Below are positions 1 through 64,000 of a stretch of 64,000 nt of DNA, in pieces. Numbering within the stretch: position 1 is the first letter of the stretch; each line of letters begins with the position of its first letter. The stretch is from Acidimicrobiales bacterium (GTDB lineage Bacteria > Actinomycetota > Acidimicrobiia > Acidimicrobiales > JAUJNH01): positions 175,473 to 239,472 of the forward strand of contig JAUJNH010000002.1 in NCBI GenBank assembly GCA_030448245.1, read 5' to 3'. A model generated the notes under the pieces. That model made no database searches and had not been told where the DNA came from. It saw nothing but the letters and a program-made list of their open reading frames with translations. Made by a program: the position numbers and the translations under genes.

Positions 1-1
1 T

Positions 2-280
2 GGCTACGTCGGCCGGGACGACCTCGTCCTGAACGTCTCCGACGGGCGAACCCAGCAGACCGAGGTCGTAGAGGAGGTCACCCAGGCTGACACCGGCGGC
101 GGCGGTGATGGCAGCGGTGGCGGGGCCACTCCGGCCGGGAACCTGGCCACGACCGGTGGCGACCCGGTCACACTGCTCATCGCCGGGACCGCGTCGTTCC
201 TCGGCTTCATGCTCGTCCAGGTCAGCGGGCGGCGACGGACGGTCCCGCTGCTCGCCGGCGCCCGCCACCTCCGCACCTGA
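2..280 (+). CDS. C-terminal end of a wall-anchored surface protein (partial)
   Basis: The gene runs in from the left edge; only its last 92 codons are present. The visible part has a Gly/Ser-rich linker, then Leu-Ala-Thr-Thr-Gly (nt 143-157), a hydrophobic stretch of about 20 residues, and a basic tail with three consecutive arginines. That order (LPxTG-like motif, membrane segment, positive tail) is a sortase sorting signal; the LAxTG form is the one used by actinobacterial class E sortases. The protein is therefore probably exported and attached to the wall. Its ectodomain function cannot be told from this end. The stop lies 1 nt before the next start, so the two genes may be co-transcribed. 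Confidence 0.75.
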   Translation, partial: GYVGRDDLVLNVSDGRTQQTEVVEEVTQADTGGGGDGSGGGATPAGNLATTGGDPVTLLIAGTASFLGFMLVQVSGRRRTVPLLAGARHLRT

Positions 281-281
281 C

Positions 282-2246
282 GTGCCGCTCCCACCGCGGG
301 ATCCCGATGTCCTGTGGCGGCCCCGGGCCGACGCCCGCGCAACCACGAACCTCGGCCGGTACCTGACCTGGCTGGCCGAGGAGCGGGGGCTGGCCTTCGA
401 CGGCTACGACGACCTGTGGCGGTGGAGCACCTCCGAGCTCGACGCCTCGTGGGCCGCGCTGGCCGAGCACCTCGGGGTGCGCTGGCACGACCGGCCGACC
501 TCGGCCCTGGCCAGCCGCAGCCTCCCCGGGGCGGTCTGGTTCCCCGGGGGCACGCTGTCGTACGCCGAGCACGCCCTGGCCGCCGCCGAGCAGCGGCCGG
601 GTGAGGTGGCCGTGGTCGGGGCCAGCCAGACCCGGAGGCCGGTCGAGTGGACCTGGGCCGAGCTGGCCGACCAGGTGCGACGGCTCGCCGCCGGCCTGCG
701 CCGCCTTGGCGTGGGCCCTGGGGACCGGGTGGCCGCCTACCTGCCGAACCTGCCCGAGACGGCCGCCGCCTTCCTGGCCACGGCCAGTCTGGGCGCCACC
801 TGGGTCTCGTGCGCCCCCGAGTTCGGCACCCGCAGCGTGGTCGACCGCCTGACCCAGGTCGACCCGGGCGTGCTGCTCGTGGTCGACGGCTACCGCTACG
901 GCACCAAGGTGGTCGACCGGCGGAGCGAGGCGGCCGCCATCCAGGACGCCCTCCCCAACCTGCGGGCCACCGTCTGGCTGGGCTACCTCGACCCCGGACG
1001 GCCGCCGCCACCCGGTGCCGTGCCCTGGGACGACCTGGCCGCCGTCACCTCGGCTCCGCTCGAAACGCTGGCCGTCCCGTTCGACCACCCGCTCTACGTC
1101 CTGTTCTCCTCGGGCACCACCGGGCTGCCCAAGCCGATCGTCCACGGCACCGGCGGCATCACCATCGAGCACCTCAAGGCTCTGGCCCTCCACCACGACC
1201 TCGGGCCGGGCGAGCGGTTCTCCTGGTTCACCACCACCGGGTGGATGATGTGGAACTACCTCGTGTCGGGGCTGCTGGTCGGGTCGACCGTCGTGCTGTT
1301 CGACGGCGACCCCGGCGCCCCCGACCTTGGCGCACTGTGGCGGCTGGCCGCCGAGACCCGGTGCGCCCTCCTGGGCGTCAGCGCCCCCTTCCTGATGGCC
1401 TGCCGCAAGGCCGGCGTGCACCCCCGGCGCGAGGGCGACCTCGGTGCCCTGACCCAGGTCGGCTCGACCGGTGCGCCCCTGCCCGCCGAGGGCTTTCGCT
1501 GGGTCCACGACGAGCTCGGCCCCGACGTGCTGGTCAGCTCGATCAGCGGCGGGACCGACGTGTGCACCGCCTTTGTCGGGATGAACCCGCTGACCCCGGT
1601 GTGGGAGGGCGAAATCAGCCGGCCGCTCCTGGGCTGCGCCGCCGCCGCCGCCCGCCCCGACGGCACCCCCGCCCCCCCCGGCGAGCAGGGCGAGCTGGTG
1701 ATCACCGAGCCGATGCCGTCGATGCCCGTCGGCTTCTGGGGTGACCAGGACGGCAGCCGCCTGCGGGCCGCCTACTTCGACGACCTGCCGGGTGTGTGGC
1801 GCCACGGCGACTGGGTCACCTTCACCGAGCGGGGCAGCTGCGTCGTGAGCGGCCGCAGCGACGCCACCCTCAACCGGGGCGGCGTCCGCCTCGGCACCGC
1901 CGAGCTCTACGCCGTCGTCGAAGGCCTGCCCGAGGTGGCCGACAGCCTGGTGGTCCACCTCGAGGATCCCGACCAGCTGCTGCTGTTCGTGGTGCCCGCC
2001 GCCGGCCACCGCCTGGGCGACCCGCTCCGCCAGCGCATCCGCGTCGCCCTGCGCACCGAGCTGTCACCCCGCCACGTGCCCGACCGGATCGAGGACGTGC
2101 CCGCCATCCCCCGCACCCTGTCCGGCAAGAAGCTGGAGGTGCCGGTCAAGCGCATCCTCCAGGGCACCCCGCCCGACGAGGCCGCCGCCCGCGGCGCCCT
2201 GGCCGATCCGGCCGCACTCGACGCCTTTGTCGCCCTTCGTCACTGA
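282..2246 (+). CDS. Acetoacetyl-CoA synthetase
   Basis: ATP-dependent acyl-CoA ligase of the acetoacetate-CoA ligase family, which activates acetoacetate (ketone body or PHB-derived) to acetoacetyl-CoA. The 654-residue length fits the family. The adenylate-forming P-loop FSSGTTGLPKP lies near residue 275, the family-typical TTTGWMMWNYLVSG follows near 310, and the C-terminal catalytic lysine sits in LSGKKLEVPVK near 612. The open frame extends upstream to 105, but that part overlaps the previous gene, so I chose the GTG at 282, one base after that gene's stop. Related ligases for other short acids are possible; the overall architecture favours acetoacetate. Confidence 0.9.
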   Translation: MPLPPRDPDVLWRPRADARATTNLGRYLTWLAEERGLAFDGYDDLWRWSTSELDASWAALAEHLGVRWHDRPTSALASRSLPGAVWFPGGTLSYAEHALAAAEQRPGEVAVVGASQTRRPVEWTWAELADQVRRLAAGLRRLGVGPGDRVAAYLPNLPETAAAFLATASLGATWVSCAPEFGTRSVVDRLTQVDPGVLLVVDGYRYGTKVVDRRSEAAAIQDALPNLRATVWLGYLDPGRPPPPGAVPWDDLAAVTSAPLETLAVPFDHPLYVLFSSGTTGLPKPIVHGTGGITIEHLKALALHHDLGPGERFSWFTTTGWMMWNYLVSGLLVGSTVVLFDGDPGAPDLGALWRLAAETRCALLGVSAPFLMACRKAGVHPRREGDLGALTQVGSTGAPLPAEGFRWVHDELGPDVLVSSISGGTDVCTAFVGMNPLTPVWEGEISRPLLGCAAAAARPDGTPAPPGEQGELVITEPMPSMPVGFWGDQDGSRLRAAYFDDLPGVWRHGDWVTFTERGSCVVSGRSDATLNRGGVRLGTAELYAVVEGLPEVADSLVVHLEDPDQLLLFVVPAAGHRLGDPLRQRIRVALRTELSPRHVPDRIEDVPAIPRTLSGKKLEVPVKRILQGTPPDEAAARGALADPAALDAFVALRH

Positions 2247-2262
2247 GGGCCGGCCGTTCAGC

Positions 2263-2838
2263 TCAGGAGCGGCCGCGCCGGAACAGGGCCCGGAACAGCC
2301 GTCGAACGGCGAGGTAGGCCAGGACCCAGGGGGCGAGGACGATGATCGGGTCGAGTGGCAGATGGGCCAGGTCGGCGCGCTTCTTCCCGAACCGCGAGGA
2401 GATGCCGTGGCGGCGGAACTCGCTGAGCACGCCGGTCTGGGTGATCGGGTTGTCCGGGCGCAGGGTGCGGAACGACTGGAGGTGGCTCTCGGTGGCGTCG
2501 ACCCGGTCGGCCGCGATCAGGAGCAGCCAGTGGGCGGCCCGCGCCTCGCTGAACCGCTGGTAGGCGTACCGCCGCATCTTTCCCGAGAGGCCCTTCGGGG
2601 GGCACGACGTGCCGAAGACGGGGGTGAGCATCGCGTGCTCGATCGAGCGCTCGCGGGGCCACCGCTCGGGCTGGCGCTCGGGCAGCTCGCCGTTCCCCCC
2701 GTTGGCCGCGGGGTCGAACCGCTCCCTCGGCACCGACGGTCGGTCCTTCGGGTCAAGGTCGACGCCCCACCCGGGGATGCGGGCCCGGAGCTCCTCGCGG
2801 GACTCGGCGATCTTCGGCTTCTCCGCGGTGTACGGCAC
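2263..2838 (-). CDS. Conserved hypothetical protein, C-terminal membrane segment
   Basis: A 191-residue protein with a charged N-terminal half, a conserved-looking block near residues 65-100 (EHAMLTPVFGTSCPPKGLSG), and a C-terminal hydrophobic segment around residues 165-180 followed by an arginine-rich end. GTG start preceded by a purine-rich GGGGAG. It follows the alcohol dehydrogenase by 18 nt on the same strand and is probably its operon partner. I do not recognise a characterised family. It could be a membrane-associated accessory of the dehydrogenase, which is inference from position only. Confidence 0.7.
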   Translation of the reverse strand: MPYTAEKPKIAESREELRARIPGWGVDLDPKDRPSVPRERFDPAANGGNGELPERQPERWPRERSIEHAMLTPVFGTSCPPKGLSGKMRRYAYQRFSEARAAHWLLLIAADRVDATESHLQSFRTLRPDNPITQTGVLSEFRRHGISSRFGKKRADLAHLPLDPIIVLAPWVLAYLAVRRLFRALFRRGRS

Positions 2839-2856
2839 GGTGGGCTCCCCTGTCCT

Positions 2857-4005
2857 TCAGGCCGCGTTCGGGACGATGAGCGGCTTGATGCAGCCATCGA
2901 GCTTGGCCGAGAAGATGTGGTAGCCCTCGGCGATGTGCTCGAGCGGGATGCGGTGGGTGACGACGTCGCTGGGCTTCAGGTAGCCGTTCTTCACGTGCTC
3001 GAAGAGGCGTGGCCACTGGGGCTTCACCGGGCACTGGTTCATGCGCAGGGTGAGGCCCTTGTTCACGGCGTCGCCGAACTTGACGGCGCTGAACATCGGG
3101 CCGTACGCCCCCATCACCGACACGGTGCCGCCCTTGCGCACCGAGTCGATGGCCCAGTTGAGCGCGACCGGCGAGCCGCCCTGCAGCTTCAGCTTGGCTG
3201 AGGTGACGTGCTGCAGGAAGTTGCCGTCGGCCTCGGCGCCCACGGCCTCGATGGCCACGTCGGCCCCCAGGTGGTCGGTGATCTTCTTCATGTGCACGAC
3301 GATGTCGTCGTACTCGGCGAAGTTGTACGTCTCAGCGTGGGCGAACGTCCGCGCCTTTTCCAGCCGGTACTCGAGGTGGTCGATGACGATCACCCGCCCG
3401 GCGCCCATGAGCCACGCCGACTTCGCTGCGAACAGCCCCACCGGGCCGGCGCCGAACACCACCACGACGTCGCCCTCGACGATGTCGCCGAGCTGGGCCC
3501 CGAAGTAGCCGGTGGCCAGGGCGTCGGTGAGCAGCACGGCGTCCTCGTCGTCCATCCACTCGGGGATGAGGCTGGGCCCGACGTCGGCGAACGGCACCCG
3601 GACGAACTCCGACTGGCCGCCGTCGTAGCCGCCGGCGGTGTGGGAGTAGCCGTAGATGCCGCCCACCGCGGTGGCGTTGGCGTTGACGTTGTGGCAGTTC
3701 GAGTGCAGGCCGCGGGCGCAGAAGAAGCACGACCCGCAGAAGACGTTGAACGGCACCATGACCCGGTCGCCCCGCTTGAGGTTCTGTACCGACGGCCCCA
3801 CCTCTTCGACCACGCCGATGAACTCGTGCCCGAAGGTCGTGCCGACCCGGGTGTCGGGGACCATCCCGTGGTACAGGTGGAGGTCCGAGCCGCAGATGGC
3901 GGCCAGGGTCACCCGCACGATGGCGTCGTTCGGGTGCTCGATGGCCGGCACGTCCTTCTCCTCGACCCGGATCTTGTACGGCCCCCGGTACACCATCGCT
4001 CGCAT
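2857..4005 (-). CDS. Zinc-dependent alcohol dehydrogenase (MDR superfamily)
   Basis: Medium-chain dehydrogenase/reductase of about 382 residues, in the glutathione-independent formaldehyde or threonine dehydrogenase-like branch. Catalytic zinc ligands are visible as AAICGSDLHLYHG and GHEFIGVVEEVG. The structural zinc loop is FCGSCFFCARGLHSNC, with four cysteines. The NAD(P)-binding turn is GAGPVGLFAAKSA near residue 190. The ATG at 4005 is favoured over the GTG one codon earlier because a strong GAGGAGGT lies 5-6 nt upstream. It likely oxidises an alcohol or aldehyde with NAD(P); the substrate is not determinable. First gene of a two-gene minus-strand unit. Confidence 0.88.
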   Translation of the reverse strand: MRAMVYRGPYKIRVEEKDVPAIEHPNDAIVRVTLAAICGSDLHLYHGMVPDTRVGTTFGHEFIGVVEEVGPSVQNLKRGDRVMVPFNVFCGSCFFCARGLHSNCHNVNANATAVGGIYGYSHTAGGYDGGQSEFVRVPFADVGPSLIPEWMDDEDAVLLTDALATGYFGAQLGDIVEGDVVVVFGAGPVGLFAAKSAWLMGAGRVIVIDHLEYRLEKARTFAHAETYNFAEYDDIVVHMKKITDHLGADVAIEAVGAEADGNFLQHVTSAKLKLQGGSPVALNWAIDSVRKGGTVSVMGAYGPMFSAVKFGDAVNKGLTLRMNQCPVKPQWPRLFEHVKNGYLKPSDVVTHRIPLEHIAEGYHIFSAKLDGCIKPLIVPNAA

Positions 4006-4165
4006 CACGACCTCCTCGACAGCACAGGCTTGTGCCCGACCTGGCCGATCTCAACCCTCGTCGGCGCATCCGCCACCGGGTTGCCCCCCGAGACCTCGAC
4101 CAGCTGCTGCTGTGCAGGCAAGGTGCGCCACCGCCGGCCACAGCCTCGACGTGGCAAGGTCGGCT

Positions 4166-4513
4166 TCAAGGGCTCCGGGTGATCGATGTCGGCGGTGAGA
4201 TCACCTCACCTGGGCTCCCCAGGGGAGTTGGCGGCGGATCGCCTGCCCCGAGGCCGATCGGCGGCGGCGCCTCCTTGCTGATGGTGTCACACGCCTGGAA
4301 CCTCCTACCCCAGCGCATGCAGACCCGACCCGGCTCGATCTCCCACGTGTAGAGCTCGCCCGCCCGAGTTATCTCGCCAGCGATCTTCGTATCCGACTGA
4401 ACCTGACTGGGGCGCCCGCCGACGATTGCCACAATGAGGCCAACGAGAAGGACGCCCCCTGCAGCTCCTGCCAGCAGACGCGCCAGCGAATGCCTTCCGG
4501 GCTCGTGCTCCAT
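4166..4513 (-). CDS. Small membrane-anchored hypothetical protein
   Basis: About 115 residues: short basic N-terminus, one hydrophobic segment around residues 12-33 (ARLLAGAAGGVLLVGLIVAIVGG), then a soluble part with two cysteines and a Pro/Gly-rich end. The topology suggests a membrane-tethered or exported protein. Base composition is less GC-rich than the flanks and no strong ribosome site is visible, so it may belong to the accessory stretch that follows. No family recognised. Confidence 0.45.
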   Translation of the reverse strand: MEHEPGRHSLARLLAGAAGGVLLVGLIVAIVGGRPSQVQSDTKIAGEITRAGELYTWEIEPGRVCMRWGRRFQACDTISKEAPPPIGLGAGDPPPTPLGSPGEVISPPTSITRSP

Positions 4514-4654
4514 GATCAAAACGTAGCAGGATATCTTTCGACTGGGTCATGGAATTGGCCACCCCAAGGTCTCCAGGTTCACTCGCGCACGCTACGGCCG
4601 TAGCGGCTCAACGAGCGACAACTTCTTGACGCAAGGCTATTCCTGCGGTACGAG

Positions 4655-5008
4655 GTGCTCACTCGGAGGCGGGCGGGAAGGCGGCTACTCCAAGGGAGAT
4701 GTGCAGACGCGCACTGCCGACCCCAACTGGGCGCCCTGCTATCAGCGTCCGGGTGTTGGGTGCATCAGCATGCGCTCCAGCTGCTGGTGCAGCGTTGGGA
4801 TGGCTTTGCGTGGAGAGACTGCCTGCTGTCTACCTGGGAGTATCGCACGGGCTCGGTCTTCCACAGCAGCATGTCGTGGAACTACAACGTCCCCTGCGGA
4901 AACGGCTAGTACACGACGTACAGCAACTCGTGGGCACGTGCAACAAGCGCAGATGGATTCCATGGCGGATGGGCAGCCTCGAACGGCTACCATCTTCTTC
5001 CGGCCTGA
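4655..5008 (+). pseudogene. Secreted-type small protein ORF interrupted by TAG
   Basis: In this frame the reading RWDGFAWRDCLLSTWEYRT continues to NVPCGNG, meets TAG at 4907-4909, and resumes in the same frame as YTTYSNSWARATSADG and GFHGGWAASNGYHLLPA before a TGA at 5006. The part after the TAG has the same Tyr/Trp/Ser-rich character as the part before it, so the TAG looks like an internal nonsense codon (CAG to TAG would do). The N-terminal part reads poorly in this frame; another frame shift may lie near 4795. It resembles small Cys/Trp-rich secreted actinomycete proteins. Function unknown. Confidence 0.4.
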
Positions 5009-5018
5009 GGAGGCAGAC

Positions 5019-5378
5019 GTGATCAGATTGAAGAATGCGCGTACGACCGCACTTGCGTTGGCTCTCGGAATGAGCGGTTAGGTGTGGCTTTCGTCAGAAG
5101 CCGCTTTTTCCGCTGGGAAGACCACACCAACTGCGCCCGACCGTCCACCCGGGAGGATGCAGCCCCCACCCGCGCCTGTGAGTGAACGCGATGTTCAGGC
5201 GGCAGTGGATCGGGGCCAGCCGGTGGCGAGCAGCGCACGGTCGTCAGCCGAAGACGTGGCACGCGGCCTCGGCATCTCGGCACGCGAGGCAACTGCGCTG
5301 CTCGAGCGCTCGGAGCGCCATCTTGGCGGGTTGAGCCGCCTTCAGGCCGGGGTCGAGGAGAACGAACCGACCCCTTGA
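5019..5378 (+). pseudogene. Exported protein ORF with TAG inside the signal peptide
   Basis: A good ribosome site (GGAGG, 5009-5013) precedes GTG at 5019. The reading is a basic start and hydrophobic core (MIRLKNARTTALALALGMSG), then TAG at 5079-5081, then in the same frame VWLSSEAAFSAGKTTP and 80 more residues to a TGA at 5378. Without the TAG this is a classical signal peptide ending near AFSA. The mature part contains a helical segment resembling a degenerate HTH (EDVARGLGISAREATALLERSE). A restart at GTG 5082 is possible but lacks a ribosome site. Either decayed or read through. Confidence 0.4.
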
Positions 5379-5468
5379 ACCCGTCGCCCCGTCAAGGGTG
5401 ATCCGGGGCGGGCCCAGGGTCGTCGTCTGAGGGACCCCGGCCTCGCCCCGGTTGCGCCGGAGGGAGGG

Positions 5469-5528
5469 TCAGTCCAACCTCTGGCGCAGCGGGTCGCCCC
5501 GTTCGGTGTCGGGGATCCCGACGGGCTG
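5469..5528 (-). pseudogene. Fragment of a second DsrE-like gene
   Basis: Twenty codons reading QPVGIPDTERGDPLRQRLD then stop. They match the QPDGIPDTEQGDQLRQKV segment of the intact DsrE gene at 6265-6636, at both protein and DNA level. Nothing else of the gene is recognisable around it. It lies just beyond the stop of the exported protein at 5532, with the two DsrE copies on either side of that gene. It is most simply the remnant of a duplication. Confidence 0.55.
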
Positions 5529-5531
5529 GCG

Positions 5532-6218
5532 TCAGTGCCGGTGGACCGTGGCGCACGCAGCGCCGTGGCCGTCGATCCCGGCGAAGGGACCGCACTGGTG
5601 GTCCTGCAGCCAGACGTGCAGCATCGGCGGTGTCGGGACGAAGATGCCGGCCGGCACGCACTGGCCGTTCACCAGCCGCCCGGCGAGGCGCGGGCCGGCG
5701 GGGTCCCAGCACAGGTCCTGGTGGTCGTGCCAGCCCGCCATGCCGCCGGAGAGTGGGGGGACGTCGGCCATCGTCTTGCCCAGTTCGAGGATGTACATCG
5801 CCGACGCCACCCGCTTGCCGGAGGCGGTCCGCTCCAGGACGATCGACTCGATGCGCCCGGGGTCGAGCTCCCGACCGTCAGCCAGGTAGGACGCCTGGAC
5901 GAAGTGCTCGAAGGAACCGACGGCCCGCCCGTCTCCGATCGAGCGGTAGCCGGCGGCCACGACCGCCGCCTCGTCCGGCAGCTGCTGGCCCACCGCCGCC
6001 CTCGTCCGCACGATGAGGTCCCGGGCGGCCTGCAGCTGCTGCTCCGATGCCTTCGACGTGTCGGCCCCTCGGAAGATCGGGTCGGCGGCCAGCGAGACCT
6101 CGTGGACGTGCGCCGGCTCGCCGGGCTCGCGGCCCGGCTGCGAGGCGGTGACCCAGATCCCGGCACCGACCAGCGCAGCCGCGGCCACGGCGAGAGCGCG
6201 GCTCAGGTTGCGGACCAT
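5532..6218 (-). CDS. Exported conserved hypothetical protein
   Basis: A 228-residue protein with an N-terminal hydrophobic signal or anchor (ALAVAAAALVGAGIWVTAS, residues 9-27). The mature domain is rich in Gly, His and Cys near the C-terminus (WHDHQDLCWDP, QDHQCGPFAGIDGHGAAC), a pattern that could bind a metal. No enzyme family recognised. It lies 46 nt downstream of the selenoprotein gene on the same strand and may be the last gene of that operon. The His/Cys-rich end and the location next to a redox-type DsrE protein suggest an extracytoplasmic metal or redox role, which is inference. Confidence 0.65.
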   Translation of the reverse strand: MVRNLSRALAVAAAALVGAGIWVTASQPGREPGEPAHVHEVSLAADPIFRGADTSKASEQQLQAARDLIVRTRAAVGQQLPDEAAVVAAGYRSIGDGRAVGSFEHFVQASYLADGRELDPGRIESIVLERTASGKRVASAMYILELGKTMADVPPLSGGMAGWHDHQDLCWDPAGPRLAGRLVNGQCVPAGIFVPTPPMLHVWLQDHQCGPFAGIDGHGAACATVHRH

Positions 6219-6264
6219 CCCACCATGGTGGGCCCGGACGGTCCGCTATGGGAGGCGGGGGGCG

Positions 6265-6636
6265 TCAGCCCATGTAGATGAGCTCGGACTTGCCGTCGGC
6301 CACCTCGGTCAGGATCTCACCGAGCTGGCGCGGCACGCCGCCGATGGCCTCGATCTGCTCGCTTGACACCGCACGGGTGTCGACGCAGCCGGGTCAGAGG
6401 GAGACGAGGAAGGGGGCGTCGATCGACTCCTTCACCTTCTGGCGCAGCTGGTCGCCCTGCTCGGTGTCGGGGATGCCGTCGGGCTGGGCCAGCCGCACGG
6501 CGTCACCGGCCAGGCGGACCTCGGCCTCCAGGCCGGTGTTCGAGGCGACCGTGGCGAAGTGGTAGGCCGACCACGCCGGCCTCGGGTTCGCCCGTGTGTC
6601 GGCCCCGGCGAAGAAGATCAGCTTTCTCCTGGCCAT
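6265..6636 (-). CDS. DsrE-family protein with in-frame UGA, probable selenoprotein
   Basis: DsrE/DsrF-like small sulfur-relay-type fold. ATG at 6636 has an excellent AGGAGGT 4 nt upstream. Translation gives MARRKLIFFAGAD and continues to DAPFLVSL (residue 80), where TGA (6394-6396) occurs. The same frame continues PGCVDTRAVSSEQIEAIGG to a TGA at 6265, giving 123 residues, a normal length for the family. Reading the UGA as selenocysteine (U81) creates a U-P-G-C redox motif, where relatives are expected to carry Cys. A hairpin fitting the bacterial SECIS rules follows immediately (6357-6389), and selA and selB are in this same window. The start is 2 nt after the stop of the ABC transporter ATPase, so the gene belongs to that operon. 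The alternative is a nonsense-truncated 80-residue protein. Confidence 0.82.
6357..6389 (-). promoter_or_regulatory. Bacterial SECIS-like hairpin
   Basis: Directly after the UGA the transcript can fold into an upper stem GACACC/GGUGUC (6376-6381 with 6365-6370) with apical loop CGUGC. A two-sided internal loop follows, then a lower stem CGU/GCG and GCU/AGC with one bulged G. The loop begins 18 nt after the UGA and has G in its second position. Published bacterial SECIS rules ask for a short loop with an early G, 16-37 nt from the UGA, on a 4-16 bp stem. It would be the binding site for SelB's C-terminal domain. Confidence 0.75.
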
Positions 6637-6638
6637 TG

Positions 6639-7663
6639 CTACCTCCTGGTCTGGTTGTCGATGTGGTCGAGCTCCCCCTCGCTGGCCGCGAGGAGGAGCT
6701 TGGTGTAGTCGCTGCACGGGCAGTGCACCACGTCGTCGCTGGGGCCGGCCTCGACGATCTTGCCCCGGTGCATCACGACCATGCGGTCCGACACCCAGCG
6801 GGCGAGGGCCAGGTCGTGGGTGATGTACACGAAGGCGGTGCCGAACTTGTCGCGGATGCCGAGGATCAGCTCGAGGATCCCGGCGCAGAGCGAGGCGTCG
6901 AGCATCGAGGTCGGCTCGTCGGCGATCACCAGCTTCGGCTCGGCCACCAGCGCCCGGGCCAGTGCCACCCGCTGCCGCTGGCCGCCTGAGAGCTGGTGGG
7001 GGAACCTCCGGCAGAAGTCGGCTGCCGGGTGCAGGGCCACCTGCTCGACCGCCCCTCGGACGGCTTCGCTGCGGGTGGCCCGCGGCGTGGCTCGCAGGGC
7101 CAGCGGCTCGGCCACCAGCGACTCGACCCGAAGCCCCGGGTGGAGTGACTGGTACGGGTCCTGCAGCACCAGGTGCATCCGCTGGCGGGCCTGGCGCAGC
7201 TCCCGCCGGGACAGGGCCGCCAGGTCCTGGCCGTCGAAGCGCACGGTGCCCTCGTCGGGCTTGTCCAGGCCGAGGATCAGCCGGGCCAGCGTGCTCTTGC
7301 CGGCGCCGCTCTCGCCCACCAGGGCCACCACCTCCCCCTCCTCGACCGTGAGGGAGACGTCGTCGACGGCGCGAATGTCGGCCTTGGAGCGCTGGCCTCG
7401 TCGGGCCCCGAACGACTTCGAGACGCCCTGCAGGTCCAAGACGATCCTTCCCGCCGAGATGTCGGGACTCGCTGACCCCCTGCCTTCCCTCGTCGCTTCC
7501 CCCGGCTCGCCTGCCGGCTCGCCTCCTCCGCTCCTCGGTCCAGACAGGGGACGCTCACCCCTCACCGGCTCGCTCGCTGCGCTCGCCGTCCTTCCCGCCG
7601 AGATGTCGGGACTCGCTGACCCCCTGCGTTCCCTCGTCGCCTCCTCCGGCTCGCTCGAGCTGC

Positions 7664-7667
<4 letters not shown>
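6639..7667 (-). CDS. Oligopeptide ABC transporter ATP-binding protein (DppF/OppF type)
   Basis: Second ATPase of the transporter. Walker A is GESGAGKST, the Q-loop region LVLQDPYQSLHP, the signature LSGGQRQRVALARAL, Walker B KLVIADEPTS and the H-loop ITHD. Start is GTG 7667, overlapping the previous stop by 4 nt (GTGA). The first 75 or so residues are not ABC sequence: they are an in-frame translation of a repeated DNA element, with EATREGRGSASPDISAGR occurring twice in near-identical form. The ATPase domain proper begins at IVLDLQGVSKSFG. The length of 342 residues exceeds the domain because of this leader. It energises uptake with the other operon products. Confidence 0.88.
7445..7652. repeat. 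Duplicated and dispersed GC-rich repeat inside the ATPase leader
   Basis: A block of about 64 nt at 7445-7508 recurs at 7589-7652, exactly 144 nt away, with only a few mismatches; the first 38 bases are identical. Between the copies (7530-7588) lies a second element containing CACCGGCTCGCTCGCTGCG. Close relatives of this second element occur at 16969-17030 and 49851-49917. All copies in this block are read in frame as the ATPase N-terminal leader. Confidence 0.75.
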
Positions 7668-9588
<1,921 letters not shown>

Positions 9589-9592
<4 letters not shown>

Positions 9593-10572
9593 GCCCGTCG
9601 CGCCCGGGGCCGCCGGACCCTCGGGTCGAGCAGGGGGTAGGCCAGGTCGTTGATGAGGTTGGCCAGGACGACCGTGACGATCAGCAGCAGGAAGGCGCCC
9701 TGCAGCACGGGGTAGTCGCGGGACAGCACGCTCTCGTAGATCAGCCGCCCGAGGCCGGGATAGGAGAAGACCGTCTCCACCACGGCTGCGCCGCCCACCA
9801 GCGTCCCGAGCCCGACCAGGGCCACCGTCGACACCGGCAGCAGGGCGTTGCGCGAGGCGTGGCGGCGCACCTCCCGGTCGGTCAGGCCCTTGGCCTCGGC
9901 CATCAGGACGTAGTCCTCCTGCAGCTCGCCGACCAGGGCCGACCGGGCCACCAGGTACATGGGCCCCAGGCCGGCGATGGTGAGCGTGGCCACCGGCAGC
10001 ACGGCCCGCTGGAGCACCTGGCCGACCAGCGCGAGGCCTTCTACTTCCTGCCCCGACAGGGCGCCGTAGCTGGGGAACCAGCCGAGGCCCACGGAGAACA
10101 CGAGGAGGAGCAGCGTCCCGACGAAGAACGGTGGCAGGGCGTCGAGGAACATCACGGCCCCCAGGGCGCCGGTGTCGGTGCTGGTCCCCCGCCGCCACGC
10201 CGACCGGAACCCAAGCGCCGCTCCGATCAGGGTGGACAGGGCCAGCGACCCGCCGACGAGCAGTAGGGTCCAGCCGACCCGCTCGAACAGCAGCGCCGTG
10301 ACGGGGCGCCCGAAGCGGACGGACACGAGCAGGTCACCGCGGGCGATGCCGGCCAGGTAAGCCCGGAACTGCTCGGGCATCGGGTCGTCGAGGCCGAAGC
10401 GGTCGAGGATCTCGGTGCGCTGCGCCGGGGTCAGCGAGGCGGCCACCTCGTCCGGGAGGATGTAGTCGATGGCGTCCCCCGGGGCCAGCCGGGGGAGCGC
10501 GAAGTTGAGCACGATGGCCGCGAAGAGCACCGCCCCGTACTGGCCGACGGTGCGCAGGAGGTGCCGCTTCAC
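9589..10572 (-). CDS. Oligopeptide ABC transporter permease (DppB type)
   Basis: A 327-residue inner-membrane permease. It starts with basic KRHLLRTVGQYGAVLF and has about six hydrophobic segments. The N-terminal signature LNFALPRLAPGDAIDYIL is typical of DppB/OppB, and the cytoplasmic EAA loop is MAEAKGLTDREVRRHASRNA. The frame is open much further upstream; I chose GTG 10572, which lies 4 nt after the stop of the binding-protein gene. It pairs with the permease half of the fused protein to form the translocation path. Confidence 0.88.
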
Positions 10573-10576
10573 GAGG

Positions 10577-12409
10577 TCACTCGTCCTCGGTGGCCTTCTT
10601 CCGACGGGCCTTGGCGATCCCAAAGGCAGCCAGGCCGGCCAGCAGCGCCCCACCGACGACGAACGGGACGGCGGAGGTGCCCCCGCCTTCGCCGCCGCCG
10701 CCGCCACCCGTGGCACCGCTGCCGCCACCGGTGCCGTTGGCGCCGCCCTTGTTCAGGGCGATGTTGTCGTAGCCGGTCAGGAACGAGCGCTTGGTGAGGA
10801 TCCCCTGGCCCCGGTCGTTCACCCAGCCGTCGTAGGCGGCCTGCCGGTAGGCCCAGATGCCGTCGGGGTACCACAGCACCTGCTGCGGGAGGTCACGGGC
10901 CAGGAGGTCCTGGGCCTCGCTCAGCAGCCGCCGCCGCTCGCTGGTGTCGGCCGTGGAGGCCTCCTCGACGAGCTTGTCGTACTCCGGGTTGGAGTAGCCG
11001 GTGATCGCGGCGCCGAAGCCCTTCGCCTTCTCGCCGGGCTTGGGCGGCGAGTGGAAGAAGTAGTAGAGGGCGTCGGGGTCGACGTGGGCGTGCGACTCGA
11101 TGTTCCCCACGTAGGCGTCGTACGTCGGCGGCTGACCTGGTGCGCCGCTGCGCCGCGAGCGCAGGGTGGCGGGGTCGAGCGACTCGACGTTGTACTTCAC
11201 GCCGATCGCCTGCATCTGGCTGGCGATCAGCTGCAGGGCCCGCAGCTCGAGCGGCTCGAACGAGTTGACCAGGATGGCGAACTCGAGGCGCTTGCCGTCG
11301 GGCGTCTTGCGGATCCCATCGGGGTCCTTGGCCGTGTAGCCGGCCTGATCCAGCATCGTGTTCGCCCCGGTCGGGTCGAACTGGTGCCCGGCGTCCTTCT
11401 TGGCCCACGGCGAGTCGGGGTGGAGGTAGGTGTCACGGCCGGGACGGGCCCGCCCGAGAAGCACCGTCTTGACGACGTCGTCGAGGTTCATGCCCATGCT
11501 CATGGCCTTGCGCAGCTTGGGGTCGCTGAGCGGCGCCTTGCGGGCGTTGAAGGACAGCTGGATCGACTCGAAGCGGGTGCCCTCGGCGACGCCGATGCCG
11601 CTGGTGCCCTTGAGCTGGTCGACCAGCTCACCCGGCACGTTGCGCTCGACCATGTCGACGTCACCCGTGCGCAGCGCCGTGAACGAGCTGCCAGGGTCCT
11701 TGATGATCACCATCTCGAGGCGGTCGATGCGGGGCTTGCCCTTGAAGTAGCTCTGGTTGGCCTCGAACCGGTAGCGCTGGTCGGGCACGATCTCGACCAG
11801 CTTGAAGGGCCCGGTGCCCACGGGCAGGTTCGTGGTGGCCTTGGCCGGCTCGGGGATGTTCTGGAAGATGTGCTTGGCGATGATCGGGAGGTCGGCGCCG
11901 GGCATGATCTTGAACTGCGGCGCCGCCGCCGAGAAGAAGAGCTTGATGGTCTTGGGGTCGACGATCTCGGACCGGTCGAAGGCCGGCACGTCGGAGACGT
12001 GGTGGGCGTAGCGGCCCGAGGCGCCCTCCTGCTTCTTGTAGAAGTCGTAGCTGAAGGCCACGTCCTCAGCGCTGAAGGGCCTGCCGTCCTGCCAGGTGAT
12101 GCCTTCCCGCAGCGTCACCGTCCACACCTTGCCCCCCTCGGACGCCTCGGCCTTCTCGGCCAGCCACGGCTCGGGGTCGGCCTTGGCCTGCGACCAGAAC
12201 AGGGCGTCGTAGACCAGGTGCTGGATGTCGTTGGTGGCCGGGTTGGCCCCGAAGCCCACCGTGAAGGGCGTGATGTTGTTCTCGTTGCCCTTGATGGCCA
12301 CCTTCACCGTCCGTGGCCCCGCCTGGCCGCTCGCCGGGCCGACCACGGCCAACGAGGTGGCCACCAGGCCGAGGGCGCACACCAACAAGCTCAAACGTCG
12401 CAGCGACAT
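10577..12409 (-). CDS. Peptide ABC transporter substrate-binding protein with C-terminal anchor
   Basis: Family 5 (SBP_bac_5) binding protein of 610 residues. The N-terminal signal peptide is MSLRRLSLLVCALGLVATSL with cleavage near ASG. There is no lipobox cysteine. Near the C-terminus there is a glycine-rich linker, then a hydrophobic segment (VPFVVGGALLAGLAAFGIA) and a basic tail (KARRKK), so the receptor appears to be held by a C-terminal membrane helix rather than by lipid. GAAGGA precedes the ATG at 12409. First gene of the operon binding protein, DppB, DppC-D, DppF, DsrE. The substrate is probably a peptide, not provable here. Confidence 0.88.
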   Translation of the reverse strand: MSLRRLSLLVCALGLVATSLAVVGPASGQAGPRTVKVAIKGNENNITPFTVGFGANPATNDIQHLVYDALFWSQAKADPEPWLAEKAEASEGGKVWTVTLREGITWQDGRPFSAEDVAFSYDFYKKQEGASGRYAHHVSDVPAFDRSEIVDPKTIKLFFSAAAPQFKIMPGADLPIIAKHIFQNIPEPAKATTNLPVGTGPFKLVEIVPDQRYRFEANQSYFKGKPRIDRLEMVIIKDPGSSFTALRTGDVDMVERNVPGELVDQLKGTSGIGVAEGTRFESIQLSFNARKAPLSDPKLRKAMSMGMNLDDVVKTVLLGRARPGRDTYLHPDSPWAKKDAGHQFDPTGANTMLDQAGYTAKDPDGIRKTPDGKRLEFAILVNSFEPLELRALQLIASQMQAIGVKYNVESLDPATLRSRRSGAPGQPPTYDAYVGNIESHAHVDPDALYYFFHSPPKPGEKAKGFGAAITGYSNPEYDKLVEEASTADTSERRRLLSEAQDLLARDLPQQVLWYPDGIWAYRQAAYDGWVNDRGQGILTKRSFLTGYDNIALNKGGANGTGGGSGATGGGGGGEGGGTSAVPFVVGGALLAGLAAFGIAKARRKKATEDE

Positions 12410-12506
12410 ATCGTCCTTCTTCCACGTAGTACACCGCGCAACCTTGCAGGTGTTTGAAGGCGGTGTCAAAACCTCCGCGACGCCGGCTGTGCAAGGCTCG
12501 ATCCGG

Positions 12507-13385
12507 ATGCGGGTCTTCCTGGTCGACGGGACGTTCGAGCTGTTCCGGCAGTTCTACGGGGCCCAGCGCCACCGTTCGGCCTCGTCGATGGGGACCGCCG
12601 GGGTCGTCGGTGTCCTGGCCTCGGTGCTGCAGCTGCTCGACGACGGTGCCACCCACATCGGGGTGGCCACCGACCACGTGATCGAGAGCTTCCGCAACGG
12701 GCTGTGGCCCGGCTACAAGACGGGCGCCGGCATCGACCCGGTCCTCCGCTCGCAGTTCGAGCCCCTCGAGCTGGCCCTCCAGGCCCTCGGCGTCGTCGTG
12801 TGGCCCATGGTCGAGCTCGAGGCCGACGACGCCCTGGCCTCGGCCTGCGCCGTCTGCCGGGACGACCCCGACTGCGAGCAGGTCGTCATCTGCACGCCCG
12901 ACAAGGACCTGGCCCAGTGCGTCGTCGGCGGCGAGGTGGTGCAGCTCGACCGCATCCGCAACGTGGTGGTCGACGAGGGTGCCGTGCTCGCCAAGTACGG
13001 CGTGCCGCCGGTCTCGATCCCCGACTGGCTGGCCCTCGTCGGCGACTCGGCCGACGGCTTCCCGGGCCTCCCCGGCTGGGGGGCGAAGTCGGCGGCCGCC
13101 GTGATCCGTCGGTTCGGGACGGTCGAGGCCATCCCCGACGACGTGGCGGCGTGGGACGGCGTCGGGGTGCGCAGCGCGGGGGCCCTGGCGGCCACGCTGG
13201 CGTCCTCGCGCCGTGAGGCGCTCCTGTTCAAGCACCTGGCCACCCTGGTGGTCGAGCGGTCCCTCCTCGGGTCGGCGGCCGACCTGAGCTGGCCCGGGCC
13301 CACCCCCGCCTTTTCGGGGGTGGCCGAGGCCCTCGGCGCCCCTGGCCTGGCCTCCCGGGCCGAGAGCGCCGCCGCCAACCGCTGA
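12507..13385 (+). CDS. 5'-3' exonuclease (FEN/PolA N-terminal domain type)
   Basis: Stand-alone 292-residue relative of the N-terminal exonuclease domain of DNA polymerase I. Metal-binding acidic motifs are visible: VDGTFELFRQFYG at the start, ELEADDALASA near residue 110, and CTPDKDLAQCV near 130. The helix-hairpin-helix region is VGDSADGFPGLPGWGAKSAA near 175-195. It would remove RNA primers or flaps during replication and repair. ATG 12507 is the first start that keeps the conserved N-terminus. Divergent from the transporter operon, with a 97 bp shared upstream region. Confidence 0.88.
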   Translation: MRVFLVDGTFELFRQFYGAQRHRSASSMGTAGVVGVLASVLQLLDDGATHIGVATDHVIESFRNGLWPGYKTGAGIDPVLRSQFEPLELALQALGVVVWPMVELEADDALASACAVCRDDPDCEQVVICTPDKDLAQCVVGGEVVQLDRIRNVVVDEGAVLAKYGVPPVSIPDWLALVGDSADGFPGLPGWGAKSAAAVIRRFGTVEAIPDDVAAWDGVGVRSAGALAATLASSRREALLFKHLATLVVERSLLGSAADLSWPGPTPAFSGVAEALGAPGLASRAESAAANR

Positions 13386-13481
13386 GACCGGGCTGCGGCG
13401 GTCCCGGCGACGCGAAGATGACCCGCGATCTGACCCGTTCGGGCCATGGCGTGACCGGCCCGGCCAGGGCACCATGCGCTG

Positions 13482-13868
13482 GTGCTCATCGGTCTCGTGC
13501 TCGGACTCGCCGGCTCGGCCTGGCTGGGGCTCGCCGCCTCCGACAACCGGCTGGAGCCCGCCCTCCCAGGGCCGTGGGTCACCGCCTCACTCGCCCTGGC
13601 CGTGCTGGTCGTCGGGTGGCTGCTGGCCGCGATCGCCTCCCGCTTCGCCGCCGCCCTGGCCGTCGGCCTCCTCCCCGGTGCCGTCTACGCCGCCATGGCG
13701 CTGGCCGGCGACGGCAGCCACCAGCAGGCTTACGCCTGGTGCGCGGTGGCCGTGGCCCTCGGATGCGTGGCCGTCGGCGCCGGGTTCGCCCGCCCGCGGC
13801 GTCGGAGCCAGCCCTGGTCGGTGCGCCGCCGCACCGCCCCACGCGTCCCCCGGGCCCGGACCGGCTGA
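13482..13868 (+). CDS. Small integral membrane protein
   Basis: About 128 residues with four hydrophobic segments (roughly residues 1-20, 33-53, 55-78, 85-102) and an Arg/Pro-rich cytoplasmic-looking tail. GTG start. The hydrophobic spacing and clean frame support a real gene, but I recognise no family. It sits between the exonuclease gene and the convergent aat gene. Confidence 0.6.
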   Translation: MLIGLVLGLAGSAWLGLAASDNRLEPALPGPWVTASLALAVLVVGWLLAAIASRFAAALAVGLLPGAVYAAMALAGDGSHQQAYAWCAVAVALGCVAVGAGFARPRRRSQPWSVRRRTAPRVPRARTG

Positions 13869-13885
13869 CGGGGTCTCCCCGGCCG

Positions 13886-14560
13886 TCAGGCGAACGCAGG
13901 CGGGAGGGGAAGGGTGAGGGCGTGGGCCAGGCGGCGCCGGTAGGTGGCCCGGTCCACCTCGACCACGCCCAGCGAGGCGAGGTGGTCGGTGCGCCACTGG
14001 ACGTCGAGGAGGCGGCCCTCGGCGGCACCGGCTGCGCCGCCGAGGAGGTCGACGAGGGCCACGAGGGCCACCTTCGAGGCGTCGGTGCGGCGGTGGAACA
14101 TCGACTCGCCGGCGAACAGCCCACCGGTGGCGATCCCGTACAGCCCGCCGGCCAGCTGGCCGTCGTCGAGCGACCACGCCTCGACCGAGTGGGCCCACCC
14201 CAGCTGGTGCAGCCGCACGTAGGCGGCGGCGATGTCGTCGGTGATCCAGTGACCGGATCGGGAGCGGTCGGCGCAGGCGGCCACCACCGATCGGAACACC
14301 GTGTCCACCCGCACCTCGAAGCGGGTGCACGACCTGCGCAGGCTGCGGCTGACCCGGAGGCCGTCGAGGGGCAGCACGCCTCGGGGCTCGGGCGACCACC
14401 AGGCCATGAGCCCGGTGTCGAGAGGCATGGGGAACAGCCCGCTGCGGTAGGCGGCCAGGATGGTGCCGGGCTCCAGGTCGGCCCCCAGCCCCACGACCTC
14501 GCCTGACCGTGGCGGCTTCGAGGGGAAGCCGAAACGGGATGGCGGGGGCTCGAGCGGCAG
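13886..14560 (-). CDS. aat: Leucyl/phenylalanyl-tRNA-protein transferase
   Basis: Transfers Leu or Phe from tRNA to N-terminal Arg or Lys of proteins, marking them for ClpAP (N-degron pathway). Family motifs: GADLEPGTILAAYRSGLFPMP, WWSPEPRGVLPLD, the active region GHWITDDIAAAY, and GGLFAGESMFHR followed by ASKVALVALV. About 224 residues, a usual length. The start is uncertain: homology reaches LPLEPPPSRF, which would need a CTG at 14560, one base after the preceding stop; GTG 14494 would lose the first 22 residues. Downstream of the dienelactone hydrolase in a tight operon. Confidence 0.88.
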   Translation of the reverse strand: MPLEPPPSRFGFPSKPPRSGEVVGLGADLEPGTILAAYRSGLFPMPLDTGLMAWWSPEPRGVLPLDGLRVSRSLRRSCTRFEVRVDTVFRSVVAACADRSRSGHWITDDIAAAYVRLHQLGWAHSVEAWSLDDGQLAGGLYGIATGGLFAGESMFHRRTDASKVALVALVDLLGGAAGAAEGRLLDVQWRTDHLASLGVVEVDRATYRRRLAHALTLPLPPAFA

Positions 14561-14561
14561 C

Positions 14562-15281
14562 TCAGCCCTCCAGGGTCTGGGCCAGGAAGCGCAGCGTCCG
14601 GGGCCAGCTCTCGGCCGTGGCCGCCGGGTTCGCGAACTTCGGGTGGAACAAGTTCTCAAAGGCGTGACCGGCGCCGGCATGGACGACGACGTCGACGTCA
14701 GGGCGACCGGCGAAGCGCTCGCCGACCTTGGTGATGTCCTCGCCGGAGATGAACGGGTCGGACCCGCCGAAGTGGAACAGGGCGGGGCAGCGGACGGCGT
14801 CGGCCCGGTCGAGCGCCCCGGCCACGCCCGAGCCGTAGTAGCTGACCAGGGCGTCGGGGTCGGCGGCGGTGGCCACGGCATACGCCAGCGTTCCGCCCAG
14901 GCAGTAGCCCACGGTGGCCACCTTCCGCCCGCCCACCTCGGGCAGGCCCCGGAGGTGCTGGAGGGCGGCACCCAGGTCGGCAGCCGTCCGCTCGGGCGGC
15001 ACCTCGCCGAAGAAGCGGTTGGCCATGGCCATGCCCTGCTGGATCCCGTCCTCGGTGTCGGGGGCGACGAAGCCCGGCTGGATCCGCCAGAACAGGTCGG
15101 GCACCAGGACCACGTTGCCGGCGTCGGCCAGCTCCCGCGCCTTGGCCTTGGCGAACTCGGCGATGCCGAAGATCTCGTGCAGCAGCAGCACGCCCGGGCC
15201 GGAACCACCTTCCGGCACCGTCACGAAGGACCCGAACGACCCGTCCTCCACCTCGACCCGCTCGGTCCGATCGACGCTCAT
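14562..15281 (-). CDS. Dienelactone hydrolase family protein
   Basis: Alpha/beta hydrolase of 239 residues. The nucleophile is Cys127 in GYCLGG, as in dienelactone hydrolases rather than serine esterases. The acid and histidine are likely in HFGGSDPFI and [10 protein letters not shown] near 175 and 205. An early strand-turn [21 protein letters not shown] is also typical. It would hydrolyse lactone or thioester-like substrates; whether it acts in chloroaromatic breakdown is unknown, and no catabolic partners are nearby. Its stop is almost joined to the aat start. Confidence 0.85.
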
Positions 15282-15367
15282 CCCCGGACCGTACCCAAAG
15301 CCGCCCGGCCGCAGCAGCAGCGGTCGTGCCGGGGCGGGGGTGCGGCCGCGGACGTACGATCCGGCCG

Positions 15368-16915
15368 ATGGAGCACTCCATGAGCGAGCAGCTGGCGCGG
15401 CTGGCCGAGCGGAAGGAGCAGGCCCGCCACGCCGGCAGCGAGCACGCGGTCCAGCGCCAGCACGACCGGGGGAAGATGACGGCCCGGGAGCGGGTCGAGC
15501 ACCTGCTCGACGACGGGTCGTTCCAGGAGCTCGACATGCTGGCCCGGAGCCGGGCCACCGGCCTCAAGGAGACGCCCTACACCGATGGCGTCGTCACCGG
15601 CTTCGGCACCATCGAGGGCCGCAAGGTCTGCGTGTTCAGCCAGGACTTCACCGTGTTCGGCGGTGCCCTGGGCGAGGTGTTCGCCGAGAAGATCCACAAG
15701 GTGATGGACCTCTCGGCCAAGATCGGCGTGCCGATGATCGGCATCAACGACGGCGCCGGCGCCCGCATCCAGGAGGGGGTGGTGTCGCTCGCCTCCTACG
15801 GCGGCATCTTCCACCGGAACGTGCAGGCCTCAGGGGTGGTGCCGCAGATCTCGGCCATCATGGGGCCCTGCGCCGGCGGCGCCGTCTACAGCCCGATCAT
15901 GACCGACTTCATCTACATGGTCGACCAGACGTCGTACATGTTCATCACGGGCCCCGACGTGGTGAAGACGGTGACGGGCGAGAGCGTCACCCAGGAGGAG
16001 CTGGGCGGGGCCATGACCCACGCCACCAAGTCCGGGGTGTGCACGTTCGTCGAACCGGACGACAAGGCCTGCCTCGACTCGATCCGCGAGCTGCTCTCCT
16101 ACCTGCCGGCCAACAACCTCGAGGAGCCGCCCGAGGTCGCCAGCGACGACGACCCCCTCCGTCGCTGCGACGACCTCACGTCCCTGATGCCGGCCAGTCC
16201 CAACCAGGCCTACGACATGAAGCGGGTGGTCACCTCGGTCGTCGACGACGGCGAGCTCCTCGAGTACGCCCGCCACTGGGCCCGCAACATCGTGTGCGGC
16301 TTCGCCCGGCTGGACGGCCGCACCGTCGGGATCGTCGGCAACCAGCCCCTGCACCTGGCCGGGGTGCTCGACATCGAGGCCAGCGAGAAGGCGGCCCGCT
16401 TCGTCCGCACCTGCGACGCCTTCAACGTCCCGCTCGTCACCTTCGTCGACGTGCCGGGCTTCCTCCCGGGCACGGCCCAGGAGTACGGCGGCATCATCCG
16501 CCACGGCGCCAAGCTGCTGTACGCCTACTGCGAGGCCACCGTCCCGCGGGTGCAGGTCATCACCCGCAAGGCCTACGGCGGGGCCTACGTCGTCATGAAC
16601 TCGAAGTCGATCGGCTGCGACCTGGCCTACGCCTGGCCGTCAGCCGAGCTGGCGGTCATGGGGCCCAGCGGGGCGGTCGAGATCGTGTACCGGCGCGAGC
16701 TGGCCGAGGCGGCCGACCCCGCGGCCCGTCGAGCCGAGCTGATCGAGGAGTACACCGAGCGCCACGCCAACCCCTACGAAGCCGCCGAGCGGGGCTACGT
16801 CGACGACGTCATCGACCCGGCCGAGACCCGCCAGGTGCTGGTGCGCTCGCTCGCCTTCCTCCGCTCCAAGCGCGAGGAGCTGCCAAAGCGCAAGCACGGC
16901 AACATGCCGCTGTGA
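15368..16915 (+). CDS. Acyl-CoA carboxylase beta subunit (propionyl-CoA carboxylase type)
   Basis: Carboxyltransferase subunit of 515 residues that moves CO2 from biotin to propionyl- or acetyl-CoA. Recognised by [17 protein letters not shown] at the N-terminus, [53 protein letters not shown] and [13 protein letters not shown]. The oxyanion-hole Gly-Gly turns are all present. ATG 15368 chosen; ATG 15380 is an alternative. It would feed methylmalonyl-CoA or ethylmalonyl-CoA metabolism together with the mutase at 19074. No alpha (biotin) subunit is in the window. Confidence 0.92.
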
Positions 16916-17440
16916 CCGTTGGCCGAGACCAGGTGGTGGACGGGCCGGCCGATGCACCGGCGGGGAGCCGGGTGAGCGAAGTGAGCGAGCCGGCGAGGGG
17001 GGCCGACGCCTGGCTGGACTGACGAGGAGCCCAGGTGAGGGACGAGCCGAGCACCGCAGGAGGGAAGCCAGGTGGTGAAGGGGCCGGCCGATGCACCGGC
17101 GGGAGCAGTTGAGCCGGCGCTCCTGGCCGCCATCGTGGCGGCCGTTGACGCGACAGCGCTTGGCCGCAGTCGGCGGCAGGGCCCCCGGCGCCGGCACCGG
17201 CCGAGCCGACCCGCTGGCGCTTCAGCAGCCGGTGGTGGTCGTCGCCCGTGGCCAGCCGACGGTCTGCGGCCGTGGTAGGCCGCGGCCTCAGGTCCCGCTG
17301 GTGCTCGGAGGGCTGGTCTGCCCGTCGCCGGCCTTGGACCCGCCGCCGGAGGCGGCCGCATTGCGACAGCGAACACGAGGCGGGCGACTGCACGGCCGAG
17401 GCCACCAGCTGCGACCGGTCCCAACCCGCCGGGTGAACGG
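16916..17440. other. Intergenic stretch with repeats, no supported gene
   Basis: About 500 bases between the carboxylase and the DUF3494 remnant. It contains a 34-base direct repeat (16931-16964 and 17070-17103, two differences) around GGCCGGCCGATGCACCGG. It also holds one copy of the dispersed element (16969-17030) that recurs near 7530-7588 and 49851-49917. Beyond 17104 I see no reading frame with protein-like composition on either strand. Confidence 0.6.
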
Positions 17441-18594
17441 ATGCGAGGAATGCCTCAAGGCGAGATGAGCCGGCAGATGGGTGCCGTTCTTCACTGGCCG
17501 TGGAAGGTCCAGATGCAACTCCAGAACGATCGCATCCGGCGCGCCGGACCATGCCCCTGGCGCCGTCGCAGACTGCTCGCAGCCTGGTCGCGCGCCGGAG
17601 GCTTCCACGCGGCGCCGGCCGCCCGCCTCGCCACCGCAGCCCTCGTCGTGGCCAGCTCCCGCTGGTGACAACCATCGCCGGTGAGGGTCAGCCCAGGTTC
17701 ATCGGTGACCGGTTTCGATCCCTGCACGCCCCCGGCGCCGGCCAACTGCGTCGCCCTGACCGGGACCCTCCACGTGGCCGACGAGGTTGCCCTCCTGGCC
17801 AAAGCCGACACGCTCGACGCCTACACCACCCTGGCGCAGTCGACCTGCACGAGGCAGGTGGACGTTGGCGCTCGACCTTCACGCCCGGGGTCTACTGCTC
17901 TCCTGGCACCTTCAACCTCTCGGCGGGAGGGATCCTCACGCTCGACGCCCAGGGTGATCCTGACGCCGAGTTCATCTTCTTGACAGGGGCCGGGGGAGCA
18001 CGCTGATCACCGGCACCGGCGTCCAGGTGCTCCTCATCGGCGCAGCCCAGCCCTGCAACGTCTACTGGCAGGTGGCCAGCTCGGCGACGATCGGGGTGCG
18101 CACCGCCTTCGTCGGGAACATTCTGGCGCTGCAGTCGATCCAGCTGCAGACCGGCGCCACGCTGGAGGAAGGGCGTTGGCCCTGAACGGCGCGGTCACGC
18201 TCGACACCAACACGATCACCACGGCGGACTGCGAGGCGCCGACGACGACGACGACCCCGCCCACGGTCACGCCGACCGACGCAGGCGACGGGCGTCGGGC
18301 TGGCCGATGACGGTCACGCCGTGGACGGTCACGCCGAGGGCGACGGTCACGCCGGCCGACGGTCACGCCGACGACGACGCCGGCGAGACGCCGGCGACGA
18401 CCAGGGGGCGGCATCACGATGGTCGGCACCACCGGCGGCGGTCCACCAGCACCGCACGCACCACGACAGCCTGGCTCGGACCGGGTCGAATCTCAACCTC
18501 TCTCGCCCTCGGGCTGCTGGCCATGATCCTCGGCACCGGGATGCTCCTGGGGTCGCGCCGCAGGGCGAACACAGGCGTAGCCCTAGGGTCAAGC
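17441..18594 (+). pseudogene. Ice-binding-like (DUF3494) surface protein, many frame changes
   Basis: Pieces in different frames add up to one DUF3494 protein. They are a hydrophobic leader (RLATAALVVAS, about 17617-17650); VSPGSSVTGFDPCTPPAP and LHVADEVALLAKADTLDAY (17684-17862); TFTPGVYCSPGTFNLSAGG and LTLDAQGDPDAEFIFLTG (17875-17990); and VLLIGAAQPCNVYWQVASS with TAFVGNILALQSIQLQTGA (18000-18168). Then come GRALALNGAVTLDTNTITT, Thr-Val-Thr-Pro repeats (18265-18375), an LARTG sorting motif (18471-18485), a membrane segment and RRR. The early frame changes each behave as one lost base. The usual first repeats of the domain are also absent. It would be an exported, sortase-anchored adhesin-like or ice-binding protein. 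Confidence 0.7.
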
Positions 18595-19073
18595 TGGTGC
18601 TCCGCAGGGCTGATGCCCCAGCCGGTGGCGGCGTGGTCGACCTTGCCGCGGCAAGCCGCAGTTCGGTCGATCCAGAGCGTGCTGTTGCTGGCCCGGGATG
18701 GTGATCGCCCTCGGGAGCCTGATGGTGCTGCTGTCGAAGCCGCGGCGCCGGATCCGACGGAGCTCTGCCGTCACCCGTTGAGCGGCGCACTGACTGATCG
18801 GCTGAACGGCCACGGCTCCTCGGAGCCGTGGCCGTTTCGCGTTCCCGACGCTGTTCGATCTGCGCAGGCAGGGCCCGGGTCGGCCGGGGTGCTCCGCCGT
18901 CCACAGGGCGCGTGGACAGCCCCCGCGGCGGCCGCATTTCAGCAACGTTCAGTCGATGCACCACAGCAAGCACCGCTTTGACCAGCTTGTTCCCCGGCGT
19001 TCGCCGGCGGTTCACGACCGACATATCCACCTCTGTGGAGAACGCTGTGGATGGCTGGGGAAAAGCTCGGTGA
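18595..19073. other. Remnant region with a second membrane-anchor tail
   Basis: Between the DUF3494 remnant and the mutase stop. It contains 18698-18781 (+), 27 codons reading MVIALGSLMVLLSKPRRR plus a basic end and stop, which looks like the detached C-terminal anchor of another surface protein. It also contains the strong hairpin at 18805-18836. The rest carries no frame I can support. Confidence 0.45.
18805..18836. terminator. Perfect 14-bp inverted repeat, probable transcription terminator
   Basis: Arms AACGGCCACGGCTC and GAGCCGTGGCCGTT pair perfectly around a CTCG loop. It lies after the remnant anchor tail and before the convergent mutase gene. There is only a short T run (TTT), so it is terminator-like in shape but not a textbook rho-independent site. 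The symmetry would let it work on both strands. Confidence 0.6.
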
Positions 19074-21068
19074 TCAGCCTCGACGGGTGGCCTCGACCAG
19101 GTCGGCCAGGTCGGCCATGATCCGGCTCAGCTCGAAGTCCTTCGGCGTGTAGACCCGGGCCACACCGCGGGCCAGGAGGGTGAGCCGGTCCTCCTCGGGG
19201 ATGATGCCGCCCACCACCACCGGTGCCTCCACCCGGGCCGCCCGCACCAGGCGCAGCACCTCCGGCACCAGCTGGAGGTGGCTGCCCGACAGGATGGAGA
19301 GCCCGATCACGTCGGGGTCCTCGTCCCGGGCGGCGCCGGCGATCTCGGCCGGGCTGAGGCGGATCCCCTGGTACACCACCTCGAAGCCGGCGTCGCGGGC
19401 GGCGACGGCGATCTGCTCGGCCCCGTTGGAGTGACCGTCGAGGCCGGGCTTGCCGACCAGCAGGCGGGGGGGCCCGTCGGGCCACGCCCGGACCCGCGCG
19501 GCCGTGGCGGCCAGGCTCGGCCTCCCGGGCTCCGAGGGGCCGTCCGAGGAGCGGTTCGGCCGGCGGGCGGCTCCGGCGACCCCGGTGGGCGCCCGGTACT
19601 GGCCGAGCTCCTGGCGGAGGGCACCGGCCCACTCGCCGGTGGTGCCGCCGGCAGAGGCCAGGGCGATCGTGGCCGGCATCACGTTCTCGCCGGAGGCGCA
19701 CACCCGGCGCAGCTCGTCCAGCGCGGCGCGCACGGCGTCGCCGTCCCGTCCGGCCCGCCACGCCCTGACGTCGGCCACCAGCTCGGCCTCGGTGGCGGGG
19801 TCGACCAGCAGGATCGACCGGGTGCCGGCACCCAGCGGCGACGGCGCCGTCTCGGTGTAGGTGTTGACGCCGACGACGGTCAGGTCGCCCGACTCGATGC
19901 GCCGGGTCCGCTCGGCCTGGGACGAGACCAGGCGCGCCTTTATGGTGTCCAGCGCCGAGAAGGCGCCTCCGAGCTCGAGGACGTCCTGCAGCTCGACCAT
20001 GGCTGCGTCGGCCAGCTCGGCCGTGCGGGCCTCGATCACGGTGGAGCCGCCGAAGATGTCGGGGTACTCGAGGAGGTCGGTCTCGCTGGCCAGCACCTGC
20101 TGGATGCGCAGGCTCCACTGCTGGTCCCAGGGCCGGGGCAGCCCCAGCGCCTCGTTCCAGGCCGGCAGCTGCAGCGCCCGGGCCCGGGCGTCCCGCGACA
20201 GCAGCACCCCGAGGGCCTCGAGCACGATGCGCTGGACGTTGTTCTCGGGTTGCTGCTCGGTGAGGTTCAGCGAGTTGACCTGCACGCCGTAGCGGAACCG
20301 GCGGTGCTTCGGGTCGGCCACCCCGTAGCGCTCCTGGGTGATCCGGTCCCACAACCAGGTGAAGGCCCGCATCTTGCAGACCTCCTCGACGAAGCGGATG
20401 CCGGCGTTCACGAAGAACGAGATGCGGCCGACCACCGCCCCCATCTCGTCCCGGTGCACCTGGCCGCTGTCGCGCACGGCGTCGAGCACGCCCACCGCGG
20501 TGGCCAGGGCGTAGGCCAGCTCCTGCACCGGGGTCGCCCCCGCCTCCTGGAGGTGGTAGCTGCAGACGTTGATCGGGTTCCACCGCGGGGTGGTGTGCAA
20601 CGTCCAGGCGATCGTGTCGACCGTCAGCCTGCGGCTGGCCTCCGGCGGGAAGATGTACGTGCCGCGGGACAGGTACTCCTTCACGATGTCGTTCTGGGTC
20701 GTGCCGGCCAGCCTGGCGAGGTCGGTGCCCTGCTCCTCGGCGTTGGCCACGTACAGCCCGAGCAGCCAGGGCGCCGTGGCGTTGATCGTCATCGAGGTGT
20801 TCATCACGCCTGGGTCGATGCCGTCGAGCAGCTGGCGCATGTGCCCCAGGTGGGCCACGGGCACGCCCACCTTGCCCACCTCCCCGGCTGCGCTGGGGTC
20901 GTCCGGGTCGTAGCCGCACTGGGTCGGCAGGTCGAAGGCGATCGACAGGCCGGTCTGGCCGCGGGCCAGGTTCTGGCGGTACAGGGCGTTCGAGGCGCGC
21001 GCCGAGGAGTGGCCGGAGTAGGTCCGCATCACCCACGGCGGGTCCCGCTCGGGCAGCGTCGCGCTCAT
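19074..21068 (-). CDS. ecm: Ethylmalonyl-CoA mutase (MeaA-type B12-dependent acyl-CoA mutase)
   Basis: A 664-residue adenosylcobalamin mutase with both domains in one chain. N-terminal barrel: RTYSGHSSARASNALYR, GQTGLSIAFDLPTQCGYD, MNTSMTINATAPWLLGLY, GTTQNDIVKEYLSRGTY, WNPINVCSYHLQEAGATP and LPAWNEALGLPRPWDQQW. C-terminal B12 domain: VGKPGLDGHSNGAEQIA (the DxHxxG histidine) and GLSILSGSH. These blocks match the ethylmalonyl-CoA/MeaA branch better than methylmalonyl-CoA mutase. It would convert ethylmalonyl-CoA to methylsuccinyl-CoA in acetyl-CoA assimilation. ATG 21068 is the start; the open frame upstream is shadow. Confidence 0.9.
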   Translation of the reverse strand: MSATLPERDPPWVMRTYSGHSSARASNALYRQNLARGQTGLSIAFDLPTQCGYDPDDPSAAGEVGKVGVPVAHLGHMRQLLDGIDPGVMNTSMTINATAPWLLGLYVANAEEQGTDLARLAGTTQNDIVKEYLSRGTYIFPPEASRRLTVDTIAWTLHTTPRWNPINVCSYHLQEAGATPVQELAYALATAVGVLDAVRDSGQVHRDEMGAVVGRISFFVNAGIRFVEEVCKMRAFTWLWDRITQERYGVADPKHRRFRYGVQVNSLNLTEQQPENNVQRIVLEALGVLLSRDARARALQLPAWNEALGLPRPWDQQWSLRIQQVLASETDLLEYPDIFGGSTVIEARTAELADAAMVELQDVLELGGAFSALDTIKARLVSSQAERTRRIESGDLTVVGVNTYTETAPSPLGAGTRSILLVDPATEAELVADVRAWRAGRDGDAVRAALDELRRVCASGENVMPATIALASAGGTTGEWAGALRQELGQYRAPTGVAGAARRPNRSSDGPSEPGRPSLAATAARVRAWPDGPPRLLVGKPGLDGHSNGAEQIAVAARDAGFEVVYQGIRLSPAEIAGAARDEDPDVIGLSILSGSHLQLVPEVLRLVRAARVEAPVVVGGIIPEEDRLTLLARGVARVYTPKDFELSRIMADLADLVEATRRG

Positions 21069-21161
21069 CAGGCGAAGTCTCCCCGCTCCGAGGCGACCCG
21101 GCACGTTGTGTTCGTGCCGCCACCGCTTGTGGTCACGGGGAATATGGGCAACCATTGGGTG

Positions 21162-22166
21162 ATGCGGAGGTTCGGCAGGCGGACGGCCATAGGGGCAACC
21201 AGCCTGGCCCTGGTGCTGGCGGCCACCGGCACCAGCCTCGCCGCCGTGCGGTCGGCGAGGAGCGAGGGGGGGGTGGCGCCCTCCGGGATGGCCATGCCGG
21301 CCCCGGCGGCCCGGGGTGCCCGCCCGGGCGTCACGCTGCCGCCGAGCGCCAAGTTCCCTGTGGCCGAGCCGCTCGACCCGACCCGGCCGCCCCAGCCCGG
21401 ATCGCCCGTACCAGGTGCGGTGATCCCGGCGCCGGCGGCACCAGCAGGCGAGCGAGGAGCGGCGCCCGCCGACCCCGATCCCCGAGCGCCCCAGCCCGGG
21501 GCCTCCGCCCAGCCCGGTGGCCCGGCGCCCCAGGCGAGCCAGCGGCCCCGCATCGCGCCACCCGTCCCGATCAGCGGCCCTTCCCCCACCCTGCCGCAGG
21601 GCGGCAGCCTCACGCCCCCGCTCGGCTGCCCCAGCGACACGGCCGTCGGAGCGCTGGCCCCGGCAGCCGGGGTCCTGCGGGCCGTCGACTTCACCCTGGC
21701 CTGGCCGGGCCGCGGGCCGCTGGTTCTGCTGCCCCAGGTCAGCGCCGTGCGGGGCCCGGGCGTGCCCATCACGATCGTCGGGTCGACGTCCGGGGCCCTG
21801 GCCACCGACGGCTCCAGCCTCAGCCTGGACGGGCCCGTCACCACCGGCTACACGGTGCTCTCCGGCGGGACCATCGCCCAGGGCACCATCCGGTTCGGGG
21901 CCGACGCGCCGGTCACCGACGTCGCCCGCGACGCCTGCCCCGACCGCAGCTTCGTGCTGCACGACATCGCCCGGGCCACGCTTGCGGGCAGCCCCCTGCG
22001 CATCGTCGGTGTCGTCGCCACGCCCGGCACCATCACCATCGACGAGCACGGCGGCGTTGCCCGGTTCCGGTCGGCGTCGGCCGGGACGCACCGGGTCAGC
22101 CTCCTCACCGCCAGCGACGCCGGCGTCGCCGGCCCGATGGTGAACGTCACCGTCACGGTCGGCTGA
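21162..22166 (+). CDS. Exported proline-rich protein
   Basis: A 334-residue protein with a twin-arginine-containing leader (MRRFGRRTAIGATSLALVLA) and an Ala-rich cleavage region. A Pro/Ala/Gly-rich low-complexity stretch of about 130 residues follows, then a folded-looking C-terminal domain of about 170 residues (CPSDTAVGALAP to MVNVTVTV). No recognised domain. The linker suggests a domain held away from the membrane or wall. ATG 21144 is an alternative start. Divergent from the mutase gene. Confidence 0.72.
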   Translation: MRRFGRRTAIGATSLALVLAATGTSLAAVRSARSEGGVAPSGMAMPAPAARGARPGVTLPPSAKFPVAEPLDPTRPPQPGSPVPGAVIPAPAAPAGERGAAPADPDPRAPQPGASAQPGGPAPQASQRPRIAPPVPISGPSPTLPQGGSLTPPLGCPSDTAVGALAPAAGVLRAVDFTLAWPGRGPLVLLPQVSAVRGPGVPITIVGSTSGALATDGSSLSLDGPVTTGYTVLSGGTIAQGTIRFGADAPVTDVARDACPDRSFVLHDIARATLAGSPLRIVGVVATPGTITIDEHGGVARFRSASAGTHRVSLLTASDAGVAGPMVNVTVTVG

Positions 22167-22190
22167 GCGGGGCTCCGACCGGCGTCGGTC

Positions 22191-23397
22191 TCAGCCCAGC
22201 TGGAAGGCGGCGTGCAGGGACTGCACGGCCCGCTCGGCGTCGGCCTGGTGGACCACGACGCTGATGCGGATCGGCGAGGTGGAGATCATCTCGATGTTGA
22301 TCTGCTCGCCGGCGAGGGTGCGGAACACCGTGGCGGCCACGCCCGGGTTGGTCTTCATGCCGGCGCCGATGATCGAGACCTTGGCGATGTCGGCATCCGC
22401 GGTCACGTCGGCGCGCCGATCTGGGCCCGGAGGCTGCGACTGGCATCGAGGCCGACCACGAGGTCGCGGACCGGGATCGTGAACGAGATGTCGGTCCGGC
22501 CCTCGAGCGAGGTGTTCTGCACGATCATGTCGACGTTCACGTCACGCTCGGCCAGAGCGCTGAACAGCGTGGCCGACACCCCCACCCGGTCGGGGACACC
22601 GGCCACGGTGACCTTGGCCTCGCCGACCTCGTGCACGACGGCCGACACGATGGCCTGCTCCACGACTTCCTCCTCCGGGCCGACCCGGGTGCCGGGCTCC
22701 CACGTGAACGACGAACGGATCTCCAGGCGCACCTGGTGGGTGCGGGCGAACTCGGCCGCCCTGACGTCGGGCTTCGGGCACCCGGCCGCGCACATCTCGA
22801 GCAGCTCCCCCACGACAGGTGGGGAGGCGGCGGGCCGTCGGCACCACGCGGGTCGGCCGAGAACACGCCTGACACGTCGGTGTAGATCTCGGCCCGGTCC
22901 GCCCCGAGCGCCGCGGCCAGGGCCACGGCAGTGGTGTCGGTGCCTCCCCGGCCGAGGGTGGTGACGTCCTTGCCGGTGGAGACGCCCTGGAAGCCGGCGA
23001 CGACCACGACCCGACCGGCGTCCAGCGCCTCGCGCACCCGGTCGCCCCGCACCTCCAGGATCCGGGCCCGCTGGTGGCTGGCGTCGGTGATGATCCCGGC
23101 CTGGCTGCCCGTGAGCGACACCGCCGGCATCCCGAGGTCGGCCAGCGCCATGGTGAGCAGGGCCATGGAGATGCGCTCGCCGGAGGAGAGCAGGAGGTCC
23201 ATCTCGCGGCCCGGGCGGCTGGTGGAGACGTCGGCAGCCAGGCGGTCGAGGTCGTCGGTGGTCTTGCCCATGGCCGAGATGGCGACCACCACGTCGTCGC
23301 CCCGGCGGCGGGCTCGAGCGATGTAGTCGGCCACCGAGCGGATGCGCTCGGCGTCGGCCACCGACGTGCCGCCGTACTTGTGCACCACCAGCGCCAC
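22191..23397 (-). CDS. lysC: Aspartate kinase, frame broken at three places
   Basis: First enzyme of the aspartate family (Lys, Thr, Met, diaminopimelate). The catalytic part starts [19 protein letters not shown] and includes [14 protein letters not shown] and [19 protein letters not shown]. After [11 protein letters not shown] (near 22855) the frame changes to read VVPTARRLP. It changes again near 22818 to VVGELLEM and SSFTWEPGT, then the ACT domains. It changes a third time near 22410, where GCGCGCCGAC seems to lack a G. The last segment is [20 protein letters not shown] to FQLG. All parts of a normal enzyme are present in order, so sequencing error is likelier than gene death for an enzyme of this importance. 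Confidence 0.88.
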
Positions 23398-23446
23398 GAG
23401 GGCCGCAGGCTACCCGTGGCTGCCCCACCGCTAGGGTCCGTTTCCC

Positions 23447-24301
23447 GTGGCCAGCACCAAGCGGCAGCGGAAGAAGGAGAACCAGGCCGCCCGCCGGGCC
23501 GCCCTCGAGGCGGCCCGCAGGCGGCAGCGGCGGCGGCGGCAGGTGCGCAACCTCGCCGGCCTGGCCCTCGGAGTGGTGCTCCTGGCCGCAGTCCTCGCGT
23601 TCGTCTACCGCCAGGGCGAGGACGACAGCGCCGCTCCGCCCACCACGTCCACCGCCCCGCCCGCCACCCTGGCCTCATTCCCGCCCGTGCCACCCGGGCG
23701 GGAGATCAAGGGTGAGACCCCCTGCCCGCAGCCGGCCGGGGAGGAGCGGGCCTCGAGCTTCGAGAAGGCACCGCCGATGTGCATCGACCCGGCCAAGAGG
23801 TACCGGGCCGTGTTCACCACCTCGGCCGGCGGGGTGAAGGTCGACCTCGACACCAAGCGCACCCCGCTCACGACCAACAACTTCGTGGTGCTCGCCCGGT
23901 ACCGCTACTACGACGGGACGTCGTTCTCGCGCACCGACGTCGACCTCGACATCATCCAGGGCGGTGCCCCCAACCAGTCGATCGCCGACCCCGGCCCCGG
24001 CTACACCATCAAGGACGAGGGGGCACCGTTCACCTACACCGAAGGTGACCTGGTCATGGCCCGAAGCGACTCGCCCGACTCCGCCAGCGCCCAGTACTTC
24101 TTCTCGGCCGGCCCCAATACAGCCAGCCTGAACGGCGACGGCTCCTACGTCACGTTCGGCAAGGCGGCCGAGGGCCTCGACGTGCTGAAGGGCGTGCTGG
24201 CCAGCCACGTCGACTGCCCCGACCCCGAAGACCCGTCGTGCCTCGGCGGCGCCCCGCAGCCCCCGGTCAAGGTCGACACGGTCACCATCGAAGAGACATG
24301 A
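23447..24301 (+). CDS. Membrane-anchored cyclophilin-like protein
   Basis: A 284-residue protein: very basic N-terminus (RRRQRRRRQVR), one membrane helix (LAGLALGVVLLAAVLAFVY, residues 36-54), a Thr/Pro linker, then a cyclophilin-type peptidyl-prolyl isomerase domain (TTNNFVVLARYRYYDGTSF, QYFFSAGPNT). Several active-site positions differ from cyclophilin A: FHR is FSR here and QFFI is QYFF, so isomerase activity may be weak. GTG start. It is followed by a second, soluble cyclophilin on the same strand, and is likely an extracytoplasmic folding factor. Confidence 0.85.
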   Translation: MASTKRQRKKENQAARRAALEAARRRQRRRRQVRNLAGLALGVVLLAAVLAFVYRQGEDDSAAPPTTSTAPPATLASFPPVPPGREIKGETPCPQPAGEERASSFEKAPPMCIDPAKRYRAVFTTSAGGVKVDLDTKRTPLTTNNFVVLARYRYYDGTSFSRTDVDLDIIQGGAPNQSIADPGPGYTIKDEGAPFTYTEGDLVMARSDSPDSASAQYFFSAGPNTASLNGDGSYVTFGKAAEGLDVLKGVLASHVDCPDPEDPSCLGGAPQPPVKVDTVTIEET

Positions 24302-24403
24302 CCGACGGGTCGCCGCCCCGCCAGCGGGCTGATCCGATGCCGACCCGCACACGGTGAAGGCCTCGACCCCGGGGTCCACACCACGACCACCAGAGGAGCC
24401 CGC

Positions 24404-24964
24404 ATGACCCACCCCTGCCCGAACCCCGACGGCTCGAGCCCGAAGACCCAGCAGTTCGACGACCAGCCGCCGATGTGCATCGACGCCACCAAGCGCTACA
24501 CGGCGCTGCTGTCGACGTCGGTGGGCGACCTCGTCATCGCCCTCGACGCCGCCGCCGCCCCCCTCACGGTGAACAACTTCGTCTTCCTGGCCCGGTACCA
24601 CTACTACGAAGGGGTCATCTTCCACCGCATCATCCGCGGGTTCATGTGCCAGGGCGGTGACCCCACCGGCACCGGCCGGGGCGGCCCCGGGTACCGGTTC
24701 GCCGACGAGCTGCCGAAGCCGGGCCGGTACCAGATCGGCTCGGTCGCCATGGCCAACGCCGGGCCCAACACCAACGGCAGCCAGTTCTTCATCATCTCGG
24801 GCCCCCAGGGCGTCCGCCTCCCGCCGCAGTACTCCCTGTTCGGCCAGGTGGTCACCGGGCTCGACGTGCTCGAGGCCATGCAGTCGCTGCCGGTGGGCGC
24901 ACAGGACCGCCCGAACGACCCGCCCGTCATCCGGTCCGTCACCAGCACCGAACACGAGGATTGA
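24404..24964 (+). CDS. Peptidyl-prolyl cis-trans isomerase, cyclophilin type
   Basis: Compact 186-residue cyclophilin without a signal peptide. Active-site blocks are intact: VIFHRIIRGFMCQGGDPTGTG, GSVAMANAGPNTNGSQFFI and LFGQVVTGLDVLEAM. The first 40 residues (CPNPDGSSPKTQQFDDQPPMCIDATKRYTA) resemble the linker before the domain in the preceding gene (KAPPMCIDPAKRYRA), so the pair is a tandem duplication, this copy having lost the membrane helix. Cytoplasmic protein-folding role. Confidence 0.92.
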   Translation: MTHPCPNPDGSSPKTQQFDDQPPMCIDATKRYTALLSTSVGDLVIALDAAAAPLTVNNFVFLARYHYYEGVIFHRIIRGFMCQGGDPTGTGRGGPGYRFADELPKPGRYQIGSVAMANAGPNTNGSQFFIISGPQGVRLPPQYSLFGQVVTGLDVLEAMQSLPVGAQDRPNDPPVIRSVTSTEHED

Positions 24965-24976
24965 CGGTTCGGAGCC

Positions 24977-25660
24977 TCAGGGCAGGGCGGTGAGGGGGAC
25001 GATCTCGCCGTCGAGGTGGATCGTGACCCGTTCGGGGAGGACGCCGTCGGCCCGCCAGCCGCCGGTGTCCTTGACCACGGCGGTCTGCTCCGGGATCCCG
25101 AGCAGGTGGACGCCCGGGGGGGCCAGCCTGAGGGTGCGGTGCTCGGCGGCCGCGCCCAGGTGCGGTACCACGGCCAGGTTCTCGAGCATGCCGAGTCCGA
25201 GGGTGAAGGCCCCGCCCCGGGGATCGACCATCGGGTCGCCCAGCACCATGGCGCCGGCCGACGAGCCCGCCACGGCCGAGCCGTCCCGCCACGCCTCGAG
25301 CAGCGCCTCCCACAGCGGGGTCTCCTTCAGGACGCTCCGCAGGTGGAGGGGCGAACCGCCCGTCAGGTAGAGGAACCGAGCCGACCGCACGGCCTCGACG
25401 TGCTCGGGCTGGTGGGCGTCGGCTCGGCCCAGGACCGGCACCTCGCGGACCTTCACCCCGAGCGCCTCGAAGTGGGCTGCCGCGGTGGCCACCGCCCGCT
25501 CGGGGCGTTCGAAGGCGGCGGCGGTGGGCAGCACCGCGACCTCGGGACCGCCGAGCGACTCGAGCAGGGCCGCGTCCAGCCCACGCAGCCCGTCGGAGAA
25601 CTCGCCGCCCCCGACGAGCACCAGGGGGCCGTACCCAGCGCCAGCGGTCACACGAGGCAC
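24977..25660 (-). CDS. Peptidase S51 (cyanophycinase/dipeptidase E) family protein
   Basis: A 227-residue class I glutaminase-like fold. The nucleophile is Ser134 in AGSSAGAMV, preceded by the loop LYLTGGSPLHLRSVL and the strand-turn LVLVGGGEFSDG at the N-terminus. This fits S51 serine peptidases (cyanophycinase or aspartyl dipeptidase relatives). Substrate unknown; cyanophycin synthetase is not in the window. Convergent with the cyclophilin gene, 12 nt apart. Confidence 0.8.
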   Translation of the reverse strand: MPRVTAGAGYGPLVLVGGGEFSDGLRGLDAALLESLGGPEVAVLPTAAAFERPERAVATAAAHFEALGVKVREVPVLGRADAHQPEHVEAVRSARFLYLTGGSPLHLRSVLKETPLWEALLEAWRDGSAVAGSSAGAMVLGDPMVDPRGGAFTLGLGMLENLAVVPHLGAAAEHRTLRLAPPGVHLLGIPEQTAVVKDTGGWRADGVLPERVTIHLDGEIVPLTALP

Positions 25661-25681
25661 CGTAGCGGGGGGCCGAGGGGC

Positions 25682-26317
25682 TCAACGAGGCCCGGTCGGC
25701 GACGGCCGCACCCGGACGACGGCCTGGCCGGCGACGGCGAGGACGAGCGGCGGGGGGAGGCGGAGCCAGCGTTGCTCGATCGGCACCAGGCCGGCGGATC
25801 GCAGCGCCGAGGTGGGAGGCCGGTCGAGGTGGCAGCCGCCAGCCATGCGCTCCCACCGCGGTGACAACAGCGCCTGCACCCGGCCGGCCGGGCCACCCGC
25901 CCGCACGTGCTCGAGGAACGCCACCCGGCCGCCGCCGGCCAGCGCCCTCCGCAGGGCCGAGGCGGTGGCCTCGGGGTCGGGAGTCGAGCACAGCACGAAG
26001 GTCGAGACGACCGTGTCGTACGACGCTGCGAGGAACGGCCCCTCGGGCGCGGCGGCGTGCACGGCCACCGAGAAGGGCCAGGAACCTGCGGCCACCCGCC
26101 GCTCCAGGCGCCGCCGCCGGAGCGGGTCGGGCTCGCACACGTCGACGTGGTCCACGCCCGAGGGGTACCAGGCCAGGTTGGCGCCGGTCCCGGCACCGAC
26201 CTCCAGCACCCGCCCCCGCACCCCCGCCAGGAGCAGGGCCCGGGCCGGGCCGACGACCGAGCGCTCGACCGGCCCGCGCAGCACGCCATGGGCTGCGAGC
26301 AAGGAGCTGGCCGTCAT
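25682..26317 (-). CDS. Class I SAM-dependent methyltransferase
   Basis: About 211 residues. The SAM-binding motif I is VLEVGAGTGANLAWY, the acidic loop is VDVCEPD, and motif IV-like sequence is YDTVVSTFVLCSTPD; this is the Methyltransf_11 pattern. The late segment WERMAGGCHLDRPP resembles phospholipid or ubiquinone/menaquinone-type methyltransferases. Start taken at ATG 26317, since the longer frame begins with an unlikely TTG. Substrate unknown. Confidence 0.85.
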   Translation of the reverse strand: MTASSLLAAHGVLRGPVERSVVGPARALLLAGVRGRVLEVGAGTGANLAWYPSGVDHVDVCEPDPLRRRRLERRVAAGSWPFSVAVHAAAPEGPFLAASYDTVVSTFVLCSTPDPEATASALRRALAGGGRVAFLEHVRAGGPAGRVQALLSPRWERMAGGCHLDRPPTSALRSAGLVPIEQRWLRLPPPLVLAVAGQAVVRVRPSPTGPR

Positions 26318-26365
26318 GGGCCAGATGGTATTGAACAACAAGTTACCGATCAGTAGGTTGATGCC

Positions 26366-26506
26366 ATGGCCAACGGGAAGGGCGGAGTGCTGGGGTCGGG
26401 CGTCATGAGCACCGGCATCGCCGAGACCGCGGCAAAGGCCGGGTTCGACGTGGTCCTCCGCAGCCGAAGTGCGGCGACGGCCGACGCCTACGAGGACCGG
26501 CGCTGA
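26366..26506 (+). pseudogene. Truncated N-terminus of 3-hydroxyacyl-CoA dehydrogenase
   Basis: Forty-six codons reading GGVLGSGVMSTGIAETAAKAG then DVVLRSRSAATADAYEDRR and stop. GxGxM(G)xxIA is the Rossmann NAD-binding turn of 3-hydroxybutyryl-CoA dehydrogenases. The protein ends before the first 50 residues are complete, and nothing downstream continues it. It is most simply the 5' stub of a deleted gene. Confidence 0.6.
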
Positions 26507-26534
26507 GCGAACTGCCGCGGGGACCCGAGCGGCG

Positions 26535-28204
<1,670 letters not shown>

Positions 28205-28227
28205 GGCTCCTGCCGGCGGCGCCTCCC

Positions 28228-30363
28228 ATGGTGAGCTCGGAGCAGGATGACGGCTTCGCCCGGGTCGCCCGCGCCGTCGCGGCACGGGCCTGCGCCCTCA
28301 CCGGTGCCGACGGCGTCATCATCGGCATCACCGACGGGCCGGTCGTGCGCTTCCGGTTCGGGGTCGGGGTGTTCGAGGACAGCGACTTCGAGGGCTCACT
28401 GCTGGTGCCCCCGGCGCGGGCGCTGCTCGAGGGCCGCGGGATGCAGGGAGGCGCCGACGAAGCGGTGTCGCCAGGCGTGCGGGCCGAGATCGAGCGGCTC
28501 GGCGTCCGCTCGGTGATCTCGGCGCCGGTGATGACCGCGCAGCGGCGGTGCGCGGTGATGACCGCCGTGCGGGTCGGAGACGTGGCTTTCGACCACCGCG
28601 AGCTGCGCGCCCTCACCGATCTGGCCCGGCTGGCCGGTGACGCCATCGAGAGCGCGTGGGCGCTGCGGAGCGCCTACGGCTGGCTCACCCTGGAGAGCGC
28701 GCCGATCGGCATGGCCGTCAGCGCCCTCGACGGGACGTTCCTCGAGGTGAACCACGCATTCGCCTCGTGCCTCGGGTGGGAGCCGCAGGAGCTGGTGGGC
28801 CGCAGCTTCCACTCGATCACCCACGGCGACGACGTGGGCGCGAGCCAGCGCCTCCTGGACCAGGCCATCGACGACGGCTCCACCGCCTTCCGCATCGAGC
28901 AGCGGTGCTGCCGGCCCGACGGCACCGTCGTGTGGGCCGTTCTCTCCGTCACCGTCGTCCGCAGCCCGGCCGGCGAGCCCCAGCAGCTGATCTCCCAGGT
29001 CGTCGACGTCACCGACCGGGTCCGGGCCGAGCGGCTGCTCGCCCACCGGGCCAGGCACGACCGGCTGACCGGCCTGCTCAACCGGGCCGGGTTCACGGAC
29101 GTGGTCGAGGCGGCGACCACGACAGCCCGGCGGTCGGGCACGACCCTGGCGGTGCTCTTCCTGAACCTCGACCGGTTCAAGGTGGTGAACGAGAGCATCG
29201 GCCACGAGGGTGGCGACGCCGTCCTGCGCGAGGTGGCGCGGCGACTGCGCCTGGCGGTGGGGAGCAGCGACACGGTGGCCCGCTTCGCCGCCGACGCCTT
29301 CGCCATCCTGTGCGAGGACGTGAAGGACCAGGAGAACGCCCGCTGGCTGGCCTCGCACCTGCTGACCGCGCTCCACCAGCCGGTCGTCGTGGCCGACCGC
29401 GAGATCCGGGCCGCAGCGAGCGTCGGCGTGGCCGTCGGGGGGGCCAGCCGGCCCGTTTCGGCCGCCGTGCTGCTGCGCGAGGCCGACGCCGCCTGCTCGC
29501 TGGCCAAGGTCCGGGGCGGCAGCACCATCGCGATGTTCGACGAGGCGCTTCGGGACCGGGCCCACGAGCGCCTCGACGTCGAGGCGGCGCTGCTGCACGC
29601 CGTCCGCCGCCACGAGCTGCGCCTCCTCTACCAGCCGGAGGTCGAGCTGCGCACCGGGCGGCTCACCGGCTTCGAGGCGCTGCTGCGGTGGGAGCACCCC
29701 ACGCTCGGCCTGCTGGCTCCCGAGGGCTTCATCCAGGTGGCCGAGGAGAGCGGCCTGGTGGTCGAGATGGGCCACTGGGTGCTGGAGGCAGCCGCCGAGC
29801 AGATGGGCGCCTGGCGCCGCCGCTGGCCCAGCCTCTCGGAGGTCTCGATGGGCGTCAACGTGGCCGCCCGCCAGCTGGCCGATCCCCGCTTCCCCGCCTA
29901 CGTCGCCAGTGCCTGCGCCCTCGTCGGACCCGGCAAGCCCCTCTGCCTGGAGGTCACCGAGACGGAGCTGCTGGCCTCGGCGACCGCCGCGCAGGCGGTG
30001 CTCGCCCGGCTTCGGCGCAGCGGTGTGCGGGTGGCGCTCGACGACCTGGGGACCGGGTACTCGTCGCTGGCCTACGTGGCCGGGCTCGAAGCCGACGTCC
30101 TCAAGGTCGATCGCAGCTTCACGGCCGGGCTGGGCCGGCGAGCCAGCCACGCCGCCGTCGTCGCGGCCATCGTCAGCCTGGGCCACAGCCTGGGCCACAG
30201 CGTGGTGGCCGAGGGCGTCGAGACCGCCGAGCAGGCCCGCCTCCTCGCCGAGCTGGGGTGCGACATGGCCCAGGGCTACCTGTGCGGCCGGCCGGCCGAC
30301 GCCGGCGAGCTGGTCCCCCTCCTCGAACAGGCCGCCGCCGGGTCACCCGTCTTCTCCTTCTAA
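28228..30363 (+). CDS. GAF-PAS-GGDEF-EAL signalling protein, degenerate GGDEF
   Basis: A 711-residue soluble cyclic-di-GMP protein. A GAF-like domain (about 5-140) and a PAS/PAC domain (about 148-262) precede the GGDEF domain (about 275-440), where the active-site GGDEF is AADAF (354-358). The EAL domain (about 450-700) has FEALLRW (482-488), the metal/catalytic segment DDLGTGYSSLAYVAGLEADVLKVD, and VVAEGVETAEQARLL. I expect a c-di-GMP phosphodiesterase whose GGDEF domain is a regulator rather than a cyclase. The sensory input is unknown. It starts 24 nt after asd. Confidence 0.92.
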   Translation: MVSSEQDDGFARVARAVAARACALTGADGVIIGITDGPVVRFRFGVGVFEDSDFEGSLLVPPARALLEGRGMQGGADEAVSPGVRAEIERLGVRSVISAPVMTAQRRCAVMTAVRVGDVAFDHRELRALTDLARLAGDAIESAWALRSAYGWLTLESAPIGMAVSALDGTFLEVNHAFASCLGWEPQELVGRSFHSITHGDDVGASQRLLDQAIDDGSTAFRIEQRCCRPDGTVVWAVLSVTVVRSPAGEPQQLISQVVDVTDRVRAERLLAHRARHDRLTGLLNRAGFTDVVEAATTTARRSGTTLAVLFLNLDRFKVVNESIGHEGGDAVLREVARRLRLAVGSSDTVARFAADAFAILCEDVKDQENARWLASHLLTALHQPVVVADREIRAAASVGVAVGGASRPVSAAVLLREADAACSLAKVRGGSTIAMFDEALRDRAHERLDVEAALLHAVRRHELRLLYQPEVELRTGRLTGFEALLRWEHPTLGLLAPEGFIQVAEESGLVVEMGHWVLEAAAEQMGAWRRRWPSLSEVSMGVNVAARQLADPRFPAYVASACALVGPGKPLCLEVTETELLASATAAQAVLARLRRSGVRVALDDLGTGYSSLAYVAGLEADVLKVDRSFTAGLGRRASHAAVVAAIVSLGHSLGHSVVAEGVETAEQARLLAELGCDMAQGYLCGRPADAGELVPLLEQAAAGSPVFSF

Positions 30364-30644
30364 GGAGCGCAGGTGCAGGGGGCGGCCTCGCACCTCGGGC
30401 AGCCGTTGGCGTAGCGCTGCACGGCCTCGGCGAGGGAGAGGTCGAGCTGGTTGGCCAACGAGGCCAGCCAGGCCAGGACGTCGCCCAGCTCGTGGAGCTG
30501 CTCGGGTGGGGTGCCCTTGCGGACGGCCTGGGCCAGCTCGCCCAGCTCCTCCGCCAGCCACGCCACCGTGGCCGGCACGCCCCGCTCAGCGTCACGCTCC
30601 AGGTAGGTGTCGGCGATCACCCGCTGGAACCCGTCGAGGTCCAT
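30360..30644 (-). CDS. MazG-like nucleotide pyrophosphohydrolase
   Basis: A 94-residue all-alpha protein with the metal-binding EELGELAQAVRKG and, after a loop, ELGDVLAWLASLANQLD, the ExxE...ExxD pattern of the MazG family. Three cysteines end the protein (GCPRCEAAPCTCAP), which is unusual and could bind metal. It would hydrolyse (d)NTPs or modified nucleotides to monophosphates. Its stop overlaps the stop of the convergent EAL gene. Confidence 0.82.
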   Translation of the reverse strand: MDLDGFQRVIADTYLERDAERGVPATVAWLAEELGELAQAVRKGTPPEQLHELGDVLAWLASLANQLDLSLAEAVQRYANGCPRCEAAPCTCAP

Positions 30645-30659
30645 GCGGGCGGACGCTAC

Positions 30660-30706
30660 CGGCCCCCGGCCCCCGGCCCCCGGCCCCCGGCCCCCGGCCC
30701 CCGGCC
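30660..30706. repeat. Short tandem repeat of CGGCCCC
   Basis: Six perfect 7-base units plus a partial one, just upstream of the MazG-like start and before the glucosaminidase gene. Non-coding. Such a run is prone to slippage and copy-number change. Confidence 0.9.
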
Positions 30707-30819
30707 TCGGCGCAGGTGGCAGGGCCCGGTCATCGATCGCTAGGATGCCAGAACGTTTCAGCCTTTCGCCTTGTGCAGCACCGCGCCCTGCAACGGCCCC
30801 GCAGCCTGGAGAACGCCCT

Positions 30820-31967
30820 GTGCATGACAACCCGATCGCCAGCTTCGCGTGCAGCCGCCGGGGCTTCCTCGCCGGGGCCGCCACGCTCACGGCGGCTGCC
30901 GCGCTTCCGGCGTCCGCTCGCCCTGCCGTGGCCGGCACGCCGATCATCGGGCGGTCGCAGTACAGCGCCGGCCAGATCACGGCGATGTACGGGTCGGTCG
31001 GTCACCGGAGCCGGGCCACGGTGCCGGTGGCGACGCTGGCGCAGCTGTTCCTCGAGGAGGGTGCGCTGGAAGGGGTCCGTGGAGACATCGCCTTCTGCCA
31101 AGCCATGGTTGAGAGCGCCTGGCTCACGTTCCCCAACGCACGAATGCCCCCGGGAACAACAACTTCTCCGGCCTCGGAGCCGTTGATGGCGGCACGGGTT
31201 CCAGCTCCTTCCCGAACGCCCGCACCGGTGTCCGGGCCCAGATCCAGCACCTGAAGGGCTGGGCGGCCCCGATCACCTCGGCCCAGCTGCGCACGCCGCT
31301 GGTCGATCCGCGGTGGCGCTACTTCACCGCCACCGGGCAGATCCGTGACTGGGACCAGCTCGGCAACGGCCGATGGGCCAGCGATCCACGCTACGGGGCC
31401 ACCATCCTGGGCGTGTACGGCCGTCTGACCCGCCATGCCGGGGCGCCGGCTCCGATGCTGCCGGCGCCGGCCGGTCCTGCGGTGCCCCGGTTCCCCGGCC
31501 TGGTGCAGGCGGGCTCCCGGGGTGGGGCAGTCCTCCAGGTCCAGCAGCGCTTGCGAGACCGCGGCTGGCGGGTGCCGGTGAACGGAGTCTTCGACGGGCC
31601 CACCGTCGTCGTCGTGCGCAGGTTCCAGAGCGAGAAGGGCCTGGTCGTCGACGGCAGGGTCGGCCGCCTGACCTGGACCGCGCTCTGGCGCGCGCACCGA
31701 TCACCTGATGTCCTGGACGACCGGGTCGACCACCTCGTCCCAGCGAACCTGCGGGCTCGGTCTCCGGAGCGGCGCTTGCGGAGGCATGGAAGGCGAAGTT
31801 CAGCCGAACTCCCGACCGATTTTGACTCCGACCCCTTCCACGGTGACGACAAGACCTACCTCCTGACCACCCAGTGGGGCAGGCAGACGGAGAGTCGCCT
31901 GTCCGCCCTCGCATCCTTGGCGGCCGGCGTCACATTCGAACCGGTAGACCCGGCCATCCCTGGCTAG
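30820..31967 (+). CDS. Exported glucosaminidase with peptidoglycan-binding domain (frame break)
   Basis: The start at GTG 30820 gives a twin-arginine-type leader CSRRGFLAGAATLTAAAALP. A glucosaminidase domain follows (TVPVATLAQLFLEEGALEGV, DIAFCQAMVESAWLTFPNA). The frame then changes by one lost base in a run of five C (31147-31151) and continues GNNNFSGLGAVDGGTGS to WDQLGNGRWASDPRYGATIL. A peptidoglycan-binding type 1 repeat follows (LQVQQRLRDRGWRVPVNGVFDG to LVVDGRVGRLTW). It would cleave glycan strands in the wall. The last 90 residues (from about 31700) do not belong to either domain and may be fused junk or another gene's piece. Confidence 0.75.
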
Positions 31968-32425
31968 GGCTACCTCCAGTACGCAGTGGGCTCTTCCGGG
32001 GTCGATCGCCTGGTATCGGCGACCCGCTCATGAGTGCTTGGACACCGACGAGGCGCTGACCGTCGGCGGCGACCAACTCCACCATGACCGGCGGCATGGC
32101 AGCGATCAAAGATGCGATCGCTCTCGCTCCGACGATCCCGTAGAGCACCCGGTACGCCGAGAGTAGCCCGCCTCCCTGACCCGCCTCTGACCTGCACTTG
32201 GTGGTCGGGGTGCCGGGATTTGAACCCGGGACCTCTGCGTCCGAATGCGGATCCTGGGATCCGTGGGTGTCCGCCGACATACGTAGCCGCAGGTCAGAGC
32301 GCCAGGCGCACGGCCATTGTTGCCCCCAAACGAGTGGCGCGTGGGATGGACGGGGATGGAACCGCCGAGGGTCGGCTTGGCGGCGGCGCCAGGCCATGAT
32401 CCCGGCCCATCGGGCGGCCGCGTTG
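31968..32425. other. Non-coding stretch at the left edge of an element remnant
   Basis: About 450 bases without a supported gene. The only recognisable item is the partial tRNA-Pro copy at 32202-32242 and its flank. The open frames here on both strands have the composition of chance frames over tRNA sequence. Confidence 0.5.
32181..32242 (-). repeat. Distal att-like copy of the tRNA-Pro 3' end
   Basis: 32202-32242 is identical over 41 bases to 33777-33817, the 3' end of tRNA-Pro including the T arm and encoded CCA. A further 15 bases (32181-32195) match 33756-33770 at the same spacing, with six different bases between. Past 32242 the match fades in the anticodon arm, so this is not a complete tRNA. 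It is the expected outer border of an element integrated into the tRNA 3' end. Confidence 0.75.
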
Positions 32426-32662
32426 TTAGGAGGGCGTCCCGTGCTCGGGGCCGGGCTCGTCGGGCACCTCGTAGGCGGGTTCGTACGGCGGCTCGGGGGC
32501 CGCCTCGACCCGGTCGGTCGAGGCCTCCATGGGGTCGCCCCGGTACGCCTGCCCATTGGCGTACCACGGGCTGCCGGTACTGTCGCCCAGCAACGGCATC
32601 GGGGTGTAGCCGTTGTCCCCCGTTTTGCTGGCGCGATCCTTCTTCTTCTTGAACAGAGCCAT
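32426..32662 (-). CDS. Small charged hypothetical protein
   Basis: Seventy-eight residues: a lysine cluster at the start (MALFKKKKDRASKTGDNG) and a Pro/Glu/Tyr-rich acidic tail. ATG 32662 has GGGAGA upstream. Probably disordered. It lies inside the element remnant and may be cargo or chance; no family recognised. Confidence 0.4.
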   Translation of the reverse strand: MALFKKKKDRASKTGDNGYTPMPLLGDSTGSPWYANGQAYRGDPMEASTDRVEAAPEPPYEPAYEVPDEPGPEHGTPS

Positions 32663-32789
32663 CAGCGGCTCTCCCTTCACGTTGGGGCTCAGGCGACTCG
32701 ATCAACGCTGTAGCCGGTGGCGCACCCTAACGGCCTTCGCATTCGTGAGCGAAACGAGCCGGTCCGGCTCCGATGGAAGCGGGTTGGAA

Positions 32790-32945
32790 CTAGTCGAGCC
32801 GCCCCGTGGCCCGTGCCCACGCCTCGACGTCCGGCCACGCCCCCAGACTGAGACGTCTCCGACGGTGGTGACCGGCTGAGGGAACTCGGGGTGCCTTGAG
32901 CGCCAGGCGTAGACGACTTGGGGGCGGTGCCACACCGAGGCGCAG
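32790..32945 (-). pseudogene. HTH (AlpA/excisionase-like) regulator remnant
   Basis: In one frame the minus strand reads VWHRPQVVYAWRSRHPEFP, QPVTTVGDVSVWGR. After a one-base shift it reads PDVEAWARATGRLD and stop. The HTH helix pair, the HPEFPxPV turn and the ending xxDVEAWARATGR are the pattern of short AlpA-like DNA-binding proteins used as excisionases. The N-terminus is missing. Consistent with a dead integrative element. Confidence 0.5.
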
Positions 32946-33140
32946 TTGAGGCTGCCCGGCGACCTGCCCGACCCGTTCCGGCTGGAGATGGACGGCACCT
33001 CCTCGGCGGGACTGTGGCAGTGGCCGAGCAGGTGACCAGGGGTCAGGGTGGCAGGCCGGGGCTCGGTCCGCCGAAGTCGTCCGCTGGTCGTCGCGCCGTG
33101 TCGGCTGGGCCATGGCTCCTCGAGCAGCTCACCGCCCCCC

Positions 33141-33281
33141 AAGGCCGCGCAGGGGCGGCTTGGCCACTCTGACCCGAGGGTCACGCTGGCGATCTACGCC
33201 CAGACGACCGGCGAGGGTGACCGTCGAGCAGCAGCCGCGCTAGCGGAGCGCTTCGACCCGAAGGCACAGGCCATCAGGTAG
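33141..33281 (+). pseudogene. C-terminal fragment of a tyrosine recombinase (integrase)
   Basis: Reads KAAQGRLGHSDPRVTLAIY then AQTTGEGDRRAAAALAERF and stop. LGHS plus RVTLAIYAQ holds the last catalytic motif, including the nucleophilic tyrosine. The Arg box and the HxxR box that should precede it are absent upstream in any frame. It lies about 500 bases from tRNA-Pro, the usual place for an integrase gene of a tRNA-borne element. Confidence 0.7.
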
Positions 33282-33698
33282 GAGGGGCGGGCAGGCTCTC
33301 GACTCCCCAGATGGCTCCCGAGCACAAGCAGAGACGGTTGAGACTCGGCGCTGCTGGGAGGGATCAGGGAAGGCCACGACGTGGGCGTGCCCGATCGTCT
33401 CCGGGATCGGCTGCGGGTCAGAGCGAGGCCGAGCTCCGCCGTCCACGACGGCCGCCATGGACAGGGTGAAGACGGTGGCCGGTTTCTTGTGTGCTCCGAC
33501 GTCGGCCGGGCCGCGACCTACTTCCGTCAGCAGCCGGTGGACGAAGGTAGACAAGGCATCGTCGTCTACCTTGAAGCCGCCGCTGGTCGGCACCCAGCGA
33601 GCTTCCTCCGGGTCCCAGCGCACGGTGTCCTTGTTGACGACGACTCGCCTGAGAAGGTCGTCGTCGTCTGTCGCTGGGATCTTTGCTCGCTGGCTCAT
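33240..33698 (-). CDS. Hypothetical protein of the element remnant
   Basis: A 152-residue frame from ATG 33698. The N-terminal reading DDDLLRRVVVNKDTVRWD, EEARWVPTSGGFKVDDDALS and later RSDPQPIPETIGHAHVVAFPD resembles a widespread small-protein pattern in which a LLRR(I/V)...W/V.PSS.AFK...D.LS block is followed by DP.P.NP.HA.V. That resemblance is from memory and gives no function. The last 14 codons overlap the integrase fragment on the other strand, so the end may be altered. Confidence 0.45.
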   Translation of the reverse strand: MSQRAKIPATDDDDLLRRVVVNKDTVRWDPEEARWVPTSGGFKVDDDALSTFVHRLLTEVGRGPADVGAHKKPATVFTLSMAAVVDGGARPRSDPQPIPETIGHAHVVAFPDPSQQRRVSTVSACAREPSGESRACPPLLPDGLCLRVEALR

Positions 33699-33755
33699 GT
33701 CGCGGGGTGGGCGCGGGATCGACGCCTTTGACGCGAGGGAGGCGGCCCTCCTGGA

Positions 33756-33817
33756 CCGCCTCTGACCTGCTGTCTCTGGTCGGGGTGCCGGGATTTGAAC
33801 CCGGGACCTCTGCGTCC
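33756..33817 (-). repeat. Proximal att-like copy overlapping the tRNA-Pro 3' end
   Basis: Partner of the copy at 32181-32242: 41 identical bases inside the tRNA plus 15 identical bases beyond it. Together they bracket about 1.6 kb containing the integrase tail, the HTH remnant and two small frames. The intact tRNA on this side is what an integration event that restores the tRNA would leave. Confidence 0.75.
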
Positions 33818-33853
33818 CGAACGCAGCGCGCTGCCAAACTGCGCCACACCCCG
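33777..33853 (-). tRNA. tRNA-Pro (anticodon CGG)
   Basis: A complete 77-base cloverleaf with encoded CCA. Acceptor CGGGGTG pairs with CACCCCG, discriminator A. The D arm contains GCGCAGTTTGGCAGCGC. The anticodon stem is CTGCG/CGCAG with loop TTCGGGA, giving anticodon CGG. The T arm is CCGGGTTCAAATCCCGG. It decodes CCG, a heavily used codon in this GC-rich genome. It is the integration target of the remnant element. Confidence 0.96.
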
Positions 33854-33892
33854 TTGTCAACCCCTGTGACAGGGGCGGAGGAACCCTACACG

Positions 33893-34309
33893 TCAGGCCG
33901 GCGGGACCGTCGCCGGCTTGTAGGTGGCGTCCTCGTAGGTGCCCCCGGCCAGCAGGGCGGTCACGGCCTTGCGGAGGCGGATGGGGTCGAGGGGCTTGAC
34001 CACGAAGCCCTCGGCGCCGCTGCGATGGGCGAGGAAGACGTCGGGGCGCCGGTCGAGGAGCATGAGGATGGGGACGTGGGGGAGGCGGCCCATCCCCTCT
34101 TCGAGGCGAAGGTCGAGGCTGATGGCCATGGCGCCCATGTGACCGATCTGCATGTCGAGCACGGCCAGGTCGGGCGCTCGTTCCTTGACGGCGGCGACAG
34201 CGTCGGGGCCGCTGCGGACGTTGCGGATGGTGAGGTCGGGCCCGTGCAGCACCTGCCGGACCTCGTCGTGCACCCAGTCGGCGTCGCTGGCGACCAGGAC
34301 GTCCGTCAC
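33893..34309 (-). CDS. Single-domain response regulator
   Basis: A 138-residue CheY-like receiver without an output domain. Acidic pair near residues 9-11 (SDADW), phospho-acceptor D52 in LAVLDMQIGHMG, and lysine in GFVVKPLDPIRL. The second half of the usual MPxxDG loop is changed (MQIGHMG). GTG 34309 chosen because the upstream frame is shadow. Divergent from the STAS gene (46 bp); no histidine kinase is adjacent. Confidence 0.85.
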   Translation of the reverse strand: MTDVLVASDADWVHDEVRQVLHGPDLTIRNVRSGPDAVAAVKERAPDLAVLDMQIGHMGAMAISLDLRLEEGMGRLPHVPILMLLDRRPDVFLAHRSGAEGFVVKPLDPIRLRKAVTALLAGGTYEDATYKPATVPPA

Positions 34310-34355
34310 GCTGCGGCAGGGTAGCGGGACAAGACCCACGGGTACGATCCCGCCC

Positions 34356-34706
34356 GTGCTCGACATCCAGCTCGACGAGGTCAACGGCTTCAAGGTGTGC
34401 CGTCCGGTGGGCGAGCTGGACGCCTTCACCGTCAGCCAGTTCCGGCAGGCGCTCGCCGAGCTGGCCTCCACCCCCCGCCTGATCATCGACATGTCCAGCG
34501 TGCCGTTCGTCGACTCGGCGGGCCTCGGCGCCCTCATCGGCGGCATCCGCCGGGCCCGCGAGCTGGGCGGCGACGTCAGCGTGTGCTGCAACCGGCCCAC
34601 CCTGGTCCGCCTGCTGCGCACGACCGGCTTCGACCGCATCGTCACCGTGGCCGAGACCCTGGACGAGGCCGCCGCCGCCCTGCGGCCGGCCGAGCCCGCC
34701 AGCTGA
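34356..34706 (+). CDS. STAS-domain anti-sigma factor antagonist
   Basis: A 116-residue SpoIIAA-like protein. Core LIIDMSSVPFVDSAGLGALIGG with the phosphorylatable Ser54, preceded by FKVCRPVGELDAFTVSQFR. It would bind and release an anti-sigma factor (RsbW-type kinase) in a partner-switching cascade. No such kinase or sigma factor is in the window. GTG start at 34356. Confidence 0.88.
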   Translation: MLDIQLDEVNGFKVCRPVGELDAFTVSQFRQALAELASTPRLIIDMSSVPFVDSAGLGALIGGIRRARELGGDVSVCCNRPTLVRLLRTTGFDRIVTVAETLDEAAAALRPAEPAS

Positions 34707-34759
34707 GCCGGCCCGACCGCGTGGGCAGGAGCCGCCAGGCCCTGCTGTAGACAGGGCCG

Positions 34760-35860
34760 GTGCCCTCCCTCGACGAGATCGCGGCCGAGCGGTCGGTCGT
34801 CGTGTGCTGCGGCTCGGGCGGTGTGGGCAAGACCACGGCGGCGGCGTCGCTGGCGGTGGTGGCGGCCGACCGGGGCCGCCGGGCCTGCGTGGTCACCATC
34901 GACCCGGCGAAGCGCTTGGCCGACGCGCTGGGCCTCGACGCCCTCACCAACGAGCCGAGCCGGGTGGCCGGAGCGGGCCAGGACGGCGGCGAACTGTGGG
35001 CGATGATGCTCGACACCACCGCCACCTTCGACGACGTGGTCCGCCGCCACGCGGCCACCCCCGAGCAGGCCCAGACCATCCTGGCCAACCGGATCTACCG
35101 CAACATCTCTGGGTCGCTGTCCGGCACGCAGGAGTACATGGCGATGGAGAAGCTGCACGACCTCCACGCCGACGGCCGGTTCGACCTCGTCGTCGTCGAC
35201 ACCCCGCCCACCCGCAACGCGCTCGACTTCCTCGACGCCCCCCGCCGCCTCACCCGCTTCCTCGACCACAAGCTGTTCCGGCTGCTCACCATGCCGGCCC
35301 GCAGCTACCTCCGGGCCGTGTCGGTGGCCGCCCAGGCGTTCCTGCGCTCGATCACCCGGGTCGTCGGCGGCGAGGTGGTGGCCGACGTGCTCGCCTTCTT
35401 CACCGCGTTCGAGGGGATGGAGGAGGGCTTCCGTGAGCGGGCCACGTCGGTGTACGACCTGCTCGAGGACCCGAGCACGGCGTTCGTCCTCGTCGCCTCG
35501 CCCCGCCGCGACTCGGTGGACGAGGCGCTGTTCTTCGCCTCGAAGCTGGGGGAGGCGGGGATCGCGGTGCAGGCGCTGGTGGTGAACCGGCTGCACCCCG
35601 CCTTTGGCGAGGGGCTGCCGCCCCGCGGCGGCCTTCCGGCGCCGCCGGGTTCCGCCCTGGGCCAGCTCGAGCGCAACCTGGGCGAGCTCGACACGGTGGC
35701 GCGGCGCGAGCGGTCACACCTCACCGACCTCACCAGGCAGGTGGCGCCGGCGCCCATGGTGACCGTCCCCATCCTGGCGGGCGACGTGCACGACCTCGAG
35801 GGCCTCCGCCTGGTCGGCGCCGCCCTGCTCCCCCAAGCCGGCGAGCCGACAGGCGCCTGA
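34760..35860 (+). CDS. ArsA-like ATPase (first of a pair)
   Basis: P-loop ATPase of the ArsA/GET3 superfamily, 366 residues. The deviant Walker A is GSGGVGKTT (18-26), followed by VVTIDPAKRLADALGL and switch-like DLVVVDTPPTRNALDFLDAP. Actinomycetes carry two such proteins side by side, as in the mycobacterial Rv3679-Rv3680 pair near whiB4. Here too a WhiB gene lies nearby. The cargo in this lineage is unknown; arsenite export genes are absent. GTG start. Convergent with its partner, 30 nt apart. Confidence 0.85.
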   Translation: MPSLDEIAAERSVVVCCGSGGVGKTTAAASLAVVAADRGRRACVVTIDPAKRLADALGLDALTNEPSRVAGAGQDGGELWAMMLDTTATFDDVVRRHAATPEQAQTILANRIYRNISGSLSGTQEYMAMEKLHDLHADGRFDLVVVDTPPTRNALDFLDAPRRLTRFLDHKLFRLLTMPARSYLRAVSVAAQAFLRSITRVVGGEVVADVLAFFTAFEGMEEGFRERATSVYDLLEDPSTAFVLVASPRRDSVDEALFFASKLGEAGIAVQALVVNRLHPAFGEGLPPRGGLPAPPGSALGQLERNLGELDTVARRERSHLTDLTRQVAPAPMVTVPILAGDVHDLEGLRLVGAALLPQAGEPTGA

Positions 35861-35890
35861 CGCCCACGCCTCCCGGCGCCCGCTGCGGGC

Positions 35891-36826
35891 TCAGGGCAGG
35901 CTGGCCACGGCGGCCGCAAAGGCGGCGGCGAGCTGGTCGACCTCGGACGGGCCCATCTCGCCCGAGAAGACGTAGGGCAGGCAGAGCTGGGGGAGGGGCA
36001 GCGCGGCGCTGAGGCGGGCGACCTGCTCGGCCTGCATCTCCTGGCGCTGACGGCGGAAGGCCGCCGCCGCCGTCAGGGCCTCGAGCCGGGCCGGGGCCAG
36101 GGTGCTGCCCGCCTCGGCGGCCGCCGCGGCAGCGTCGGGCACCAGGTCGAGGTGCTCGTAGAGCCCGTTCACCACGACCGGCGCGAGGGAGACCCCGACC
36201 CGGTCCTCGAGGGCGAACGCCGTCTCGACCGCCTCGTTCACGGGCGTCTCCTCGGGCAGGGTCACGAGGAGGACCTGTGAGCGCACCGGGTCGCCCAGCA
36301 GCTCGAGGACGTCCTCGGCCTGGGCTCGGATGGGGCCGACCCGCACGGCGTCGAGCAGCCCCCGGGCGCTGGTCAGGAAGGTGAGGGCATGCCCGGCGGC
36401 GGGAGCGTCGAGCAGGAGCAGGTCGAACTGGCCGGCCCGCTCCAGCTGCTTCACCTTGCCCAGCACGAGGATGTCCTTGATGCCCGGGGCGGCCGTGGCG
36501 GCGACGTCGATGGCCCCGGTCGAGGCCAGTCGCTTGGACAGCCGGCGCAGCCCGTGGTCCTCGAGGTACTCGACGAGGGCGACCTCGGGGTCGAGGGTCC
36601 GAGCCACCACGTCGGCCGCCCCGCCCCGGCCCCCGCCGGGGCGCAGCACCACCTGGTCGTGGGGCAGCGGGCCGGGCCGGCCGAACATCGCCCCCAGCCC
36701 CGACTTCCCCTCGATCTCGATGATGCAGGTGCTCAGCCCGGCCTCAGCGGCCATGGCCGCCACCGCCGCCGTGACCGTCGTCTTGCCGACGCCGCCCTTC
36801 CCGGCGACTATCAGGAGCCGTGTCAT
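35891..36826 (-). CDS. ArsA-like ATPase (second of a pair)
   Basis: A 311-residue relative of the preceding ATPase with Walker A GKGGVGKTT (9-17). It also has IIEIEGKSGLGAMFGR and FDLLLLDAPAAGHALTFL. ATG 36826 is the first start in the conserved frame. In most actinomycetes the pair is co-directional; here the two genes face each other. Its start overlaps the divergent NfeD start by 7 nt, so promoters for each lie inside the other's gene. Confidence 0.85.
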   Translation of the reverse strand: MTRLLIVAGKGGVGKTTVTAAVAAMAAEAGLSTCIIEIEGKSGLGAMFGRPGPLPHDQVVLRPGGGRGGAADVVARTLDPEVALVEYLEDHGLRRLSKRLASTGAIDVAATAAPGIKDILVLGKVKQLERAGQFDLLLLDAPAAGHALTFLTSARGLLDAVRVGPIRAQAEDVLELLGDPVRSQVLLVTLPEETPVNEAVETAFALEDRVGVSLAPVVVNGLYEHLDLVPDAAAAAAEAGSTLAPARLEALTAAAAFRRQRQEMQAEQVARLSAALPLPQLCLPYVFSGEMGPSEVDQLAAAFAAAVASLP

Positions 36827-38139
36827 GCCACAGAAGGCCGCCGGTTCCACTGCTTCGAACCCTACTGGCGGTCGGGTTCGGCCTCGCCGCCGTGCTGGCC
36901 GGCGCGCCGGCCCAGCCCGCGGCCGCCGCCCACCCCGGGCACGGAGCCGAGCGCCCGGCCATCGACATCGTCCAGGTCGGCGGGATCCTGGACCCGGTGA
37001 ACGTCGACCTCGTCCGCCGCTCGATCCGCGAAGCACCGGGCCGCGGCACCACGACCGTGGTCATCCAGCTCGACAGCGCCGATGCCTCGGTGCCGCTCTC
37101 CACGGTCGACGCCCTCGGGCTCCTGCTGTCGTCCTCGCCCGTGCCGGTGGCCGTGTGGGTGGGGCCCACGGGGACCGGTCGGGCCACCGGCCCGGCCTTT
37201 TCCCTCGTCACCGCGGCCGACGTGGCCGGCATGGCCGACCGGACCGAGGTGGGACGCCAGCCCGAGCCCGTGTTCGAGGGGACCCCGGCGCCGCTGCGCA
37301 ACCGGACGGCCGGCCCGGACGAGGCCCGCCAGCTCGGGCTCGTCGAGATCGTGGCGCCCACGCTGTCGGACTTCATCGGCCAATTGGATGGTCGGGAGGC
37401 CAAGGGTGTCACCCTGTCGACCGCCCGGTCGAAGTCGCCGTTCGTGCTGCGTGAGGACCTGGACATCCGCTTCCGCAACCCGGGCCTGGTCGACCGCACG
37501 CTGCACGGCCTGGGCAGCCCCTCGGCCACCTACTTCTTCGTCGTCGCCGGCCTGCTGCTGCTGCTCTTCGAGTTCTTCTCGGCGGGCATCGGCATCGCCG
37601 CCGCGACCGGCGCGATCTGCCTGGCCCTGTCCGCCTACGGCCTCGGCACCCTGGGCACCAGCCCGCTCGGGCTCGGGCTGGTCGTCCTGGCCACCCTGGC
37701 CTTTGGCGTCGACATCCAGGCCGGGTCGCCCCGGTTCTGGACCGGGGTGGGCACCGTCGCCCTGGTCCTCGGCAGCCTCACGATGTTCGACGGCCGGCGG
37801 CCGGGGTGGCTGGCCCTGGGCCTCGTCGTCGTGGGCGGGCTCCTCGCCGTGCTGTTCGGGATCCCCTCCACCGTCCGCACCCGGTTCTCGACCCCGACGA
37901 TCGGCCGCGAGGACCTGGTGGGGGCGGTGGGCACCGCCACCACCGCCATCGATCCTGAGGGCACGGTCGAGGTGCGCGGGGCCCCGTGGCGGGCTCGGAC
38001 CTTCCCCAAGCCGATCGGCGCCGGTGAGCCCATCGAGGTGGTGGCCATCGAAGGGCTGGTCCTGGACGTCGTCCCCGAGGGCACCCAGCTCGAGCCGTCC
38101 AGGGCCGAGAAGCGCCAAAGCCGCAGGTCAGAGGGCTGA
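36820..38139 (+). CDS. NfeD-family membrane protein with ClpP-like domain
   Basis: A 439-residue protein. Signal peptide (LLRTLLAVGFGLAAVLAGAPA), then a serine-protease-like ClpP fold (about 45-205), four or five membrane helices (about 225-350), and a C-terminal OB-fold NfeD domain (EDLVGAVGTATTAIDPEGTVEVRG to PIEVVAIEGLVLDVVP). NfeD proteins work with flotillin/SPFH proteins at membrane microdomains. The usual catalytic Ser-Lys pair is not obvious, so protease activity is doubtful. No SPFH gene adjacent. Confidence 0.87.
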   Translation: MSCHRRPPVPLLRTLLAVGFGLAAVLAGAPAQPAAAAHPGHGAERPAIDIVQVGGILDPVNVDLVRRSIREAPGRGTTTVVIQLDSADASVPLSTVDALGLLLSSSPVPVAVWVGPTGTGRATGPAFSLVTAADVAGMADRTEVGRQPEPVFEGTPAPLRNRTAGPDEARQLGLVEIVAPTLSDFIGQLDGREAKGVTLSTARSKSPFVLREDLDIRFRNPGLVDRTLHGLGSPSATYFFVVAGLLLLLFEFFSAGIGIAAATGAICLALSAYGLGTLGTSPLGLGLVVLATLAFGVDIQAGSPRFWTGVGTVALVLGSLTMFDGRRPGWLALGLVVVGGLLAVLFGIPSTVRTRFSTPTIGREDLVGAVGTATTAIDPEGTVEVRGAPWRARTFPKPIGAGEPIEVVAIEGLVLDVVPEGTQLEPSRAEKRQSRRSEG

Positions 38140-38240
38140 GGGGGCTCGCGCTCGCGAAAGTTGCCTCTTGTCCGCCCCCGGCACCAGCAGATACGTTTCG
38201 GCTCGGCGGTACTTGGACTTCCGTGCAAGAGAGGCCCTTG

Positions 38241-38507
38241 ATGAGCATGATGCAAAAGGTCGAGGACTGGCAGGTGAAGGCAGCTTGCCGGGGCCCCCAG
38301 GGCACCGCCATGTTCTTCCCGCCCAGCAACTTCGAGCGCAAGGACGAGAAGGAGGAGCGGGAGGCCAGGGCCAAGGCGATCTGCCGCGGCTGCCTCGTCC
38401 AGAAGGCGTGCCTCGAGTACGCCATCTCCATCAAGGAGCTCCACGGCATCTGGGGCGGCACGAACGAGAACGAGCGCAAGGCGCTGCTGGCCTCGCACAT
38501 CGCATAG
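38241..38507 (+). CDS. WhiB-family iron-sulfur transcription regulator
   Basis: An 88-residue protein with the four cluster-binding cysteines C16, C48, C51 and C57 (C...CxxCxxxxxC), the GIWGG turn (ELHGIWGGTNENER) and a basic C-terminus. ATG 38241 has AGAGAGG upstream; a GTG at 38223 is possible. WhiB proteins hold a 4Fe-4S cluster and act with the principal sigma factor. Taxonomically this is a strong actinomycete marker. Which WhiB type it is cannot be fixed here. Confidence 0.93.
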   Translation: MSMMQKVEDWQVKAACRGPQGTAMFFPPSNFERKDEKEEREARAKAICRGCLVQKACLEYAISIKELHGIWGGTNENERKALLASHIA

Positions 38508-38544
38508 CCGGCTCCCTCGTACCTCCCCGGTAGCCTCGGCGGCG

Positions 38545-39480
38545 ATGGCCGCCCCTGCTCGTGGTCGTGAGGACCACCTGGTGTGGAAGCGGGCGACCGT
38601 CGACGGGCGGGTCGCCCTGTACGGCGTGGCCGGCGAGGGGCTGCCCGTGCTGTTCCTGCACGGGTGGGCGTTGGGCCAGCACGCCTACAAGCGGGCCCTG
38701 AAGCGGCTCGTGACGCTGGGCTGCCGGGTCTACGCCCCGGCCCTGCCCGGCTTCGGCGGCACCGCCGACCTCCCCGGCCACAAGCTGACCTTCGAGGGCT
38801 ACGCCGACTGGGTCAAGGCGTTCTCCGAGGTCATGGAGATCGACGAGCCGGTGTTCCTGGTCGGCCACTCCTTCGGCGGCGGGTGCGCCATCCAGCTGGC
38901 CCACGACCACCCCGAGCTGGTGCGCTACCTGGTGCTGGTCAACTCGGTCGGCGGGGCCACCTGGCGGGGGGAGGGGTCCAGCCAGCGCACCCTGGCCCAG
39001 CGCCCCCTGTGGGACTGGGGGCTGCGGTTCCGGGCCGAGCTGTTCCCCCTGTTCGAGGTCAGCCGCGTCCTCCCCACCGTCCTCGAGGACCTGGTGCCCA
39101 ACGCCCTGCGCAACCCGATGGCGCTGTGGAGGGTCGGGCAGCTGGCCCGCAAGGCCGACCTGCGGGTCGAGCTCGAGGAGCTGAAGCGGCGGGGGACGCC
39201 GGTCGTGCTGCTCTGGAGCGACCAGGACCGGGTGCTGCCGAAGCACAGCTTCGACGCCCTCTGCCAGGCCATCGGCCAGAGCGGCGAGGTGGTCGACGGC
39301 TCCCACTCGTGGCTGCTGGCCGACCCCGACGCCTTTGGCGAGGTCATGACCAACGTCCTGCACGTCGCCACGGTGGCCCGCCAGCACGAGGTCGAGGAGG
39401 CCCTGGCCGCCGGCGAGCCGCCACCGGAGCCGAAGGTGGCGCCGTCCCTGCTCGAGCCCGAGGCCGAAGAAGCGGGTTGA
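38545..39480 (+). CDS. Alpha/beta hydrolase
   Basis: A 311-residue hydrolase. Oxyanion loop LFLHGWALGQHAYK, nucleophile Ser in VGHSFGGGCAIQL (near residue 116), acid in LLWSDQDRVLP and histidine in GSHSWLLADPDAF. The lid region is about 150-210. Family members include esterases and C-C hydrolases; substrate unknown. Transcribed before the MFS gene but separated by an operator region. Confidence 0.88.
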   Translation: MAAPARGREDHLVWKRATVDGRVALYGVAGEGLPVLFLHGWALGQHAYKRALKRLVTLGCRVYAPALPGFGGTADLPGHKLTFEGYADWVKAFSEVMEIDEPVFLVGHSFGGGCAIQLAHDHPELVRYLVLVNSVGGATWRGEGSSQRTLAQRPLWDWGLRFRAELFPLFEVSRVLPTVLEDLVPNALRNPMALWRVGQLARKADLRVELEELKRRGTPVVLLWSDQDRVLPKHSFDALCQAIGQSGEVVDGSHSWLLADPDAFGEVMTNVLHVATVARQHEVEEALAAGEPPPEPKVAPSLLEPEAEEAG

Positions 39481-39495
39481 CGGCAGCGGAACGAG

Positions 39496-39529
39496 ACCGT
39501 ATCGTCTCACACGATCGAGACGAGACGGT
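39496..39529. promoter_or_regulatory. Inverted repeat, probable TetR operator
   Basis: Arms ACCGTATCGTCTC (39496-39508) and GAGACGAGACGGT (39517-39529) are inverted with 12 of 13 positions matching and an 8-base spacer. It lies 35 bases before the MFS start, where a repressor would block the MFS-TetR operon. The TetR gene is the second gene of that operon. Confidence 0.7.
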
Positions 39530-39563
39530 TCCGTTCAGGTTCCGGGGAAGGCGAGGAAGCCCC

Positions 39564-41174
39564 ATGGCCGGAGCACCCGCAGCACCAGGCCCCTGGACCC
39601 CGCCGGAACAGCGGGCGTTCGACCGGCGGTGGAAGGTCCTGGCCGTCCTGTGCACCAGCCTCGTGGTGGTCATCGTCGGCAACACCGCCCTGAACGTCGC
39701 CATCCCCACCATCCAGCGTGAGCTGGGAGCCACCCAGACGGCGCTGCAGTGGATGGTCGACTCCTACGCCCTGGTCTTCGCCGGGCTGCTCCTCACCGCC
39801 GGCGCCATCGGCGACCGCTTCGGCCGCAAGGGGGCGCTGCAGGCGGGGCTGGTCATCTTCTTCGTCGGCTCGCTGCTGGCCGGGATGGCCGGCTCGACCG
39901 GGGGGATCATCGCCATGCGGGCGCTGATGGGCATCGGCGCCGCCTTCGTCATGCCGGGCACGCTGTCGATCCTCGCCAACGTCTTCCCCCCGGACGAGCG
40001 GCCAAAGGCGATCGCCATCTGGGCGGGCCTCTCGGGTGCCGGCGGCGCCATCGGCCCGATCGCCAGCGGCTACCTGCTCAACCACTTCTCGTACGGGTCG
40101 GTCTTCTTCGTGAACCTGCCGATCATCGCCGTGGCCCTGGTGGCCGGCCAGGTCCTGCTGCCGAAGTCGAAGGACACGGCCCAGACCCGCCTGGACCCCG
40201 TCGGTGCCGGCCTCTCCATCGTCGGGCTGTCCGCCATCGTGTACGCCATCATCGAGGCCCCCAGCCACGGGTGGGGGTCGGCCCGGACCATCGGCACCGC
40301 GCTCGCCGGCCTGGCCGTCCTCGCCGTCTTCGCCTGGTGGGAGCTGCGCAGCAACCACCCGATGCTCGACCTGCGCTTCTTCAAGAACCCCCGCTTCTCG
40401 ATGGCGGCGGCCGGGGTGACCCTGATCTTCTTCACGATGTTCGGGATGTTCTTCCTCATCACCCAGTACTTCCAGCTGGTGCTCGACTACACCCCGCTCG
40501 GCGCCGGCCTCCGCCAGCTCCCGGTGGCCCTGGCCCTGGTGCTCACCGCCCCCAACTCGGCCCGCCTCGTGCAGCGGTTCGGGCCGAAGCTCACCGTGGC
40601 CGGCGGGCTGGGCCTGGTCAGCGCCGGGCTGCTGCTGCTCATCGGCGCCGGCGTCGGCACCGGCTACCCCTACATCGCCCTGTCGATGATGGTCCTGGCC
40701 TCGGGCATGGGGCTGGTGATCGCCCCGCTCACCGCATCGATCATGGGCTCGATCCCCCTGGGCAAGGCCGGCGTGGGCTCGGCCGTGAACGACACCACCA
40801 GGGAGCTCGGCGGCGCCCTCGGCGTCGCCGTGCTCGGCTCGCTGCTGCAGTCCGCCTACAGCGGGACGATCGGGGACCTGGTCGGCGTGCCCGAGCCCGT
40901 GCGGGAGGTGGCCAGCAAGAGCCTCGGCGCCGCCCTGGGGGCGGCCGACAGACTGGCCCAGGCCGACCCGGCTGCGGCCGGGCAGCTGGTCCTGGCGGCC
41001 AAGGAGGGCTACGTCTCCGGGATGCACCTGGCGCTCGCGGTGGCGGCCGCGGTCGCCGTCGTGGCGGCCGCTCTCGTGCTGCGCTACCTGCCGGGCAAGG
41101 GCGAGGTCGGGGCCGCGGCCATGGCCGGCGCCCCGGATCACCGCCCCACCACCCTCGAGCCCGAGGCGGCGTGA
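39564..41174 (+). CDS. MFS drug-efflux transporter, DHA2 (14-helix) family
   Basis: A 536-residue multidrug permease. First helix VVVIVGNTALNVAIPTIQ with the DHA2 motif, motif A GAIGDRFGRKGALQ, motif C-like GAGGAIGPIASGYLL, and about 14 hydrophobic segments. It probably exports hydrophobic toxic compounds by proton antiport. ATG 39564; the upstream open frame is shadow of the hydrolase gene. Its stop overlaps the TetR start. Confidence 0.92.
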   Translation: MAGAPAAPGPWTPPEQRAFDRRWKVLAVLCTSLVVVIVGNTALNVAIPTIQRELGATQTALQWMVDSYALVFAGLLLTAGAIGDRFGRKGALQAGLVIFFVGSLLAGMAGSTGGIIAMRALMGIGAAFVMPGTLSILANVFPPDERPKAIAIWAGLSGAGGAIGPIASGYLLNHFSYGSVFFVNLPIIAVALVAGQVLLPKSKDTAQTRLDPVGAGLSIVGLSAIVYAIIEAPSHGWGSARTIGTALAGLAVLAVFAWWELRSNHPMLDLRFFKNPRFSMAAAGVTLIFFTMFGMFFLITQYFQLVLDYTPLGAGLRQLPVALALVLTAPNSARLVQRFGPKLTVAGGLGLVSAGLLLLIGAGVGTGYPYIALSMMVLASGMGLVIAPLTASIMGSIPLGKAGVGSAVNDTTRELGGALGVAVLGSLLQSAYSGTIGDLVGVPEPVREVASKSLGAALGAADRLAQADPAAAGQLVLAAKEGYVSGMHLALAVAAAVAVVAAALVLRYLPGKGEVGAAAMAGAPDHRPTTLEPEAA

Positions 41175-41746
41175 CCGTGCCCGTCGCCACCTCGCCCAGG
41201 ACCGAGCGGTCAAAGGCGGCGATCCTGGCGGCCACGCTCGCCCTGCTCGCCGAGGAGGGCGTGGGCGGGCTGACCGTCGACGCCGTGGCCGCCCGGGCCG
41301 GCGTGGGCAAGGCCACCGTCTACCGGCACTGGGCGTCTCGAGCCGAGCTCATCGTCGACGCCATCTCCTCGGTGATCACCGAGGACGAGGCGGTCGACCA
41401 CGGCAGTCTCCGCCAGGACCTCGAGGCGACCTACGAGCGCATCGTCCAGGTGTGCGGCACGAGCGTCATGGCCCAGGTGCTGCCGACCCTGGCCGAGGCG
41501 GCCAGCCGGGATCCCGAGCTGGCCCACGTGCACAAGGACTTCGTCGCCCGCCGCCGTCACCACCTGGTCGCCGCCCTCGATCGGGCGGCCGCCCGGGGCG
41601 AGCTGCGGCCCGGCCTCGACGTCTCCGTCGTGGCCGACCTGGTGGCTGGCCCCATGTTCTACAAGAAGCTGGTGCACCACGAGCGGCCTGACGAGGCCTA
41701 CGCCCAGGCCCTCCTCGACCTGGTCCTCGCCGCCGTCACCCCTTAG
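41171..41746 (+). CDS. TetR-family repressor
   Basis: A 191-residue regulator with N-terminal HTH: KAAILAATLALLAEEGVGG, LTVDAVAARAGVGKATVYRHW. The ligand-binding C-terminal domain ends MFYKKLVHHERPDEAYAQ. GTG 41171 overlaps the MFS stop by 4 nt (GTGA), so the two are translationally coupled. It most likely represses its own operon through the inverted repeat at 39496-39529. Its stop abuts the convergent selB stop. Confidence 0.92.
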   Translation: MTVPVATSPRTERSKAAILAATLALLAEEGVGGLTVDAVAARAGVGKATVYRHWASRAELIVDAISSVITEDEAVDHGSLRQDLEATYERIVQVCGTSVMAQVLPTLAEAASRDPELAHVHKDFVARRRHHLVAALDRAAARGELRPGLDVSVVADLVAGPMFYKKLVHHERPDEAYAQALLDLVLAAVTP

Positions 41747-43471
41747 TTAGGCGGTCGGCAGGCGGGGGCCGGCCAGGCGGAGGTCACCGCGCCGGCGGGT
41801 GGCGCCGCTGGCGTCGAGGAGGGAGGCCAGCGGCACGGCCCACTTCCGGGTGGTGCCCCACACCTCGCGCAGCTGCGACAGCGTGACCCCCTCCGGGTGG
41901 TCGCGCAGCAGAGCGGCGGCGGCGAGGGCGGCGGCGTCGACCGCCTCGGCCGCGAACCAGGTCCCGTCGCGCTCGAGGACCAGGCCGCGCCGGGCCAGCT
42001 CGCGCAGCTCGATGCGATCGACGCCGTCGGGCGGGGGCGGCGCGAACAGCTGGGCCCGCACCGCGGCCAGCCACGGGTGGCTCTCCAGGGTGTCGGGCGC
42101 CGCCGCGGCCAGCCGCCACCTGCCGTCGACGAGGGCCACCCCGTCCACCAGCCCCGCCTCGGCGACCAGGCGCTGCCTCTTGTCGAGCCCGGCGGCGTCG
42201 AGGCCCAGGGGCCCGGCCCCGTCGACGGCGCTGGCCACCGACGAGATCGTCTCGGCCAGCGCCTCGGGCGAGGCGACCCACCGGCCGACCGTGGGCTCGG
42301 CCCGCTCTCCGGTGAGCCGTTCGAGCATGTCGGCCGTGACCCACCCCCGCTCGGCGACGACCCGGGCCACCGAGCGGTCGGGCTTGGCCTTCGACACCCG
42401 CAGCACCGGGTCGACGTCGAGAACCTCACCGCCGCCGACCGTCTCGCCCCGCCCGTGCTCGCGCACCACGAAGCGATCCCCGGGCAGGAGGGGCAGGGGC
42501 ACGGGCAGATGGAGGCGGACCAGGCCGTGCTCGCCGGGCGCCAGCCGATCGGGCCCGAGGACCCGGAGCCGGCAGGGCACGGCCGCCGTGCCGACGTGGA
42601 GGACGTAGGCGCCCCGACGGGAGACGTCGTGGTCGAGGGCGGCCAGGACGCCGAGCGAGCCGTCGAAGCGGGCGCTGGCCGCCCAGCGGCCCGGGTGCAC
42701 CAGGGCCTCGCCGCGGCGCACGTCCTGGTGGCCGACCCCGACCAGGTTCACGGCCAGGCGGTGGCCTGGCCCCACCTGCTCGCGGCTGGCCCCCTGGGTC
42801 TGCAGGCCCCTGACCCGCGCCTTGCGCCCCGACGGGCGCAGCTCGACCTCGTCGCCGACCGCCAGGCTGCCGGCGGCGAGGGTCCCGGTGACCACGGTGC
42901 CCGAGCCGCGGGCGGCGAAGGAGCGGTCCACCCACAGCCGGGCCCGCCCCCGGTCGGCGGGCTCCGGCAGCTCGGCCAGCAGGGCGGTGAGAGCGGCCCG
43001 CAGGTCGTCGAGCCCGATCCCCGCCGGCGCGTCGACCGGCACCACGGGGGCGTCGGCCAGCGGCGATCCGGCCAGCCGCTCCTCCACCTCCCACAGGGCC
43101 AGCTGCTGCTCGTCCTCGTCGACCAGCCCGACCTTGGTCAGGGCCACGATCCCCCGGTGCACGCCGAGGAGCTCGAGGATGCGCAGGTGCTCCTCGGTCT
43201 GCGGCTTCCAGCCCTCGGTCGCCGCCACCACGAACAGGCAGGCGTCGACCGCCCCGACCCCGGCCAGCATGTTGGGGAGGAAGCGGACGTGCCCCGGCAC
43301 GTCGACCAGCTCCAGGCGCCGAGACCCCAGATCGGTCGCCGCGAAGCCGAGGTCGATGGTGAGACCCCGGGCCTTTTCCTCGGCCCACCGGTCCGGGTCA
43401 GTGCCCGTCAGGGCCAGCACCAGGGTCGACTTGCCGTGGTCGACGTGGCCGGCGGTGGCGACGACGGGCAC
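41747..43471 (-). CDS. selB: Selenocysteine-specific translation elongation factor
   Basis: A 574-residue GTPase that carries Sec-tRNA(Sec) to UGA codons next to a SECIS element. G1 is GHVDHGKST (8-16), G2 region EKARGLTIDLGF, G3 DVPGH (57-61), G4-like TKVG, then EF-Tu-like domains II and III. The C-terminal winged-helix repeats (from about residue 370) bind SECIS RNA: RVVAERGWVTADMLERLTGE, ELRELARRGLVLERDGTWF and the last one ending LREVWGTTRKWAVPL. These C-terminal repeats separate it from EF-Tu. Downstream of selA by 108 nt; no tRNA(Sec) is visible in that gap. Confidence 0.95.
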   Translation of the reverse strand: MPVVATAGHVDHGKSTLVLALTGTDPDRWAEEKARGLTIDLGFAATDLGSRRLELVDVPGHVRFLPNMLAGVGAVDACLFVVAATEGWKPQTEEHLRILELLGVHRGIVALTKVGLVDEDEQQLALWEVEERLAGSPLADAPVVPVDAPAGIGLDDLRAALTALLAELPEPADRGRARLWVDRSFAARGSGTVVTGTLAAGSLAVGDEVELRPSGRKARVRGLQTQGASREQVGPGHRLAVNLVGVGHQDVRRGEALVHPGRWAASARFDGSLGVLAALDHDVSRRGAYVLHVGTAAVPCRLRVLGPDRLAPGEHGLVRLHLPVPLPLLPGDRFVVREHGRGETVGGGEVLDVDPVLRVSKAKPDRSVARVVAERGWVTADMLERLTGERAEPTVGRWVASPEALAETISSVASAVDGAGPLGLDAAGLDKRQRLVAEAGLVDGVALVDGRWRLAAAAPDTLESHPWLAAVRAQLFAPPPPDGVDRIELRELARRGLVLERDGTWFAAEAVDAAALAAAALLRDHPEGVTLSQLREVWGTTRKWAVPLASLLDASGATRRRGDLRLAGPRLPTA

Positions 43472-43579
43472 GCGCCCATGATGGCCGTCCCTCAGCCGCT
43501 ACCCCACAAGCTGCCCGACCACGGCCGCGGTGCGGGTGGCCGCCTTCCTCGAAGCCCCTGGAGCAGCTGCTGGCCGCGT

Positions 43580-44827
43580 TCAGCAGTCGGCCAGCGCCGC
43601 CTTCAGGACCTCGTCGTCTGCGGGGTCGACGGTGCGGAGGTCGCAGATGGTGCGGCCGGCGTCGACGCGGGCGATCACCGGGGGGTCGTGGCGGCGCAGG
43701 GCCGCGGTGAGGTCGCCGTCGAGGGCGACGCCGGCGCTCGGGACCTCCTGCCCGGGCACGCTGCCGCCGCCGGGGACGGCCACGGTGTCGACCACGCGGC
43801 CGGCGCCGAGGGCGCCGGCCCGGGCCCGCAGCTCCTCGACCGGGGTGAGGGCCATGCGCCAGAACGGGACCACGGTCGCCACGTCGCGGCGGAGGTAGGC
43901 GAGCAGCACCTCGGACAGCGCCTGGAGGACCAGGCCGCCGGGGCGCAGCGCCCGGGCCAGCGGGTGGCGGGCGCAGGCCTCGACCAGGTCCGCCCGGCCG
44001 GCGATCACCCCGCCCTGGGGGCCGCCCAGGAGCTTGTCGCACGAGAAGGTGACCAGGGATGCGCCGTCCTCCAACGTCTGGCGGACCGCGGGCTCGCCGG
44101 CCAGCCACGCCGGGGGCGGCCCGGGAAGCCACGGGCAGCCGAGGTCGAGGAGGCCCGAGCCGATGTCGGCGACCACGGGCCGGCCGAGCGCAGCCAGCTC
44201 GGCGATCGCCGGCTGCTCGGTGAAGCCGACGATGCGGTAGTTCGAGGGGTGCACGTGGAGGATGACGTCCGACCCGGCGGCGGCGTGGTCGGAGGCCCGG
44301 GTCCGGTTGGTGGTGCCGACCTCGACCAGCTGGCAGCCCGACTGGGCCACCACCTCGGGCACCCGGAAGCCTCCCCCGATCTCGACCAGCTGGCCGCGGG
44401 CCACGCTGACCCGCTGCCCCGACGCGGTGGCGGCGAGGGCCAGGAGGATGGCCCCGGCCCCGTTTCCGACCACCAGCGCGGCCTCCGCCCCGGTCAGCCG
44501 CCGCACCAGGTCGGCCGGCCGCCCGTCCCCCTGGCGGCTGCCCCTGCGGCCGGAGGCCACGTCGATCTCGAGGTTCTGGTAGCGAACCGGACCGCCGCCG
44601 GTGGGGGGAAGGGGGGCTCGGCCCAGGTTGGTGTGCAGCAGCACGCCGGTGGCGTTCACCACCGGTGCCAGGAGGGCGGCGGCGAGCTCGTCGGCCCTGG
44701 TCGGCGCCACCTCCCACTCGTCCGCGGCGATCGCCTCGCGGGCCACCTCGACGCACAGCGCGTGGGGGAGCCCCGACCCCGAGAGGGACCGGGCCAGCCG
44801 ATCGACCGACGGCGGTCGCCTCTCCAC
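43580..44827 (-). CDS. selA: L-seryl-tRNA(Sec) selenium transferase
   Basis: PLP enzyme converting Ser-tRNA(Sec) to Sec-tRNA(Sec) with selenophosphate. 415 residues, slightly shorter than E. coli SelA. The N-terminal tRNA-binding part is followed by NATGVLLHTNLGRAPLP, VGNGAGAILLALAAT, VGTTNRTRASDH and HPSNYRIVGF. The PLP-binding lysine is K265 in FSCDKLLGGPQGG. GTG 44827 start; the longer upstream frame is a shadow of the PBP gene. It requires selD (selenophosphate synthase) and selC, neither seen here. Confidence 0.95.
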   Translation of the reverse strand: MERRPPSVDRLARSLSGSGLPHALCVEVAREAIAADEWEVAPTRADELAAALLAPVVNATGVLLHTNLGRAPLPPTGGGPVRYQNLEIDVASGRRGSRQGDGRPADLVRRLTGAEAALVVGNGAGAILLALAATASGQRVSVARGQLVEIGGGFRVPEVVAQSGCQLVEVGTTNRTRASDHAAAGSDVILHVHPSNYRIVGFTEQPAIAELAALGRPVVADIGSGLLDLGCPWLPGPPPAWLAGEPAVRQTLEDGASLVTFSCDKLLGGPQGGVIAGRADLVEACARHPLARALRPGGLVLQALSEVLLAYLRRDVATVVPFWRMALTPVEELRARAGALGAGRVVDTVAVPGGGSVPGQEVPSAGVALDGDLTAALRRHDPPVIARVDAGRTICDLRTVDPADDEVLKAALADC

Positions 44828-44920
44828 CGGGCCCGAGCGTAGGCACGTGCCGAGGGCTCCGCGGCGGCGGCCGCGGACGCCGACGTCGGAAAGGGCCGGA
44901 CCGCGTGGGAGACTGCCGGC

Positions 44921-47185
44921 ATGTGGCGCGTCGGTCGGCAGCTCCTCCGGGGCCTGGTGCTGTTCCTGGTGTGCACGACCGTGGTGCCCGTGGTCGTGGC
45001 CGTCGTCGTGCTGGGGTCGCTGCTGTTCATGCCGCTCCCGGCCACGTTGCCCGAGCCCCGGCGGATCGAGGCCAGCCAGTCCAGCCGGGTGCTCGACGCC
45101 CAGGGCAACGAGATCGCCGTCTTCGAGGCCTTCGAGCAGAACCGGCCCGTGCAGCAGCAGGACATCCCGCTCGTGCTGAAGCAGGCAGTGGTCGCCGCCG
45201 AGGACAGCCGCTTCTACCAGCACAACGGCGTCGACATCCGGGGCTCCGGCCGGGCCCTCGTGCGCGACCTCCAGGGCAGCGAGACCCTCCAGGGCGGGTC
45301 CACGATCACCCAGCAGTACGTGAAGCTCACCTACACCGGCAGGGAGCGCACGCTCGCCCGGAAGGTCAGGGAGGCCGTCCTGGCCAGCCAGCTCGACCGG
45401 AAGATCGACAAGGACGAGATCCTCTTCCGCTACCTCTCGACCATCTCCCTCGGCGAAGGGGCCTACGGCGTCGGCGCCGCCTCCGAGACGTACTTCCGCA
45501 AGGCCGTCAGCCAGCTCTCGCTCAGCGAGGCCGCCACCATCGCCGGGGTCATCCCGGCCCCCTCGTTCTACTCGCCCCGGGACTTCCCCGACCGGGCCGA
45601 GCAGAAGCGGGTGCTGGTGCTCGACAAGATGCTGGAGGAGGGCTTCATCACGTCGGTCGACCACGCCAACGCCGTCCGGGCCAAGATCGTGCTGGGCGAC
45701 AAGCCGGCCAACCCGAAGCTCGCCACGGTCGTCTACCCCCGCGAGCAGGCCCAGTCGCGCTACCCCTACTTCGTCGACTACGTGCGTCGGTTCCTCGTCA
45801 ACAAGTACGGCGAGGACCTGGTCTTCCGCGGCGGCCTCACCATCCAGACCACCATCGAGCCCGACCTGCAGGCCAAGGCCGAGAAGCAGGTGGCCGACGC
45901 CCTGGCCGGGACCAGGCCCTACAAGGACCCCAAGCGCAACGGCGACCCCAACCTGCTGAACATGACGCTCAGCGCCGTCGAGCCGGGCACCGGGCGGGTG
46001 AAGGCGCTGGTCGGCGGCCGCGACCCCAACGACAAGTACATCGGCAAGGTGAACCGGGCGCTCGGCCGGTGCTTCCAGCCCAAGCCCGACGTCAGGATCG
46101 AGGTGCCCGCACCCTGCTGGAAGGACCAGACCCCCATCGAAGGCGGCGGCTCGGGTGACCAGCCCGGATCGGCGTTCAAGGCCTTCACCCTCGCCGCCGC
46201 CCTGGAGAAGGGCATCTCGCCGGCCAAGTCGTACTCGTCGGCAGCGCCCTACCGGGTGCCCGGCTGCCGGGGCGACAAGTGCGAGATCAACAACGCCAGC
46301 GACAACATCTCGAGCGGAGGGTCGCTGACCCTGGCCCAGGCCACCACCGGTTCGGTGAACGTGGTCTACGCCCGCCTGGCGGCCGAGATCGGCAACAAGG
46401 CGATCGCCGAGCAGGCCACCAAGCTCGGCATGAGCCAGGTGTGGCTGAGCCCTTCGGTCCACGGCGCCAGCTACACCCTGGGCGCCATCGAGGTGGCCAG
46501 CCTCGACATGGCCGGTGCCTACGGCGTCTTCGCCAACCGCGGCGTCCGGGTCCCCAACACCCCGATCATCAAGATCGTCGACCGCGACGGCAAGGTGGTC
46601 GAGGACAACCTCGATCCCAAGGGCGAGCGGGTGATGACCGAGCAGGTGGCCGACACCATGAACGGCCTCCTGCGGGGCCCCCTCGAGTCGGGCACGGCCA
46701 AGGGCAAGGGCATCGACCGCCCCGCCGCCGGCAAGACCGGTTCGACCAACGACAACTTCGACGCCTGGTTCGTCGGCTACACCCCGAACCTGTCGACCGC
46801 CGTCAGCATGGGCTACGACGAGGGCCAGCCCCTGAAGGGCATCAAGGGCGTGGCCACCGTGTTCGGCGGGACCATCCCGGCCTCCACCTGGCAGGGGTTC
46901 ATGAAGCAGGCCCTCGAGGGGGTGCCGCCCACCGACTTCAACGCGCCGCCGCCGGTCAGCAACGTCGAGGACGAGACCCGCCGGCGGGAGCGGGGTGGAA
47001 TCGACCCGGGCGACAAGCGTGAGGCGATCGCCACCAGCCCCGGCGGCCCCTACGAGCTGGGCGGCACCGGCGGCCGCCAGGTGACCGGGACCCGGACCGT
47101 GGCTCCGACGACCACGGTCCCACCCCCGACCAGCACCAGCACCAGCACCACGCGCCGCAGCGTCGGCGGCCTGTTCGGGAACTAG
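44921..47185 (+). CDS. Bifunctional penicillin-binding protein (class A)
   Basis: A 754-residue peptidoglycan synthase. Short cytoplasmic N-terminus, one helix (about 9-35), glycosyltransferase family 51 domain with EDSRFYQHNGVDIRG (catalytic Glu) and LQGGSTITQQYVK. The transpeptidase domain has SxxK at S417 (GSAFK), SVN (SxN) and GKTGS (KTG) near 603. The Thr/Pro-rich tail is typical of actinomycete PonA-like enzymes. It builds and cross-links the wall outside the membrane. Divergent from selA. Confidence 0.94.
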   Translation: MWRVGRQLLRGLVLFLVCTTVVPVVVAVVVLGSLLFMPLPATLPEPRRIEASQSSRVLDAQGNEIAVFEAFEQNRPVQQQDIPLVLKQAVVAAEDSRFYQHNGVDIRGSGRALVRDLQGSETLQGGSTITQQYVKLTYTGRERTLARKVREAVLASQLDRKIDKDEILFRYLSTISLGEGAYGVGAASETYFRKAVSQLSLSEAATIAGVIPAPSFYSPRDFPDRAEQKRVLVLDKMLEEGFITSVDHANAVRAKIVLGDKPANPKLATVVYPREQAQSRYPYFVDYVRRFLVNKYGEDLVFRGGLTIQTTIEPDLQAKAEKQVADALAGTRPYKDPKRNGDPNLLNMTLSAVEPGTGRVKALVGGRDPNDKYIGKVNRALGRCFQPKPDVRIEVPAPCWKDQTPIEGGGSGDQPGSAFKAFTLAAALEKGISPAKSYSSAAPYRVPGCRGDKCEINNASDNISSGGSLTLAQATTGSVNVVYARLAAEIGNKAIAEQATKLGMSQVWLSPSVHGASYTLGAIEVASLDMAGAYGVFANRGVRVPNTPIIKIVDRDGKVVEDNLDPKGERVMTEQVADTMNGLLRGPLESGTAKGKGIDRPAAGKTGSTNDNFDAWFVGYTPNLSTAVSMGYDEGQPLKGIKGVATVFGGTIPASTWQGFMKQALEGVPPTDFNAPPPVSNVEDETRRRERGGIDPGDKREAIATSPGGPYELGGTGGRQVTGTRTVAPTTTVPPPTSTSTSTTRRSVGGLFGN

Positions 47186-47195
47186 GCCCCGGGGT

Positions 47196-48194
47196 CTAGG
47201 CCTTCTGCCCGGCGCTGGCCCCGCCGGGGTCGCCGTTCGGGCACTTCAGCACCTTGTCGCAGGCGTTGCGGTTGGGGATGGCGAACCACACCCCGTCGCT
47301 CTGGTAGCCGAGCGGGGCGTAGCTGCGGCTGGCGATGCCCAGCACCTTGCCGTCGGAGTTGATGAGCGGCCCGCCCTGGAACCCCTGGCCCACGGCGGCG
47401 TCGTGCATGATGCCGGCGGCCGAGATGTCGGACACGAAGCCCTGGGTGATCGAGGTCCCCGTCCCCCCGAGGCCGCTGACGGCGAAGACCCGCTCGCCCA
47501 GCTTGAGGGGCGGCGACGGCGAGGCGAACGACACCTTCGGCACGTTGCCCTTGTCGATGATCAGCAGCGCCAGGTCCTTGCTCTCGTCCCAGGTCCACAG
47601 CGTCGCCTTGATCTGGGTGCCGCCCTGGCGGACCTGGATCCCCGGTCCGGGAGCCCGGGTGCTGGCCCTCACGGTGGCGTAGGAGGCGAGCAGGTAGGAC
47701 TGGCGGCTGTCGCTGGCGACGACAAAGGCCGAGCCCACCGAGGCGGCGCCGGCCTCGTCCTGGGTCTGCACGAAGAACGTGGACGGGCCGAGCGCCTTCT
47801 GCAGGTTGGCGAGCGTGTCACCGCTGGCGGCCAGGCGGCGCAGCGGCTCGAGCTCGGTCTGGATGGCGGCCCGGGCGTTGGTGCCATCGGCCTCGATCGA
47901 CTTCTTGGCGTTCTCGAACTGCTGGCCGAACTGGGAGGCGAAGTCCTTGTTGAACTGGGCGTCCTCGTCGAGCCGGTTCTGGTAGTAGGCGTACAGGGCG
48001 ACGCCCGAAAAGGCGCTGCCGACGGCGAACGCCAGGATGATCACCGAGATGCCGAGCACCGTCTTCGGCACCATCCGCTCGCGCCACTCCGGGCTCTGCG
48101 CCCTCCACTGCTGCTGCTTCGCCCGCCGGGTGTCGAGCCAGGTGGAGGGCGGTTCCTCCCGTGCCTCGGGCTCGGCCACGTCGGGATACGCCAT
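47196..48194 (-). CDS. Trypsin-like (HtrA-type) protein lacking catalytic residues
   Basis: A 332-residue protein: cytoplasmic start, one membrane helix (VLGISVIILAFAVGSAFSGVALY, about 46-68), a coiled region, then a trypsin-like fold. The block where His should be reads LLASYATVRAST (S171-Y172), and the block for the nucleophile reads GFQGGPL with Q273 where GNSGGPL is normal. The Asp strand (DESKDLALLII) is retained. I therefore expect a protease fold used for binding, not cleavage. No PDZ domain. Convergent with the PBP gene, 10 nt apart. Confidence 0.82.
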   Translation of the reverse strand: MAYPDVAEPEAREEPPSTWLDTRRAKQQQWRAQSPEWRERMVPKTVLGISVIILAFAVGSAFSGVALYAYYQNRLDEDAQFNKDFASQFGQQFENAKKSIEADGTNARAAIQTELEPLRRLAASGDTLANLQKALGPSTFFVQTQDEAGAASVGSAFVVASDSRQSYLLASYATVRASTRAPGPGIQVRQGGTQIKATLWTWDESKDLALLIIDKGNVPKVSFASPSPPLKLGERVFAVSGLGGTGTSITQGFVSDISAAGIMHDAAVGQGFQGGPLINSDGKVLGIASRSYAPLGYQSDGVWFAIPNRNACDKVLKCPNGDPGGASAGQKA

Positions 48195-48237
48195 AGGGGG
48201 CCAACGCTAGCCCTGCCCGGCCCTAGCCTCGGGTCGC

Positions 48238-48651
48238 GTGGGATGGATGGCGCTGGCGTTCCTGGTGGTCCCCTTCGTCGAGCTGTTCGTGCTGATCCAG
48301 ACGGGCCGGCTCATCGGGGTCTGGTGGACGATCCTCGTCGTGCTCGCCATCTCCGTCGTGGGCTCGTGGCTCGTCAAGCGCGAGGGGTGGGCCGCCTGGC
48401 GGCGCATCACCAGCCGGGTGCAGACGGGTGAGGTGCCAGGCAACGAGCTGGTGGACGGCGGGCTGGTCTTGCTGGCCGGCGCCCTGCTGCTCACGCCGGG
48501 GTTCGCCACCGACGCCTTCGCCCTCCTGCTGCTGTTCCCGCCGACCCGGGGCGCGGTCCGCCGGATCGTCCTGCGGCGACTTGCGACCAAGGCGACCTTC
48601 ATCCGCCAGGGCCCGGGAGAGGGCGGCGGGCCTGGGGTGATCGACGTCTGA
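48238..48651 (+). CDS. FxsA-family membrane protein
   Basis: A 137-residue protein with four hydrophobic segments and the family pattern FVELFVLIQTGRLIGVWWTI, KREGWAAWRRI, DGGLVLLAGALLLTPGFATD. FxsA is a cytoplasmic-membrane protein named for suppressing F-plasmid exclusion of phage T7; its normal role is unclear. GTG start. Its stop overlaps the next start (TGATG), so the two are coupled. Confidence 0.88.
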   Translation: MGWMALAFLVVPFVELFVLIQTGRLIGVWWTILVVLAISVVGSWLVKREGWAAWRRITSRVQTGEVPGNELVDGGLVLLAGALLLTPGFATDAFALLLLFPPTRGAVRRIVLRRLATKATFIRQGPGEGGGPGVIDV

Positions 48652-49559
48652 TGGACGGGCCCGGCCCGGGGCCAGGGGAGGCGCAGGCCGGCCTCCCCGT
48701 CCCGGTCTCGCCGCTCGTCCGCCGGGTGCTGGCGCCGAACCCGTCGGCCCTGACCGGCAGGGGGACCAACACCTACCTCGTGGGCGCCCGGCCGCCCTGC
48801 ACGGTGATCGACCCGGGACCAGCCGACGAGCGCCACCTCGGTGCCCTCCTGTCGGCCGCCCCCGAGGTGGGCGCCATCCTGGTGACCCACACCCATGGGG
48901 ACCACTCGCCCGGGGCCGCGGGCCTGGCCGCGGCGACGGGTGCGCCGGTGTGCGGGTTCGGACCGATGCTGCGCCCGAGCGTCGAGCGCCACGACGACAC
49001 CTTCCGGGCCGACCGGCTCCTGGCCGACGGTGACGCCGTCGAGGGGGCCGACCACCGCCTGGTCGCCCTCCACACCCCCGGTCACGCCAGCAACCACCTG
49101 TGCTTCCTGCTCGAGGACGGCGGCGAGCGGCTGCTCTTCGCCGGCGACCACGTGATGCAGGGCTCGACGGTCGTGATCGCTCCACTGGACGGCGACATGA
49201 CCGAGTACCTGGACCAGCTCGAGCGGATCCGCTCGCTCGGCATCGACCGCATCCTCCCCGGCCACGGGGCGCCCATCGACGACCCCGCAGTTCACCTCCG
49301 GGACCTCCTCGCCCACCGTGCCGCGCGCGCCGCCAGGGTGCTGGCCGCGCTGGTCGACGCCGGCCCGCTCGGCGCAACCTGCGACGAGCTGGTCGAGGTG
49401 GCGTACGCCGACGTGCCCGCCACCCTCCACCCCGTTGCTGCCTACTCGGCCTGGGCGATCCTCCGGGCCTCCTCCGAGGCCACCTCGGACTGCCCGGACG
49501 CGCTCGACGGGGCCTGGCGATCCAACCGCTCGGCGGAGGCCCGTCCCGGGCAGGCGTGA
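48651..49559 (+). CDS. Metallo-beta-lactamase fold hydrolase
   Basis: A 302-residue MBL protein of the LACTB2-like type. Zinc ligands: THTHGDHSPG (HxHxDH), LHTPGHASNHLCF, LFAGDHVM and the late RILPGHGAPI. A C-terminal winged-helix-like region (CDELVEVAYADVP, LHPVAAYSAWAIL) follows, as in LACTB2 nucleases. It would be a hydrolase or single-strand RNA endonuclease. Its end overlaps the small opposite-strand frame at 49442. Confidence 0.88.
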   Translation: MDGPGPGPGEAQAGLPVPVSPLVRRVLAPNPSALTGRGTNTYLVGARPPCTVIDPGPADERHLGALLSAAPEVGAILVTHTHGDHSPGAAGLAAATGAPVCGFGPMLRPSVERHDDTFRADRLLADGDAVEGADHRLVALHTPGHASNHLCFLLEDGGERLLFAGDHVMQGSTVVIAPLDGDMTEYLDQLERIRSLGIDRILPGHGAPIDDPAVHLRDLLAHRAARAARVLAALVDAGPLGATCDELVEVAYADVPATLHPVAAYSAWAILRASSEATSDCPDALDGAWRSNRSAEARPGQA

Positions 49560-49648
49560 TCGGGCTCGTCGACGACGGCTCCGCACCCATCGCACACCAG
49601 GTGGAGCCAGCAGGCGGCGTCACCGCCGCCTTCGACGTCGTCGGGCAC
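49442..49648 (-). CDS. Small cysteine-containing hypothetical protein
   Basis: Sixty-eight residues from GTG 49648. The reading CWLHLVCDGCGAVVDEPDHAC has a CxxC and a His/Cys ending that could form a zinc ribbon. It overlaps the last 118 bases of the MBL gene on the opposite strand, so part is forced by that gene. It lies 5 nt after the stop of the small gene at 49654. Confidence 0.35.
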   Translation of the reverse strand: MPDDVEGGGDAACWLHLVCDGCGAVVDEPDHACPGRASAERLDRQAPSSASGQSEVASEEARRIAQAE

Positions 49649-49653
49649 CAGCC

Positions 49654-49977
49654 TCAGCGCCCCGCGGGGGCGGCGCCCAGGTGAACGGTGAAGGTGCGCG
49701 AGCCGATCGCCACGCGGGTGCCGTCGGGCAGCGGCACCGGCTCGTCGAGCCGCGCCGGCACCCATCGCTCGGTGCCGGGGGCCAGCACCAAGGTGTCCGC
49801 CCGCGGCACCAGGACCACCTCCCAGCCGACCAGGCGGACCTCGGCGTCGCCTCCTCCGCTCGTCAGTCCAGCGAGGCGTCGGGGCCACCTCGCCGGCTCG
49901 CTCGCTGCGCTCGCGGGCGTTTCCCGCCGCTGGGCCGGCGACCCCTTCGCCACCGGCGAGACATCGGGCGGCACCAT
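49654..49977 (-). CDS. Small hypothetical protein carrying the dispersed repeat
   Basis: A 107-residue frame. The second half reads like a beta-rich domain (EVRLVGWEVVLVPRADTLVLAP, VPLPDGTRVAIGSRTFTVHLG), reminiscent of a half FHA or similar sandwich. The first half (SPAQRRETPASAASEPARW) is the translation of the dispersed repeat at 49851-49917, similar to the leader of the ATPase at 6639-7667. No family can be named. Divergent from proC. Confidence 0.5.
   Translation of the reverse strand: MVPPDVSPVAKGSPAQRRETPASAASEPARWPRRLAGLTSGGGDAEVRLVGWEVVLVPRADTLVLAPGTERWVPARLDEPVPLPDGTRVAIGSRTFTVHLGAAPAGR
49851..49917. repeat. Dispersed repeat copy
   Basis: Contains GTCAGTCCAGCGAGGCGTCGG, then CACCTCGCCGGCTCGCTCG. 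The reverse complement of 16969-17030 is closely similar over its length, and 7530-7588 shares the second half. Two of the three copies lie in coding sequence and are translated. Confidence 0.7.
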
Positions 49978-50036
49978 CGTCACCTTCCTAGTGCGACCCG
50001 GCCGGCCGCGCCGGCCCGCCGGGTACGGTCCCGTTC

Positions 50037-50825
50037 GTGCACCAGCTCGTGATCGTCGGCGGTGGCCGCATGGGCGAGGCCCTGGTCGGCGGCCTCCTGG
50101 CCGGTGGCCGCCGACCAGCCGATCTCGCCGTGGTCGAGCCGGTCCCCGGCCGCCGCCAGGCCCTCGAGGCCCGGTTCCCCGGGGTCCAGGTGTCCGAGTT
50201 CCCGGTCGCCGCCGACGGCGCCGTGCTGGCCGTGAAGCCGGGGACCGCCGTCTCGGCTGCACGAGCCGCAGGCGAGGCCGGGTGCGGCCGCGTCCTGTCG
50301 ATCGCCGCGGGCGTGACCATCGCCGCCCTCGAGGCTGCCCTGCCCGCCGCAACCCCGGTGGTGCGGGCCATGCCCAACACCCCGGCGCTGATCGGGGCCG
50401 GCGCCGCGGCCGTGGCCGGCGGGTCGGCGGCAGGCGAGGCCGACCTGGCGTGGGCCGAGGGGGTGCTCGGCGCGGTTGGGGTCGTCGTGCGGGTCGAGGA
50501 GGCGCTGCTCGACGCCGTGACCGGCCTGTCCGGATCCGGGCCCGCCTACGTGTTCCTCGTCGCCGAGGCGCTGGTCGACGCCGGGGTCCTGGTCGGCCTG
50601 CCCCGGGAGCTCGCCTCCACGCTGGCCGTCCAGACCCTGCTCGGCTCGGCCCGGCTCCTGGCCGAGACCGACGACGGGCCCGAGGCGCTGCGGGCCGCCG
50701 TCACCTCACCCGGGGGCACGACCGCAGCCGGGCTGGCCGCGCTCGAGGAGCGGGCGGTGCGGGCGGCCTTCCTGGCTGCCGTCCGGGCCTCCAGCGAGCG
50801 CAGCCGGGAGCTCGGCCAGCCCTGA
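50037..50825 (+). CDS. proC: Pyrroline-5-carboxylate reductase
   Basis: Last step of proline synthesis, NADPH-dependent. 262 residues. Rossmann start LVIVGGGRMGEALVGGLL, then VLAVKPG, VRAMPNTPALIGAGAAA, and the highly conserved C-terminal LDAVTGLSGSGPAYVFLVAEAL, with AVTSPGGTTAAGLAALE. GTG start. Upstream of bldC in the same direction. Confidence 0.94.
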   Translation: MHQLVIVGGGRMGEALVGGLLAGGRRPADLAVVEPVPGRRQALEARFPGVQVSEFPVAADGAVLAVKPGTAVSAARAAGEAGCGRVLSIAAGVTIAALEAALPAATPVVRAMPNTPALIGAGAAAVAGGSAAGEADLAWAEGVLGAVGVVVRVEEALLDAVTGLSGSGPAYVFLVAEALVDAGVLVGLPRELASTLAVQTLLGSARLLAETDDGPEALRAAVTSPGGTTAAGLAALEERAVRAAFLAAVRASSERSRELGQP

Positions 50826-50908
50826 ACCCACGCTGATCACAGGACCCACTTCCCCCCCAGGCTCCCCGCCCCATAGCATGTGGCGCTGCGGAGAGGGGTG
50901 ATACCTAC

Positions 50909-51100
50909 ATGACCACCGACAACGAGGCACGGTTCGTCACCGTGGCCGAGGTCGCCGACCGGCTTCGGGTCTCGACGATGACCGTCTACCGGTTGATCCA
51001 GGCCGGCGACCTGCCGGCCGCCCGGATCGGCAAGAGCTACCGCCTGCGTGAGGAGGACATCGACCGCTTCCTGCAGGCCCGCTTCCACGAAGCCGGCTGA
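50909..51100 (+). CDS. bldC: BldC-type MerR-like DNA-binding protein
   Basis: A 63-residue single HTH protein: FVTVAEVADRLRVSTMTVYR, LIQAGDLPAARIGKSYRL, REEDIDRFL. Length and sequence match the actinomycete BldC developmental regulator, which binds DNA cooperatively at direct repeats; other excisionase-family proteins look similar. A purine-rich GGAGAGGGGTGA lies upstream. Conserved position after proC supports BldC. Confidence 0.85.
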   Translation: MTTDNEARFVTVAEVADRLRVSTMTVYRLIQAGDLPAARIGKSYRLREEDIDRFLQARFHEAG

Positions 51101-51214
51101 GCCGCGGGCCGTCGACCGTCCACAGGGTGCACAGGGATACCCACAGGATGTGACCCTTGCGCTCCACAACGACCACGTTGGAGGCTCGTCCCCAGGGCAA
51201 GAGCAGGGGAGGAG

Positions 51215-51397
51215 GTGGCCTGCGTGGTGGTCGGAGGGCACGAGCTGGCGACCGAGCTGAAGCGCCGGCGGATCGGGCGGCCGACGCTGGTGGAGCGCTG
51301 CGATCGCTGCGGCGGGACGGCCTGGCTCCCGGGTGATCCCTCCACCGTGCCGGCCAGCCTCCTCGTGCTGGCCGCCATTTCGCTCGCCCGGCGGTAG
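51215..51397 (+). CDS. Small zinc-ribbon-like hypothetical protein
   Basis: Sixty residues from a GTG preceded closely by GGGGAGGAG. It has a basic centre (ELKRRRIGRPTLVERC) with CDRCGG, then an Ala/Leu-rich end. The CxxC suggests metal binding, but only two or three cysteines are available. It lies between bldC and the SAM hydrolase gene on the same strand. Confidence 0.5.
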   Translation: MACVVVGGHELATELKRRRIGRPTLVERCDRCGGTAWLPGDPSTVPASLLVLAAISLARR

Positions 51398-51410
51398 CGT
51401 CCGCTGGCGC

Positions 51411-52223
51411 ATGGGCCAGCCCTTCGACACCGTCTCGCTGCTCACCGACATCGGCACCGCGGACGAGCAGGTGGGCGTGCTGCGGTCGGTGGTCCGGTCG
51501 ATCGCGCCCCACGCCGTCGTGATCGACATCACCCACGAGGTGGCGCCGTACGACGTGCGGGCCGGGGGCCTGGCCCTGGTGCGGGCGGCGCAGTACCTGG
51601 CTGCCGGGGTGGTGGTCGGAGGCGTCGACCCGGGGGGCGGCACCAGCCGGCGGGTCATCGCGGTCGAGGTCGGGGCAGGCCAGAGCGTGCTGGTGGGGCC
51701 CGACAACGGCCTCCTGGCTCCGGCGGTCAGCCTGTGCGGCGGCGCCAGCCGCGTGGTCGAGCTGCGCAGCCTCGAGCATCGGCTGCCGTCGGCTGGGGGG
51801 CCGACGTTCGCCACACGCGACATCCTGGTGCCGGCGGCCGCCCACCTCTGCAACGGCGTCGACCTCGCCGAGCTGGGGCCGGCCGTCGACCCGTTCTCGC
51901 TGGTCCCCGGCCTGGTGCCCCTCACCCGGGTCGAGGACGAGGTCCTCAAAGCCGAGGTGCTGTGGGTCGACCGCTTCGGCAACGCCCAGCTGAACGTCGA
52001 CCCCGACGAGCTGAAGGGCTTCGGTGACCGTCTGACCGTGACGGTGGGCTCTGCGACCCGCACCGCCACCGCTGCGGTGACCTTCGCGTCGCTCGCCCCC
52101 GGCCAGCTGGGGCTGATGGTGGACAGCTACGGTCTGATGTCACTCGTGCTCGACCGGGGCTCGGCGGCCGACGAGCTGGGCATCAGCCCGGGAGCCCCCG
52201 TCGACCTCAGCGCCCCGAAGTAG
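51411..52223 (+). CDS. SAM hydroxide adenosyltransferase (DUF62 family)
   Basis: A 270-residue member of the family that includes fluorinase and chlorinase. N-terminal VSLLTDIGTADEQVGVLRSV and VIDITHEVAPYDVRAGGLAL, the central VGPDNGLLAPA, and the C-terminal EVLWVDRFGNAQLNV. The Asp-Arg-His set of the water-using enzymes seems present (D of TDIG, R of RAGG or DRFG, H of THEV). I therefore expect SAM hydrolysis to adenosine and methionine rather than halogenation. Confidence 0.87.
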   Translation: MGQPFDTVSLLTDIGTADEQVGVLRSVVRSIAPHAVVIDITHEVAPYDVRAGGLALVRAAQYLAAGVVVGGVDPGGGTSRRVIAVEVGAGQSVLVGPDNGLLAPAVSLCGGASRVVELRSLEHRLPSAGGPTFATRDILVPAAAHLCNGVDLAELGPAVDPFSLVPGLVPLTRVEDEVLKAEVLWVDRFGNAQLNVDPDELKGFGDRLTVTVGSATRTATAAVTFASLAPGQLGLMVDSYGLMSLVLDRGSAADELGISPGAPVDLSAPK

Positions 52224-52237
52224 CGTCGGAGCTCTCC

Positions 52238-52327
52238 ATGCGGCCGGCCACCACCATCGTCCTCGGCCTGCTGCTCCTGGCCATCTTCGTGGCGGCGACG
52301 ATCCAAATCGTGCTGATCGGCTCCTGA
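52238..52327 (+). CDS. 29-residue single-helix membrane miniprotein
   Basis: ATG 52238 gives a short basic-start peptide with one hydrophobic helix (TIVLGLLLLAIFVAATIQ) and stop at 52327. It lies 14 nt after the SAM hydrolase stop on the same strand. The hydrophobic core and clean ends make it plausible; there is no clear ribosome site, so it stays tentative. Confidence 0.45.
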   Translation: MRPATTIVLGLLLLAIFVAATIQIVLIGS

Positions 52328-52329
52328 GG

Positions 52330-52598
52330 GCCAGAACACGAGGGTGGTCCAGAGCCTGCCACCCGATCAGACCTGGCGATGCCCACGGTGTTGTAGTTCC
52401 CGAGGAGGTTGGCCCGGTGGCCGGACGAGTTTCACGACGGCCTGGCCAGCTCTGGGCCACCACGCTGGTCGACGGGTCCTCAGCCAGCGGCTGGAGCCCG
52501 TTCTGCGCCCGGTAGGTGTTGATTCGGGACAGCCACGTGCCAGGAGCGGCGACGGCCGGTGAGCCGCTGGCGACGCTGACGAGCAGCACGGCCGTCAT
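52330..52598 (-). pseudogene. CAP/SCP-domain exported protein, shortened and frame-broken
   Basis: ATG 52598 gives a signal peptide (TAVLLVSVASGSPAVAA), then LSRINTYRAQNGLQPLAEDP, the start of a CAP (YkwD-like) domain. The middle of the domain is missing. In other frames SSGHRANLLGNYNTVGIA and GRLWTTLVFW follow, which are its conserved end. So the gene has an internal deletion plus frame changes. It was probably an extracytoplasmic CAP protein. Confidence 0.6.
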
Positions 52599-52729
52599 GC
52601 CACGGCGGCCATGAGGGCGAGGTCAGCGCCTGGGCCGGGTCATCGGCAGCGCCTCGCAGAACCTTGAGCCGCATTCGGGTGCTTCTGGTCGAACTTGCGC
52701 ATTCCCCCCGCGGCAGCGACCCTTCCCCT

Positions 52730-54208
52730 GTGAACCTGGCCGCTGTCGTCGAGCGCCACGCAGCGGCGGCCACGGCCCTGCTCGCCGCCGGCCAGGCCAT
52801 CTCGTATGGCGACCTGCGCCGCCGGGTGGCGGGGGTCAGGGGAGCCCTGGGCGACGCGGGGGTGGGGCCGGGCGACCGGGTGGCCGTGATCGCCGAGAAC
52901 GGACCCGCGTTCGTGGTCGGGCTGCTGGGGATCCTGGGTGTCGGCGGCGCGGCCGTCCCGCTGAACCCGCAGGCGCCGCCGGCTGAGCTGGGGCGCGAGC
53001 TCGAGGCGGTCGGGGCCTCCGGCGTCATCCTCGGGCCGGACGTGGCCCTACCGCCGGAGGTCCTGCCCCCGACCGTCCTCGCCGCCGACCCGACCGGCCG
53101 ACCGGAGGCGGTGGCGCTGGCTGCCGCCGAGGACGGCGATCCCGGCCCCCTGGTCGAGCGGGAGCCCGACGACGTCGCCGTCCTCATGTTCACCTCGGGC
53201 ACGGCCGGCCTGCCCCGGGCGGCGGTGCTGACGCACCGGAACCTGCTGGCCAACGTGGCCCAGGTCCAGGCCCACCCCGGGCGGCTGGTGTCGGCCAGCG
53301 ACGTGACCCTGGCCGCCCTGCCGCTGTTCCACGTGTTCGGGCTCACGGTCACCCTCTGCGTCCCGCTCGCCGCCGGCGGCTCGATCGTGCTGGTGCCCCG
53401 CTTCGATCCGTCCGGGGCGCTCGAGCTCTGCGAGCGCCACCGTGTCACCATCCTGGCCGGGGCACCAGCGATGTTCGCCGCCCTGGCCGCCGCTCCCGCC
53501 GGAGACCGGGGGAACCCGCTGGCCAGCATCCGGCTGGCCGTCAGCGGCGCGGCTCCCCTGCCCGACCAGGTGGCCGCCGACGTCCGCACCCGCTTCGGCC
53601 TCCCGCTCTACCAGGGCTACGGGCTGACCGAGGCGTCGCCGGTCGTCACCTCCTCGGTCGTCGACGGCGTCCCGCAACCAGGTTCTGTGGGCGTGCCGCT
53701 GCCCGGGGTCGAGGTGCGGCTGGTGGACGAGGAGGGGGAGGACGCCCTGGCCGGTGACCCCGGCGAGCTGTGGGTGCGGGGCGCCAACGTCTTCCCCGGC
53801 TACTGGCAGGACCCCGACGCCACCGCCCGGGTGCTGACGCCGGACGGGTGGCTGCGCACCGGCGACCTCGCCGTGATCGGCGACGACGGGAACCTCCAGC
53901 TGGTCGATCGGGCGAAGGACCTCATCATCGTGAACGGCTTCAACGTCGTGCCCGCCGAGGTCGAGGCCGTCCTGCTGCAGCACCCGCAGGTCCGCGACGT
54001 GGCCGTCGTCGGCGAGCCCAGCCCGCGCACCGGCGAGGCGGTGAAGGCCGTGGTCGTCCCGGCCGCGGGGACGCACCCGACCCTCAGCGAGCTGACCGCC
54101 TTCGCGGCCGACCGGCTGGCCCGCTACAAGTGCCCGACCGTGCTGCTCGTGGTCGACGACATCCCACGAGGCGCCGCCGGGAAGCTCCTCCGGCGCTCGG
54201 TGCGCTAG
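52730..54208 (+). CDS. Long-chain fatty acid-CoA ligase-like AMP-binding protein
   Basis: A 492-residue adenylate-forming enzyme. P-loop MFTSGTAGLPRAAVLTHRN, A5 region YQGYGLTEASPVV, A7 GWLRTGDLAVIGDDG, hinge DRAKDLIIVNGFNVVPAEVE, and the catalytic lysine in PRGAAGKLLRR. It activates a carboxylic acid, probably a fatty acid, to its CoA thioester. GTG 52730 taken; the frame is open to 52664. Confidence 0.88.
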   Translation: MNLAAVVERHAAAATALLAAGQAISYGDLRRRVAGVRGALGDAGVGPGDRVAVIAENGPAFVVGLLGILGVGGAAVPLNPQAPPAELGRELEAVGASGVILGPDVALPPEVLPPTVLAADPTGRPEAVALAAAEDGDPGPLVEREPDDVAVLMFTSGTAGLPRAAVLTHRNLLANVAQVQAHPGRLVSASDVTLAALPLFHVFGLTVTLCVPLAAGGSIVLVPRFDPSGALELCERHRVTILAGAPAMFAALAAAPAGDRGNPLASIRLAVSGAAPLPDQVAADVRTRFGLPLYQGYGLTEASPVVTSSVVDGVPQPGSVGVPLPGVEVRLVDEEGEDALAGDPGELWVRGANVFPGYWQDPDATARVLTPDGWLRTGDLAVIGDDGNLQLVDRAKDLIIVNGFNVVPAEVEAVLLQHPQVRDVAVVGEPSPRTGEAVKAVVVPAAGTHPTLSELTAFAADRLARYKCPTVLLVVDDIPRGAAGKLLRRSVR

Positions 54209-54255
54209 TCGTCACAGCTTCACAAGCGCGAGTCCGGCCCTCTAGGTTGCCGGTG

Positions 54256-54906
54256 GTGACGTCGCGCCGCATCCCCGAGGCCACCGTGGCCCGGCTGCCG
54301 ATCTACCTCCGCTGCCTGCACGTCGAGGCCAAGCGGGGCGTGCCGACGGTCTCCAGCGAGCGGCTGGCCGAGCTGGCCGGCGTCAACGCCGCCAAGGTCC
54401 GCAAGGACCTGTCGCACCTGGGCTCCTACGGCACCCGGGGGGTGGGCTACGACGTCGGGTTCCTCATCTTCCAGGTGCGGCGTGAGCTGGGCCTCACCCA
54501 GGACTGGCCGGTGGCCATCGCCGGCGCCGGCAACCTGGGCCAGGCGCTGGCCGGCTACGCCGGCTTCCGGGCGCGCGGCTTCAGCCTGGTGGCCATGTTC
54601 GACACCGACCCGGCCAAGGTCGGCCAGAGCATCCACGGGACCCCCGTGCACCCCATCGGCGCCCTGCCGGCGGTGGCGGCCGAGGAGGGGGTGGCCATCG
54701 GGATCATCTGCACCCCGCCCGAGGTGGCCCAGGAGCTGGCCGACGCCTTTGTCGACGCCGGCGTCAAGAGCCTCCTCTCCTTTGCCCCGACGGTCCTCAG
54801 CTCGCCCGACCACGTCGCCCTCCGCATGGTCGACCTGTCGATGGAGCTGCAGATCCTCAGCTTCCACAGCCAGCGGGTGGCGGAGCAGCTCGTCGAAGGG
54901 CTCTGA
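54256..54906 (+). CDS. rex: Redox-sensing transcriptional repressor Rex
   Basis: A 216-residue repressor that senses NADH/NAD. The N-terminal winged helix is IPEATVARLPIYLRCLHVEA, SERLAELAGVNAAKVRKDLS, LGSYGTRGVGYDV. The Rossmann domain has IAGAGNLGQALAGY and IICTPPEVAQELADA, and a C-terminal swap helix. It heads the cysG-hemA operon, as in Streptomyces, tying heme synthesis to redox state. GTG 54253 and 54256 are both possible. Confidence 0.94.
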   Translation: MTSRRIPEATVARLPIYLRCLHVEAKRGVPTVSSERLAELAGVNAAKVRKDLSHLGSYGTRGVGYDVGFLIFQVRRELGLTQDWPVAIAGAGNLGQALAGYAGFRARGFSLVAMFDTDPAKVGQSIHGTPVHPIGALPAVAAEEGVAIGIICTPPEVAQELADAFVDAGVKSLLSFAPTVLSSPDHVALRMVDLSMELQILSFHSQRVAEQLVEGL

Positions 54907-55551
54907 ATGCCCGTCGAGGGCCCCCAGTACCCCGTCAACCTGGTGCTCCAGGGCCGCCGGGTGCTGGTGGTGGGCGGTGGTGCGGTCGCCGCCCGCAAGG
55001 TCGATGGGCTGCTGGCCTGCGGCGCCGACGTGGTCGTGGTCGCCCCCGTCGTGAGCCCGGCCATCCACGGCCTGGCCGCTGCCGGCAGACTCCGGCTCCA
55101 CGAGCGGCCCTACCAGGCTGCCGACCTCGACGACACGTGGCTGGCGGTCACCGCCACCGACGACAGGAACGTCAACCGGGCCGTGTTCGAGGACGGCGAG
55201 GCACGCAGGATCTGGGTCAACGCGGCCGACGACCCGGGGTCCTGCTCGTTCACGCTGCCGTCGGTGGTGCGCCAGGGACCGGTGATGGTGACCGTGGCCA
55301 CCGGAGGGCACAGCCCGGCCCTGGCCACCTGGCTCAGCCGCCACGTGGCCGGCGAGCTCGGACCCGAGTACGCCCAGCTGGCCGCCCTGCTCGCCGAGGC
55401 CCGCGCCACCCTGCAGGCCGAGGGCCGCAGCACCGAAGGGTTGAATTGGTTGTCTGCCATAGACTCGGGGATGCTTGAGCTGATCCGACTGGGAGATGTC
55501 GAGCGAGCAAAGGAGCAGCTGCAGGCGTGTCTGTCGTCATCGTCGGGCTGA
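54907..55551 (+). CDS. Precorrin-2 dehydrogenase/siroheme ferrochelatase (CysG N-terminal type)
   Basis: A 214-residue protein with NAD-binding RRVLVVGGGAVAARKVDGLL and AVTATDDRNVNRAVFEDGE. VNAADDPGSCSFTLPSVVRQGPVMV and the dimer segment ATGGHSPALATWLSRH follow. It makes sirohydrochlorin and siroheme from precorrin-2, which the CobA domain at 59065 supplies. ATG follows the rex stop directly; its end overlaps hemA by 25 nt. Confidence 0.92.
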   Translation: MPVEGPQYPVNLVLQGRRVLVVGGGAVAARKVDGLLACGADVVVVAPVVSPAIHGLAAAGRLRLHERPYQAADLDDTWLAVTATDDRNVNRAVFEDGEARRIWVNAADDPGSCSFTLPSVVRQGPVMVTVATGGHSPALATWLSRHVAGELGPEYAQLAALLAEARATLQAEGRSTEGLNWLSAIDSGMLELIRLGDVERAKEQLQACLSSSSG

Positions 55552-56786
55552 ACCACCGCACCGTGCCGCTGCCGGTGCTGGAGCGCATGACGGTCACCTC
55601 GTCGCGCCTGCCAAAGGCGCTGCACGACCTCCGGGGCCGCCAGCACCTGGCCGAGGCGGTGCTGCTCAGCACCTGCGCCCGCACCGAGATCTACGTCGTT
55701 GCCGACAAGTTCCACGGCGCCGTGCAGAGCGTCCGGGACTTCCTGGCCGAGCACTCCTTCTCGGCGCCCGAGGAGTTCGGCGATCACCTCTACGACTTCT
55801 ACGGCGACGCCGCCGTGCAGCACCTGTTCCGGGTGGCCTCGGGCATCGACTCGGCCGTCCTCGGCGAGGGCGAGATCCTGGGCCAGGTCGGGCGGGCCGC
55901 CGAGGCGGCCCGGGCCGAGGGCACGTGCGGCTCGGCGCTGTCGTCGCTGTTCCGCCACGCCGTGCTGGTGGGGAAGCGGGCCCGCAGCGAGACCGCCATA
56001 GCCCGGGGCGTCACGTCGGTCTCGCAGGCAGCGGTGGCCTTGGCCGAGCAGACCCTCGGCAGCCTGAGCGGGCGGAGCGTCCTGGTGCTCGGCGCCGGCG
56101 ACTCGGGCGAGGGCATGGCCCAGGCCCTGAAGGAGAACGGCGGTGCCTCGGTCCGCGTGGCCAACCGCACCGCCCGCAAGGCCGCCGAGGTGGCCCACCG
56201 GGTCGGGGGGGTCCCGGTGGCAGTCGGCGACCTGGGCCAGCACCTCGCCGAGGTCGACCTGCTCCTCACCTCCACCTCGTCGGACGAGTTCGTCCTCACC
56301 GTCGACGACCTGGCTGCGGTCATGGCCGAGCGCCGCCGACGCCCCCTGCTGATCGTCGACATCGCCGTTCCTCGCGACGTCGACCCGGCGGCGGCCGAGC
56401 TCGACGGCCTCACGCTCCTCGACATGAGCGACATCACCACCTTCGCCCGCCTCGGGCGCGAGGCCCGGGCCGGCGAGGTGACGGCGGTCGAGGCAGTCGT
56501 CGCCGACGAGGTGGCGCGGTACGTGGCGGCCACCGCCAGCCGAGAGGTGGCCCCCCTGGTCGCCTCGCTGCACGAGCGGGCCGAGGCGCTCAGGGTGGCC
56601 GAGCTCGAGCGCTTCCGGGCCCGCCTGGCTGGTCTGGACGACAAGGACCGGGTGGCCGTCGAAGCCCTGACCCGGGGGATCGTGGCCAAGCTCCTGCACC
56701 AGCCGACCGTCGGCCTGAAGGGCGCCGCCGGCACGGCTCAGGGCGAGCGTCTGAGCGACGCCGTCCGCGACCTGTTCCGCCTGTAG
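55527..56786 (+). CDS. hemA: Glutamyl-tRNA reductase
   Basis: First committed step of C5 heme synthesis. A 419-residue enzyme: VVIVGLNHRTVPLPVLERM, active-site C50 in LLSTCARTEIY, HLFRVASGIDSAVLGEGEILGQV, NADPH site SVLVLGAGDSGEGMAQAL, and a helical C-terminal dimerisation domain. GTG start inside the end of the preceding gene suggests coupling. The opposite-strand gene at 56796 separates it from hemC. Confidence 0.95.
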   Translation: MSVVIVGLNHRTVPLPVLERMTVTSSRLPKALHDLRGRQHLAEAVLLSTCARTEIYVVADKFHGAVQSVRDFLAEHSFSAPEEFGDHLYDFYGDAAVQHLFRVASGIDSAVLGEGEILGQVGRAAEAARAEGTCGSALSSLFRHAVLVGKRARSETAIARGVTSVSQAAVALAEQTLGSLSGRSVLVLGAGDSGEGMAQALKENGGASVRVANRTARKAAEVAHRVGGVPVAVGDLGQHLAEVDLLLTSTSSDEFVLTVDDLAAVMAERRRRPLLIVDIAVPRDVDPAAAELDGLTLLDMSDITTFARLGREARAGEVTAVEAVVADEVARYVAATASREVAPLVASLHERAEALRVAELERFRARLAGLDDKDRVAVEALTRGIVAKLLHQPTVGLKGAAGTAQGERLSDAVRDLFRL

Positions 56787-56795
56787 CCGCTGGCG

Positions 56796-58179
56796 CTACG
56801 CCGGCGGGGTCCCCGTCGGGCGACGGCGGAGCGTCACGATCAGCACGACCAGCAGGACGACGATCAGCGCGCCCACGCCCAAGAGGGCGACCAGCAGCGC
56901 CGTGCTGGCCGAGCCAGTTGACGTCCCGGCCGGTGCGGCGGCGACCTCATCGGTTGTCGCCGGGGTCGTGGCGGCCGCCGCCGTCGTGGTGGTCGACGAG
57001 GCTCCAGTCACCTCGATCGAGAGCTCGACGGGCCGCTCCTGCTGGCCCTCGTCGCGCGCCGTGTAGGTGAGCCGCACGTAGTAGGTGCCCTCGACGCGGA
57101 GGTCCGGCTCCTTGCTGGCCCGGTCGATCAGGCCGGACGTGGTGCCGATGCTGACCACGCGCTCTGTGAGGTTCACGTCGGACCCGCGGCCGATGTTGCA
57201 GCACAGCTCGTCGAGGTCGGGGTTCACCAGCTGCACCTCGAAGAAGCTGCCGAGTCGGGTGGTCTCCCCGGGACGGTCGACGGTGGCCTTGACCGTGAGC
57301 TGCTGCCCGAACCGGAGGGGGACGCCCCACCAGAGCGACTCGTTCGGCACCATGGTGTCGGTGTAGCGCCCCGGCTCCAGCAGCGGCGCGTCGCGGTAGG
57401 GCGGGGTCCCCTCGACCCGCCCGCCCTGGGTCTGCAGCGTCCGCAGTGCCCGCCCCGAGGTCACCTTCAGGCTCTCGGTCAGCTGGGCGGCGTCCTTGGC
57501 GTCGGTGTAGGTGCCTCCCGTGGCCTGGGCGATGCACTCGAGCTGGCGGCGGGCCCCCTGATCGACCTGGAACCCGATGGTCTGGATGGTGAGGGTGACT
57601 CCCTGGGCCTTCAGGTCCCTGGCCACCTGGCACGGGTCGGGCGGGGCGCAGGTGTCCTCGCCGTCGGACACCAGGATGATCGTGCGCTCTCCCTCGGGGG
57701 CAGGTCCTTGGCCGCCTCCTGGAGCGAGTAGCCGATCGGGGTGAAGCCGGTGGGCTGGAACCGGCCGATCGCCGCCTTCATCTGGGCCTTGTCGACGGGA
57801 CGCACCGGCGTGACCAGGTCGGTATCGCGGCACCCGTTGGCCTTGTCGGTGTTGGGGACGCGGTGGCCGTAGACCCGCAGGCCGACGGTGGAACCCTCGG
57901 GGACGCCGTCGACGAAGGTCGTGAGCGCCTGCTTGGCCGCCTCGATCTTCGGCCGCCCCGAGCCATCGTCGGCCCGCATGGATCTGACGCGTCGAGGACG
58001 AGTTCCACCGCTGGCGCTTTGGTCTGGCCGCTCACCGAGCGCGCCAGCCCCAGGAACACCGCGGCGACGGCGAGCAGCACGACACCCACTCGTCCGGCTC
58101 GCACGCCGACGCGGGCTAGGCCACCCGGGATCGAGGGAAGGGACCGAAGCCCGGCTCCGAGGGCAGACTGGCTGGTCAT
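56796..58179 (-). CDS. Exported von Willebrand factor A-domain protein (two frame breaks)
   Basis: Leader with hydrophobic core (RVGVVLLAVAAVFLGLARSV), then a VWA domain. The strand VELVLDAS shifts by one lost base (near 57985) into RSMRADDGSG, so the MIDAS DxSxS appears as two frames. IEAAKQALTTFVDGVPEGST, GRFQPTGFTPIGYSL follow. A second lost base in a C run (near 57705) precedes RTIILVSDGEDTC. Later parts are a beta-rich domain, a Thr/Ala linker and a C-terminal membrane helix with RRR. Surface protein that could bind metal and ligands. Its start overlaps the hemC start by 2 nt. Confidence 0.8.
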
Positions 58180-59068
58180 GACCCGGGTCCTGCGCATCGC
58201 CACCCGGGCCTCGCCCCTGGCCCGGTGGCAGGCCGAGCGGGTGGCCACGCTGCTGGGCGAGGCGTGCGAGGTGGTGGCGGTCGAGAGCCTGGGCGACCGG
58301 GTGCAGGACCGCCCGATCCACGAGCTCGGGGGCCAGGGCGTGTTCGTGAAGGAGGTGCAGGCCGCCGTCCAGCGGGGCGACGCCGACCTGGCCGTGCACT
58401 CGGCCAAGGACCTGCCGTCGGGTCCCTCGCCCGGGGGGCTGGTGCTGGCCTGCGTGCCGGAGCGGGCCGACGTGCGCGACTGCCTGGTGGGGGCCACCCT
58501 CGACGACCTCGCCCCGGGGGCCGTGGTGGCCACCGGCAGCGTGCGGCGGCGGGCCCAGCTGGCCGCCCTGCGGCCCGACCTGGCCTTTGTCGAGCTTCGC
58601 GGCAACATGGCCACACGGCTGGCCAAGGTGCCGCCCGGCGGGGCGGTGGTGGCCGCCGCCGCCGCCCTGCAGCGGCTGGGCTGGGCCGACCGAATAAGCC
58701 AGCTCCTCGACCCCGAGGTGATGCTCCCCCAGGTGGCGCAGGGGGCACTGGCCGTCGAGTGCCGGGTCGACGACGCGGACGCCGTGGCCCGGCTGTCCCG
58801 GATCGAGGACCCCGAGGTCCGTCGCTGCGTCGACGCCGAGCGCGCCTTCCTCGATCGCCTGGGCGGCGGCTGCGACCTCCCCGTCGGCGCCCTGGCCACG
58901 GTGCTGGGCGATGGCCGGCTGTGCCTGGAGGGCATGCTCGCCGACCCGGTGCCCGCCCGGGTGGTGGCCGAGGGTGACGACCCGGCGTCCCTCGGCCACG
59001 CGGTGGCCGACGCCCTTCTCGCCGGCGCCGGCGCCGCGGCGCCACCGTCCTCGGACGGGGCCCCGTGA
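58178..59068 (+). CDS. hemC: Hydroxymethylbilane synthase
   Basis: Polymerises four porphobilinogens. A 296-residue enzyme: RIATRASPLARWQAERVA at the N-terminus, HSAKDLPSGPSPGGLVLA, GSVRRRAQLAALRPDL, and the dipyrromethane-cofactor Cys232 in LGGGCDLPVGALA. ATG 58178. The stop overlaps the next start by 4 nt. Confidence 0.95.
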   Translation: MTRVLRIATRASPLARWQAERVATLLGEACEVVAVESLGDRVQDRPIHELGGQGVFVKEVQAAVQRGDADLAVHSAKDLPSGPSPGGLVLACVPERADVRDCLVGATLDDLAPGAVVATGSVRRRAQLAALRPDLAFVELRGNMATRLAKVPPGGAVVAAAAALQRLGWADRISQLLDPEVMLPQVAQGALAVECRVDDADAVARLSRIEDPEVRRCVDAERAFLDRLGGGCDLPVGALATVLGDGRLCLEGMLADPVPARVVAEGDDPASLGHAVADALLAGAGAAAPPSSDGAP

Positions 59069-60540
59069 CGGTGTACCTGGTGGGAGCCGGGCCGGGTGAC
59101 CCCGGGCTGCTCACGGTGCGGGCGGCCGAGCTGCTGGCCGGCGCCGAGGTGGTGGTGCACGACCGGCTGGCCGAGGCAACCCTCCTCGACCTGGCCCCGC
59201 CCTCGGCGGTGCGGATCGACGTGGGCAAGTCGCCGGGTGGGCCGATCGACCAGCAGGGGATCAACCGGCTCCTGGTCGAGCACGGCGGGGCCGGACGCTG
59301 CGTGGTGCGCCTGAAGGGCGGCGACCCCTTCGTCTTCGGCCGGGGAGGCGAGGAGGCGCTGGCCCTGATCGAGGCCGGGGTCGACTTCGAGGTCGTGCCC
59401 GGCATCACCAGCGCGGTCGCCGCCCCCGCCTACGCCGGGATCCCCGTCACCCACCGGGGCCTGTCGACCAGCTTCACCGTCGTCACCGGCCACAGCCGCC
59501 ACTCGGTCGACAGCGAGATCGACTGGGCGTCGCTGGCCACCGCCGGCGACACGATCATCGTCCTGATGGGCGTCAGCCACCGGGCCGAGATCGCCAAGCG
59601 GCTCGTCGAGGCCGGTCGGCCGGCCACCACGCCGGTGGCCTGCGTGCGCTGGGGAACCCGGCCCGACCAGCGCACCATCCGCACGACGCTGGACGGGCTG
59701 GGCGACGCCCCGCTCGAAGCGCCGGTGGCCATCGTCATCGGTGCGGTGGCCGCCCTCGACCTCGCCTGGTTCGAGCGCAAGCCCCTGTTCGGCCGCAGGG
59801 TGGTGGTGACCCGGGCTCGAGAGCAGTCGCCGACGCTGGCGGCGGGCCTGCGAGCCCAGGGCGCCGAGGTCGTCGAGGTGCCGACCATCGCCATCGCCCC
59901 GCCGGCCGACGGAGGCGCAGCGCTGGCGGCCGCCGCCGGCCGGCTCTCGGCGCACGCCTACCGGTGGCTGGTCATCGCGTCCACCAACGCGGTCGACGCC
60001 CTGTTCGCCCACCTGCGCGACGCCCGGCAGCTCGGCGACGTGCGCGTCGCCGCCGTCGGCACGGCCACGGCGGGCGCGCTGCGCCGCCACGGCGTCGTGC
60101 CCGACCTCGTCCCTCCCACGGCCAACGCCGAGGCCCTGGTCGCAGCCTTCCCACCACCGCCGGCCGCCGGGAGCACGGTGCTGCTGCCCCAGGCCGACCG
60201 GGCCCGCCCGGTCCTGGCCGACGGCCTCGCCGCCCGGGGCTGGCAGGTCGACGCCGTCGAGGCCTACCGCACCGTCTGCGCCGAGGTGCCGGCCGTCCGC
60301 CTCGAGCGAGCCCTGTCCGCCGACGCCATCTGCTTCACCTCGGGCTCGACCGTCGAGAGCTGGGTGGCCGTTGCCGGCGCCACCGCTCCTCCTGTGGTCG
60401 CCTCGATCGGCCCCGTCACCACGGCCGCGGCGAAGCGCCTCGGCCTGGCCGTCACCGTCGAAGCCGCCGACGCCAACGTCGACGGTCTCGTCGACGCGCT
60501 GACACGCTGGTTCGGTGCGTCCCGAGGGCATCCAGCCTGA
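59065..60540 (+). CDS. Fused uroporphyrinogen-III methyltransferase/synthase (CobA-HemD)
   Basis: A 491-residue two-domain enzyme. Residues 1-245 are the SAM-dependent CobA type: YLVGAGPGDPGLLTVRAAELL, VVRLKGGDPFVFGRGGEEAL, VVPGITSAVAAPAYAGIPVTH. Residues from about 255 are HemD: GRRVVVTRAREQSPTLAAGL, VIASTNAVDALF, FTSGSTVESWV. It closes the tetrapyrrole ring to uroporphyrinogen III and can methylate it toward siroheme/B12. The fusion is common in actinomycetes. GTG start. Confidence 0.94.
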   Translation: MTVYLVGAGPGDPGLLTVRAAELLAGAEVVVHDRLAEATLLDLAPPSAVRIDVGKSPGGPIDQQGINRLLVEHGGAGRCVVRLKGGDPFVFGRGGEEALALIEAGVDFEVVPGITSAVAAPAYAGIPVTHRGLSTSFTVVTGHSRHSVDSEIDWASLATAGDTIIVLMGVSHRAEIAKRLVEAGRPATTPVACVRWGTRPDQRTIRTTLDGLGDAPLEAPVAIVIGAVAALDLAWFERKPLFGRRVVVTRAREQSPTLAAGLRAQGAEVVEVPTIAIAPPADGGAALAAAAGRLSAHAYRWLVIASTNAVDALFAHLRDARQLGDVRVAAVGTATAGALRRHGVVPDLVPPTANAEALVAAFPPPPAAGSTVLLPQADRARPVLADGLAARGWQVDAVEAYRTVCAEVPAVRLERALSADAICFTSGSTVESWVAVAGATAPPVVASIGPVTTAAAKRLGLAVTVEAADANVDGLVDALTRWFGASRGHPA

Positions 60541-60642
60541 GAAGCGGTCGTTGTCGGACGTGGAAGGCCGGTCGCCGCGGCACCACCGGCGCAGGGGATG
60601 GCCGTCCGGGTGGAAAGGTGAAGGCGGCTTAGCCTGGTGGTC

Positions 60643-61626
60643 ATGGCCTTTCCGGAGCGGCGCCTGCGGCGGTTGCGGCGGACGCCGGCGCTGCGCCGGC
60701 TGGTGGCCGAGACGCGGCTCGGGGTCGACGACCTCGTCCTCCCCGCCTTTGTCCGCCAGGGGATCGACCACCCGCAGCCCATCGGGTCGCTGCCGGGGGT
60801 CGTGCAGCACACGCGGGAGAGCCTGCGCAAGGAGGCCCGCCGGCTGGTCGACCTGGGGGTCCCAGGCCTGATCCTGTTCGGCGTGCCCGAGGCGAAGGAC
60901 GCCGAGGGCAGCCAGGCCTTCGCCACCGACGGGATCGTGCAGGTGGCGCTGCGCGACGTGCGGGACGAGGTCGGTGACGCCCTCGTGCTGATGGCCGACC
61001 TGTGCCTCGACGAGTACACCGATTCGGGCCACTGCGGCGTGCTCGACGCCGCCGGCCAGCCCGACAACGACCGGACGCTCGAGCTGTACGGCCGGGTGGC
61101 GGTGGCCCAGGCCGAGGCGGGTGCCGACGTCTGCGCCCCCTCCGGGATGATGGACGGTCAGGTCGCCGCCATCCGCCGGGCCCTCGACGGCAGCGGCCAC
61201 GAGCAGGTGGCGATCGTGGCCTACGCGGCCAAGTACGCCTCGGCCCTCTACGGGCCGTTCCGCGACGCCGTCGACGTGACGATCGCCGGCGGCGGCGACC
61301 GGCGGGGCTACCAGCAGGACCCCCGCAACCGCCGTGAGGCGCGGGCCGAGGTGGCCCTCGACCTCGACGAGGGCGCCGACGTGGTGATGGTCAAGCCGGC
61401 GCTGGCCTACCTCGACGTCATCGCCGACGTCCGGTCCGCGGTCGACGTGCCGGTGGCCGCCTACCACGTGAGCGGCGAGTACTCGATGCTGAAGGCGGCC
61501 GCCGAGCGAGGCTGGATCGACCACGACGCCGTCGCCCTCGAGCACCTCACGTCGATCAAGCGGGCGGGTGCCGACCTCATCTTCACCTACCTGGCCGCCG
61601 ACGCCGCCGAGCTGCTCAGGGGCTGA
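60643..61626 (+). CDS. hemB: Delta-aminolevulinic acid dehydratase (porphobilinogen synthase)
   Basis: Condenses two ALA to porphobilinogen. A 327-residue enzyme. The metal-site segment LMADLCLDEYTDSGHCG follows the usual layout (D/C ligands in part). Schiff-base lysines are in AYAAKYASALYGPFRDA and VMVKPALAYLDVI. VCAPSGMMDGQVAAIR is also a family block. ATG 60643. It is 102 nt after cobA-hemD on the same strand. Confidence 0.95.
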   Translation: MAFPERRLRRLRRTPALRRLVAETRLGVDDLVLPAFVRQGIDHPQPIGSLPGVVQHTRESLRKEARRLVDLGVPGLILFGVPEAKDAEGSQAFATDGIVQVALRDVRDEVGDALVLMADLCLDEYTDSGHCGVLDAAGQPDNDRTLELYGRVAVAQAEAGADVCAPSGMMDGQVAAIRRALDGSGHEQVAIVAYAAKYASALYGPFRDAVDVTIAGGGDRRGYQQDPRNRREARAEVALDLDEGADVVMVKPALAYLDVIADVRSAVDVPVAAYHVSGEYSMLKAAAERGWIDHDAVALEHLTSIKRAGADLIFTYLAADAAELLRG

Positions 61627-61710
61627 GCGTCGGCGGGGCCGCTGAGCCTGCGCAAGGAGATGGCGCGGCGGGCGCAAGGCGTCACGACCACCCCCGCGTA
61701 ACCTCCGCGC

Positions 61711-63486
61711 ATGGCCGACTACGCGCCGCCGCTGGACGAGATCCGGTTCGTCCTCGAGCACATCGTGGGGCTGGACGAGCTCAGCAAGCTCGAGGGGTTC
61801 GAGCACGCCGATCTCGAGTCGACCATGGCCGTCCTCGAGGAGTTCGGGCGCTTCGTGGTCGACAAGGTGCTGCCCACGAACCGGGTCGGTGACGAGCAGG
61901 GCAGCCACGTGACGGGCGACCCGGACGACCCGACGGTGGTGACGGCCGACGGCTTCAAGGAGGTCTACGCGCAGTACGTCGAGGCGGGGTGGGGGACCGT
62001 CCCGTTCGACGCCGGCTTCGGCGGCGGGGGCTTCCCGTGGACGGTCGGCGTGGCCATGCAGGAGATCCTGAACAGCGGGAACATGGCCTTCGCCATGGCG
62101 CCCCTGCTCACCCAGGGGGCGCTCGACATGCTCTTCGCCCACGGCAGCGAGGAGCAGAAGCAGCTGTACCTGCCGAAGATGGTGAGCGGCGAGTGGACCG
62201 GCACCATGAACCTCACCGAGCCCGACGCCGGCTCCGACGTCGGCGCCGTGCGCACCAGGGCGGTTCCCGCGGTCGACGGCACCTACCGGATCACCGGCAC
62301 CAAGATCTACATCACCTTCGGCGAGCACGACCTGGCCGAGAACATCGTCCACCTCGTCCTGGCCCGGACCCCCGGCGCCCCGCCCGGCACCAAGGGCATC
62401 AGCTGCTTTCTCGTCCCCAAGCACCTCGTCGAGGCCGACGGGAGCCTCGGCGCCCGCAACGGCGTCACGGTGGTGTCGGTCGAGCACAAGATGGGCATCC
62501 GGGCCAGCCCCACGTGCGTCCTCGAGTACGACGACGCCGTCGGCTACCTGGTCGGCGACGAGAGCGCCGGCATGCGCTACATGTTCACGATGATGAACAC
62601 GGCCCGCCTGAGCGTGGGCGTCGAGGGCCTGGGCCTGTGCGAGGCCGCGTACCAGCGGGCCCGCCAGCACGCCCGCGAGCGCGTGCAGGGGCGGCCCCCT
62701 GGCGCCTCCGCCGGGGCACCGATCGTCGAGCACGCCGACGTCCGCCGCATGCTGCTCACCATGAAGGCGTCGATCGAGGCGCTCCGAGCCCTGCACTACT
62801 TCGACGCCCGCCAGATCGACCTCGGGCACCACCTCCCCGACCCGGCCGAGCGAGCGGCTGCCGCCGAGCTGGCCGGCCTGCTGACGCCCCTCTCCAAGGG
62901 GTGGGGCACCGACCTGGCCAGCGAGATCACCAGCCTGGCCATCCAGGTCTTCGGCGGCATGGGCTACGTCGAGGAGACGGGCCTGGCCCAGCTGTACCGC
63001 GACGCCCGGATCACCGCCATCTACGAGGGGACCAACGGCATCCAGGCCATGGACCTCGTCGGCCGCAAGCTGCCGATGCGAGGGGGGCGTGTGGTCGCCG
63101 ACCTCATGGCGCAGATGCGGGCCACCGCCCGGGAGCTGCAGGGTGCCGGCGAAGACCTGGCCCCGATCGGCGACCGCCTGGTCGACGGGCTCGCCGTGCT
63201 GCAGCAGGCCACCGAGTGGATCCTGGCCAACGGCGCCACCGACCCGGTGCAGGCGCTGGCCGCCGCCACGCCCTACCTGCGCATGTGCAGCCAGGTGGTG
63301 GGCGGATGGCTGCTCGGCATCGAGGCCCTGGCCGCCACCCGGTCGGCGCCCGCCGGCTTCGCGGCGGCGAAGGTGGCCACGGCCCGCTTCTTCGCCGACC
63401 ACGTCCTCCCTACCGTCCACGGCCTCCTCCCGACGATCACCGCCGGCAAGGACGACCTCTTCGCCCTGTCGGCCGACCAGCTCTGA
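61711..63486 (+). CDS. Acyl-CoA dehydrogenase
   Basis: A 591-residue FAD enzyme of the longer (FadE5/C-terminal extension) kind. MNLTEPDAGSDVGAVRTRA, FAD/substrate loops KMGIRASPTCVLEYDDAVGYLVG, RLSVGVEGLGLCEAAYQRA, and YEGTNGIQAMDLVGRKL, the segment that holds the catalytic Glu in this branch. It has the extra C-terminal helical domain (about 460-590). It oxidises an acyl-CoA in beta-oxidation. It interrupts the heme cluster between hemB and hemL. Confidence 0.92.
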   Translation: MADYAPPLDEIRFVLEHIVGLDELSKLEGFEHADLESTMAVLEEFGRFVVDKVLPTNRVGDEQGSHVTGDPDDPTVVTADGFKEVYAQYVEAGWGTVPFDAGFGGGGFPWTVGVAMQEILNSGNMAFAMAPLLTQGALDMLFAHGSEEQKQLYLPKMVSGEWTGTMNLTEPDAGSDVGAVRTRAVPAVDGTYRITGTKIYITFGEHDLAENIVHLVLARTPGAPPGTKGISCFLVPKHLVEADGSLGARNGVTVVSVEHKMGIRASPTCVLEYDDAVGYLVGDESAGMRYMFTMMNTARLSVGVEGLGLCEAAYQRARQHARERVQGRPPGASAGAPIVEHADVRRMLLTMKASIEALRALHYFDARQIDLGHHLPDPAERAAAAELAGLLTPLSKGWGTDLASEITSLAIQVFGGMGYVEETGLAQLYRDARITAIYEGTNGIQAMDLVGRKLPMRGGRVVADLMAQMRATARELQGAGEDLAPIGDRLVDGLAVLQQATEWILANGATDPVQALAAATPYLRMCSQVVGGWLLGIEALAATRSAPAGFAAAKVATARFFADHVLPTVHGLLPTITAGKDDLFALSADQL

Positions 63487-63574
63487 CCGCCGCTTCGGTC
63501 GGGAGGAGGGCGGCGCCAGGCGAAGCCTGCTCCCGACAGGCCGGCCGGGTGGGTGCGGCTCGTAGGCTTCCGGC

Positions 63575-64000
63575 GTGACGAGGAACGAAGACCTGTGGGG
63601 GCGGGCGCAGGCCGTGCTGCCTGGTGGGGTCAACTCGCCGGTGCGGTCGTTCCGCAGCGTCGGCGGCGGCACGCCGTACTTCGTCGCTCGGGCCGAGGGC
63701 GCGTGCGTCTGGGACGTCGAGGGGCGTGAGCTGATCGACTACGTCCAGTCGTACGGGGCGAGCATCCTCGGCCACGCCCACCCCGCGGTGGTCGCCGCCG
63801 TGCAGGAAGCGGCGTCGAGGGGCACGACCTACGGGGCGCCCACCGAAGCCGAGGTGCTGCTGGCCGAGGAGGTCTGCCGGCGGGTGCCCGGCGTCGGCAT
63901 GGTCAGGATGACGAGCAGCGGGACCGAAGCGACGATGAGCGCCATCCGGCTGGCCCGCGGCGCCACCGGTCGGTCGAAGATCGTGAAGTTCGACGGCTGC
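63575..64000 (+). CDS. hemL: Glutamate-1-semialdehyde aminomutase (5' part)
   Basis: Runs off the right edge; 142 codons are present. PLP-dependent enzyme making 5-aminolevulinate from glutamate semialdehyde. N-terminal [59 protein letters not shown] and [20 protein letters not shown] are the family's. GTG start. The PLP lysine lies beyond the window. With hemA it completes the C5 route to ALA. Confidence 0.95.

Follow-up and report, generated by a model that had tools for sequence, protein, structure and literature searches.

A DsrE-family gene with an in-frame UGA, very probably encoding a selenoprotein, closes an Opp/Nik-type transporter operon and co-occurs with [NiFe]-hydrogenases in actinobacterial genomes

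The 64,000 nt stretch of DNA analyzed here (the window) is part of an Acidimicrobiales genome (G000; 3.26 Mb, 92.8% complete). It includes a small gene, dsrE(U), on the minus strand at 6265..6636. The start codon is ATG at 6636-6634, downstream of an AGGAGG ribosome binding site that was read directly (6642..6647, minus strand), and the frame meets a TGA at codon 81 (6394..6396, minus strand). The standard reading cuts the product here, at 80 residues. The first-pass annotation instead read the frame through this TGA into 42 more codons, and its coordinates and counts are correct: 42 sense codons lie beyond TGA 6396-6394, and a second TGA at 6267-6265 closes the gene. With codon 81 read as selenocysteine (Sec), the product would be a 123-residue protein with the motif U-P-G-C. 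The read-through protein matches the Pfam DsrE family (PF02635) at 29.5 bits, above the curated gathering cut-off of 22.7, and the match covers residues 17-115, across the UGA. When eight Sec DsrE proteins were used as queries, NCBIfam gave no match at E<=0.001, and the two matches listed at E<=1 fell well short of the cut-offs of the families concerned, which are unrelated. As for the tusD_dsrE equivalog (TIGR03012), the protein P0001 was without any NCBIfam match at E<=1, and a Cys-containing relative reached 12.7 bits against a cut-off of 89.25. An AlphaFold model built from seven sequences was poor (pLDDT 45). Among viral contigs, 23 pattern matches were found, none of which was a relative.

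Genes for Sec synthesis and insertion occur in the same genome. The selA and selB genes, which had been placed in the window at 41747-44827, both exceed their NCBIfam cut-offs: selB (41747..43471, minus strand) scored 280.6 bits with TIGR00475 (cut-off 242.25), and selA (43580..44827, start approximate, minus strand) scored 354.8 bits with TIGR00474 (cut-off 267.9). The first-pass annotation had left selC and selD to be looked for elsewhere in the genome, and both are there. The selC gene was called as tRNA-SeC by ARAGORN and scored 59.9 bits in Rfam (cut-off 47), and selD, outside the window, scored 311.8 bits (cut-off 125), so that selA, selB, selC and selD are all found in G000. A formate dehydrogenase-like gene on contig 4 (L113, 1501-2241) has an in-frame TGA in the motif ARIUHSA, as expected for a Sec-decoding host; its family match is partial and below the cut-off. 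Twelve further genomes were tested for tRNA-Sec, and 11 have it above the cut-off, including eight of the nine that carry the dsrE(U) branch defined below as group A; the search of G682, a group A genome, gave no match.

We searched for homologs in 396 genomes of the phylum (8 with a match), 395 of the class (6), 397 of the order (an alignment-based search; 74 with a match, mostly to distant DsrE proteins) and 39 of one family (14), and in a collection of genome contigs (6 loci). All 28 sequences above 70 bits from the order search were read, together with 12 weaker ones. The branch that includes dsrE(U), group A, comprises 22 Sec sequences from 21 actinobacterial genomes. This count retains a partial sequence from G826 (57.5 bits). 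It leaves out a G891 fragment (contig 95, query 2-55) that ends short of the site, a G216 sequence (contig 271) that contains a single TGA and a single TAG, and a G1021 sequence. The latter (L117, Rubrobacteraceae) is a group A dsrE whose reading frame is disrupted by stop codons and a frameshift. By the tree, the sequences labelled B_G755a, B_G917a, B_G892b, B_G793a and B_G917c are members of group A.

Codon 81 is TGA in all 22 group A sequences and never TAA or TAG, a count that, like the others across these orthologs, is not independent because the sequences are kin. The close relatives without TGA (>90 bits) number four, come from three genomes (G917, G892 and G793) and fall inside group A in the tree; all four have Cys at the Sec position, in the motif C-P-R-S. 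Weaker TGA-free sequences that were read and have the loop also have Cys at the site. The sole exception is G774, a distant DsrE sequence (49 bits) with neither Cys nor Sec. The expectation in the first-pass annotation that homologs would have Cys or Sec here is thus borne out by group A and its close relatives; contrary to it are G774 and a set of paralogs, group B, that have Ser or Ala. The U-x-x-C motif that it described holds for the window gene and, as U-P-x-C, for 14 of the 22 sequences, but not for the other eight, which have U-P-x-S and lack the second Cys.

Groups B and C were counted separately from group A. Group B proteins have Sec three residues after the U81 site (S/A-P-G-U), and group C proteins have U-K-G/A-C, plus one sequence with U-G-G-C. 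One DsrE paralog of each group is present in G000: the window gene (A), a group B gene on contig 9 (L002, 1495-1854) that adjoins a CobW GTPase gene, and a group C gene on contig 13 (L082, 7611-7970; PF02635 at 59.8 bits). Further members of group B, likewise with the later Sec, are at L020, L038, L052, L053 and L078, and other group C paralogs are at L018, L080, L083 and L118-L120, Rubrobacteraceae included. In G583 and G814, the group B gene adjoins a WhiB-like ORF, in a gene order reminiscent of that around selA/selB in the window. At L026, an ORF like the N-terminus of permease B (9976-10353; permease B is described below) directly precedes the group B gene and is perhaps the remnant of a lost ABC operon.

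Protein-level conservation continues past the UGA, as the first-pass annotation had supposed. In 12 of 12 hand-picked pairs, dN was lower than dS in the part after the UGA, although barely so in the closest pair (0.14 vs 0.21). Judged by these substitution rates, the downstream part is under purifying selection. A pseudogene reading was rejected on this evidence and on the retention of TGA in 22 of 22 sequences.

A SECIS-like hairpin lies just downstream of the UGA (6365..6381, minus strand). Its core, GACACC-CGUGC-GGUGUC (6381-6365), has a 6-bp stem and a 5-nt loop, CGUGC, and starts 12 nt after the UGA. The geometry described in the first-pass annotation was reproduced: the loop is 18 nt from the UGA and its second base is G. 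The GU of the loop resembles the site bound by SelB in E. coli. In the window sequence alone, the hairpin has a fold z-score of -0.95, with 30 of 200 shuffles equally stable, and the p values against synonymous recodings were 0.12 (pairs) and 0.10 (energy). Across the orthologs, all six stem pairs form in 20 of the 22 group A Sec sequences and five of six form in the two G755 sequences, where synonymous recoding would give about 4.2 pairs (3.4 for G755; single-sequence p about 0.11-0.17). The four Cys relatives form only one or two of the six pairs, and the hairpin is absent from them. In the ortholog alignment (21 distinct sequences), 98.4% of the cells pair and the covariation score was reached by none of 500 shuffles, a test that kinship of the sequences alone can exceed. 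When the partner columns were slid by 1-3 positions, pairing fell to 30-60%.

A single pair of the six (columns 18-30) accounts for the covariation. It occurs as CG, GC, UA, AU and UG and joins two third codon positions, one in an Asp/Glu codon and the other in a Val codon. The Val codon changes only synonymously, and changes on the other side sometimes replace Asp by Glu. Four of the six pairs are invariant, and the number of pairs altered on both sides is not unusual (matched by 381 of 500 shuffles). In the loop, 20 of 22 sequences and none of the four Cys relatives have the codon CGT, which makes up 7.5% of the Arg codons of the window. Thus, the window hairpin by itself is unremarkable, and the comparison across orthologs lifts it above chance. 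In group B, in which the UGA is three codons later, a hairpin lies further downstream in the predicted fold of four of six sequences.

These observations bear on how the UGA is read. If it were a true stop, the gene would encode an 80-residue truncated protein or be a pseudogene; the lack of significance of the hairpin when the window sequence is taken alone and the broken relative in G1021 are compatible with this, but the invariant TGA, the selection on the part after it and the Sec machinery in the genome are not, and we give this reading very little credence. It is just as improbable that the UGA is read in some other way, through a reassigned code, near-cognate read-through or a programmed event. 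Nothing was found in favor of such decoding, dsrE(U) itself terminates at a UGA, the close relatives have Cys at the site, and selA, selB, selC and selD are present. In combination, the results make it nearly certain that codon 81 is decoded as Sec and that dsrE(U) encodes a selenoprotein, with Sec insertion itself deduced from genomic evidence. SelB with Sec-tRNA would read the UGA, aided by the hairpin just downstream.

The placement of the gene in a transporter operon, as first annotated, is also correct. Upstream of dsrE(U) on the minus strand are genes for a substrate-binding protein (SBP_bac_5, 263.3 bits; ORF limits 10577..12469), permease B (ORF limits 9589..10728), a fusion of permease C and ABC ATPase D (7664..9586, start approximate) and an OppF/NikE-like ABC ATPase (6639..7472, start approximate; ABC_tran at 127.9 bits, listed NCBIfam matches below their cut-offs). 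The stop codon of the latter finishes 2 nt ahead of the dsrE(U) ATG, and dsrE(U) is the last gene of the set. The ABC proteins resemble Opp and nickel transporters, with all listed models under their cut-offs. The best NCBIfam match of permease B is the nickel permease Opp2B (226.6 of the 350 bits needed), and the binding protein reached 146.1 of 393 bits with NikA, so that scores stayed below the NikABCDE nickel equivalog cut-offs; among NCBIfam families, the binding protein matches the oligopeptide protein Opp4A best, again below the cut-off.

This gene order is conserved. An ABC ATPase gene immediately precedes dsrE(U) in 18 of 20 testable group A sequences, the exceptions being G672 and G916; G216 and G826 were omitted from the test, as the gene starts within about 100 nt of a contig end. 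The binding protein gene is also within the retrieved stretch in 11 of the 18, and in the other seven the stretch ends after the ATPase alone or after the ATPase and the permease/ATPase. None of the four Cys relatives has an ABC ATPase directly before the gene. Generic ABC genes occur 2-5 kb from two of them (L086 and L087), not directly upstream.

The operon is, moreover, tied to [NiFe]-hydrogenase. A [NiFe] large subunit (E<=1e-25) is encoded in 19 of the 21 group A genomes versus three of 59 same-order controls (Fisher 2.5e-13), the controls being the first SelB-positive genomes (E<=1e-40) listed without group A. Weak PF00374 matches in G091, G499, G551, G572 and G602 (E 1e-12 to 1e-18), which involve the N-terminal part only and were taken as complex I-like, were left uncounted. 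G891 and G336 carry dsrE(U) and gave no match in the hydrogenase search. One of the three hydrogenase-positive controls, G583, has group B. Among matched-family genomes without group A, picked by hand, seven of 24 have the large subunit, and all four f87 genomes with the Cys form or group B have the hydrogenase. Given these counts (3/59, 7/24 and 4/4), dsrE(U) is not obligatory for the hydrogenase. Genomes with the hydrogenase and no group A gene are not rare; the reverse, the gene without the hydrogenase, is seldom seen.

The two are on one contig in eight genomes, 9.5-19.9 kb apart. In G672, dsrE(U) is located between a gene for a MinD/CooC-like ATPase and hypF, with hypE and hypD 3-5 kb beyond, and in G694 hypD is 1.1 kb from dsrE(U); the HypF, HypE and HypD proteins concerned exceed their cut-offs, and the name CooC-like is given by resemblance, not by a model match. 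A hydrogenase small-subunit-like gene is about 8 kb from dsrE(U) in G130, below the model cut-offs. In G000, the hydrogenase (contig C15) and dsrE(U) (contig C12) are on different contigs. The G000 hydrogenase locus encodes a maturation protease, a NifU-like protein, a MinD/CooC-like ATPase and a TPR protein, and its hydrogenase is probably of group 1m. Near this locus is a second Opp-type ABC set by an FmdE-like ORF (L110, 262-11000, contig 15). In G130, G327 and G336, an FmdE gene likewise precedes the dsrE(U) operon.

Two other roles for a real selenoprotein have to be weighed. The transporter may import a selenium compound, a peptide or another ligand, with the hydrogenase co-occurrence reflecting a shared lifestyle or inheritance of the cluster. 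The Opp4A match of the binding protein, the separate contigs in G000 and the frequent hydrogenases without the gene (7/24) would fit this, against the proximity in eight genomes and the hyp genes beside dsrE(U) in G672, and we regard it as improbable. Alternatively, the protein may be a sulfur or selenium relay, that is, a TusD/DsrE-like persulfide carrier, or a thiol or peroxide enzyme, and its link to the hydrogenase indirect. Membership of the DsrE family, the absence of a second Cys from eight of 22 sequences and the alignment of U81 with a Cys of TusD (2d1p_A) and DsrE (2hy5_A), in weak profile matches (E 0.14 and 0.15), agree with such a role; against it stand the operon shared with an Opp/Nik-type importer and the nearness to hydrogenase genes. 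We consider it rather unlikely, though clearly less so than import of another ligand.

The reading that we prefer combines the selenoprotein with a carrier in hydrogenase biogenesis that works with a nickel-type importer, and as a whole it seems somewhat better than evenly supported. As the second Cys is missing from eight of 22 Sec sequences and from all four Cys relatives, the conserved element is a single selenol, which favors a protein that carries one chalcogen and acts on the cytosolic side of a nickel-type importer. Its chemistry probably depends on one selenol and not on a selenenylsulfide formed by U-x-x-C, and the U-x-x-S sequences together with the S-P-G-U paralog suggest that these DsrE selenoproteins require a single selenol rather than a redox pair. 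The product would be a cytosolic DsrE-fold carrier of a single chalcogen, with Sec where TusD and DsrE hold Cys, made as the final gene product of the import operon. It would most likely take over, reduce or release an imported nickel complex, or provide it with a chalcogen step, upstream of the action of Hyp-type and CooC-like proteins. From gene context we infer that the operon with dsrE(U) as its last gene serves [NiFe]-hydrogenase biogenesis; this function, like the role of the protein and the transporter substrate, is plausible, at slightly less than even odds.

Selenium occurs inside some hydrogenases (NiFeSe). The operon and hydrogenase pattern hints at something else, an unrecognized selenium helper in hydrogenase assembly, and a report of a selenoprotein acting beside hydrogenases was not found in the literature searched. 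If the link is causal, these bacteria may require selenium, via an accessory protein, to oxidize H2. More tentatively still, the findings could mean that high-affinity [NiFe]-hydrogenases of actinobacteria depend on selenium at one step of their nickel supply or cofactor assembly, carried out by a dedicated DsrE selenoprotein with an Opp/Nik-type importer. They could also mean that, within one genome, DsrE proteins have Sec at two alternative positions of one loop, at U81 in group A and three residues further on in group B, with the hairpin placed to match.

The best solved relative of the window protein is YchN (1jx7, E 0.00027), the sole significant structure match. Its CKTC aligns with UPGC, and it differs in having Cys and no Sec. 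The TusD and DsrE carriers differ likewise in having Cys, presumably their sulfur-carrying Cys, at the position of U81, where the window protein has Sec together with the transporter and hydrogenase linkage.

The group 1m [NiFe]-hydrogenase cluster of Actinobacteriota is described in section 6 of PMC9561532, and the G000 locus resembles it in the maturation protease, NifU-like protein, MinD/CooC-like ATPase, TPR protein and small membrane-type ORFs; for this cluster, that section mentions neither a DsrE protein nor a selenoprotein nor an ABC operon. The SAO system (SaoX/SaoB/SaoP), as outlined in PMC13188914, shares with the window system the combination of Sec and an ABC transporter, and differs in that here Sec sits in the DsrE protein. 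Identity with SAO was rejected, as SaoX, SaoB and SaoP models are absent among the 10 families listed for the binding protein and the 12 listed for permease B (E<=1e-5).

DsrE-like selenoproteins as such are already known. Tables in PMC1088965, PMC2398784 and PMC13188914 include examples with U-x-x-C, the first two papers bearing out the statement in the first-pass annotation that such proteins have been reported from marine metagenomes, and one from Desulfovibrio vulgaris is listed in PMC1794560. The Sargasso Sea, GOS (DsrE 1 and DsrE 2) and D. vulgaris proteins share with the window gene the first-position Sec of U-x-x-C, and PF02635 is common to the window gene and the Sargasso, GOS DsrE 2 and review entries. 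An actinobacterial DsrE selenoprotein, an S-x-x-U DsrE protein or a hydrogenase-tied DsrE selenoprotein was not found in the literature searched, outside of which lie many subscription papers. Compared by description with the published proteins, the genes reported here differ in being actinobacterial, in belonging to an ABC operon, in having U-x-x-S in eight of 22 sequences and in the S-P-G-U paralog of the same genome. Thus, as far as searched, what is new is the actinobacterial branch with its U-x-x-S members, two more UGA-bearing DsrE paralogs in G000, one of them S-P-G-U, and the conserved ABC-operon link and co-occurrence with [NiFe]-hydrogenase.
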